NCBI GenBank assembly: GCA_013001965.1
Contig: JABDLA010000102.1
Location: 1-36,436 of the forward strand
Length of the DNA stretch: 36,436 bases
DNA from: Flavobacteriaceae bacterium
GTDB lineage: Bacteria > Bacteroidota > Bacteroidia > Flavobacteriales > Flavobacteriaceae
Direction: 5' to 3'
Below the pieces are notes generated by a model. That model had not been told where the DNA came from, did not search any database, and worked only from the letters and a program-made list of their open reading frames with translations. How positions within the stretch are numbered: the stretch's first letter is position 1; each line of letters begins with the position of its first letter. Position numbers and translations under genes: made by a program. Below are positions 1 through 36,436 of the stretch, one piece after another.

Positions 1-1883
1 GGTCTGGAGTTACTACCGAAGGCGATGGTTTTTACTACGGAGCTGATTTAAATACGTCTATCGATATCGGAGAAAATGGTGGCTATTTGAACTTCACAGT
101 AGGATATTATGACCAGGAAGAAACCAACAGAGCCGGTGAGCCTGGCGGAGATGGTTTATTTGGTGTAATTTTTGGAGATGATGATATTTTAAACGGAACA
201 CTGCCTTGGCTTCAGGAAAATCCTGATTTAGGAATGACCATTGGTCAACCTCAAATTAAAAAGACCGATATTTTCTTTAATGTTGGAATTCCTTTTAAAA
301 ATGGAAAAGGTGAGTTTTACACCTTTGGAGGACTTGTTTACCGGAAAGGAAAAAGCTTTGCTTTATATAGAGCTCCTTATTGGATCCCGGATGAATTCAA
401 TTTATTACATGAGGCTGGGACCGAATATCAAGGATTTCAACCAACGTTTGAAACTGATGTAAGGGACAATAATAATACAGTAGGGGTTAAATTCGTAGTA
501 GAAGGATTTAATGTAGATGTGAGTGGAACCTATGGAAGAAATGCAGTGGATTATTTCGTGAATGAGAGTATTAACCTGGATTTAGGGCCAATTAGCCCAA
601 CTTCTTTTGACGTTGGTGCCTATTCATTTGATAATCTTATTGGAAATATTGATTTCTCCAGAGCTTTTGGAGATGTTAATGTGGCCTTTGGTGCTGAAAT
701 CAAGAATGAAAGATTCAATTCTATTGCCGGACAACCTGAATCCTATATTGGAGGTGGTGTTCAATCATTTCCAGGCTTACAACCGGCCAATGAAGTAGCT
801 GCGACACGAGATAATTACGGGGTTTATGCCGATTTGAGCTGGGAGCCTACGGAAGAATTTTTAATTGGTGGTGCCGTGCGTTATGAAGACTTTAGCGATT
901 TTGGTGATAACACCTCATGGAAAGTTGCCGGTAGATACACTTTAGGCGATGACCAGGGAGCAATTAGAGCTTCCTATAGTACAGGCTTTAGAGCGCCGTC
1001 ATTACATCAGATTTATTTAAGTAATATTCAAACCTTGGTTTCAGGTGGTACAGTATCCAACCAGGGAACTTTCAATAATGTGGATCCTGTGATTAGAGAA
1101 GGCCTGGGCGTTCCACAGCTTACAGCTGAAACATCAGATAATATTACTGCAGGAATTACGTATAAGCCGGTTTCTAATTTGTCCTTATCGGCCGATTTCT
1201 ATCATGTAAAAGTAGACGATCGTGTGTTGTTTACAGGTGAGATTGGATTCGACGGTGACACAGGAACAACAAATCCAGTGGAACAGGTGCTTATCGATAA
1301 TTCAATTACAAGTTTGAAATTCTTCGTGAACGCCGTGAACACCAAGACAACAGGAGTTGATGTCGTGGCGAATTATAGAAATATTGCATTAGGCACCGGA
1401 AATTTATCCGCAACACTCGCTGCCAATTTTAATGAAACTAAGATCGATGGTGATATTGATACGCCTACCTTATTAGCAGATAATGGCTATGAAATTTTTA
1501 ATCGAAAAGAGCAATCAAGGATTATTTCAGCACGTCCAAAAACCAAGGTACTGTTAGGCTTTGATTATGATCTTGATAACTGGAACTTTATATTAAACAA
1601 CACCTATTTCGGTGAAGTGACATGGCAGCATGCTAGTGATCCGGCAAACGATCAGACCTTTAGTGGTAAGATCGTAACGGACCTTATTGTTTCTTATGAT
1701 TTTTCAGATCAAATTACAGCCACAGTTTCAGCTAATAATCTATTAAATGTTTACCCGGATGAAATCGAGACCAATGGTGATTTTGTTACCGATCTTGGAG
1801 GTCGATTCAGATATCCATGGGAAGTTAATCAATTTGGATTCCTGGGTACTGTGATAAACGGAAGCGTTAGCTTCAAGTTTTAA
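1..1883 (+). CDS. TonB-dependent outer-membrane receptor, C-terminal part (5' end outside window)
   Basis: The frame is open from base 3 to the stop at 1881-1883, so the gene begins before the window and about 626 residues are visible. The protein should be the 22-strand outer-membrane barrel that imports a bound substrate using TonB/ExbB/ExbD energy. Supporting signs are the conserved barrel motif GFRAPS followed by LHQIYLSN near base 990, alternating aromatic/polar beta strands, repeated 'S..L...ADFYHVKVDDRV' style strands, and a C-terminal phenylalanine (SVSFKF) typical of outer-membrane insertion. The plug domain and TonB box are not in the window, so the substrate cannot be judged; no SusD partner follows. 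A bidirectional terminator lies directly after the stop. The family call is firm, the substrate unknown. Confidence 0.9.
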   Translation, partial: SGVTTEGDGFYYGADLNTSIDIGENGGYLNFTVGYYDQEETNRAGEPGGDGLFGVIFGDDDILNGTLPWLQENPDLGMTIGQPQIKKTDIFFNVGIPFKNGKGEFYTFGGLVYRKGKSFALYRAPYWIPDEFNLLHEAGTEYQGFQPTFETDVRDNNNTVGVKFVVEGFNVDVSGTYGRNAVDYFVNESINLDLGPISPTSFDVGAYSFDNLIGNIDFSRAFGDVNVAFGAEIKNERFNSIAGQPESYIGGGVQSFPGLQPANEVAATRDNYGVYADLSWEPTEEFLIGGAVRYEDFSDFGDNTSWKVAGRYTLGDDQGAIRASYSTGFRAPSLHQIYLSNIQTLVSGGTVSNQGTFNNVDPVIREGLGVPQLTAETSDNITAGITYKPVSNLSLSADFYHVKVDDRVLFTGEIGFDGDTGTTNPVEQVLIDNSITSLKFFVNAVNTKTTGVDVVANYRNIALGTGNLSATLAANFNETKIDGDIDTPTLLADNGYEIFNRKEQSRIISARPKTKVLLGFDYDLDNWNFILNNTYFGEVTWQHASDPANDQTFSGKIVTDLIVSYDFSDQITATVSANNLLNVYPDEIETNGDFVTDLGGRFRYPWEVNQFGFLGTVINGSVSFKF

Positions 1884-1904
1884 CTCCCTAGAGTTAATTA
1901 TGCG

Positions 1905-1935
1905 AAAAAGCCTTAACAGATGTTAAGGCTTTTTT
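1905..1935. terminator. Bidirectional rho-independent terminator
   Basis: A perfect 14-base inverted repeat (arms 1905-1918 and 1921-1934) with a core AGCCTTAACA and flanking A5/T5-6 tracts on both sides. It sits between the convergent TonB-receptor and RND genes, so it can end transcription from either side. The minus-strand RND stop codon begins two bases after it. Confidence 0.9.
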
Positions 1936-1936
1936 A

Positions 1937-4900
1937 TTATGCATTCGCGAATCTGATCTTTGCACGGTTCAGCAAGTAAAACATTACCGGAACAATGACC
2001 AGGGTTAAAAAGGTCGCGAAGGTCAGGCCGTAAATGATCGTGAGAGACATCGGTTTCCAAAAAATCGTATTATCTCCGCCAATGTAAATCTTCGGATCAA
2101 ACTCTGTAAATAAAGAAAAGAAATCAATATTCAGTCCGAAAGCCAAAGGAAATAAGCCCAGAATTGTTGTTATCGCTGTAAGCAATACCGGACGAAGACG
2201 TGCTCGCCCACCTTCAATAATGGCTTCCATATATTGTTCACGACTCAACAGGCTTTTTTCAGTCAAACCAAGTTCTAATTTCTTCCGATCGATAAGAAGT
2301 TGTGTATAATCAATAAGAACAATGGCGTTGTTAACCACAATTCCTGCGAGAGCAATAATCCCCATCATTGTCATAATAATTACGAAGTCATTTCCGAAAG
2401 TTACCATACCAAATAGTACACCGATAAAACTTAAAATAATGGCTCCAAATATGATAATTGGTTTGCTTATAGAATTAAATTGTGCCACAATCACCAATAG
2501 TATAAGAGCAAGGGCAATGCCCAATGCTTTGCTCAGAAACGCCATATTCTTGGCTTGTTCTTCCTGCTCTCCCGTGAATTGATAGGAAACGCCCTGTGGT
2601 AGCTTATAATTGCTCATTAAATTCTCGATCTTGTTTACGATCTCTGTGGCATTATACCCTTCAAGAGCATTGGAATACACAGTAATAACCCGCTTTAGAT
2701 CTTTTCGTTTTATTGAGCTGAAGGTGGCAATATTTCGCTTCTCCACCACTGAAGAAATCGGGACCTTTTTTAATTTCCCATTATTGTCCCTGAAGGTGAC
2801 TGATTGATTGAACAAAGCACTTTCGTTATACCTGTTTTCATTATTGAATCGTACATAAATGTCATAGTCATCTTCTCCTTCCTTATATGTGGAAGCATCA
2901 AATCCATAAATGGCCTGTCTTAAGGTTTGTCCAACCATTGCGGTACTTACCCCAAGATCACCGGCTTTTTTACGATCAACGAAAACCTCCATTTCAGGTT
3001 TATTTTGATTGACATCAAGCTTAAGTTCCTCAATACCGGGAATATTATTTTCATTGATAAAGTTCTTAATGTTTTCAGCCTCTGCTAACAACTCGTTATA
3101 GTCGTCCCCTTTCACTTCCATATTGATGGCATAGCCAGCTGGCGGCCCATTCTGGTCTTTATCAACTATGACCGAAACGCCCGGATAACCCTGAACGGCC
3201 TTTCGAAGTTCTGTCAATACATCGTTACTGCTAATGGTATTTCCGTCGCCGTCAACACGATATTTAAATTCCCTGAACAGCACAGTCACTTTCCCCTTAT
3301 GGGGCATTTCATTTTGAGCACCTCCATCCGTTTGAGGGTTACCTGCACCTTCACCGACCTGGGATATAATGGACTCGGCCATGAAATTATAAGGGTTTCC
3401 GTCCTTGGTATAGGAATACTGCTCTAAAGTTTCAATCACTTTTTTCTCAATGCTAGCTGTAATTTCATTGGTTTTGGCAATATCTGTTCCTTCAGGATAT
3501 TCGATATAGACAATGGCTTGATTTGCTTCATTTTCAGGGAAGAACAACACCTTAGGTTGGGCAACTGCAAAAACGAGGAATGCGAGGATTAAAAGGGAAA
3601 AAGTTCCGAAGAAAAATCTATAGGCATTACTTCCCTTAAGGGCGAAATTCAAAAATTTCTTATAGTTGTTTTCCAATTTAGGGAGCCATTTGAATTGGAA
3701 TTTAGTAGATAATGGAAGCAAGACATATTTATGCATCCATAACAATCCTGCGAGGACAAGGAATAAATTTCCAAATCCAAATAATGCCTTTGGGCCACCG
3801 GTAAAGCCTATAACAGAAAATAAGATACCTGCACTCATGATAGCAAGGCCATTTTTCAAGAGTCTTGTTTTTGCCCGATTTAACCAGCCCCTGAAACTTT
3901 GTACAACACCATAGATGAGTGCCAGTGGACCTATAACCATAAATATAGCATTGGTTTTGAGCAATGCAGAGGTTATGAGTAAAATGCCAAAACTTATTAA
4001 GGCAATACTAACCTTTATTAGGGTCTTTCGTTCTAATTTGGCTTCTTCGGTTTTCATAAATACCGATGTGAGCATAGCATTGACAATGAGAGCAACAAAT
4101 AATGAGGACCCTAATACGGTTGCCAATGTTAACGGAAAATAGATCATGAATTTCCCCATAATACCCGGCCAAAATCCTAAGGGCAGGAATGCCGCCAGCG
4201 TTGTAGCCGTGGAAGCGATGATTGGCCATGCTATTTCGCCAACTCCTTGTTTGGCGGCTTCAAGACGAGGCACGCCCTCATCCATTAATCGATAGACATT
4301 TTCAACCACAACAATACCGTTGTCTACCAACATCCCCAAGCCCATGACCGTTGCAAAAAGAACCATAGTATTCAAGGTGATATTGATGCCCAGGAATCCA
4401 CCAAATATGGGCAGAACAAGAAATGACATCATTATTGATAATGGGATCGCTATCCCAACAAAAATGGCATTTCGAAATCCAAGGAAGAACATAAGGACAC
4501 TTACAACCAGAAGCACCCCAAAAATTATACTGTTTTCCAATTCGGAAACCTGTGCTTTGGTACGAGTGGACTGGTCATTTGTTATAGAAATATTTAAATT
4601 ATCAGGCACATAATTGCCGACGGCTTTATCAAGAATAACTTCAATTTTTTCAATGGCAGCGATCATGTTCTCACCACTTTTTTTCATGATGCTTAGCATG
4701 ACAACAGGTGAGGAATATTCGCGTGCAAAGGTCGTTCTGTCTTTTTCTCTGAAGTTGACCTTAGCAATATCTCTTAGCAAAATTCGCCCGCCATCATTTT
4801 TAACGACTACATTTTGCAATTCCTGGGGATCATCGATCTCACCCAAAACACGAATATTGCGTTGCATGCCGTTTTGTACTACATTTCCTCCGGAAATGGT

Positions 4901-5575
4901 CACATTTTCAGATTGAATGGCCCCAATAATATCTCCAAAGCTAAGGTTGGACGCATTCATTTTGAATATATCTACGGCCACTTCAACCTCTTTATCTTCG
5001 GCACCAAGAATTTGGGCCTCCTTGATCTCGGAGAGTTCTTCAATTTCGTCCTGGATCAATTCGGCATAATCTTTTAACTGCTCAGAGGTAAAATCTCCGG
5101 TTAAATTGATATTGGCAATTGGGGTGACTTCCGAAATATTTAAATCGAAGGCATTTGGTTCGACCTTAACACCACCATCAATGGTTGGCCAATCTTGCTG
5201 TGCTTTAACATTATCGATTTTATCTTTGATCTTCACCTTGGCCTCATCGGGTGTGATATCTTCCTGAAATTCAACCTGTATGGACGAATAATCCTGAAGT
5301 GAAGTGGAGGTGATCTTTGTGACTCCCGTGATATCATCAAATGCTTCTTCCAAAGGTTTGGTTATGAGCTTTTCCACATCTTCTGCTGCATTTCCTGGAT
5401 AGACAGAGCTTACATAGATCTTTGATTCGATGATCTCTGGGAATGATTCTCTAGGAAGGCTGGTGTAACTCATCAAGCCACCAACCAATATAATTGCGAT
5501 AATCACAAAAGCTGTTTTCCGGTTATCAATCGACCAGGAGGACAGTCCGAAATATTTTACTTTCTTGTTTTCCAT
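1937..5575 (-). CDS. RND efflux pump inner-membrane permease (AcrB/HAE-type) with extra membrane insert
   Basis: Proton-driven inner-membrane transporter of a tripartite efflux system; 1212 residues against about 1030-1050 for AcrB. The N-terminus (SWSIDNRKTAFVIIAIILVGG), porter-domain sequence and the TM4 motif LVDNGIVVVENVYR fit the ACR_tran family. The AcrB Asp-Asp pair is here Asp-Asn, and the TM10 segment reads GIVVNNAIVLIDY with no lysine where AcrB has Lys940; both variants are familiar from non-enteric RND pumps. About residues 510-635 form an insert between the two halves with about four extra hydrophobic segments. It is the last gene of tetR-tolC-hlyD-RND, 18 bases after hlyD. Substrate (drug, detergent or metal) is not decidable; the Met-rich and charged-helix features of CusA metal pumps were not seen. 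Confidence 0.93.
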   Translation of the reverse strand: MENKKVKYFGLSSWSIDNRKTAFVIIAIILVGGLMSYTSLPRESFPEIIESKIYVSSVYPGNAAEDVEKLITKPLEEAFDDITGVTKITSTSLQDYSSIQVEFQEDITPDEAKVKIKDKIDNVKAQQDWPTIDGGVKVEPNAFDLNISEVTPIANINLTGDFTSEQLKDYAELIQDEIEELSEIKEAQILGAEDKEVEVAVDIFKMNASNLSFGDIIGAIQSENVTISGGNVVQNGMQRNIRVLGEIDDPQELQNVVVKNDGGRILLRDIAKVNFREKDRTTFAREYSSPVVMLSIMKKSGENMIAAIEKIEVILDKAVGNYVPDNLNISITNDQSTRTKAQVSELENSIIFGVLLVVSVLMFFLGFRNAIFVGIAIPLSIMMSFLVLPIFGGFLGINITLNTMVLFATVMGLGMLVDNGIVVVENVYRLMDEGVPRLEAAKQGVGEIAWPIIASTATTLAAFLPLGFWPGIMGKFMIYFPLTLATVLGSSLFVALIVNAMLTSVFMKTEEAKLERKTLIKVSIALISFGILLITSALLKTNAIFMVIGPLALIYGVVQSFRGWLNRAKTRLLKNGLAIMSAGILFSVIGFTGGPKALFGFGNLFLVLAGLLWMHKYVLLPLSTKFQFKWLPKLENNYKKFLNFALKGSNAYRFFFGTFSLLILAFLVFAVAQPKVLFFPENEANQAIVYIEYPEGTDIAKTNEITASIEKKVIETLEQYSYTKDGNPYNFMAESIISQVGEGAGNPQTDGGAQNEMPHKGKVTVLFREFKYRVDGDGNTISSNDVLTELRKAVQGYPGVSVIVDKDQNGPPAGYAINMEVKGDDYNELLAEAENIKNFINENNIPGIEELKLDVNQNKPEMEVFVDRKKAGDLGVSTAMVGQTLRQAIYGFDASTYKEGEDDYDIYVRFNNENRYNESALFNQSVTFRDNNGKLKKVPISSVVEKRNIATFSSIKRKDLKRVITVYSNALEGYNATEIVNKIENLMSNYKLPQGVSYQFTGEQEEQAKNMAFLSKALGIALALILLVIVAQFNSISKPIIIFGAIILSFIGVLFGMVTFGNDFVIIMTMMGIIALAGIVVNNAIVLIDYTQLLIDRKKLELGLTEKSLLSREQYMEAIIEGGRARLRPVLLTAITTILGLFPLAFGLNIDFFSLFTEFDPKIYIGGDNTIFWKPMSLTIIYGLTFATFLTLVIVPVMFYLLNRAKIRFANA

Positions 5576-5593
5576 AATTAACTGCTTCTGTGC

Positions 5594-6757
5594 TTATTGT
5601 ACTTTGACTTCTAATCCATCCCGCATAGTGATCGCCCCGTCTTTGACAATGGATTGCCCGGAACTGAGGCCTTCAAGAACTTCGATAAACCCTCGATATG
5701 CGAGACCGGTTTGCACTTTAGTCTTAATGACCTTTGCTTCCGAATTGATAAGGGAATCGATCACATAAACGAATTTTTCTCCCTTGGCATTTTCCTGAAT
5801 AACGTTGTCCGGAACGAGGATCGCATTGTCTTTAGAATAATCATTGATCTCCAGATTGGCTACCAGATTTGGTTTGATGAGCTCATCTTTGTTCGGGATG
5901 GCGATCTCAACTTCAAAGGTTCGATTATTAGGATTGATGAAGTTGCCTACCTGACGTACCTGGCCTTCAATGGCCTGGCCAATAGAAGGAAATTTCACCT
6001 TGACACTCGTACCATTTTTAACCGTGCCCAAATAATTTTCAGGAACTGATGCTTTTACATACATATTCTTTAAACTCACAATACGCATTAACTGGCTTCC
6101 GCCGGGGGTTACAACCTGGCCCTGATCGGTTATGATCTCATCAATAGTCCCCGAAAATGGGGCTCTGACGGCAGTTTTTCCAAGCTGAGATTGCATTTGT
6201 CTTACAGAACTTTCAAGCCCTTCCATATTGGCCTTAGCCTGTAAAAATTGAATCTCACTACCGATGTTTTGTTCCCAAAGGCGCTTTTGTCGTTCGAATG
6301 TTGTCTTTGCCAATTCATATTGCGTTTGCAATTGAGCCAATTGACTTGACAGTCCGCCATCATCTATTCGCGCCAATAATTGACCTTTTGAAACCTTTTG
6401 CCCTTCAGAAACATAAACATTAGTGAGTGTCCCTGAGAACTCGGGAAAGATGATTATATTTTCATTGGTGTCGACATCGCCTTGAATGTCTATATAATGT
6501 TGAAAAAGGGTATCCTTCACTTCAAAAGCGGTCACCAATGGAAGTCGTTTCAAGGTGTCTTTTTCCGAAATCGCTGTTTCCAGCGTCCCTAGTATTTTGC
6601 CAATACTGTCATAGGACTTTAACACCTGATCTCTTTTAGTTTTCATTTTGGCAAGGTTTCCCTCCTGGATTACTACATCAACAGAATCTTTATTTTTTTC
6701 TCCCTGACATGAAATTAGGATCAAGGATGATATGAGTAAAGTGAATAAATATTTCAT
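5594..6757 (-). CDS. Efflux RND periplasmic adaptor (membrane fusion) lipoprotein, HlyD/AcrA family
   Basis: Bridges the RND permease and the TolC-type channel in the periplasm. I start it at the ATG at 6757: this gives a clean lipoprotein signal, MKYLFTLLISSLILISCQG, with the acylated Cys at residue 17, and leaves 22 bases after the tolC stop. An in-frame start 42 bases upstream would overlap tolC and bury the signal peptide. The order of elements is: coiled-coil segment near residues 30-60, lipoyl/barrel-sandwich half (LTNVYVSEGQKVSKGQLLARID), alpha-helical hairpin (QLAQLQTQYELAKTTFERQ), second lipoyl half (TAVRAPFSGTIDEIITDQGQVV), beta-barrel, then the membrane-proximal domain. The 387-residue length is normal. 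Confidence 0.93.
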   Translation of the reverse strand: MKYLFTLLISSLILISCQGEKNKDSVDVVIQEGNLAKMKTKRDQVLKSYDSIGKILGTLETAISEKDTLKRLPLVTAFEVKDTLFQHYIDIQGDVDTNENIIIFPEFSGTLTNVYVSEGQKVSKGQLLARIDDGGLSSQLAQLQTQYELAKTTFERQKRLWEQNIGSEIQFLQAKANMEGLESSVRQMQSQLGKTAVRAPFSGTIDEIITDQGQVVTPGGSQLMRIVSLKNMYVKASVPENYLGTVKNGTSVKVKFPSIGQAIEGQVRQVGNFINPNNRTFEVEIAIPNKDELIKPNLVANLEINDYSKDNAILVPDNVIQENAKGEKFVYVIDSLINSEAKVIKTKVQTGLAYRGFIEVLEGLSSGQSIVKDGAITMRDGLEVKVQ

Positions 6758-6779
6758 TTTTAGTGTTTTATTTGATCGA

Positions 6780-8120
6780 TTAGTTTTTTGGTATTTCATT
6801 TAATACTGTTTCCAATTCAGCTTTTTTATTGATCACATCAAGCATGGCTTGCAATAATTCTTGTTGTGCTGTATACAATTGGGTTTGAGCTTGTCTTAGT
6901 TCGAAACTGGATCCGATACCTTCAAAAAATTTAGTTTGATTTTTTTGTTCAATACGCTCGGCGAGATTTAAATTTTCCCGCTTATTATCATAGTCCTCAA
7001 TTGCAAATTGATAATCACTTTTTGCCGAAGCGATCTGAAGCTTTAATTGTTGTTCGGTTTCAAGCAGATCGTCTGTGGACTTTTCGAGATTAATAGCAGC
7101 ACGTTGTGTTGCTGCAGATCGTTGGAGTGAACTAAAGATTGGAATATTCATGCTCATTCCGAAAAGCGATGCTCCAATCCATCTTTGATCTTTATTGGCA
7201 AAGGTAAATTGATCACTATAACCAGCATAACTACCATTCAGGAAAGCATCAATAGTGGGTAATGCTTTGCTTTTCTCCAATTTAAGCAGAAGCTCTTTGG
7301 ACCGTTTATCGTTAGCAGCAATTTTAAAATCAACTGTATTTTCTACGTTTTCATCAGCTTCAAGAAGGCTCATGACAATATTTTGGCTTGTTAGTCCTTC
7401 AAGGAAATCGGTTAGAACTGTTTCGGCATCAATGTCCAAACCAATGGTGATATTAAACATTTGAAGGGCTAATTTTTGAAGTCTTTTAGTATTATTCAAG
7501 CTGCTTTGAACACCTGAAAGCGTAATTTGAAGCTGCTCCACACTTTCTTCCTCTTCCAATCCGTTTTCATAAATCTTAGTTGTCTCATCAAGGTTTTTTT
7601 GAAGGACAGCGACGTTCTTTTCAAGTATGTTAACGCTTTCTTCGGCCAGAAGTACATTGCCATAAGCGTTGATCACGGCCTTACGTACTTCAAGATCGGT
7701 TTTTTCCTTGGCGTTATTTGAGATCTCAAGAAATACTTTTGCCGACTGCAAACCGACAAGATAAGAGCCGTCAAATATTTTTTGATTGACTACAGCTGTG
7801 GCATTCATCGATTGTTCGGTTCCAAATGCGACTTCGGCAAATTCTCCTGGATTACCTCCGAAGAATTCAGCAGGAATAAGTGATACTTGCTGCTTTAACC
7901 AATTGTTGTAATCGATAGAAGCGCTGATCTGTGGTAAACCGGTTGCGGTTGTTTCCCATTTTTGTTTTTTGGCTGCTTCTATATCACGTGCTGCATTTTT
8001 GGCTGTCCGGTTATTCTCTAAGGCAAAATCAATGGCTTCCTGCAAAGAAAATTTTTGTTCCTGTGCAAACATATTCACCGAAAACATACAGCCTATTATG
8101 ATGATTATAATTCTCTTCAT
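6780..8120 (-). CDS. TolC-family outer-membrane efflux channel
   Basis: Outer-membrane exit duct of the efflux system, 446 residues, a usual length. A Sec signal peptide (MKRIIIIIIGCMFSVNMFAQ, cleavage after FAQ) is followed by two OEP repeats rich in long amphipathic helices: the first includes FSLQEAIDFALENNRTAKNA and the second starts near residue 230. The C-terminal helix (ELRQAQTQLYTAQQELLQAM) is typical of the family. It lies 13 bases after tetR and 22 before hlyD, clearly in one transcription unit. Assignment follows from family pattern and context. Confidence 0.93.
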   Translation of the reverse strand: MKRIIIIIIGCMFSVNMFAQEQKFSLQEAIDFALENNRTAKNAARDIEAAKKQKWETTATGLPQISASIDYNNWLKQQVSLIPAEFFGGNPGEFAEVAFGTEQSMNATAVVNQKIFDGSYLVGLQSAKVFLEISNNAKEKTDLEVRKAVINAYGNVLLAEESVNILEKNVAVLQKNLDETTKIYENGLEEEESVEQLQITLSGVQSSLNNTKRLQKLALQMFNITIGLDIDAETVLTDFLEGLTSQNIVMSLLEADENVENTVDFKIAANDKRSKELLLKLEKSKALPTIDAFLNGSYAGYSDQFTFANKDQRWIGASLFGMSMNIPIFSSLQRSAATQRAAINLEKSTDDLLETEQQLKLQIASAKSDYQFAIEDYDNKRENLNLAERIEQKNQTKFFEGIGSSFELRQAQTQLYTAQQELLQAMLDVINKKAELETVLNEIPKN

Positions 8121-8133
8121 TGTAGATATATCA

Positions 8134-8739
8134 TTATTTAGACGGTTGATTAATATATTGGTTCAGAATTTTGAGACCTTTCGGCGTACAAATTCCACGT
8201 AAGTGATATTCGATATAATTTTCCATTAGGGAATTCATTGAAAAATGCTTGAGGGGAAACAGGTCCTTATCCTTAATCGCCATAATGGAACTAAAATAGA
8301 TCCGGGTTATGAATTCAACATTTAGAGTTTCGCGATAAATACCTAATTCTATGCCGCGATCTAAATTCTGCTTCACGCAATCATGCATGACCCCATATTG
8401 TTTTTGCCGTAATGTGCTGTAGATCTTCGGATAGTATTTTTGCAACTGATACTGAGGTGAGGACTTCTCATCTTTCAAATGATCCATTACAAATTGCTTG
8501 ATATCATAGATCTCTTCTATGGGATTTTTATTCAAGGCACAAATACAATCAATGCCATGAGAAATGAAATCGAACATATAAAGGGTTGTCGCTTCAACGA
8601 GCTTGGTCTTATTGCCGAAGTGTTGATAGATCGTTTTTTTAGAACAGCCCAAATTATTGGCAATATCATCCATAGTGACACTCTTAAACCCGAGGTTTAG
8701 GAACATATCGGCCGACTTTAGTAATATTTTTTCTCTCAT
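8134..8739 (-). CDS. TetR/AcrR-family repressor of the efflux operon
   Basis: DNA-binding ligand sensor that probably represses its own efflux operon. Start chosen at ATG 8739 (MREKILLKSADMF); the longer frame begins with TTG at 8751 inside the -7 promoter box and cannot be translated from that promoter. The 201-residue protein has the TetR helix-turn-helix at residues 5-50: ILLKSADMFLNLG, then VTMDDIANNLGCSKKTIYQHF, then NKTKLVEA. The rest is a helical ligand/dimer domain without recognisable specificity. It is the first gene of the operon, and a perfect inverted repeat spans its promoter (8761-8790). Confidence 0.92.
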   Translation of the reverse strand: MREKILLKSADMFLNLGFKSVTMDDIANNLGCSKKTIYQHFGNKTKLVEATTLYMFDFISHGIDCICALNKNPIEEIYDIKQFVMDHLKDEKSSPQYQLQKYYPKIYSTLRQKQYGVMHDCVKQNLDRGIELGIYRETLNVEFITRIYFSSIMAIKDKDLFPLKHFSMNSLMENYIEYHLRGICTPKGLKILNQYINQPSK

Positions 8740-8748
8740 AATGAGGAA

Positions 8749-8780
8749 CAAAAGTACAATAGGAAACTTTAAATACCAAA
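8749..8780 (-). promoter_or_regulatory. Promoter of the tetR-tolC-hlyD-RND operon
   Basis: Reading the minus strand, TTTG (8780-8777), a 20-base spacer and TACTTTTG (8756-8749) match the Bacteroidetes -33/-7 consensus TTTG-N19..21-TAnnTTTG exactly. The -7 box ends 9 bases before the chosen tetR ATG, so the leader should be only a few bases long. Confidence 0.82.
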
Positions 8781-8790
8781 AAAGTTTCCT
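8761..8790. promoter_or_regulatory. Putative TetR operator (10-10-10 perfect inverted repeat)
   Basis: AGGAAACTTT (8761-8770) and AAAGTTTCCT (8781-8790) are exact reverse complements separated by 10 bases. One arm lies in the spacer between the -33 and -7 boxes of the tetR promoter and the other just upstream of the -33 box, so a bound dimer would block RNA polymerase. The adjacent self-encoded TetR protein is the natural ligand (inference). Confidence 0.78.
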
Positions 8791-8852
8791 AAGTTTTAAT
8801 AATAATTTAACAGATGAATTTGATATAGACTTTCATATGTGATGAATTCCAT

Positions 8853-8860
8853 TATTTTTG
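8853..8860 (+). promoter_or_regulatory. -7 promoter box for the polyprenyl synthase gene
   Basis: TATTTTTG matches TAnnTTTG and ends four bases before the ATG at 8865. If the last G is near -5, the transcript would begin at or next to the A of the start codon. No good -33 box is visible (the best is TTTC with an 18-base spacer). Confidence 0.55.
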
Positions 8861-8864
8861 TGTC

Positions 8865-9839
8865 ATGCTTTCCATAGAAACGTATCGAACCGCATTTGAA
8901 GACCGTCTTGAGTCTTATGCTTCTTTAAAAGAACCTAAGAATCTGTATGAACCAGTACAGTATATTTTGAGTTTAGGAGGAAAGCGTTTACGGCCGGTTT
9001 TAACTTTGATGGCGGCCGAGATTTTTGACTGCCATTATGAAAAGGCGCTTAATGCGGCCTTATCAGTAGAAGTTTTTCATAATTTTTCACTGATCCATGA
9101 TGATATTATGGATGAAGCCCCATTGCGACGCGGTAAAAAGACCGTACATCAGCTTTGGGATCTGAATACCGGAATTTTATCGGGTGATGCCATGCTGATC
9201 ATGGCGTATCAATTGTTCGAAAATTATGATTCAACTATTTTTCAGGCACTTGCGAAATTGTTTAGTAAAACGGCTCTCGAAGTTTGTGAAGGGCAGCAAT
9301 ATGATATCGATTTTGAATCACGCGATGATGTGACTATCCCCGAATACCTTAAAATGATAGAGTTTAAAACGGCAGTCCTTGTTGGAGCGGCCTTAAAAAT
9401 GGGCGCGATCATTGCTGAAGCTTCACATTCAGATCAGGATAAGATTTACGAATTTGGAAAAAATCTGGGAATTGCTTTTCAGTTGCAAGATGATTATCTG
9501 GACGCATTTGGCAATCCTGATGCCTTCGGAAAACAGCTTGGAGGAGACATCATTGAGAACAAAAAAACATATCTCTATTTGAAGGCGATCGAGTTTTCCA
9601 ATCCTGATGACCGGCAAAAATTGATTGAATTATTTGGATCAAGCCCAGCTGATGCTTCCGATAAAATTGAGTGGGTCAAAAGCATTTATAAAAGCAGTGG
9701 TTCGGCCAAGGCGACTCAAGAAGCCATTGCTGAATTTACCAAAAAAGCATTTAACGTTCTTGATAAACTGGATATTTCGGCAAGCAAAAAACAGATGTTG
9801 ACGCAGTTTGGAGAGCAACTAATGAATCGCCATGTTTAA
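8865..9839 (+). CDS. Polyprenyl diphosphate synthase (trans-isoprenyl synthase family)
   Basis: Condenses isopentenyl diphosphate with allylic diphosphates to make prenyl chains for quinones or carotenoids. The 324-residue protein has GGKRLRPVLTL near residue 41, the first Asp-rich motif DDIMD at 79-83 followed by RRGK, and the second, DDYLD, at 209-213, plus a KT pair at the usual middle position. The first motif lacks the two-residue insertion of bacterial farnesyl synthases, and the residue five before it is Phe. By the published chain-length rules this resembles short-chain geranylgeranyl-type enzymes, but product length is not safely read from sequence. It is followed by a small gene overlapping its stop by one base. 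Confidence 0.93.
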   Translation: MLSIETYRTAFEDRLESYASLKEPKNLYEPVQYILSLGGKRLRPVLTLMAAEIFDCHYEKALNAALSVEVFHNFSLIHDDIMDEAPLRRGKKTVHQLWDLNTGILSGDAMLIMAYQLFENYDSTIFQALAKLFSKTALEVCEGQQYDIDFESRDDVTIPEYLKMIEFKTAVLVGAALKMGAIIAEASHSDQDKIYEFGKNLGIAFQLQDDYLDAFGNPDAFGKQLGGDIIENKKTYLYLKAIEFSNPDDRQKLIELFGSSPADASDKIEWVKSIYKSSGSAKATQEAIAEFTKKAFNVLDKLDISASKKQMLTQFGEQLMNRHV

Positions 9840-10186
9840 TGCAATTACCATCAACATTTGACGACCTTATTGCAGAAGCCAATAAGAATAAGCTTTACAA
9901 AAAACTTATCAGCCAATTGAATAAGGATTTTATACTGGCGAACATTGATATTGGGTTTGATCAAGAGATCTTACCCACAAGTTTGAAGTATTTACTCCAT
10001 GAAAAAGTCTATGAACTGATACAGGAAAAATTCAGTGATTATCTGAATTTGCTTTATATCATCGATGTTTCTGAAGATAAAGTCAAGCTATTAGATGGCA
10101 GCGATGTTCTAAAGCTGGCCGAACAGGTTAGTTTTTTAATTCTTCAAAGGGAGTGGCAAAAAGTGTGGTACAAGAACACCCACTAA
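9839..10186 (+). CDS. Small unknown cytoplasmic protein coupled to polyprenyl synthase
   Basis: Not recognised. The 115-residue protein has no signal peptide, membrane segment or cysteine motif. It is largely helical by pattern, with an acidic middle and a C-terminus rich in Trp/Lys (QREWQKVWYKNTH). Its ATG shares the last base of the upstream TAA (TAATG), so translation is probably coupled to the prenyl synthase. Its stop overlaps the stop of the convergent nosY gene by four bases. Codon use and base composition match the neighbours, which supports a real gene over a chance frame. Function cannot be inferred beyond the linkage. Confidence 0.75.
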   Translation: MQLPSTFDDLIAEANKNKLYKKLISQLNKDFILANIDIGFDQEILPTSLKYLLHEKVYELIQEKFSDYLNLLYIIDVSEDKVKLLDGSDVLKLAEQVSFLILQREWQKVWYKNTH

Positions 10187-10965
10187 AAATCCTTCCTTTT
10201 TGCTTTGAATACAATTCTTAAAACAGGTAACACAACCCAAAGCAACAGAATAACAAATGAGATTAACAGCCCGAAATTTGTTCCAAAAAATCGTTTAAAT
10301 ACTGCACCTGTATATCCCAACAAAGCAGAGATATCCAATTTTAAAAGAATGAGTGTACGAGACAAGTCAATAGGGTTGAGCATACTACCTATAAGTGATA
10401 ATCGATCGAGCGGATAGTCTTCAAAAAGAATAAGTGACATTAAGAACAATCCGTCATAGATAACCGCCAGAAATAACCATAACAGAATGGCATAACCAAA
10501 GCCTTTGATCCGATTCTCATTTGACAATGCAATATTAAAAGCCAGGGCGGTGAAAATAAAAGTAAGAAAGGTTCCTGTGATCAGTAAAAGCGAAAAATCC
10601 CATATAACATTAGATTTCATTAAACCATAAAATATAAATGGAATCCCCAGCCCCAATATCAAACTCATCGATAGGGACAGGGCAACACCCAAATACTGAC
10701 CAAGAAATATGGTAGAGCGTTTTAAGGGCTGTGCCAATAACAGCTCGGTGAACTCCTTGGAATTATAATAATACATTACCCCGAAAACAGTTCCAATCAA
10801 TGGCACCAAAATGATGATCACATTCATTAAGGAGATGACCGCTTTCGATAAATCACTATTTAGAAACAGCAGTACAATGCCCAATACAAGGTAAAATGCA
10901 AAATAGACGTAACTCCAACGACTACGCATGAGATCATAAAAGCTGTATTTTAATATTTTAAGCAT
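10183..10965 (-). CDS. nosY: NosY-type ABC transporter permease of the nitrous oxide reductase cluster
   Basis: Membrane partner of NosF. The NosDFY complex is needed to mature the copper centres of nitrous oxide reductase. The 260-residue protein has about six hydrophobic helices (residues 18-35, 39-65, 92-115, 122-145, 155-180 and 234-255) and the ABC-2-type motif YYNSKEFTELLLAQPLKRSTIFLGQ after the second helix. The start overlaps the end of nosF by eight bases, giving translational coupling. It ends tail-to-tail with the small gene on the plus strand (4-base overlap), so no separate terminator is visible. The name rests on the family plus its place after nosD-nosF. Confidence 0.88.
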   Translation of the reverse strand: MLKILKYSFYDLMRSRWSYVYFAFYLVLGIVLLFLNSDLSKAVISLMNVIIILVPLIGTVFGVMYYYNSKEFTELLLAQPLKRSTIFLGQYLGVALSLSMSLILGLGIPFIFYGLMKSNVIWDFSLLLITGTFLTFIFTALAFNIALSNENRIKGFGYAILLWLFLAVIYDGLFLMSLILFEDYPLDRLSLIGSMLNPIDLSRTLILLKLDISALLGYTGAVFKRFFGTNFGLLISFVILLLWVVLPVLRIVFKAKRKDF

Positions 10966-11665
10966 TGTTTCGTTTTAATATGGATGCAATGGCATGTTCA
11001 AAATCTGATTGCTCCGTTCGTTTTTTCAGTTCTTCAATACTGCCTTTAAAATATATTTTACCTTCGAGAAGAAAGACGATCTCATCGGAAACCTCTTCAA
11101 CAAAGCTCATGATATGTGATGTGATCAAAATGGTCTTTCCCTCTGCCTTGGCAGTATTGATAAGTCCCTTTAATTGGATTAGGGAGTTTGGGTCTAATCC
11201 GGTTGTTGGTTCGTCAAGGATAATCAACGGACTGTCGAACATAAAGGTTAGAACGATATTCACTTTTTGCTTCGTACCGCCGGATAAGGTGGCCAACTTC
11301 TTATTCAGAAAAGGTTCCAATTGAAATAGTTCGATAAGATGCTCATCTTCAGATTCATCTTCTCTCAGATCCTTGATCATTTTAAGGAGTTCCTTGACTT
11401 TTAAGTTATTTGGGAAATTTGCAATCTGAGGTAAATAATCAATTTCCTTTCTGTATGTAGAGTCTTTTTTAATATTCTGCCCCAAAACAGATATAAGTCC
11501 TTTATTAGGAATGACCATGCCTAAAATTGATTTGATAAGGGTGGTTTTCCCTGACCCATTTGGGCCCAGGATAGCAAATATGCCCCCTTGATCGATATTG
11601 AGATCGATCCCGCTAAGCACCACATTTTTATTGAATCGTTTATGTAAGTTTTCAATGTTTATCAT
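10958..11665 (-). CDS. nosF: NosF-type ABC transporter ATPase
   Basis: Cytoplasmic ATPase that powers NosFY-dependent NosZ maturation. The 235-residue sequence has Walker A GPNGSGKTTL near residue 34, a Q-loop (YLPQIANFPNNLKVKELL), the ABC signature LSGGTKQKVNIV, Walker B PLIILDEPTTGLD and the switch histidine in ITSHIMSF. It starts four bases inside the end of nosD (ATGA overlap) and overlaps nosY by eight bases, a tight three-gene unit. The family is certain; NosF identity follows from the flanking nosD and nosY. Confidence 0.92.
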   Translation of the reverse strand: MINIENLHKRFNKNVVLSGIDLNIDQGGIFAILGPNGSGKTTLIKSILGMVIPNKGLISVLGQNIKKDSTYRKEIDYLPQIANFPNNLKVKELLKMIKDLREDESEDEHLIELFQLEPFLNKKLATLSGGTKQKVNIVLTFMFDSPLIILDEPTTGLDPNSLIQLKGLINTAKAEGKTILITSHIMSFVEEVSDEIVFLLEGKIYFKGSIEELKKRTEQSDFEHAIASILKRNNA

Positions 11666-12900
11666 TCTCTCTTTTTCATTAATGGATTTTCATCGACCAA
11701 ATTATCAGGAGTAAAAACAGGAGATACTTTTTCGGAAAAATCAATGATATCAATGAACAAACTTCGCAACAGGACTATGGTTTCGGGAGTACGATTTACG
11801 ATGTAAGAGAACAGTTTCACCGGCCTATAGGGCACATCTCCAATACCGTCCTTATCGAGATCATAACCCGTATAATTGCTCCAGTAATTCTGATCGAATA
11901 TATTGTCATTGATCCTACTGTTATAGGCAATATCGAATGAATTATATAAAAAATTATTATTGATGAACCTATTGGTATAGCAGGCACCTCTAACCTTTAT
12001 GGCCCAGCCGTTATTCATGAATGTATTGTTTTTATAATCAATACGATTGGATCCTTCAAGGCTGATCCCAATGGTGTTTCTGTCGAAGATATTGTCTATT
12101 ATTTCGGCATCGGTAATTTCTTTAAGCAACAGACCGTAGGAAGCACTGCCCCAATTTTCACGAAAATGATTATTGATCATCTGAATATTCTTCGAAAACA
12201 TAACGGCTACTCCGGCTCCATTATCTTCAAAGACGTTTTGCTGATAGATATCATCATTGGAAAACATGAAATGCAGGCCATATCTCAAGTTCTTAGAACT
12301 CGAATTGTTCTTTATGACATTATCATCTGAAAATTCAAGGTATATACCATCCCGAACGCCCTCTAAACTATTGTATTCAATATCGATGTGATGGCTGTAC
12401 CATAAATGGATCCCGTTTCCTGAATTGTGTTCTTCAACGGCATCACCTACCACCTTATTATGATAAATTTTACCATGGCTCGACTTCTCTATATAAATAC
12501 CAAAAAACAGATTCTCCAACACCAGGTTCTGAATGACGAAATTCTTGCTTTTTCTAACCCGAAGTGCTGCGAAGTCCTCGGTATAACTAATGCCAACATT
12601 TTTAATAAAAAATCCATCAATGGTAACATCATCTGATTCAATTGTTAAGATTTCGCCTTTCCTGCCACCGTCAATAATGGGGTCGTCTTTTCCAATAATG
12701 GTCAATGGTTTATCGATGACTATCCCATATTCATTATAAGTGCCTTTTTGCACCATAATCGTATCAAGGGCCTTTGCGTTTTTAATGCCATCTTTGATAC
12801 TTGAGAACTCACAAGTTGAACATACATCAATTGATTGCGCAACTATAGCGTAACTATATACACACAGACATGCCATGAAGATCTTCCTTAACTTGCTCAT
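11662..12900 (-). CDS. nosD: NosD, periplasmic beta-helix copper-maturation protein
   Basis: Periplasmic protein that works with NosFY and NosL in assembling the copper sites of nitrous oxide reductase. The 412 residues begin with a Sec signal (cleavage near AIVAQ, residue 22) and then a right-handed parallel beta-helix of the CASH/NosD family, with repeated N-x-F/I turns (IDNIFDRNTIGISLEGSNRI, IYHNKVVGDAVEEH). A CSTC pair (Cys27, Cys30) lies just after the signal, a possible metal or disulfide site. A 146-base gap to the upstream cupin gene holds no convincing promoter. Confidence 0.93.
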   Translation of the reverse strand: MSKLRKIFMACLCVYSYAIVAQSIDVCSTCEFSSIKDGIKNAKALDTIMVQKGTYNEYGIVIDKPLTIIGKDDPIIDGGRKGEILTIESDDVTIDGFFIKNVGISYTEDFAALRVRKSKNFVIQNLVLENLFFGIYIEKSSHGKIYHNKVVGDAVEEHNSGNGIHLWYSHHIDIEYNSLEGVRDGIYLEFSDDNVIKNNSSSKNLRYGLHFMFSNDDIYQQNVFEDNGAGVAVMFSKNIQMINNHFRENWGSASYGLLLKEITDAEIIDNIFDRNTIGISLEGSNRIDYKNNTFMNNGWAIKVRGACYTNRFINNNFLYNSFDIAYNSRINDNIFDQNYWSNYTGYDLDKDGIGDVPYRPVKLFSYIVNRTPETIVLLRSLFIDIIDFSEKVSPVFTPDNLVDENPLMKKRE

Positions 12901-13046
12901 ACCTATTTTACAAATCTTAAAGGATTGTATATTTTATTGAAGAATTGATGTTGAAATTCTCATCCATAAAAATACCATTATAATTTTGATAATTTGGGAA
13001 TCGCTTCTTCAGAATTAAACTAAAACTAATCAAACTCATATATTGA

Positions 13047-13340
13047 CTATCTAATGATTAAAAAAATGGAGTTTTTTGTGGCTTCAACCCAATGTTCTTC
13101 CTTTTTAGGAAAGTCAAAGAACTGATGTTTTTTTAAGATGAATTTATCAGAATTGATGTAAAAATTTATTTCCCCTTCAAGTACTAAAATATAGGCATCG
13201 GTTGGTGATGTATGTGTAGGGAATATTGCATCCGCTTCAAGATGAACCTGAATTATTTCTCTTGCATTTAGATCCATTATTTTCGCTACCTGAAGGCCTT
13301 GAAAGGATCTGGTGTTGATGGTATCAGAAATCGTGTACAT
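13047..13340 (-). CDS. Small cupin-domain protein within the nos operon
   Basis: A 97-residue single-domain beta barrel. I start at ATG 13340 (MYTISDTINTRSFQGLQ), five bases after the nosL stop; a longer frame from 13376 would overlap nosL. The core HLEADAIFPTHTSPTDAYILVLEG and the later motif FDFPKKEEHWVEA are cupin-like, but the usual HxH metal triad is degenerate: only scattered His remain (H-T in motif 1, H-W in motif 2). No signal peptide, so cytoplasmic. Co-transcription with nosL suggests a role in copper handling, NosZ expression or small-molecule sensing, but none is demonstrated by the sequence. Confidence 0.8.
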   Translation of the reverse strand: MYTISDTINTRSFQGLQVAKIMDLNAREIIQVHLEADAIFPTHTSPTDAYILVLEGEINFYINSDKFILKKHQFFDFPKKEEHWVEATKNSIFLIIR

Positions 13341-13345
13341 ATGCG

Positions 13346-13780
13346 TTATTTTAAATGGGCCAATAAATCCTCCCAACTATAAAGTTGACCACCTTTTTCC
13401 GACTGTGTTTTCAGGGCTTCACCCCGAGATTTAAATGCCGACAAGAAAGCACCCATCGGGCTGGGAATATTTTCGCTGATTAAAAATGTAGAGTTCGTGG
13501 CATCGATAAGTTTACCGGGCTCAGAAAAACTGGTATTCAAATACAGTGCGATCTCAGACGTATCAAAATCCTTTCTGAAATTAACCATACATTCTATGGC
13601 ATCGAATTTATAAGCCTTTCCTTTTGAGGTTACGATTTCGGCAGCATGGACTTTATCTACTATGGTCATTTGACAATAATAGCAGCTGTCTTCACCATAT
13701 TGTATGGGTTGGGGACCCACAGTACATGAGGCATAAATAAAGAGTATTGCAAAAGCAATAAGTGTTTTTAGTGTTTTCAT
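13346..13780 (-). CDS. nosL: NosL copper-binding lipoprotein
   Basis: Outer periplasmic lipoprotein that delivers Cu(I) toward NosZ/NosD. The 144 residues start with a lipoprotein signal (lipid Cys19, context YASC), then the NosL signature: DSCYYCQM (Cys33, Cys36, Met38), AAEIV, and FDAIECMVNF. These match the copper-ligand pattern of NosL family proteins, with Tyr-Tyr between the cysteines and Gln in place of the more common Gly. It is 29 bases after the nosB-like gene and five bases before the cupin gene. Confidence 0.93.
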   Translation of the reverse strand: MKTLKTLIAFAILFIYASCTVGPQPIQYGEDSCYYCQMTIVDKVHAAEIVTSKGKAYKFDAIECMVNFRKDFDTSEIALYLNTSFSEPGKLIDATNSTFLISENIPSPMGAFLSAFKSRGEALKTQSEKGGQLYSWEDLLAHLK

Positions 13781-13809
13781 TATTTAGTATTTTATTCAAT
13801 GAACGACCC

Positions 13810-14409
13810 CTAGGACTTTAGGACGAGTTTTCGCGCTTTTTTACCTACAACATATGCAACCATAGATAAGGCCATTCCCAATGCAAGGAAAAATGCACCC
13901 AATTGCGGATATGAATGCGCTGTGAAATTGAGGATGTCTTTCGAACCAAATAATGGAGGTTGAAAGCCCATGACACTGCCATCAGGGTTTGTAAATTTCA
14001 TGATTGCTTTTGGATCGAGGTCATGCCCATAATCATGTTCCCAAAGATAGAAGTCATACAGGCCGGCGATACTTAATACAGTCATTAAAATAAACCAATA
14101 GAGGAACCATTTATAATTACCTAAAAATGCGACAACTAAGCCTAAAATAGTAGTAATAATTATACCGGCAGGGAAAATCTTGAATTCAGGGATCGCTTCA
14201 GGGATATATTTCATTCCTACATAGTGATTCATGATATTGATGTTCTTTATATCATGCGGATTTGCATCGCTAAAATCATTAATATGGATATACATACCTA
14301 GAGGCGTTGGATATTGTGGTGCTTCCAATGTAATTTTCCATAGTGGAAATAGAAATAAACAAAGTGGCAACAATGCCGCAATGATCATTATCAGTTTTGA
14401 TTTTTTCAT
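13810..14409 (-). CDS. NosB-like four-helix membrane protein downstream of nosZ
   Basis: 199 residues with four hydrophobic helices (about 5-25, 82-99, 103-121, 168-188) and two soluble stretches. The long loop after helix 1 holds a conserved-looking NHYVGMKYIPEAIPEF patch. A second, His/Asp-rich loop, LWEHDYGHDLDPKAIM, follows helix 3. Clade II nos clusters usually carry a membrane protein called NosB directly after nosZ; position, size and topology fit that gene, but I cannot verify homology. The His, Met and acidic residues in exported loops would suit copper handling (inference). A terminator-like hairpin separates it from nosZ. Confidence 0.72.
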   Translation of the reverse strand: MKKSKLIMIIAALLPLCLFLFPLWKITLEAPQYPTPLGMYIHINDFSDANPHDIKNINIMNHYVGMKYIPEAIPEFKIFPAGIIITTILGLVVAFLGNYKWFLYWFILMTVLSIAGLYDFYLWEHDYGHDLDPKAIMKFTNPDGSVMGFQPPLFGSKDILNFTAHSYPQLGAFFLALGMALSMVAYVVGKKARKLVLKS

Positions 14410-14457
14410 GGTTTCAATATTATTTGTGAACCTTTATTTAGTTTTTAGTCAAGAAAA

Positions 14458-14486
14458 AGGCGAGAGCGAAATAATGACTCTCGCCT
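14458..14486 (-). terminator. Intra-operon terminator after nosZ
   Basis: On the minus strand a perfect 9-bp stem (AGGCGAGAG pairing with CTCTCGCCT, 11-base loop) is followed at once by TTTTTCTT. It sits 42 bases after the nosZ stop and before the nosB-like gene, so it may release most nosZ transcripts and leave the accessory genes at lower expression. Confidence 0.8.
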
Positions 14487-14527
14487 AATCAGGAAAATAA
14501 ACACTAAAACAAAATTCTCCTTGGTAT

Positions 14528-16486
14528 TTAATCTTCTCCGAGTGACCAGGACAATTCTATGTTGGAATCCCGTGGGGATACTCTAACATAACCTTGCATC
14601 TCCTGGTGCAGAGCCGAACAGAAATCTGTACAATAGAACGGCCAAACACCCGGTTTTTTCGGTTCCCAGGTCAGGGTTTTAGTTTGACCTGGCATAATTA
14701 ATAATTCAGAATTATTAGCGCCAATTATGGCAAAACCATGAGGCACATCAAAATCTTGCTCGTGATTGGTGATATGAAAATAGACTTTATCACCTACCTT
14801 AATTCCTTCAATATTATCTGGTGTAAAATGACTTCTGATCATAGCCATATAAACATGTACTTCGTTGCCATTTCTCACTACTTTGGTATCTGCCACAGAT
14901 AGTGTGGCATATTCATGCTTATTCTCTTCCAGTTTATAAATTTTCTTCGATTTTGGAGCCAGAAGTTCAGCCGGACATCCTGCTGCATAATGCGGTTCGC
15001 CATGCGTTGGGAAATCTGATAATAATTCCATTTTATCTCCCGAAATATCATAAAGCTGAGCCGAGTGCTCTAATTCTGGACCAGTTGGTAAATAACGGTC
15101 TTTGGTAATTTTATTCATCGCTACAACATACTTGCCAAATGGTTTTCTTGAGTTACCACCAGGGATCATAAGGTGCCCAACAGAATAATAGGTAGGTTTT
15201 CTATCGATAACTTCCCATGTACCTAACTTCCATTTAACAACTTCAGATGAAATGAAGAAGGTTGTATAAGCATTACCTTCAGCATCGAATTCTGTATGTA
15301 ATGGCCCTAATCCACCACTCTTAACGCTACCTGCATTAATGGCTTCGAAATCAAGAACAGGAATTCCATAGGCATCAGCAGAAAACTTTTCATTTTCTAT
15401 GGCGTCCATCATTTTTGTAAATGAGTGTACAGTAACATCGGCAGATAACTTTCCACTACCAACAATATATTCACCTGTTGGATCAACATCACAACCATGT
15501 GGAGATTTTGGTGTTGGCAGGAAGTAAATTGCACCCGCGACTTCGGTTGGATCAATGGTCAGCACTTCATTAATGGTTGTTGAGGTTGCCGTATGCGTTT
15601 CCTCATCATACACATTATGCATGTATTGCGTTGGCATTTTAGTTCCTCCACCGTTGGCAACATATTCTTCTATTTTTTGCCAGTTAACGGCAGCGATAAA
15701 ATCCTTATCGTTTTGTGAGGCATTGACTTCCATAAGTGTACTGGCCTCTTCGGTATTATAGGTTGTGAAGAAGAACCAGCCATGAGAATCGCCTCGTCCG
15801 GGATGAGCCTTGTCATAATCAAAACCAGGCATAAGCACCTGGAATGCGAGATTCATTCTACCACTATCAGGATTAACCTTGTAAAAGGTCAAAGCACCTT
15901 TAAAATTTCCTTTCTTGTCCTTGATAGGCATATCTCTTTGAGGCACAGGAACAGCAAAGCGTGTACCGGCGACTACATATTCTGTATTTTCAGTGACATA
16001 AGATGAACTGTGGTTACCAGCACAATTAGGCACTTCAATAATTTCGGCTGTTTCGAAGGTCGAGAGGTCAATTCTGGCAATACGTGGCGTATTGTTACCA
16101 TTAACAAAGACCCATCGGCCATCTAATTCACCATTTGTTTGTGATATATCAGGGTGATGCAAATCATCCCAGGGCACAAATCCGAAAGATGTATTAAGCA
16201 ATGGCTTGGTTTCTTCCGAATAGCCATATCCTGATGTTGGAAATTGTGAGAACACAGGGATTTCCTTAAACATTCTACCCGATGGTAATCCGTATACAGT
16301 TAAATTACCACTATAGCCACCGGATAAGAAGGCATAGAATTCGTCCTGTTCTCCCGGAGCAACATAGACTTTTTCAGCAGCACTTGAACTAAGTGCGCCA
16401 TTGCCCTGAGACCCTGTATTGTTACAGCCTACTATTAAGGTTGCAGAAGCAACTAAAGTGGCTAATCCTTTAAATAAATTTTTCAT
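14528..16486 (-). CDS. nosZ: Nitrous oxide reductase NosZ, clade II, Sec-exported lipoprotein form
   Basis: Reduces N2O to N2 in the periplasm using a CuA electron-entry site and a tetranuclear CuZ site. The 652 residues show a Sec/lipoprotein signal (lipid Cys21, context LIVGC) instead of the twin-arginine signal of classical NosZ, which marks the clade II (atypical) type. CuZ histidines are seen in DLHHPD, GNHSSS, DSHGWFF, SPHGCDVDPTGEY, LGPLHTEF, GHLMIPGG and HGEPHYA on the beta-propeller. The C-terminal cupredoxin has the complete CuA set in FYCTDFCSALHQEM (two Cys, His, Met and the preceding Trp). All key ligands are present, so the enzyme should be active if copper-loaded. It follows the FAS1 gene by 21 bases. 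Confidence 0.97.
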   Translation of the reverse strand: MKNLFKGLATLVASATLIVGCNNTGSQGNGALSSSAAEKVYVAPGEQDEFYAFLSGGYSGNLTVYGLPSGRMFKEIPVFSQFPTSGYGYSEETKPLLNTSFGFVPWDDLHHPDISQTNGELDGRWVFVNGNNTPRIARIDLSTFETAEIIEVPNCAGNHSSSYVTENTEYVVAGTRFAVPVPQRDMPIKDKKGNFKGALTFYKVNPDSGRMNLAFQVLMPGFDYDKAHPGRGDSHGWFFFTTYNTEEASTLMEVNASQNDKDFIAAVNWQKIEEYVANGGGTKMPTQYMHNVYDEETHTATSTTINEVLTIDPTEVAGAIYFLPTPKSPHGCDVDPTGEYIVGSGKLSADVTVHSFTKMMDAIENEKFSADAYGIPVLDFEAINAGSVKSGGLGPLHTEFDAEGNAYTTFFISSEVVKWKLGTWEVIDRKPTYYSVGHLMIPGGNSRKPFGKYVVAMNKITKDRYLPTGPELEHSAQLYDISGDKMELLSDFPTHGEPHYAAGCPAELLAPKSKKIYKLEENKHEYATLSVADTKVVRNGNEVHVYMAMIRSHFTPDNIEGIKVGDKVYFHITNHEQDFDVPHGFAIIGANNSELLIMPGQTKTLTWEPKKPGVWPFYCTDFCSALHQEMQGYVRVSPRDSNIELSWSLGED

Positions 16487-16507
16487 TTTTTATATTGTTT
16501 TTAGAGT

Positions 16508-17080
16508 TTATTCTTCTGGTATAATAACTTTATCAACGACGTGCACGATGCCATTTCCTGCCGGAACACTAGCTAGGATCTTGGCTCCGCCTACAAATAC
16601 ATCATCACCCTTTACTTCCACCGGAACATAGCCATTACTTGCCTGTCCTAATTTTTTGAATTTTTTTAGGAAATCTTTAGAATAATTTCCAGGGGTAACA
16701 TGATGTTTTAAAATATGAGCAAGTTGATCTTTATTTTCGGGTTTCAATAGATTTTCAACTGTCCCTTCGGGTAAGGCGGCGAAGGCGTCATTGGTTGGTG
16801 CGAAAACCATTAATGGTCCGGCGTTAACCAGTGCATTTTCCAGCTCGGCAGCCTGTACTGCTGCAACCAATGTGGAATGATCTTTAGATCCAATTGCAAT
16901 TTGAAGCACATTTGGTTTACCCTCATCGTCCTCAATAAATGCTTGACCTGTTTTTTTGTCGCCATCGGTCTTTTCTACTGTATCTGTCTCCTTTGTTTGG
17001 TTTGATTTAGTATCGTTATTACAGCTCGTAATAAATAATGCTAAAGCGCAAATTAATAATAAGTGGGATAGTGTTTTCAT
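16508..17080 (-). CDS. FAS1 (fasciclin) domain lipoprotein in the nos operon
   Basis: A 190-residue lipoprotein: the signal ends ALFITSC with lipid Cys20, then an acidic, Lys/Thr-rich linker to about residue 55, then a single FAS1 domain with both hallmark boxes, H1 (LMVFAPTNDAFAALP) and H2 (GNGIVHVVDKVIIPEE), and the central HILKHHVTPGNY. FAS1 domains mediate adhesion or protein contacts; no catalytic residues are implied. The gene is seven bases after the cytochrome c gene and 21 before nosZ, so all three should be one transcript. A role as a NosZ partner, scaffold or membrane tether is inference from context. Confidence 0.92.
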   Translation of the reverse strand: MKTLSHLLLICALALFITSCNNDTKSNQTKETDTVEKTDGDKKTGQAFIEDDEGKPNVLQIAIGSKDHSTLVAAVQAAELENALVNAGPLMVFAPTNDAFAALPEGTVENLLKPENKDQLAHILKHHVTPGNYSKDFLKKFKKLGQASNGYVPVEVKGDDVFVGGAKILASVPAGNGIVHVVDKVIIPEE

Positions 17081-17087
17081 TATATAA

Positions 17088-17594
17088 TTAGTTTAAAGTT
17101 CTGAAGTATTCTAAAACGGCTCTGGCTTCTTCTTCTGTAAGATTTTGATTGGCCATTGGTGATCCATTGAATTCAATAAGTAACTTCTTGGCAAGAGGAT
17201 CATTTTTTACCATGCCTTCAGGGTCAAGGATCATATTCATGACCCATTCCGGAGTTCTTCTTTCTAAAATACCGTTTGGAGCAGGCCCAATGAATTTTTT
17301 ACCTATTCTATGACATGCCAAACACATTCTATCGTAAACATCTTTACCTTGGGCAGCCATTCCTTGGTCTATGGTTTCAGGCAAATCAAGCGAGCTAACA
17401 GGACCTACACCCTTATTGGTAAGATCTACAGTTAATGAGGCCAATTGTTCAGTCTCTTTTTTCTCAACTTTTTTAGTAGTTGGTTCACTCTTCAGTTTCA
17501 CCTTTGATTTTTCTTCTTTTTTATCTTCTCCGCCGCTACAGCTCAATGCTAAAAAGGCGAAGCTGATCATTATTAGTTTTAGTGTCGTTTTCAT
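17088..17594 (-). CDS. Class I c-type cytochrome lipoprotein, probable NosZ electron donor
   Basis: A 168-residue monohaem cytochrome: lipoprotein signal with lipid Cys19, a long charged Lys/Glu linker (about 22-50) that would let the domain reach out from the membrane, and a haem site CLACH at 91-95 followed by IGKKFIGP. The probable axial ligand is Met147 in GSPMANQNLTEEEARAVLEYF. It is the first gene of the operon that continues into FAS1 and nosZ. With no nosR or nosX in view, this is the best local candidate to feed electrons to the CuA site (inference). It also fits a general cytochrome c551-like donor. Confidence 0.92.
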   Translation of the reverse strand: MKTTLKLIMISFAFLALSCSGGEDKKEEKSKVKLKSEPTTKKVEKKETEQLASLTVDLTNKGVGPVSSLDLPETIDQGMAAQGKDVYDRMCLACHRIGKKFIGPAPNGILERRTPEWVMNMILDPEGMVKNDPLAKKLLIEFNGSPMANQNLTEEEARAVLEYFRTLN

Positions 17595-17613
17595 GATTTA
17601 TTGATTTATGGAA

Positions 17614-17621
17614 CAAATTTA
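17614..17621 (-). promoter_or_regulatory. -7 box of the nos operon promoter
   Basis: On the minus strand TAAATTTG matches TAnnTTTG exactly, ending 19 bases before the cytochrome c ATG. No TTG -33 box is found at the right distance, which fits an activator-dependent promoter (see the palindrome at 17644-17657). Confidence 0.68.
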
Positions 17622-17643
17622 AGAGGCAAAAAAGTGTTATAAA

Positions 17644-17657
17644 ATGACAAATATCAT
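17644..17657. promoter_or_regulatory. FNR/CRP-like palindrome between divergent nos and Rrf2 promoters
   Basis: ATGA-CAAATA-TCAT is a 4-6-4 inverted repeat similar in form to FNR/Dnr sites (TTGA-N6-TCAA); outer A/T pairs add to the symmetry. Its centre (17650.5) is about 41.5 bases from the predicted nos start (about 17609) and about 42.5 from the predicted Rrf2 start (about 17693), the class II activator distance for both. Confidence 0.5.
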
Positions 17658-17661
17658 ATTT

Positions 17662-17677
17662 AAGACAAATAAGTCTT
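17662..17677. promoter_or_regulatory. Possible Rrf2 operator
   Basis: AAGAC-AAATAA-GTCTT is a perfect 5-6-5 inverted repeat ending three bases before the -7 box of the Rrf2 gene, where a bound repressor would block its transcription. It is short and could arise by chance in AT-rich DNA. Confidence 0.38.
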
Positions 17678-17680
17678 TTA

Positions 17681-17688
17681 TATCTTTG
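17681..17688 (+). promoter_or_regulatory. -7 box of the Rrf2 regulator gene
   Basis: TATCTTTG matches TAnnTTTG exactly. It ends 21 bases before the ATG at 17710 and lies inside the longest reading frame, showing that the frame's far upstream ATG (17644) is not the true start. Confidence 0.68.
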
Positions 17689-17709
17689 AACAATCTTTTT
17701 ATTGAAATT

Positions 17710-18141
17710 ATGTTTTCAAATGCTTCTAAATATGCCATAAAAGCAGCTATTTTTTTAGCACTTCATACTGATAACAACTGCAAAATTACAGTTAAGGAAA
17801 TTGCTGAATCTATAAATGTTCCTCAGGCGTATATCGCAAAATTATTGCAGGAACTATCACGCAAGAATGTCATTTCTTCTGCCAAAGGCCCTAAAGGTGG
17901 GTTTTTTGTTAGTGAAGCCAATAAAAAGATTCCTTTAATTCAGATCATAACAGCATTAAATGCTGGTGAAAGAATGGATGAGTGCCTTTTAAGCCTTGAC
18001 AAATGTGACACCGAAAAACCTTGTCCGTTGCACAAATTTGCCTATCCATTGCGATCTCAACTCATTGCTAATTTGAGCAAGAAGACTATTGGAGAAATCT
18101 CAGATGAGGTGACCAAAGGAAAGGCCTTTCTTCCTCTTTAA
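17710..18141 (+). CDS. Rrf2-family Fe-S transcription regulator next to the nos operon
   Basis: A winged-helix regulator of the IscR/NsrR/RirA group, 143 residues from the ATG at 17710. The upstream ATG at 17644 is rejected because the gene's own -7 box lies between. The HTH spans about residues 24-66 (ITVKEIAESINVPQAYIAKLLQEL, then the wing GPKGGFFV). Three cysteines, C92-x6-C99-x5-C105, sit where Rrf2 proteins bind an Fe-S cluster. It is transcribed away from the cytochrome c-FAS1-nosZ operon, so sensing of NO, oxygen or iron to control nos expression is the likely role. Its stop overlaps the facing gene's stop by four bases. Confidence 0.9.
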   Translation: MFSNASKYAIKAAIFLALHTDNNCKITVKEIAESINVPQAYIAKLLQELSRKNVISSAKGPKGGFFVSEANKKIPLIQIITALNAGERMDECLLSLDKCDTEKPCPLHKFAYPLRSQLIANLSKKTIGEISDEVTKGKAFLPL

Positions 18142-18683
18142 AAATAGACTCTAATGAAAGGGATCCACGGATCGGCATAAATGCTTTTGTCCTCATCATA
18201 AAGTACATCATAACGAATTCCAACAGTGACATTTCCCGTTCGATAGCCAGCACCTAGGAATAAAGCGGGGTACCAATAAGTATCGTCTAAATTACTCACA
18301 AAATTCTCGTCGAAATTTCTATTAACATGCAATTGTTCGAATTCTGAAGACAATTGAATTTCCTGAATGGGATTGAATAAAGCCAAAATGCTGCCACCAA
18401 TTATTGTTGATTTATAGACGTCCTTACGCGTATTATACGTACCGTTTAATCCGATACCCATACCAAAATAATGGTTAAATTGATAGATTGCGCTCGGAGC
18501 CAGGGTTCCACTAAAGAAGCCATCTCCGAAACTAAGCCCGATACCACCACCAAAGCGCACATTATTCCAAAATTCGCCCGAAGATTTTTCAGGCTCAGAT
18601 TGGGCCAATACTCCCAATGAAAAAAGACCGCCAAACACCAATGGCAGAATAGTCTTCCTGAATTTGTTTAATGAATTTTTCAT
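18138..18683 (-). CDS. Small outer-membrane beta-barrel protein of unknown function
   Basis: A 181-residue protein with a Sec signal (cleavage after VLAQ, near residue 28) followed by alternating strands such as FGGGIGLSFGD, YFGMGIGLNGTYN, IQLSSEFEQL and VTVGIRYDVLY, and a C-terminal aromatic (IRVYF), as in outer-membrane barrels of about eight strands. It is divergent from sucA. Homologues in flavobacterial genomes have, as I recall, sometimes carried the label alpha-ketoglutarate decarboxylase; nothing in this sequence supports an enzyme, and the label probably reflects the neighbour. Function unknown. Confidence 0.8.
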   Translation of the reverse strand: MKNSLNKFRKTILPLVFGGLFSLGVLAQSEPEKSSGEFWNNVRFGGGIGLSFGDGFFSGTLAPSAIYQFNHYFGMGIGLNGTYNTRKDVYKSTIIGGSILALFNPIQEIQLSSEFEQLHVNRNFDENFVSNLDDTYWYPALFLGAGYRTGNVTVGIRYDVLYDEDKSIYADPWIPFIRVYF

Positions 18684-18753
18684 GAGTTATTTCAAAGAAA
18701 TTTTAATGAAGTCATAAATATAGCAAAACCACACCTAATTTTGTCAAAAGTTG

Positions 18754-18761
18754 TACTTTTG
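18754..18761 (+). promoter_or_regulatory. -7 box of the sucAB operon
   Basis: TACTTTTG matches TAnnTTTG. It ends 38 bases before the ATG at 18800; the leader ends in TTAAAAACATA, the A-rich ribosome-binding style of flavobacteria. No clear -33 box. Confidence 0.6.
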
Positions 18762-18799
18762 TATAAATTTTGTTGGAACCCCACAGTGTTAAAAACATA

Positions 18800-21559
18800 A
18801 TGGATAAATATTCCTTTTTAAATGCCGCGCACACAGCCTATTTCGCTGAGCTATATGACCAATATCTTAAAGACCCCGATTCTATTGAACCAAGCTGGAG
18901 AGCCTTTTTTCAAGGTTACGATTTTGGCGCAGAAAATTATGGTCTTGACGGGGAGATTGTTGAAGGTGTTACAACACAAATTCCTGAACATGTTCAGAAG
19001 GAATTCCAGGTTGTTAAACTCATAGATGGCTATAGAACCCGTGGCCATTTATTTACTAAGACCAATCCCGTTCGTGATCGCCGGAAATATGAACCAACAT
19101 TGGACATTTCTAATTTCGGACTTGATCAAAATGATCTGAATACCGTATTCAATGCCGGAGAAATTTTAGGGATCGGTGCAAAATCGTTAAGGCAAATCAT
19201 AGATCATCTTGAGGCGATTTATTGCGATGCCATTGGTATTGAGTATATGTACATCAGGCAGCCTGAAGAAATTACCTGGATCCAGAACAAGTTGAACAGC
19301 AATGACAATAAGACCCAGTTCACAGCTGATGAAAAAAAATACATTCTCAAAAAACTGAATGAAGCAGTTTCTTTTGAAACGTTTTTACATACAAAGTATG
19401 TCGGACAAAAACGATTTTCTTTAGAGGGTGGTGAGTCATTGATTCCAGCACTGGATGCCGTCATTGAAAAAGCAGCAGGATATGGCGTGGAAGAATTTGT
19501 GATGGGAATGGCGCATCGCGGTCGATTGAGTACGCTTACCAATATTTTTGGGAAATCGGCCAAAGACATTTTTAGTGAATTTGACGGTAAGGATTATGAA
19601 GAGGAAATTTTCGATGGGGATGTCAAGTACCATTTGGGGTGGACGAGTAATCGTAAGACGGATTCCGGTAAGAAAATAAACCTAAATATTGCCCCCAACC
19701 CTTCTCATTTAGAAACCGTGGGTGCTGTTGTTGAAGGTATAGCCAGGGCAAAACAAGATAAGAACCCCGATAAGGATCCTTCAAAAATATTACCGATTAT
19801 CGTCCATGGAGACGCCGCTATAGCAGGTCAGGGCCTGGTTTATGAAGTTGTTCAAATGGCTAAATTGGATGGGTATAAAACCAACGGTACGATTCATATT
19901 GTAGTGAACAATCAAATAGGATTTACGACCAACTATCTCGATGCCAGGTCGAGTATCTATTGTACCGACGTTGGAAAGGTGACCTTGTCGCCAGTACTTC
20001 ATGTGAATTCAGATGACGCTGAGGCTGTGGTACATGCCACCTTGTTTGCTCTTGATTTCCGAATGAATTTTAAACGGGATGTATTTATTGACCTGCTTGG
20101 TTACCGAAAATATGGGCATAATGAAGGAGATGAGCCTCGTTTTACGCAACCAAAGTTATATAAGGCTATTGCCAAGCATAAAAACCCAAGGGATATTTAT
20201 GCTGAAAAGTTGATTTCTGAAGGCATAATTGATTCGGATTATGTAAAAGGACTGGAAGCTGCATATAAGGCCTCGCTCGAAGAGGAGTTGGAAGATTCAA
20301 GGAAAGAGGATAAAACGGATATCACCGAATTCATGCAAAAGGAATGGCAGGATTTTGTCAGGGTTGTCGAAGATGAAATGATGCAGATCGTAGATACGAC
20401 CTATCCAAAAGACAAGCTATCTAAAATAGCAACAGTAATTTCCAGCTTACCTGAGAATAAAAAGTTTATTCGAAAAATTGAACGCCTGGTTCAATCGCGT
20501 CGAACCATGTTTGATGAAGACAAATTAGATTGGTCCATGGCAGAACATTTGGCCTATGGAAGCTTACTGGAAGAAGGCTATAATGTTAGAATTTCAGGGC
20601 AGGATGTGGAGCGTGGAACATTTTCTCATCGCCATGCTGTGGTAAAAGTTGAGGATAGTGAAGAAGAAGTTATTTTGCTGAATAACATTAGCGACGATCA
20701 GGGTAAATTTTACATATATAATTCCTTATTATCTGAATACGGCGTTGTTGGATTTGATTATGGCTATGCAATGGCGAGTCCGAATACCTTAACGATCTGG
20801 GAAGCACAATTTGGTGATTTCAGTAATGGTGCTCAAATCATGCTGGACCAATATATTTCTTCAGGGGAGGATAAATGGAAAACCCAAAATGGCTTGGTCA
20901 TGTTATTGCCCCACGGTTATGAAGGACAAGGCGCAGAGCATTCATCAGCACGGATGGAACGTTACCTGCAACTTTGTGCCAAGGACAATATGTTTGTCGC
21001 CGATTGTACTACTCCGGCCAATATGTATCATCTACTTCGGAAGCAAATGAAAGCCAATTTCCGGAAACCGCTCATTGTCTTTACACCCAAAAGCTTGTTG
21101 CGTCATCCAAAAGTCATCTCGACGGTCGATGAGTTTGCCAATGGTAGTTTTCAAATGCTCATAGATGATGAATCTGCCAGTCCGAAGACGATCAAAACCC
21201 TTGTATTTGTTACCGGAAAATTTTATTATGACCTCCTCGATGAAAGAGAGAAACTAAAGCGGAACGATGTGGCATTAGTTCGTTTGGAGCAATTGTTCCC
21301 TTTACCTAATAAGGCAATCAAGGACATTTTAGCAAAGTATACTAGTGCCGAAGATATAGTTTGGGCACAGGAAGAACCGAGAAATATGGGAGCCTATTCG
21401 TATGTGTTGATGAATTTACCGGAAGCTAAAACATTTCGAGCAGCAACACGCCGACCATATGGTGCGCCTGCCGCCGGAAGTTCCACGAGATCTAAAAGAC
21501 GCCATCAGGAAGTCATAGATTTTGTGTTTGATAAAACAGAAGACAATCAAAGAAAATAG
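18800..21559 (+). CDS. sucA: 2-oxoglutarate dehydrogenase E1 component
   Basis: Thiamine-diphosphate enzyme that decarboxylates 2-oxoglutarate in the citric acid cycle and passes the succinyl group to E2. I start at the ATG at 18800 (MDKYSFLNAAHTAYFAELYDQYL), which begins exactly at the conserved E1 N-terminus that binds E2; a longer frame opens with TTG at 18770. The 919 residues are a normal length. Visible motifs are FVMGMAHRGRLSTLTN, the ThDP motif HGDAAIAGQG to VVNNQIGFTTN (about 335-370), the transketolase-like YGYAMASPNTLTIWEAQFGDF and the C-terminal RPYGAPAAGSSTRSKRR. It precedes sucB by 25 bases in one operon. Confidence 0.97.
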   Translation: MDKYSFLNAAHTAYFAELYDQYLKDPDSIEPSWRAFFQGYDFGAENYGLDGEIVEGVTTQIPEHVQKEFQVVKLIDGYRTRGHLFTKTNPVRDRRKYEPTLDISNFGLDQNDLNTVFNAGEILGIGAKSLRQIIDHLEAIYCDAIGIEYMYIRQPEEITWIQNKLNSNDNKTQFTADEKKYILKKLNEAVSFETFLHTKYVGQKRFSLEGGESLIPALDAVIEKAAGYGVEEFVMGMAHRGRLSTLTNIFGKSAKDIFSEFDGKDYEEEIFDGDVKYHLGWTSNRKTDSGKKINLNIAPNPSHLETVGAVVEGIARAKQDKNPDKDPSKILPIIVHGDAAIAGQGLVYEVVQMAKLDGYKTNGTIHIVVNNQIGFTTNYLDARSSIYCTDVGKVTLSPVLHVNSDDAEAVVHATLFALDFRMNFKRDVFIDLLGYRKYGHNEGDEPRFTQPKLYKAIAKHKNPRDIYAEKLISEGIIDSDYVKGLEAAYKASLEEELEDSRKEDKTDITEFMQKEWQDFVRVVEDEMMQIVDTTYPKDKLSKIATVISSLPENKKFIRKIERLVQSRRTMFDEDKLDWSMAEHLAYGSLLEEGYNVRISGQDVERGTFSHRHAVVKVEDSEEEVILLNNISDDQGKFYIYNSLLSEYGVVGFDYGYAMASPNTLTIWEAQFGDFSNGAQIMLDQYISSGEDKWKTQNGLVMLLPHGYEGQGAEHSSARMERYLQLCAKDNMFVADCTTPANMYHLLRKQMKANFRKPLIVFTPKSLLRHPKVISTVDEFANGSFQMLIDDESASPKTIKTLVFVTGKFYYDLLDEREKLKRNDVALVRLEQLFPLPNKAIKDILAKYTSAEDIVWAQEEPRNMGAYSYVLMNLPEAKTFRAATRRPYGAPAAGSSTRSKRRHQEVIDFVFDKTEDNQRK

Positions 21560-21584
21560 AAATCAAAATATAAAAATCTAACCT

Positions 21585-22796
21585 ATGATTTTAGAAATGA
21601 AAGTTCCTTCACCGGGTGAATCCATAACAGAAGTAGAAATTGCTGAATGGTTGGTTTCCGATGGTGATTATGTTGAAAAGGATCAGGCAATAGCCGAGGT
21701 GGATAGTGACAAGGCCACGCTCGAATTGCCTGCCGAAGCTAGTGGAACGATTACACTTAAAGCCGAAGAAGGCGATGCTGTCGCTGTAGGTGAAGTGGTT
21801 TGTTTAATTGATACCAGTGCCGAAAAACCTGAAGGAGCTGCTGTTGTTGCAAAAGAATCTAAGAACGAAGCGAAGTCAGAGCAGCCTAAAGAATCAAAAC
21901 CGACATCTCAAACTTATGCCACCGGAACCGCAAGTCCGGCAGCCAAGAAAATATTAGCCGAAAAAAGCATTGATCCTGCACAAATAAATGGTTCGGGAAA
22001 GGACGGACGCATAACCAAAGAGGATGCCGTCAAAGCGGTCCCATCCATGGGTCAGGCGATCAACACAGATGGGCGCGGGGTTTCACGATCGAAATTATCG
22101 ATGTTAAGAAGAAAAGTGGCCGAGCGTTTGGTTTCTGCAAAAAATGAAACCGCCATGTTAACGACCTTCAATGAAGTTGATATGACGCCAATTTTCGAAC
22201 TTAGAAAAAAATATAAAGAAACATTTAAAGAGAAACATGGTGTAAGCCTTGGCTTTATGAGTTTCTTTACTCGGGCTGTTGTGAGAGCTCTACAGATGTA
22301 TCCTGCGGTAAATTCTATGATCGATGGCAAAGAAATGGTCAGCTATGACTTCTGCGACATCAGTATTGCAGTTTCAGGTCCTAAAGGCCTTATGGTCCCT
22401 GTGATCCGGAATGCGGAGACCCTAAGTTTTAAAGGGATTGAATCTGAAGTAAAGCGACTGGCCATTCGTGCTCGAGATGGCGAAATAACCGTTGATGAAA
22501 TGACAGGAGGCACCTTTACCATATCAAATGGCGGTGTTTTTGGCAGTATGCTGTCTACTCCAATTATCAATCCACCTCAGAGTGCCATTTTAGGCATGCA
22601 CAATATTGTTGAGCGTCCTGTTGCGATCGATGGTAAAGTTGAAATAAGGCCGGTGATGTACGTCGCCTTATCTTACGATCACCGCATAATTGATGGCAGA
22701 GAATCAGTTGGTTTTCTTGTTGCGGTGAAGGAGGCCCTGGAAAGCCCCGTTGATTTACTGATGGACAATGCGGTTGAAAAGGCACTAGAACTTTAA
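21585..22796 (+). CDS. sucB: Dihydrolipoyllysine succinyltransferase, E2 of 2-oxoglutarate dehydrogenase
   Basis: Transfers the succinyl group from the lipoyl arm to CoA. Domains in order: a lipoyl domain (residues 1-75) with the modified Lys43 in [10 protein letters not shown]; a Lys/Glu/Ala linker; an E3/E1-binding domain (about 115-150: [19 protein letters not shown], then [10 protein letters not shown]); and a catalytic domain ending in [16 protein letters not shown] with the catalytic His/Asp near residue 366. 403 residues is a standard SucB length. It is co-transcribed with sucA; lpd (E3) is not in the window. A strong terminator follows 12 bases after the stop. Confidence 0.97.
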
Positions 22797-22808
22797 ATGA
22801 AATTTCAT

Positions 22809-22844
22809 AAAAAAAGCGTAAAATAAAATTTACGCTTTTTTTTT
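22809..22844 (+). terminator. Terminator of the sucAB operon
   Basis: Stem GCGTAAA / TTTACGC (22816-22822 and 22829-22835), 6-base loop, extended by an A7 tract pairing with a T9 tract. The symmetric A and T runs could also make it work from the other side. Confidence 0.9.
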
Positions 22845-22845
22845 G

Positions 22846-22864
22846 AACCAATAATATATTGGTT
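22846..22864. repeat. 8-3-8 perfect inverted repeat
   Basis: AACCAATA-ATA-TATTGGTT, directly after the sucAB terminator. No promoter-like box is adjacent and the function is unknown. Confidence 0.65.
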
Positions 22865-22900
22865 ATCATATTAATGTAGTTCCCGGATTTTATTAATGCA

Positions 22901-22919
22901 ATTTGTTAGAGTAACAAAT
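22901..22919. repeat. 8-3-8 perfect inverted repeat
   Basis: ATTTGTTA-GAG-TAACAAAT, same geometry as the repeat at 22846-22864 but a different sequence. It resembles a dimeric regulator site in form. No gene starts nearby. Confidence 0.65.
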
Positions 22920-22932
22920 GGTGAAAAAATTG

Positions 22933-22963
22933 AAAGCTCTGAGCTACAAGAACCCAGAGCCTT
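22933..22963 (-). terminator. Probable terminator of the protease-response regulator transcript
   Basis: On the minus strand AAGGCTCTG pairs with CAGAGCTTT (9 bp with one G-U), 13-base loop, then CAATTTTTTC. It is 87 bases after the response-regulator stop. Confidence 0.55.
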
Positions 22964-23027
22964 CCTTAATTCTCCCTAAGAACTAATTAATAGCTTTGTA
23001 AATTTCTTGAATTTTTGAATACCAAAC

Positions 23028-23047
23028 AATACGTGACGTCACGTATT
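23028..23047. repeat. 20-base perfect palindrome just after the response-regulator gene
   Basis: Arms AATACGTGAC and GTCACGTATT with no spacer, three bases from the minus-strand stop at 23050. A T6 run follows on the plus strand. Its high local G+C and exact symmetry suit a regulator site or a compact hairpin; which one cannot be told. Confidence 0.7.
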
Positions 23048-23049
23048 TT

Positions 23050-23673
23050 TTACAGCAAATATTTCTGATTTTCCTTTGCCCAGATGAGAAGGCTATTTTG
23101 GTGATGGTCGAGATTGAGTTTCCTGATAATGTTTGATCGATGTTTTTCCACCGTTCGGTAAGAAATAAATAATTTCTCACCAATGTCTTTGGTTGTCATA
23201 TTTTGACAAACTAATTTCAGGATTTTCTTTTCGGTAACCGATAAAATATTCAGGTCAAGAATGTTTTCAGTAGAAACGTATTCCATTAAATCAGGGCTGA
23301 AATAGGACTCGCCATTATCTAAGGCCTTCAAACAATTTTCGATTTCCGAAAGCGCGAATTCCTTTAATATATAACCGTGAACATTAATCTCCTTAGCCCT
23401 TTTTAGGAGGTTACCGTCCTTTTCAAAAGTAATGAGAACGATTTTGGTTTTGACCCCATTCATCTTACAGGCTTCAGCGATTTCAAGTCCGCTCATAAAT
23501 GGCATTTTAATATCTAAAATGGCGATATCCGGATCATGTTTTAGGATGAGCTTAAGCGCTTCTTTACCGTCATTGGCCGAGTCTGTAACATTAAAGTTTT
23601 TTTCGGTTAAAAAATCTTTTAGGCCTTTTAAAATTAAAGGATGGTCATCAGCAATTATTATTGATGGTTGCAT
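23050..23673 (-). CDS. NarL/FixJ-family (LuxR-type HTH) response regulator, orphan
   Basis: A 207-residue two-component regulator. Receiver domain (1-120): acidic pair Asp9-Asp10, phospho-acceptor Asp54 in AILDIKMP, the Thr switch in VLITFEK and Lys in GYILKE. C-terminal LuxR-type HTH (about 142-200): LSVTEKKILKLVCQNMTTKDIGEKLFISYRTVEKHRSNI. No histidine kinase lies in the window. The gene follows the aspartic protease gene by 25 bases, so the two are probably co-transcribed; a shared role is only inferred. Confidence 0.93.
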   Translation of the reverse strand: MQPSIIIADDHPLILKGLKDFLTEKNFNVTDSANDGKEALKLILKHDPDIAILDIKMPFMSGLEIAEACKMNGVKTKIVLITFEKDGNLLKRAKEINVHGYILKEFALSEIENCLKALDNGESYFSPDLMEYVSTENILDLNILSVTEKKILKLVCQNMTTKDIGEKLFISYRTVEKHRSNIIRKLNLDHHQNSLLIWAKENQKYLL

Positions 23674-23698
23674 AGAGAGGGATTAAGTTGGCTATTAT

Positions 23699-24187
23699 TT
23701 ACAATTTAAGATATAAATATTTTTTCTCATAATCTATAATTGCCTTAGCTTTCTTTAAAATGTCGGTACCAATAATACCATTGACTGCTGGAACATTTAA
23801 ACTCTGAAGACCCGAATTGACATGCGATAAATTGAACAACACTATAACCGTTTTGGGGTGGCGCCATTTTCCAATCCTCAAATCATTTTTTTTCGAAATC
23901 TTTGAATCCATGTTCATCGCACCTGCGCCGGTAACCTTCACATCTGTTTCCTCAACCTGAAGTCCGAAATAATCATGCATATTTTCATCTACAAGGGTAT
24001 TTGAGGCTCCGGTATCAAGAATGAAACGGCCTAAATTATTATTGATCCGGGCCTTCATTTCGAAGTGATTGGTCTTGGTGAGTTTCAGTTTGATTTTTGT
24101 ATATCCTTCTTGTTCCAGAAAATCCTTCAGCAGCATCCCTTCAAATGGTATTGGTTGTGAATTAACGAAATTATTAAAATTATTCAT
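23699..24187 (-). CDS. Retropepsin-like aspartic protease domain protein (clan AA)
   Basis: A 162-residue single-lobe aspartic protease fold: the catalytic motif is FILDTGASNTLVD, and the second signature is NGIIGTDIL near the C-terminus. As in retropepsins, one DTG per chain implies a dimer. There is no signal peptide, so it is probably cytoplasmic. The true start may instead be the internal ATG at 24136 (MLLKDFLEQEGYTKIK), which better fits how such short proteins usually begin; I keep the longer form because both are ATG. The gene is divergent from tatD and upstream of the response regulator. Target unknown. Confidence 0.82.
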   Translation of the reverse strand: MNNFNNFVNSQPIPFEGMLLKDFLEQEGYTKIKLKLTKTNHFEMKARINNNLGRFILDTGASNTLVDENMHDYFGLQVEETDVKVTGAGAMNMDSKISKKNDLRIGKWRHPKTVIVLFNLSHVNSGLQSLNVPAVNGIIGTDILKKAKAIIDYEKKYLYLKL

Positions 24188-24214
24188 TTAATGAGGATTA
24201 TATTCAGCAAAGCT

Positions 24215-24222
24215 TATTTTTG
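24215..24222 (+). promoter_or_regulatory. -7 promoter box for tatD
   Basis: TATTTTTG ends four bases before the ATG at 24227, the same geometry as at 8853-8860. It predicts a transcript starting at or next to the start codon. Confidence 0.55.
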
Positions 24223-24226
24223 TCTC

Positions 24227-24994
24227 ATGATTATAACCGATACGCATACGCATTTATACAGTGAGGCTTTTGATGAGGATAGGGACATCATTATTCAAAG
24301 AGCGATGGATGCCGGCGTAAAACGATTTTTTATTCCTGCTATCGATTCTACCTACACCGATGGCATGTTGCGATTGGAAAAAAATTATCCGGATCATGTC
24401 TATCTTATGACCGGCTTACATCCAACTCATGTTAAGAAAAATTATCGGGAAGAATTAGATCACGTTGAGCGCCTGCTTGAACAAAGAAATTTTTATGCCA
24501 TCGGTGAAATTGGAATTGATCTCTATTGGGATACCTCAACTTTGGAATTACAACAAAAAGCGTTCAGGCATCAAATTAATTTGGCCAAACACTATGAGCT
24601 GCCAATTGTTATTCACTGTAGAGAATCATTTGATGAGATATTTGAAATATTAGAGGAAGAAAAAGGGGATGAGCTCTATGGGATATTTCATTGTTTTACG
24701 GGGACGATCGAACAGGCGAAACAGGCGATATCGCTGAACATGAAATTGGGTATTGGCGGAGTTGTGACCTTTAAAAATGGAAAGATCGACACCTTCCTGG
24801 ATCAAATTGATCTTGAACATATTGTCCTGGAAACCGATTCGCCCTATCTTGCCCCCGCACCCTTCAGGGGAAAGCGAAATGAAAGCAGTTATATCATTTA
24901 TGTTTTAAACCGATTGAGTGACATCTATAAGCTACCGGCCGAAAAGATAGCAGAGATCACTACCAATAATTCGAGAAACGTCTTTAAGATATAA
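24227..24994 (+). CDS. tatD: TatD-family metal-dependent DNase/hydrolase
   Basis: TIM-barrel metallohydrolase of the TatD group, often a 3'-5' exonuclease or D-aminoacyl-tRNA hydrolase. Start at ATG 24227 (MIITDTHTHLYSEAF), since the metal motif must be N-terminal and the -7 box at 24215 lies inside the longer frame. The 255 residues show DTHTH (Asp5, His7, His9), GEIGIDLYWD, PIVIHCRESFDE, IFHCFTGT and LETDSPYLAP, the full set of metal and catalytic residues. The asparaginase gene starts two bases after its stop, so the two form an operon. Confidence 0.95.
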   Translation: MIITDTHTHLYSEAFDEDRDIIIQRAMDAGVKRFFIPAIDSTYTDGMLRLEKNYPDHVYLMTGLHPTHVKKNYREELDHVERLLEQRNFYAIGEIGIDLYWDTSTLELQQKAFRHQINLAKHYELPIVIHCRESFDEIFEILEEEKGDELYGIFHCFTGTIEQAKQAISLNMKLGIGGVVTFKNGKIDTFLDQIDLEHIVLETDSPYLAPAPFRGKRNESSYIIYVLNRLSDIYKLPAEKIAEITTNNSRNVFKI

Positions 24995-24996
24995 AT

Positions 24997-26022
24997 ATGG
25001 AGTCACCTAAAATTCTCATAATATATTCAGGAGGAACGATTGGGATGATTAAAGATCCAAAGTCGGGAACACTGGGAGCCTTCAACTTTGACCATTTATT
25101 GATCAATATACCTGAAATCAATCTTCTTGACTGCCAGATATCGACTACGTCCTTGAATACCCCTATTGATTCTTCAAACATGAATCCGTCTTATTGGGTT
25201 GAAATAGCCGAAATCATTGAAGATGCTTATGCCAAACATGATGGATTTGTAGTACTTCATGGCAGTGATACCATGAGCTACACCGCTTCCGCATTAAGCT
25301 TTATGCTTGAAAACTTAGGTAAACCGGTTATTCTTACAGGATCTCAATTACCCATAGGTGATCTGAGAACAGATGCCAAGGAAAATTTAATAACAGCCAT
25401 TCAAATTGCTTCGCTTAAAAAGAATAACAGATCATATATTACAGAGGTATGTCTGTATTTTGAATATAAATTGTACCGAGGGAACCGGACAACCAAACTC
25501 AATGCTGAACATTTTGAAGCTTTTGCCTCATTGAATTATCCCGAACTGGTTGAGTCGGGTGTTCATTTAAAAGTGTACGATGATTATTTATTCAGGCCAA
25601 ATTGGCGAAGGCGATTTAAAGTGCACAAGGATTTGAATTGCAACATTGCTCTTGTCAAATTATTCCCTGGAATAACAGCAACGGTTTTAGAATCGATATT
25701 CTTGGCCAAGAAGTTGGAAGGAGTCATTCTTGAAACTTATGGCGCGGGAAATTGTTCGACCGAGAAATGGTTCATTGATCTTCTAAGGGCTGTTATTAAA
25801 AGGGGCATACCTATTATAAACGTCACACAATGTTCGGGAGGCGCTGTGATGATGGGCCAATATGAAACCAGCACCCAACTTAAGAAGATTGGGGTCATTT
25901 CGGGTAATGATATGACTACCGAGGCGGCGGTTACCAAATTGATGTACCTATTGAATAAAGAATTGTCAACTACCGAATTTAAGAATGCATTTGAGACATC
26001 ATTGAGAGGGGAGATCAGTTAA
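24997..26022 (+). CDS. ansA: Type I L-asparaginase
   Basis: Cytoplasmic enzyme hydrolysing asparagine to aspartate and ammonia. The 341 residues have the two active-site signatures: IIYSGGTIGM with catalytic Thr14, and VVLHGSDTMSYTASAL with the Thr-Asp pair near 91-92. ILTGSQLPIGDLRTDAKENL and the later TYGAGN follow. The absence of a signal peptide supports the cytoplasmic type I form. It follows tatD with a two-base gap. An inverted repeat with a T8 run, a possible terminator, follows the stop. Confidence 0.95.
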   Translation: MESPKILIIYSGGTIGMIKDPKSGTLGAFNFDHLLINIPEINLLDCQISTTSLNTPIDSSNMNPSYWVEIAEIIEDAYAKHDGFVVLHGSDTMSYTASALSFMLENLGKPVILTGSQLPIGDLRTDAKENLITAIQIASLKKNNRSYITEVCLYFEYKLYRGNRTTKLNAEHFEAFASLNYPELVESGVHLKVYDDYLFRPNWRRRFKVHKDLNCNIALVKLFPGITATVLESIFLAKKLEGVILETYGAGNCSTEKWFIDLLRAVIKRGIPIINVTQCSGGAVMMGQYETSTQLKKIGVISGNDMTTEAAVTKLMYLLNKELSTTEFKNAFETSLRGEIS

Positions 26023-26067
26023 AATTAACAATGAAAATTTTAAGCTTTAAAGTTTTTTTTGTTAATT
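26023..26067 (+). terminator. Possible terminator after asparaginase
   Basis: AATTAACAA (26023-26031) and TTGTTAATT (26059-26067) pair perfectly, enclosing CTTTAAAG followed by a T8 run. It could end the tatD-ansA transcript, but the outer stem lies beyond the T run, so its form is unusual. Confidence 0.4.
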
Positions 26068-26090
26068 CACAGCCCTTTAAAAATTAATTT

Positions 26091-26178
26091 AGAGAGGTGG
26101 CCGAGTGGTCGAAGGCGCACGCCTGGAAAGTGTGTATACGCCAAAAGCGTATCGAGGGTTCGAATCCCTTCCTCTCTG
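26091..26178 (+). tRNA. tRNA-Ser, anticodon GGA
   Basis: A complete class II cloverleaf: acceptor AGAGAGG/CCTCTCT, a D arm beginning GCCGAGTGG, anticodon stem CACGC/GTGTG with loop CTGGAAA (anticodon GGA), a long variable arm TACGC-CAAAA-GCGTA typical of serine, and T arm GAGGG-TTCGAAT-CCCTT. Discriminator G; CCA is not encoded, as is usual in Bacteroidetes. It reads UCC and UCU codons. Confidence 0.97.
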
Positions 26179-26254
26179 CGATATTTTTTATTTATTAATT
26201 ACATTTTTTTTATATCTTTAACGCTTTAACTAATTAAATTAAGAACACGAAACA

Positions 26255-27034
26255 ATGAAAAGATTATTTTCAATTTTAGCCATCGCATGTTTTATGACAT
26301 TCGGAACTGTAAATGCATATACAAATGCGAACACTAATACTTTTGTTAACACAATTGTTAGTGCAACTCAAGATGAAGCTGCTGACGATGCCGCTGAAGA
26401 ATCTTTAGGATTTCATCAGGAATTAAAGAAACGATTTATTGAAGGTGGCCCGGGCTTTATGGGTATTGTATTGCTATGTTTAATTCTTGGATTAGCGATT
26501 GCCATTGAGAGAATTATCTTTTTAAATCTTTCTACAACCAATTCTAAGAAACTCGTTCAGGAAGTAGAGGACGCCTTATCTTCGGGTGGTGTTGATGCCG
26601 CCAAGGAAGTATGTAGAAATACAAAAGGGCCTGTTGCTTCTATATTCTATCAAGGATTAGATCGTACGGACGAAGGCCTAGAACAGGCAGAAAAAGCAGT
26701 AGTTGCCTACGGAGGAGTTCAAATGGGACAATTAGAAAAAAATGTATCATGGATCTCCTTGTTTATCGCACTTGCACCAATGCTTGGTTTCATGGGAACG
26801 GTAATTGGTATGATTCAGGCATTTGATAAGATTGAAGCTGCTGGTGATATGCAACCTTCTCTTGTAGCAGGTGGTATTAAAGTGGCACTTCTAACAACTG
26901 TATTCGGATTGATCGTGGCTATTATACTTCAAATATTCTACAATTATATTATTGCAAAAATTGACAGTATTGTAAATGATATGGAAGATGCTTCTATTTC
27001 ATTGATGGACCTTTTGGTCAGAAATAAAAACTAA
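26255..27034 (+). CDS. MotA/TolQ/ExbB proton-channel family protein
   Basis: Inner-membrane proton-channel subunit that energises TonB, Tol or gliding machinery. The 259 residues have an N-terminal hydrophobic segment resembling a signal peptide (MKRLFSILAIACFMTFGTVN, then A), then three helices: FMGIVLLCLILGLAIAIERI, WISLFIALAPMLGFMGTVIGMIQAF and IKVALLTTVFGLIVAIILQIF. The last two hold the conserved Gly/Thr face of the channel. Two ExbD genes follow, so it is the pentamer-forming partner. The upstream box TATCTTTA at 26213-26220 is one base off the -7 consensus. Confidence 0.92.
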   Translation: MKRLFSILAIACFMTFGTVNAYTNANTNTFVNTIVSATQDEAADDAAEESLGFHQELKKRFIEGGPGFMGIVLLCLILGLAIAIERIIFLNLSTTNSKKLVQEVEDALSSGGVDAAKEVCRNTKGPVASIFYQGLDRTDEGLEQAEKAVVAYGGVQMGQLEKNVSWISLFIALAPMLGFMGTVIGMIQAFDKIEAAGDMQPSLVAGGIKVALLTTVFGLIVAIILQIFYNYIIAKIDSIVNDMEDASISLMDLLVRNKN

Positions 27035-27052
27035 TCTAAACGCTAAATAAAA

Positions 27053-27466
27053 ATGGGTTTACATAAAATTATTAGAATAATAGCTCTGATTTTAGCCTTA
27101 GTTGGTATTATTTTTGCATTCATGCTTGTTAGCGGGAACGAAGGTCAGATAGGAAGTATGCTTACTGTAGCATACGTGATATTGGCACTTGTCCTGGCCT
27201 CAGTGATCATATTCACTTTGATGAATTTGATAGCGCATCCGGCCGCACTTAAAAGTACCTTAACAGGCGTAGGAGCATTTGCCGTGGTAGGATTAATATG
27301 CTACTTCTTATTGGCAAATGGTGTTGAAACCGATCTTAGGGATGGAAAGACACTTTCTGCAGGCGGATCGAAATTGGTTGGAGCAGGATTATATATGTTC
27401 TATGCTCTTGCAATCATAGCGATTGGAAGCATGCTATTTTTTGGACTTAAAAAAATGACAAAGTAG
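27053..27466 (+). CDS. Unknown four-helix membrane protein inside the ExbB-ExbD operon
   Basis: Not assigned to a named family. The 137 residues have four hydrophobic helices (about 5-25, 35-57, 68-88 and 110-132) with a short loop after the third (NGVETDLRDGKTLSAGGSKL). It sits 18 bases after the ExbB/TolQ gene and 6 before the first exbD, so it is almost certainly co-expressed and possibly part of the proton-channel complex (inference). I recall a similar gene at this place in other flavobacteria but cannot check it here. Confidence 0.85.
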   Translation: MGLHKIIRIIALILALVGIIFAFMLVSGNEGQIGSMLTVAYVILALVLASVIIFTLMNLIAHPAALKSTLTGVGAFAVVGLICYFLLANGVETDLRDGKTLSAGGSKLVGAGLYMFYALAIIAIGSMLFFGLKKMTK

Positions 27467-27472
27467 ATAATT

Positions 27473-28078
27473 ATGGCAAAACGAGCAGCACCGGAAGTTA
27501 ATGCAGGCTCTATGGCAGACATAGCTTTCTTATTATTGATTTTTTTCCTGGTTACAACAACCATTGAGAAAGATTCTGGTATTAACCGAAAGCTTCCTCC
27601 AATGGAAGAATCTGAGGAAGATGTTATCATCAAGCAGAAGAATATCTTTACTGTATTATTAAATGGAAAAGATCAATTACTTGTTGAAGATGAATTGATG
27701 GAGGTAAAAGATCTGAGAAAGGCTGCTGTCGAATTTCTTGACAATGGCGGTGACGGGACTTGTACCTATTGCAAAGGATTGAAGGATCCAAGATCATCAG
27801 ACAATCCTGACAAGGCGATTATCTCTTTGAAAAATGAACGTGAAACCTCTTATGCTGCTTATATTTCTGTACAGAATGAACTCGTAGCAGCCTATAATCA
27901 ATTGCGAAACAGACGTGCTCTTGAGATTGGTCCTCAGAAAGGATTTAAAGACATGAATTTTGTTGAAATGCAAGCGAATTACAAAGATGTCAGATTTGGT
28001 GGAAACAAATCCAAACTTAAGGAGGTCATAGACCAGATCAAAGTTGAATTTCCATTGAAATTATCTGAAGTTCAGTAG
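27473..28078 (+). CDS. ExbD/TolR-family protein with cysteine-pair periplasmic domain
   Basis: Biopolymer-transport partner of the ExbB channel. The 201 residues have one N-terminal helix (ADIAFLLLIFFLVTTTI) with the conserved proton-binding Asp16, then a periplasmic domain. That domain carries an inserted segment, GGDGTCTYCKGLKDPRSSDNP, with a C-x2-C pair, and is longer than standard ExbD (about 140 residues). The tail is FPLKLSEVQ. Located between the four-helix protein and the second ExbD. Confidence 0.92.
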   Translation: MAKRAAPEVNAGSMADIAFLLLIFFLVTTTIEKDSGINRKLPPMEESEEDVIIKQKNIFTVLLNGKDQLLVEDELMEVKDLRKAAVEFLDNGGDGTCTYCKGLKDPRSSDNPDKAIISLKNERETSYAAYISVQNELVAAYNQLRNRRALEIGPQKGFKDMNFVEMQANYKDVRFGGNKSKLKEVIDQIKVEFPLKLSEVQ

Positions 28079-28104
28079 AACATAAATATTTAAAGAAAAA
28101 ACAA

Positions 28105-28584
28105 ATGTCAAAATTCACAAAGAAAAAAGGAGGCGAAGTACCTGCAGTTAATACGGCATCTTTACCTGATATTGTTTTTATGTTGCTATTCTTTTTTATG
28201 GTGGCTACTGTGATGAGAGAGAATTCATTAAAGATTCAAAATCAATTACCTGTTGCTGACCAAATAGAAAAATTAGATAAAAAAAATCCAATTAGTTATA
28301 TCTATGCCGGGAAGCCGAGTCGTGGTTATGAAAAATATGGAACAGAAGCCAGACTTCAACTGAATGATAAATTTGCTGACATTAATGAAATAGCGGCTTT
28401 TATCAATTCCGAGCGTAATTCCCTTAGGGAAGAACTTGTTCCTTTCCTAACGGTATCTTTAAAGGTCGACAAGGACGCAAATATGGGAATTGTAGGAGAT
28501 ATCAAGCAGGAACTGAGAAAAGTAAATGCATTGAAAATAAACTATACAACCGGTAAAGGCGATGCCTTAACCAATATTGACTAA
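28105..28584 (+). CDS. Second ExbD/TolR-family protein
   Basis: A 159-residue ExbD-like subunit. The single helix LPDIVFMLLFFFMVATV carries the conserved Asp; a Lys-rich N-terminus is cytoplasmic, and the periplasmic domain ends with the typical TolR beta fold (FLTVSLKVDKDANMGIVGDIKQELRKVNALKINYTT). Two unlike ExbD copies suggest a heterodimeric stator plug for the upstream ExbB. A palindromic terminator follows 26 bases after the stop, and porT/sprT comes next. Confidence 0.92.
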   Translation: MSKFTKKKGGEVPAVNTASLPDIVFMLLFFFMVATVMRENSLKIQNQLPVADQIEKLDKKNPISYIYAGKPSRGYEKYGTEARLQLNDKFADINEIAAFINSERNSLREELVPFLTVSLKVDKDANMGIVGDIKQELRKVNALKINYTTGKGDALTNID

Positions 28585-28610
28585 AAAATAATCACATTGT
28601 TTTAAATATG

Positions 28611-28642
28611 AAAAGGCATTCTGAATTCAGAATGCCTTTTTT
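28611..28642 (+). terminator. Strong terminator of the ExbB-ExbD operon
   Basis: A perfect 30-base palindrome (28611-28640, arms of 15 starting AAAAGGCATTCTGAA) followed by two further T residues. The terminal A and T runs give the U tract. It separates the operon from porT. Confidence 0.9.
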
Positions 28643-28658
28643 CATGGCAATAAATCAA

Positions 28659-28666
28659 TATATTTG
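28659..28666 (+). promoter_or_regulatory. -7 box of porT/sprT
   Basis: TATATTTG matches TAnnTTTG and ends ten bases before the ATG at 28677 (four before an in-frame GTG at 28671). Confidence 0.6.
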
Positions 28667-28676
28667 AAGAGTGAAT

Positions 28677-29375
28677 ATGAAATACCTCCTTTTATTAGTA
28701 CTTCTTTCATTTGGTTTTCAAACCATTTCTTTCGCTCAGGACAATGAAGCGATGGAGGAATCTTTAGACACTAAATATAGAGAAGATCAATTCTATTTTG
28801 GAGTGAGCTATAATTTACTTCGTAAGATGCCAAGTGATATGGCCCAAAATGGTTTTTCAAGCGGATTTCATTTAGGGTTTATTAGAGATATGCCGGTCAA
28901 TACATCGCGGACAGTTGCCTTTGGGATCGGCCTTGGTTATTCGGGGAATGCCATAAATCAAAATTTATATATATCGAAGGACTCCCAGAATAATTTGAAC
29001 TATACAGTCGTTGAGAGTGGATCATTTTCTAAAAATAAAATAACCATGCACCTTGTCGAATTGCCTTTCGAATTCAGATGGCGCTCATCAACTGCAGAAT
29101 CATATAAGTTCTTTAGGATTTATCCCGGATTTAAAATAGGTTATCTATTTGCCTCTTCAATAAAATATAAAGGAGACCTGGGTGAATTTAAACTCCGGAA
29201 TATTGATGACTTTAATGATTTTCAATATGGCTTTACACTTAGTGCCGGATACGATAAATTCAATGCTCATATATATTACGCTTTGAATTCAATTTTCAAA
29301 GATCAGGCAAAACTGAATTCCCAAACGCTTCAAACCAGCATTATTAAAATTGGGTTAATGCTTTATATACTATAA
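28677..29375 (+). CDS. sprT: PorT/SprT, type IX secretion and gliding-motility outer-membrane protein
   Basis: Outer-membrane barrel protein needed for type IX secretion and gliding in Bacteroidetes. Start at ATG 28677, giving the clean signal MKYLLLLVLLSFGFQTISFA; a GTG two codons upstream is possible. The 232 residues show the PorT pattern KYREDQFYFGVSYNLLRKMP, later YKFFRIYPGFKIGYLFAS and a terminal strand ending IGLMLYIL. A position next to ExbD genes is one I recall for this family. The stop overlaps the facing PAP2-like gene by six bases. Confidence 0.88.
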   Translation: MKYLLLLVLLSFGFQTISFAQDNEAMEESLDTKYREDQFYFGVSYNLLRKMPSDMAQNGFSSGFHLGFIRDMPVNTSRTVAFGIGLGYSGNAINQNLYISKDSQNNLNYTVVESGSFSKNKITMHLVELPFEFRWRSSTAESYKFFRIYPGFKIGYLFASSIKYKGDLGEFKLRNIDDFNDFQYGFTLSAGYDKFNAHIYYALNSIFKDQAKLNSQTLQTSIIKIGLMLYIL

Positions 29376-29975
29376 CCAGTAGTTTAAGACAATTAGTTGA
29401 GGCAGGACCCCAATAAAGAAACCGAGAATCAATTCAATGGGAGTGTGAGCTTTTAAATGGAGTCTTGATGTTGCTACTGCACCTGCAATGATAATGATAA
29501 GTGCAATTGATCCTATAATGTTGATGTGAAAATGAATGCTTAAAGCAATAAAAAACATGAGCACACCACCTAAGGCAATCATATGGATACTAGCCTTAAA
29601 TTTTAAAAACACCAGTATTAAACAGGCCAAAGTTGAACCAAGAACTCCCACTATAAAATAATAGGGTTCAATAAGCTCATTTCTGGGCAATACCCTGCTC
29701 ATAAGAAGCAATAAAATGATACAATACATGGCAAGGGGAATTATACGCTCCTTAGTCGATCCGAGGTGAATGGAGCTTATTTTTCGAGTTGTTTTTAATA
29801 GGAAAAACAAGAGTATTGGAAGAACAATTGTCAATAGAAAAAGGGCAAATATTTTGGCTTTTATTATTGGAGTTGGTATAAAACGCGGGGCCTTTGAGAA
29901 GTAGAAAACGACACCAACCATTGGCATTATAAGTGGATGAAAAACGTATGATATACTTTTTAAAATTACGTTCAC
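29370..29975 (-). CDS. PAP2-like integral membrane protein with degenerate phosphatase motifs
   Basis: 201 residues, about six helices. Pieces of the PAP2 (lipid phosphate phosphatase) motifs remain: KERIIPL, KASIHM where PSGH is expected, and SRLHLKAHTPIELILG, where SR and His match the third motif but the Asp is Glu. The fold is likely; catalysis is less certain. It starts with GTG one base after the rpoN stop (context TGATGTGAAC), so translation is probably coupled to rpoN. The substrate may be an isoprenyl or lipid phosphate (inference). Confidence 0.7.
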   Translation of the reverse strand: MNVILKSISYVFHPLIMPMVGVVFYFSKAPRFIPTPIIKAKIFALFLLTIVLPILLFFLLKTTRKISSIHLGSTKERIIPLAMYCIILLLLMSRVLPRNELIEPYYFIVGVLGSTLACLILVFLKFKASIHMIALGGVLMFFIALSIHFHINIIGSIALIIIIAGAVATSRLHLKAHTPIELILGFFIGVLPQLIVLNYWL

Positions 29976-29976
29976 A

Positions 29977-31434
29977 TCAAATTTGTTTTCTTAATCGGGC
30001 CACCGGGATATCCAATTGTTCCCTGTACTTTGCAACGGTTCGCCTGGCAATAGGATAGCCTTTCTCTTTTAATAGTTTAGCCAATTTCTCATCGGTTAAT
30101 GGTTTGCGCTTTTCTTCCTCTTCGATTACGGTTTCCAATATTTTTTTAATCTCTCTGGTTGAAACATCTTCACCCTGAACATTTTTCATTGATTCACTAA
30201 AGAATTCCTTGATCAGTTTCGTTCCGTAAGGCGTATCGACATATTTGCTATTCGCCACCCTTGAAACCGTAGATACGTCCATTTCAATTTCGTCGGCTAT
30301 ATCTTTCAAAATCATTGGTTTAAGCTTGCGCTCATCACCGCTCAAGAAATAGTCCTTCTGATAATGCATGATCGCACTCATAGTGATAAACAAAGTCTGC
30401 TGACGTTGCTTAATGGCTTCAATAAACCATTTAGCGGCATCCAGCTTTTGTTTGATGAACATAACGGCGTCTTTTTGAGATTTCGATTTTTCTTTTGACG
30501 CTTTATACCCTTTTAGCATGTCACTGTACTCTCGTGATACATGGAGGTCAGGAGCATTTCTACCATTCAAGGTCAGCTCCAATTCGCCTTCTACAATTTT
30601 TATTGTGAAGTCGGGAACTACATGTTCAATAATCCGGCTATTGCCTGAATATGAACTTCCGGGTTTCGGATTCAAGCGTTCGATTTCCAGAATGGCATCA
30701 CGCAATTGGACCTCAGTGATATCAAACTTTTGAAGTAATTTTTTATAATGTTTTTTAGTGAACTGATCAAAGGCGCGTCTAATGATATCAATAGCCAATT
30801 CAATATTAGGCGTTGGATTTTTACGTTCCAACTGTAATAATAAACATTCCTGAAGATCGCGGGCCGCAACTCCGGCAGGATCCAACTGCTGAACAACTTT
30901 CAACACAGCTTGGATTTTCTCTTCAGTGGTGTACACATTTTGGGTAAATGCCAGATCGTCCATGATATCTTCCAGAGATCTGCGGATATATCCTGATTCA
31001 TCCACACTGCCAACCAAAAAAAAGGCAATTTGTTCTTCCTCATCATCTAATCTAAAGGTATTGAGCTGATTTATAAGATGCTGGGTAAAGGAAGTTCCAG
31101 AGGCGTACGGAATGCTTTTCTCATCATCATCAGCACTATAATTATTTGCCTGGGTTCTGTAATCAGGGACCTCGTCATCACTCAGGTATTCATCAACATT
31201 GATATCATCGGCATTGATCGCTTCCGAATCGCCAAAGTCATCATCGAGATCGTTATAGTCATCGTCAAATTCTTCCGATTTTTCTTTACCGCCTTCCAAC
31301 GCAGGATTTTCTTCAAGTTCTTGCTTTATGCGCTGCTCAAAAGCTTGCGTAGGCAATTGTATCAACTTCATCAATTGGATTTGCTGAGGTGATAACTTTT
31401 GAGATAACTTAAATTGTAAATACTGCTTAAGCAT
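29977..31434 (-). CDS. rpoN: RNA polymerase sigma-54 factor
   Basis: Alternative sigma factor that needs AAA+ activators. The 485 residues have the three usual regions: an N-terminal Gln/Leu-rich region I (LKQYLQFKLSQKLSPQQIQLMKLIQLP), an acidic region II (about 52-100), the core-binding domain, and the C-terminal DNA-binding domain with the HTH (LKDIADEIEMDVSTVSRVANSKYV) and the RpoN box ARRTVAKYRE near residue 465. It has its own leader, since a terminator-like hairpin separates it from asnS, and it runs into the PAP2-like gene one base later. No sigma-54 activator lies in the window. Confidence 0.96.
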   Translation of the reverse strand: MLKQYLQFKLSQKLSPQQIQLMKLIQLPTQAFEQRIKQELEENPALEGGKEKSEEFDDDYNDLDDDFGDSEAINADDINVDEYLSDDEVPDYRTQANNYSADDDEKSIPYASGTSFTQHLINQLNTFRLDDEEEQIAFFLVGSVDESGYIRRSLEDIMDDLAFTQNVYTTEEKIQAVLKVVQQLDPAGVAARDLQECLLLQLERKNPTPNIELAIDIIRRAFDQFTKKHYKKLLQKFDITEVQLRDAILEIERLNPKPGSSYSGNSRIIEHVVPDFTIKIVEGELELTLNGRNAPDLHVSREYSDMLKGYKASKEKSKSQKDAVMFIKQKLDAAKWFIEAIKQRQQTLFITMSAIMHYQKDYFLSGDERKLKPMILKDIADEIEMDVSTVSRVANSKYVDTPYGTKLIKEFFSESMKNVQGEDVSTREIKKILETVIEEEEKRKPLTDEKLAKLLKEKGYPIARRTVAKYREQLDIPVARLRKQI

Positions 31435-31465
31435 GTCTTATTTTGGGGTTTATAGTAAAAATAAA

Positions 31466-31504
31466 GAAAACAATCTACATTCTTTCCGAACATAGATTGT
31501 TTTC
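31466..31504 (-). terminator. Terminator between asnS and rpoN
   Basis: Perfect 12-bp stem (GAAAACAATCTA with TAGATTGTTTTC, 15-base loop) followed on the minus strand by TTTATTTTTA. It should end asnS transcripts before rpoN. Confidence 0.78.
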
Positions 31505-31521
31505 ATTTATTTATTTCAATA

Positions 31522-32955
31522 TTAAAATTCGGCGCTTTGCGGCGTTCTTGGATAGGGAATTACATCCCTTATATTACCCATTCCTGTGACAAACATCACC
31601 AATCGTTCAAATCCTAAGCCAAAACCGGAATGTATAGCTGTTCCATATTTGCGAAGGTCTAAATACCACCAAAGTTCTTCTTCCGGAATATCCAAAGCGG
31701 CCATTTTTTCTTTCAGGACCTCCAGGCGTTCCTCACGCTGTGACCCTCCTACGATCTCTCCTATGCCCGGAAACAATATGTCCATGGCTCTCACCGTTTT
31801 TCCATCCTCGTTCAGGCGCATGTAAAAAGCCTTGATAGTTGCCGGATAGTCAAATAAGATGACCGGACATTTAAAATGTTTTTCTACAAGGTATCGTTCA
31901 TGCTCACTTTGAAGATCGGCTCCCCATTCGTTTAATACATATTGGAACTTCTTCTTTTTATTAGGCTTTGAATTTCTTAAAATATCAAAGGCTTCAGTAT
32001 ATGTTATGCGCTTGAATTCATTGCCTACAACAAATTTTAATTTCTCGGTTAGCGTAAACTCATTGCGTTCAGCCTGAGGCTTTGTCTTATCCTCCTGAAT
32101 TTGCCTTTGCTCCAAAAAGGCCAGATCATCCTGATTATGTTCCAGAACAAAGTTCAACACATATTTCAAGAAATCTTCGGCAAGATCCATATTGCCATTA
32201 ATATCCATAAAGGCAACTTCGGGTTCGATCATCCAGAATTCTGCTAAATGCCTAGAGGTGTTTGAATTTTCAGCTCTAAAGGTTGGGCCAAATGTATACA
32301 CTTTACCTAATGAGAGCGCATAGGTTTCGGCTTCCAGTTGCCCCGATACGGTTAAATTGCTTTCTCTTCCAAAGAAATCCTGTGAATAATCAACATCTCC
32401 TTTTTCATCCAGTGGCGGATTTTTAGGATCTAAGGTCGAAACACGAAACATTTCGCCGGCACCTTCGGCATCGCTCGCTGTAATAATAGGCGTGTGCATA
32501 TTGTAAAAGCCATTCTTATTGAAATACTCATGAATCGCAAATGACAATGTCGACCGTAATCGCATCACAGCGCTAAAGGTGTTTGTTCTTGTACGCAAAT
32601 GCGCATTTTCCCTTAGGAACTCAAACGAATGCTTTTTCGGTTGAATAGGATACTCCTCAGGATCGGCATCACCTAAAATTATGAGGTCAATCACTTGAAT
32701 TTCAACTTTTTGTCCACCGCCCTGACTTTCCACTAATTGGCCTTTTATGTGAACCGAAGCTCCGGTTGTAATGCGTTTCAGCAAGGCTTCATCGGTGTTT
32801 TCGAAGTCGACAACACACTGTATATTCTTAAGGGTCGATCCGTCATTTAAGGCAATAAATCGGTTGGCCCTGAATGTTCTCACCCAGCCTTTCACTTCAA
32901 CATCTACATTAGTAGTGTCCTGAACTAATAAATCTGCAATTACGCTAATCTTCAT
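31522..32955 (-). CDS. asnS: Asparaginyl-tRNA synthetase
   Basis: Class IIb aminoacyl-tRNA synthetase that charges tRNA-Asn. The 477 residues have an N-terminal OB-fold anticodon-binding domain (VEVKGWVRTFRANRFIALNDGS). The catalytic core follows with motif 2 (FGPTFRAENSNTSRHLAEFWMIEPE) and motif 3 (GFGLGFERLVMFVTGMGNIRDVIPYPRTP). Length and end are standard for AsnS; the FRAENSNT motif and the length favour AsnS over AspS. It is 44 bases after the MMPL transporter gene and has its own -7 box. Confidence 0.97.
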   Translation of the reverse strand: MKISVIADLLVQDTTNVDVEVKGWVRTFRANRFIALNDGSTLKNIQCVVDFENTDEALLKRITTGASVHIKGQLVESQGGGQKVEIQVIDLIILGDADPEEYPIQPKKHSFEFLRENAHLRTRTNTFSAVMRLRSTLSFAIHEYFNKNGFYNMHTPIITASDAEGAGEMFRVSTLDPKNPPLDEKGDVDYSQDFFGRESNLTVSGQLEAETYALSLGKVYTFGPTFRAENSNTSRHLAEFWMIEPEVAFMDINGNMDLAEDFLKYVLNFVLEHNQDDLAFLEQRQIQEDKTKPQAERNEFTLTEKLKFVVGNEFKRITYTEAFDILRNSKPNKKKKFQYVLNEWGADLQSEHERYLVEKHFKCPVILFDYPATIKAFYMRLNEDGKTVRAMDILFPGIGEIVGGSQREERLEVLKEKMAALDIPEEELWWYLDLRKYGTAIHSGFGLGFERLVMFVTGMGNIRDVIPYPRTPQSAEF

Positions 32956-32976
32956 TATGATGATTTAATTTGGCTG

Positions 32977-32984
32977 CAAAGATA
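32977..32984 (-). promoter_or_regulatory. -7 box of asnS
   Basis: On the minus strand TATCTTTG matches TAnnTTTG and ends 21 bases before the asnS ATG. A TTG lies upstream but with a 23-base spacer, a little long. Confidence 0.6.
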
Positions 32985-32999
32985 ATGCATTCAAGGAAA

Positions 33000-35393
33000 T
33001 TATGAGTCAAGGTTTTTGTCTTCTTCCGGAATAATCCTGAAGTTAGGCTCCTTAAGAACTTCCTTATTGGCGATGCTTCTTTCAAGAGATAAGAGAAGAG
33101 AAGGCAACAAGATGAGGTTGGCCAGCATGGCGAAGAGCAAAGTAGCCGAAACCAGGGCGCCCAAGGCGACCGTACCCCCGAAACTTGAAATAATAAATAC
33201 CGAAAAACCAAAAAACAAAACAATAGAGGTGTAAAACATGCTTACCGCAGTTTCTCTTAGGGCTGCATAAACCGATTTTCTGATCTTCCAATGATTGGCC
33301 TGCAATTCTTGTCGGTATTTTGCAAGAAAATGAATAGTGTCATCGACCGAAATTCCAAAAGCAATACTGAACACCAAGATTGTAGATGGCTTAATGGGAA
33401 CCCCTAAATATCCCATTAGACCGGCCGTAATCAAAAGCGGAAGTATATTCGGGATCAACGAAATAATGATCATTCGGAATGACCGAAACATATAGGCCAT
33501 GAAAAGGGATATGAGCAAAATAGCCAGTGATAATGATAAAATGAGATTTTTTACAAGATAATAGGTCCCCTTTTGAAACAGATATGCTTTTCCAGTGATC
33601 GAAACATCATAGCCTTTTTCGGGAAATACTTTAGATATTTCAGACCTAAGATCTTCCTCGATGCGTTCCATTTTTTCAATTTCAACATCCTTCATAAAAG
33701 TTGTAATGCGTGCGTATTGTCCGGTGCTATCCACAAAATTTTTCAGCATATCAACATCGGTGGACGATTTTTTAGCATAGGATAGAATGAAGTTATTTTC
33801 CTGTGATGTAGGTAATTGATAATATTTCGGATTTCCATTATAGTAAGCCTGCTTAGAATATTTTACCAAACTTACTACCGAAATTGGCTTAGACAATTCG
33901 GGGGTTTCTATGATGAGATCTTCGAGTTGGTTCATACGCTTTAGAGTGGCCAATTTCATCACGCCTTTTTTACGCTTTGTATCTACCATGATCTCCAAAG
34001 GCATTATCCCGTTAAATTCATTTTCAAAAAAACGGACATCATTGACAAAATCAGAATTGCTTGGCATGTCCTCGATGAGGCTTCCGGATATTTTAATTTG
34101 ATAGATGCCAATTATGCTCATTATAAGAAGAACTAATGAGCTTGCATAGATGGTGATTTTTTTGTGCTTTACCATTTTTTCCATCCAATCGACAAAGGTA
34201 TTGATCCAGCGCTTATTTAAATGCTCAAGATGCTTGTCCTTTGGCATCGGCATAACACTGTAAATAATTGGAATGATGAGTAAACATAAAACGAATATGG
34301 CCAGGATACTCAAGGAAGCGACTGTACCAAATTCCTGTAATAACTTACTTTTTGTGAAAATAAAAGTTGCAAAACCTGAAGCCGTTGTCACATTGGTCAT
34401 AAGGGTCGCATTGCCAATTTTAGTGATCACCCGTTGCAATGATTTGGCTTTGTTCCCGTGTTTTCTAACCTCGTGCTGATATTTGTTGATCAGGAAGATG
34501 CAATTAGGAATGCCAATAACAATGATCAATGGTGGAATTAGTGCGGTTAAAACAGTGATCTCATATTCAAGCAAGCCAAGTATTCCAAAGGTCCACATCA
34601 CCCCAATGATCACGACGAACATGGAAATAAAGGTGGCTCTGAACGACCGGAAAAAGAAGAAAAATATGAGGGAGGTTATGCCAAGAGCAGCGGCGATAAA
34701 TCCTCCTATTTCGTTGACAATGACCTGTGAATTGAGGGTTCTTATATAAGGCATACCGGACACCCTAACATCCAGATTGGTCGATTCTTCAAAGGCTTTG
34801 ACCTCATCGATCAGCGTATTTAAAATGAAGTCTTTTCTAGCAGATGTGTTGACAATATCTTTTTTTAGGTAAATGGCAGTTCTAATGGTTTTTGAGGCTG
34901 CGCTGAAAAGAAAATTATCGTAGAATGGATATTTATTAAAGAGCTCATCGGTCAGTTTATTGATCTGTTCAATACTAGATATCGAGTCTTTTATAAAGGG
35001 CTTCAAATCGAATTTTTGCTTGGATTCGTTTTTTACCAACTTCTGAAGATCATGGATCGAAACAACGGTTTCTACTTCTTCAAAATCCTTAAAACGATTG
35101 GAAAATTGATTCCAGGCATTCAACTTTTCGACTGTAAATAAACTTGGGTCTTTAACCCCCAGAACAATTAAATTACCTTCTTCACCAAAGATCTCAAGAA
35201 AAGCATTATATTCAATATTGACTTCATGCTTATCCGGCAATAAGTTGGCTTCGGTATAGGTAAAACGCATTTTGTCCCACTGCTTTGCAAGCAGAATGGT
35301 TGATGCGATCAAGGCGATTATGATTACTGTTCTATTCCGAAGAATCAAACGTGCAATCGTTTCCCAAAATCCTACTGAAAAGAGTTTTGCCAT
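33000..35393 (-). CDS. RND-superfamily (MMPL/SSD-type) transporter
   Basis: Large inner-membrane transporter of the MMPL branch, 797 residues from the ATG at 35393 (a TTG two codons earlier is not favoured). Topology is helix 1, a large periplasmic domain, helices 2-6, then the same again: a two-repeat RND layout without partner genes. The second repeat carries the proton-relay motif GISVDDTIHFLAKYR; in the first repeat the equivalent is GIPNCIFLINKYQ with Asn instead of Asp. Bacterial members are linked to lipid or hopanoid export; the cargo here is unknown. A terminal Lys/Glu tail is cytoplasmic. Confidence 0.92.
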   Translation of the reverse strand: MAKLFSVGFWETIARLILRNRTVIIIALIASTILLAKQWDKMRFTYTEANLLPDKHEVNIEYNAFLEIFGEEGNLIVLGVKDPSLFTVEKLNAWNQFSNRFKDFEEVETVVSIHDLQKLVKNESKQKFDLKPFIKDSISSIEQINKLTDELFNKYPFYDNFLFSAASKTIRTAIYLKKDIVNTSARKDFILNTLIDEVKAFEESTNLDVRVSGMPYIRTLNSQVIVNEIGGFIAAALGITSLIFFFFFRSFRATFISMFVVIIGVMWTFGILGLLEYEITVLTALIPPLIIVIGIPNCIFLINKYQHEVRKHGNKAKSLQRVITKIGNATLMTNVTTASGFATFIFTKSKLLQEFGTVASLSILAIFVLCLLIIPIIYSVMPMPKDKHLEHLNKRWINTFVDWMEKMVKHKKITIYASSLVLLIMSIIGIYQIKISGSLIEDMPSNSDFVNDVRFFENEFNGIMPLEIMVDTKRKKGVMKLATLKRMNQLEDLIIETPELSKPISVVSLVKYSKQAYYNGNPKYYQLPTSQENNFILSYAKKSSTDVDMLKNFVDSTGQYARITTFMKDVEIEKMERIEEDLRSEISKVFPEKGYDVSITGKAYLFQKGTYYLVKNLILSLSLAILLISLFMAYMFRSFRMIIISLIPNILPLLITAGLMGYLGVPIKPSTILVFSIAFGISVDDTIHFLAKYRQELQANHWKIRKSVYAALRETAVSMFYTSIVLFFGFSVFIISSFGGTVALGALVSATLLFAMLANLILLPSLLLSLERSIANKEVLKEPNFRIIPEEDKNLDS

Positions 35394-35410
35394 GGCCAAT
35401 TTTAATTCGG

Positions 35411-35418
35411 CAAAGGTA
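35411..35418 (-). promoter_or_regulatory. -7 box of the MMPL transporter gene
   Basis: On the minus strand TACCTTTG matches TAnnTTTG, 17 bases before the ATG at 35393. No TTG -33 box at a suitable distance. Confidence 0.55.
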
Positions 35419-35465
35419 GAAAAAACAAGGGGATAAACACTCTAAAAACTGGGCTTAATCCATCT

Positions 35466-36436
35466 TTAATTCAAGCTGATATTGAAGGTAAATTTAAAGG
35501 ATATATTATCCTCAAATTTGGGTAAATGATAGGCGCCATACCTATAGGCGAAACTTAATCCGAAGCCATAGACCAATTGATTCAGTTCAATTCCCGATTC
35601 GGTAAATCCTTTGTTTAATGTGTTAAAACTTATGCCCTGATGGCGTTCAATATTATCCATGTTTCCCAGCGCCATTCGACTAATCAGCACCAATTGAGGC
35701 TTGAACCAGGGCGAAATTTCAAAAGGATCAAACCGATGCTTTATTTGCAAAGTGACAAACCGGTCTGAGAAAAACTCATTAAAATACATCGTTTCAAAGC
35801 TGTTGATTCCGGCAACTGTAAAGCGGCGCAAGATGGTTTCTTTCGTTACATTATTTGGGTAAGCATGATAGAGGTATTGCAAGGGGATATCACCATTAGC
35901 CATTCCTCCAACCACAATCAATTCAGTTTGGTCATTGTTCTTATGCCTAAAGCTTTGAATAGCCCTGAAGTCCAGCCTAGAAAATGAAAGGTCGCCATTG
36001 ATGAAGTCCTTAAACCCTCTTGTATACTGAAATGTAAAGTTCGGGAACCCGATTTTCGTTTCTTTGATGCTGTTATTGATATATTCGAAGGTGCTGAACG
36101 GGCTCCATTGCGCTGAAATCTTTAAAGTTGTGGTATTATATTCAGAAAGGGAGTTGCCATTAAGAAGATCATATGTATAGGTATAGGTTGGATTTATGCT
36201 TCGTAATGCAAATTCGGTTTCAGCAACTACCTTATTAAAAATCTGATGTTCAATATTGATCGCTTTCGAAATGTGTTTATGAAATAGGTCTATATTTAAT
36301 AAACGGGGCTCAAACAATTGAAATAACCTTTTGTCGGTCAGAAAATTGGAGCTACCCGTTTCTTCAAGATCATCGGTATAGCTCAGATAGACCCAGGTAT
36401 TCCGCTTTGGAGCTATTCTGAACCCTCCTGCAACAC
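35466..36436 (-). CDS. DUF5686-type outer-membrane protein, C-terminal part (5' end outside window)
   Basis: The frame is open from the right edge to the stop at 35466-35468, so about 323 residues of the C-terminus are visible; an internal TTG at 36317 is not a real start. Beta-barrel strands are plain: FPNFTFQYTRGFKD, LSFSRLDFRAIQSF, FFSDRFVTLQIKHRF and a final strand FEDNISFKFTFNISLN. The phrase PLQYLYHAYPNN and the end YRYGAYHLPKF resemble the C-terminal barrel of DUF5686/carboxypeptidase-regulatory-like proteins, common in flavobacteria. The N-terminal regulatory domain, if present, is beyond the edge. Function unknown, probably cell-surface assembly or transport. Confidence 0.75.
   Translation of the reverse strand, partial: VAGGFRIAPKRNTWVYLSYTDDLEETGSSNFLTDKRLFQLFEPRLLNIDLFHKHISKAINIEHQIFNKVVAETEFALRSINPTYTYTYDLLNGNSLSEYNTTTLKISAQWSPFSTFEYINNSIKETKIGFPNFTFQYTRGFKDFINGDLSFSRLDFRAIQSFRHKNNDQTELIVVGGMANGDIPLQYLYHAYPNNVTKETILRRFTVAGINSFETMYFNEFFSDRFVTLQIKHRFDPFEISPWFKPQLVLISRMALGNMDNIERHQGISFNTLNKGFTESGIELNQLVYGFGLSFAYRYGAYHLPKFEDNISFKFTFNISLN

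Follow-up and report, generated by a model that had tools for sequence, protein, structure and literature searches.

Clade II nitrous oxide reducers, many of which belong to the Bacteroidota, are considered important as a biological sink for this strong greenhouse gas; nevertheless, we know of essentially no description of the regulation of nos genes in these organisms. The question, then, is how a member of this group switches on N2O reduction. We analyzed a 36,436-nucleotide stretch of DNA from a Flavobacteriaceae bacterium (contig JABDLA010000102.1; hereinafter, the window), the draft genome of which comprises 2.74 Mb and is 87% complete. In the window, a nos operon faces a divergently transcribed gene for an Rrf2-family regulator across a short gap. 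We computed the potential regulatory sites in this gap, their spacings, their conservation and the co-occurrence of one of them with Rrf2 genes; from these data we infer, with a probability of roughly three in four, that N2O respiration is controlled at this gap through two inputs, a Fnr-type activator and the Rrf2 protein.

The nos cluster and the divergent gap

The minus-strand segment 10183-17594 is a clade II nos cluster with the gene order cytochrome c, FAS1, nosZ, membrane protein, nosL, cupin, nosD, nosF, nosY. The genes relevant here are:

17710..18141, plus strand, Rrf2-family regulator, 143 aa
17088..17594, minus strand, c-type cytochrome, first gene of the nos operon
16508..17080, minus strand, FAS1 (fasciclin) domain lipoprotein
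14528..16486, minus strand, nosZ, Sec-dependent (clade II) nitrous-oxide reductase (TIGR04246, 934 bits)
13346..13780, minus strand, nosL (PF05573)
11662..12900, minus strand, nosD (TIGR04247)
10958..11665, minus strand, nosF-type ABC ATPase
10183..10965, minus strand, probable nosY-type ABC permease (weak PF12679 match and position beside nosF)

The small cupin-domain gene between nosL and nosD occupies 13047-13376. Among the other genomes, three distant NosZ-like matches of 31-34% identity lie next to one another on a single contig (G037:C136).

Between the cytochrome c start at 17594 and the Rrf2 ATG at 17710, the gap comprises 115 bases with 20% GC. The Rrf2 frame is open further upstream, to an ATG at 17644 that lies inside the first of the two palindromes listed below, but homologs align from the ATG at 17710 and the start of the longer ORF is therefore not that of the gene. 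The elements of the gap are:

17595..17709, divergent regulatory gap between the cytochrome c-FAS1-nosZ operon (minus strand) and rrf2 (plus strand)
17614..17621, minus strand, -7 box of the nos operon, TAAATTTG (CAAATTTA on the plus strand), predicted start 17609
17644..17657, no strand, FNR/CRP-type box ATGACAAATATCAT, ATGA-N6-TCAT, center 17650.5, at -41.5 of nos and -42.5 of rrf2
17662..17677, no strand, second palindrome (P2) AAGACAAATAAGTCTT, predicted Rrf2 operator, core 17663-17676 with one mismatch to RGAYANNNNTRTCY
17681..17688, plus strand, -7 box of rrf2, TATCTTTG, predicted start 17693

Promoters of Bacteroidota have an unusual -7/-33 architecture, and the initial annotation had described this 115-base gap as containing exact -7 boxes in both directions and no good -33 box; its coordinates, boxes and palindromes proved correct throughout. 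No correctly spaced TTTG -33 box was found on either strand of the gap: the sole TTTG of the plus strand is within the -7 box, and on the minus strand the nearest -33 candidate (17648) and the -7 box are 26 bp apart. Where transcription starts have been mapped in a flavobacterium, TAnnTTTG is located at -12 to -5 (PMC9723704), and it is this geometry that gives the predicted starts at 17609 for nos and 17693 for rrf2. Measured from the center of the first palindrome, the T of the -7 box is 29.5 bp away on the nos side and 30.5 bp away on the rrf2 side; with the T set at -12 (PMC9723704), the palindrome falls at -41.5 and -42.5, respectively, so that the distances of about 41.5 and 42.5 bases from the predicted starts, proposed initially, hold under the mapped flavobacterial geometry. 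With regard to nos, an inverted repeat of CRP/FNR form centered at -41.5 occupies the FNR-type class II position.

Conservation of the FNR/CRP-type box

To assess conservation, 146 Bacteroidota nos loci, with a few duplicates among them, were gathered by searching with nosZ and Rrf2. In 129/146 nos promoters, the palindrome is exact and its start is separated by exactly 30 bp from that of a nos -7 box that has one mismatch at most. The two palindromes recur at fixed spacing in more than 100 related species; as expected of an FNR-type class II regulon, the spacing of the first one from the -7 box is likewise kept at ccoN (25/28; see below). The spacer columns between the nos -7 box and the palindrome vary freely, and the flanks widen the palindrome to approximately AAATATGAY-N4-RTCATATTT, a CRP/FNR-type site. 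Both palindromes survive in orthologous nos promoters; their absence there was one of the two outcomes named in the initial annotation as speaking against its interpretation. When the window's gap was shuffled, the palindrome arose in 0.46% of the shuffles, and none of 200,000 combined it with both -7 boxes at about these spacings; in a further set of shuffles, the rates were 0.4% for the palindrome alone and 0.005% for the palindrome with a -7 box. The CRP/FNR-type palindrome and its spacings are real, far beyond chance. That both palindromes are accidents of a gap with 80% AT, in which palindromes of such size do occur at some rate, is ruled out for practical purposes by the rarity of the palindrome and of the joint arrangement in the shuffles and by the conservation across nos promoters. 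The box is missing in about ten of the 146 loci, and most of these have a P2-like palindrome nearer the nos -7 box.

One box and two promoters

The palindrome had also been proposed to switch on both the nos operon and rrf2. The geometry of the window fits this proposal, whereas among the 66 divergent loci only about half fit on the rrf2 side, and here the proposal holds in part. A rrf2-side -7 box at a spacing d of 36 or 37 is exact in 22/66 divergent loci (0.3% in shuffles) and present with at most one mismatch in 37/66 (4.8% in shuffles). Given that the rrf2-side -7 box is at the activating spacing in only 37/66 loci, the nos side is the constrained one. These data leave considerable room, although somewhat less than an even chance, for the interpretation that the box controls nos alone, that its distance from the rrf2 promoter is a by-product of compact packing, and that rrf2 is governed solely through its own P2, by autoregulation. 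The invariant nos-side spacing set against the scatter on the rrf2 side (d = 37, 36, 47, 42 and others) speaks for this interpretation, as does the fact that rrf2 genes located elsewhere carry P2 but mostly lack the box at activator distance. It does not readily account for the excess of boxes at d = 36 or 37 over the shuffles, for the window itself, where d = 37 and the rrf2 promoter has no -33 box, or for four non-adjacent rrf2 genes that retain the box upstream (L152, L155, L157, L160).

The second palindrome as a predicted Rrf2 operator

The P2 motif is RGAYA-N4-TRTCY, and its start lies 19 bp from the start of the FNR/CRP-type box in 89/112 loci. In the window, 3 bp separate the end of P2 from the rrf2 -7 box; in the most common divergent layout, its center is 11.5 bp upstream of the T of this box, i.e., in the core promoter of rrf2, and with respect to nos it is located at about -60, upstream of the first box. 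In three loci (L180, L194, L196), P2 is found at an offset of 28-29 instead of 19, about one helical turn further, which suggests phase-dependent contact between two bound proteins. The initial description of P2 as abutting the rrf2 -7 box, where a repressor would act, stands with regard to position and conservation, but P2 is not solely the local operator of rrf2: it persists in nos promoters without an adjacent rrf2, which rules out a purely local role and indicates that P2 probably acts on nos too.

Genomes with P2 but no adjacent rrf2 nearly always encode an Rrf2 protein of the same subfamily at another site, in many cases within the same neighborhood at a distance of several kb. With the presence of the subfamily defined by a 60-bit cut that was chosen after a gap in the scores had been seen, P2 is found at nos in 58/65 cases with an adjacent Rrf2 and in 48/56 with Rrf2 elsewhere (106/121 in total), compared to 0/8 without the subfamily (Fisher p = 3e-7, a value that overstates independence because the loci are kin by descent); in 15/121 genomes, P2 is absent from nos despite a subfamily Rrf2. 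Upstream of non-adjacent rrf2 genes, P2 was detected in 20/20 cases, mostly 50 to 60 bp ahead of the start codon, compared to 3/20 Rrf2 paralogs (shuffle rate 9%; p = 3e-8, which likewise overstates the independence of the loci). The absence from nos in genomes without the subfamily and the presence at all non-adjacent rrf2 genes rule out that P2 is unrelated to Rrf2. P2 is best read as the predicted operator of this Rrf2 subfamily, to which, rather than to one subclade, we assign it.

A strict P2 scan of five other genomes retrieved mainly nos, the rrf2 promoters and ric, with napDA in one genome. Applied to the window's own genome, a draft of 87% completeness, the same strict scan gave no match, and no ric gene was found there. 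The predicted targets of the Rrf2 subfamily look like a nitrogen-oxide response set. In G019, a perfect P2 precedes a napDA-type periplasmic nitrate reductase operon (L374, G019:C6), which suggests that napDA joins the Rrf2 regulon in this genome. At the nos locus of the same genome (L123), a rrf2-like frame just past the gap looks degraded, as in a pseudogene, and both palindromes are intact. Three loci (L065, L078, L089) contain an extra P2 of the GGACA type that covers the core promoter of nos, in the interval from the first box to the -7 box; their adjacent Rrf2 belongs to the other of the two subclades described next.

The Rrf2 subfamily

Three cysteines of the Rrf2 protein, C92, C99 and C105, are invariant in 107/107 relatives and are predicted Fe-S ligands, a combination of family membership and conserved cysteines that is also characteristic of NsrR. 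Because the protein does not pass the curated NCBIfam model of NsrR (33.7 bits, with a cut-off of 182) and passes the Rrf2 superfamily model alone, we do not file it as NsrR, although it may work alike. The gene that follows rrf2 in the scanned genomes is ric (TIGR03652, above the cut-off), an NO-damage repair gene; in eight divergent-type genomes, ric with P2 is found beside a second Rrf2, and in relatives the predicted operator is located ahead of NO-stress genes such as ric, as is the case for NsrR. In the tree of the Rrf2 proteins, two subclades are apparent that correspond roughly to the nos-divergent and the ric-linked genes, with moderate support (~0.78). We considered that the non-adjacent Rrf2 genes are relocated copies of the nos-divergent gene and did not uphold this explanation: several divergent-type genomes carry both types, and the tree splits them roughly into the two subclades.

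A tentative model of nos control

Based on the positions of the two sites, we propose a tentative model for the control of N2O reduction. A Fnr-type Fe-S, O2-sensing activator, most likely the product of G000:C75, would bind ATGA-N6-TCAT at -41.5 of nos and would recruit RNA polymerase by class II activation to a promoter in which a good -7 box is present and a -33 box is missing. The same site, at -42.5 in the window, would be placed to activate rrf2 too. The Rrf2 protein, a predicted Fe-S protein of an NsrR-like subfamily, would bind the neighboring P2; P2 covers the rrf2 core promoter, and autorepression by Rrf2 is therefore expected. On the nos side, where P2 is at about -60, it would touch or slightly overlap the footprint of the activator, and Rrf2 bound there would probably restrain FNR-driven transcription of nos as long as its cluster is not damaged by NO or a related signal. 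We favor such anti-activation by Rrf2, relieved upon cluster damage; both the negative sign and NO as the signal are predictions. Repression is favored by most of the loci without the FNR/CRP-type box, in which P2-like palindromes lie at a distance of 16 to 30 bp from the T of the -7 box of nos.

The opposite sign, with P2 as a second activator site from which Rrf2 at about -60 contacts the C-terminal domain of the polymerase alpha subunit and assists FNR, appears unlikely, at perhaps one chance in several. Rrf2 proteins such as IscR can activate transcription, P2 stays 19 bp from the box at nos operons without an adjacent rrf2, and the few loci at an offset of 28-29 are compatible with phase-dependent contact. 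Against this, the P2-like palindromes close to the nos -7 box and the placement of P2 in the rrf2 core promoter are repressor positions, and ric is a classic NsrR-repressed gene.

We lean, if only slightly, toward the view that clade II nos operons of the Flavobacteriaceae are controlled by a previously undescribed two-operator module, namely a Fnr-type box at -41.5 that can be shared by divergent promoters and a Rrf2 operator at a fixed distance of 19 bp, making anaerobic activation conditional on nitrogen-oxide stress. One compact DNA stretch would then tie N2O reduction to O2 as well as to NO. No earlier description of either motif was found in the literature searched, the coverage of which excludes most subscription papers. 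If the model is valid, the two predicted sites would explain how a large, little-studied flavobacterial group turns on N2O removal. The motifs, their spacing and the candidate proteins suggest that promoters of Bacteroidota obey a class II activator geometry similar to the one in E. coli, and they provide sites for direct testing and for sequence-based prediction of regulation in hundreds of genomes.

Candidate proteins that bind the box

A strict scan of the window's own genome for the box yielded 9 sites versus 1 for a reversed control, whereas a loose scan that allowed one mismatch (72 sites versus 31) was too noisy to be useful. One further box in this genome is directly upstream of ccoN (L230), a cbb3 oxidase gene, beside ccoI and a gene for a Fnr-like protein (G000:C75) that adjoins the cbb3 oxidase cluster. 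The box precedes ccoN at the same spacing as in nos promoters in 25/28 genomes, in 18 of these as an exact palindrome, and P2 is absent from 22/24 box-bearing ccoN promoters. Since ccoN shares the box and, in the window's own genome, the Fnr-like gene adjoins the ccoN cluster, a flavobacterial FNR box is the best interpretation.

Cysteines 4, 7, 53 and 106 of the Fnr-like protein are invariant in 26/26 sequences. Three of them (4, 7 and 106) are in register with C20, C23 and C122 of Fnr (offset 16); the position equivalent to C29 of Fnr is not a cysteine, and C53 would have to substitute. The protein scores 85.5 bits with the NCBIfam Fnr model, below the cut-off of 228, and its recognition helix GTATExxIR is conserved. 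By genomic context and these protein features, a Fnr-type activator is best read as the leading candidate for the protein that binds the predicted box.

Binding by another CRP-family protein, a receiver-CRP fusion or a cAMP-type CRP, in place of the four-cysteine Fnr seems to us rather improbable. Its support comes from genomes without the Fnr-like gene, in which the nos box is kept and a receiver-CRP protein has a matching helix, GIATExLIR: G142, G102, G223, G278 and G185 have no close Fnr homolog, retain the box and encode such a receiver-CRP protein of 350 aa. By contrast, the window's genome, G008 and G254 yielded Fnr alone at the search threshold used, the remaining CRP-type genes of the window's genome differ in the recognition helix, and the position of the box at ccoN suits an O2-responsive regulator, all of which agrees with the Fnr-type candidate. 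The proteins at L354-L358, of ~350 aa, combine an N-terminal response-regulator receiver domain with CRP/FNR domains and have a recognition helix that matches the one of Fnr, and in some genomes they are encoded near Fnr and cbb3 genes. At L281, L282 and L284, in genomes without a close Fnr homolog, the distal half-site of the ccoN box is CTGAC/TTGAC rather than ATGAC, and the spacing is the same.

Comparison with known regulatory systems

The nos box of the window matches the class II distance of -41.5 seen in proteobacterial FNR/DNR promoters. In the FNR/DNR-dependent nos, nor and nir promoters of Proteobacteria, the DNR box is CTTGATnnnnATCAAG (PMC1274295), and the likeness consists in a CRP/FNR-family box ahead of denitrification genes including nosZ. 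The half-site is TATGAY here and TTGAT there; the promoters described here follow the Bacteroidota pattern, with TAnnTTTG and without a -33 box; the predicted regulator has retained Fnr-like cysteines that are absent from DNR; and the target is a clade II cytochrome c-FAS1-nosZ operon.

The canonical NsrR operator is a long inverted repeat with AAGATGC-type half-sites, whereas the predicted operator here is the short RGAYA-N4-TRTCY palindrome and does not conform to that type. Similarity to NsrR, the NO-sensing Rrf2 repressor (PMC1274295), extends to the Rrf2 family, three invariant cysteines, predicted autoregulation and ric (ytfE/scdA) as a target; a further difference is that the present Rrf2 genes are beside or linked to nos in Bacteroidota, and that NO sensing is predicted.

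Rrf2 genes adjoin those for cytochrome c and nosZ in Bacteroidota clade II clusters on Ushuaia Bay fosmids, where the presence of these genes was reported and their role was called difficult to predict (PMC6264515); to that report, the present analysis adds the predicted operator, its spacing, the FNR box and the co-occurrence. The HcpR2 regulon of Bacteroides (motif GTAACnnnnGTTAC; PMC1274295) likewise involves a CRP/FNR-family regulator and nitrosative functions in Bacteroidota, and differs in both its motif and its target genes (hcp).
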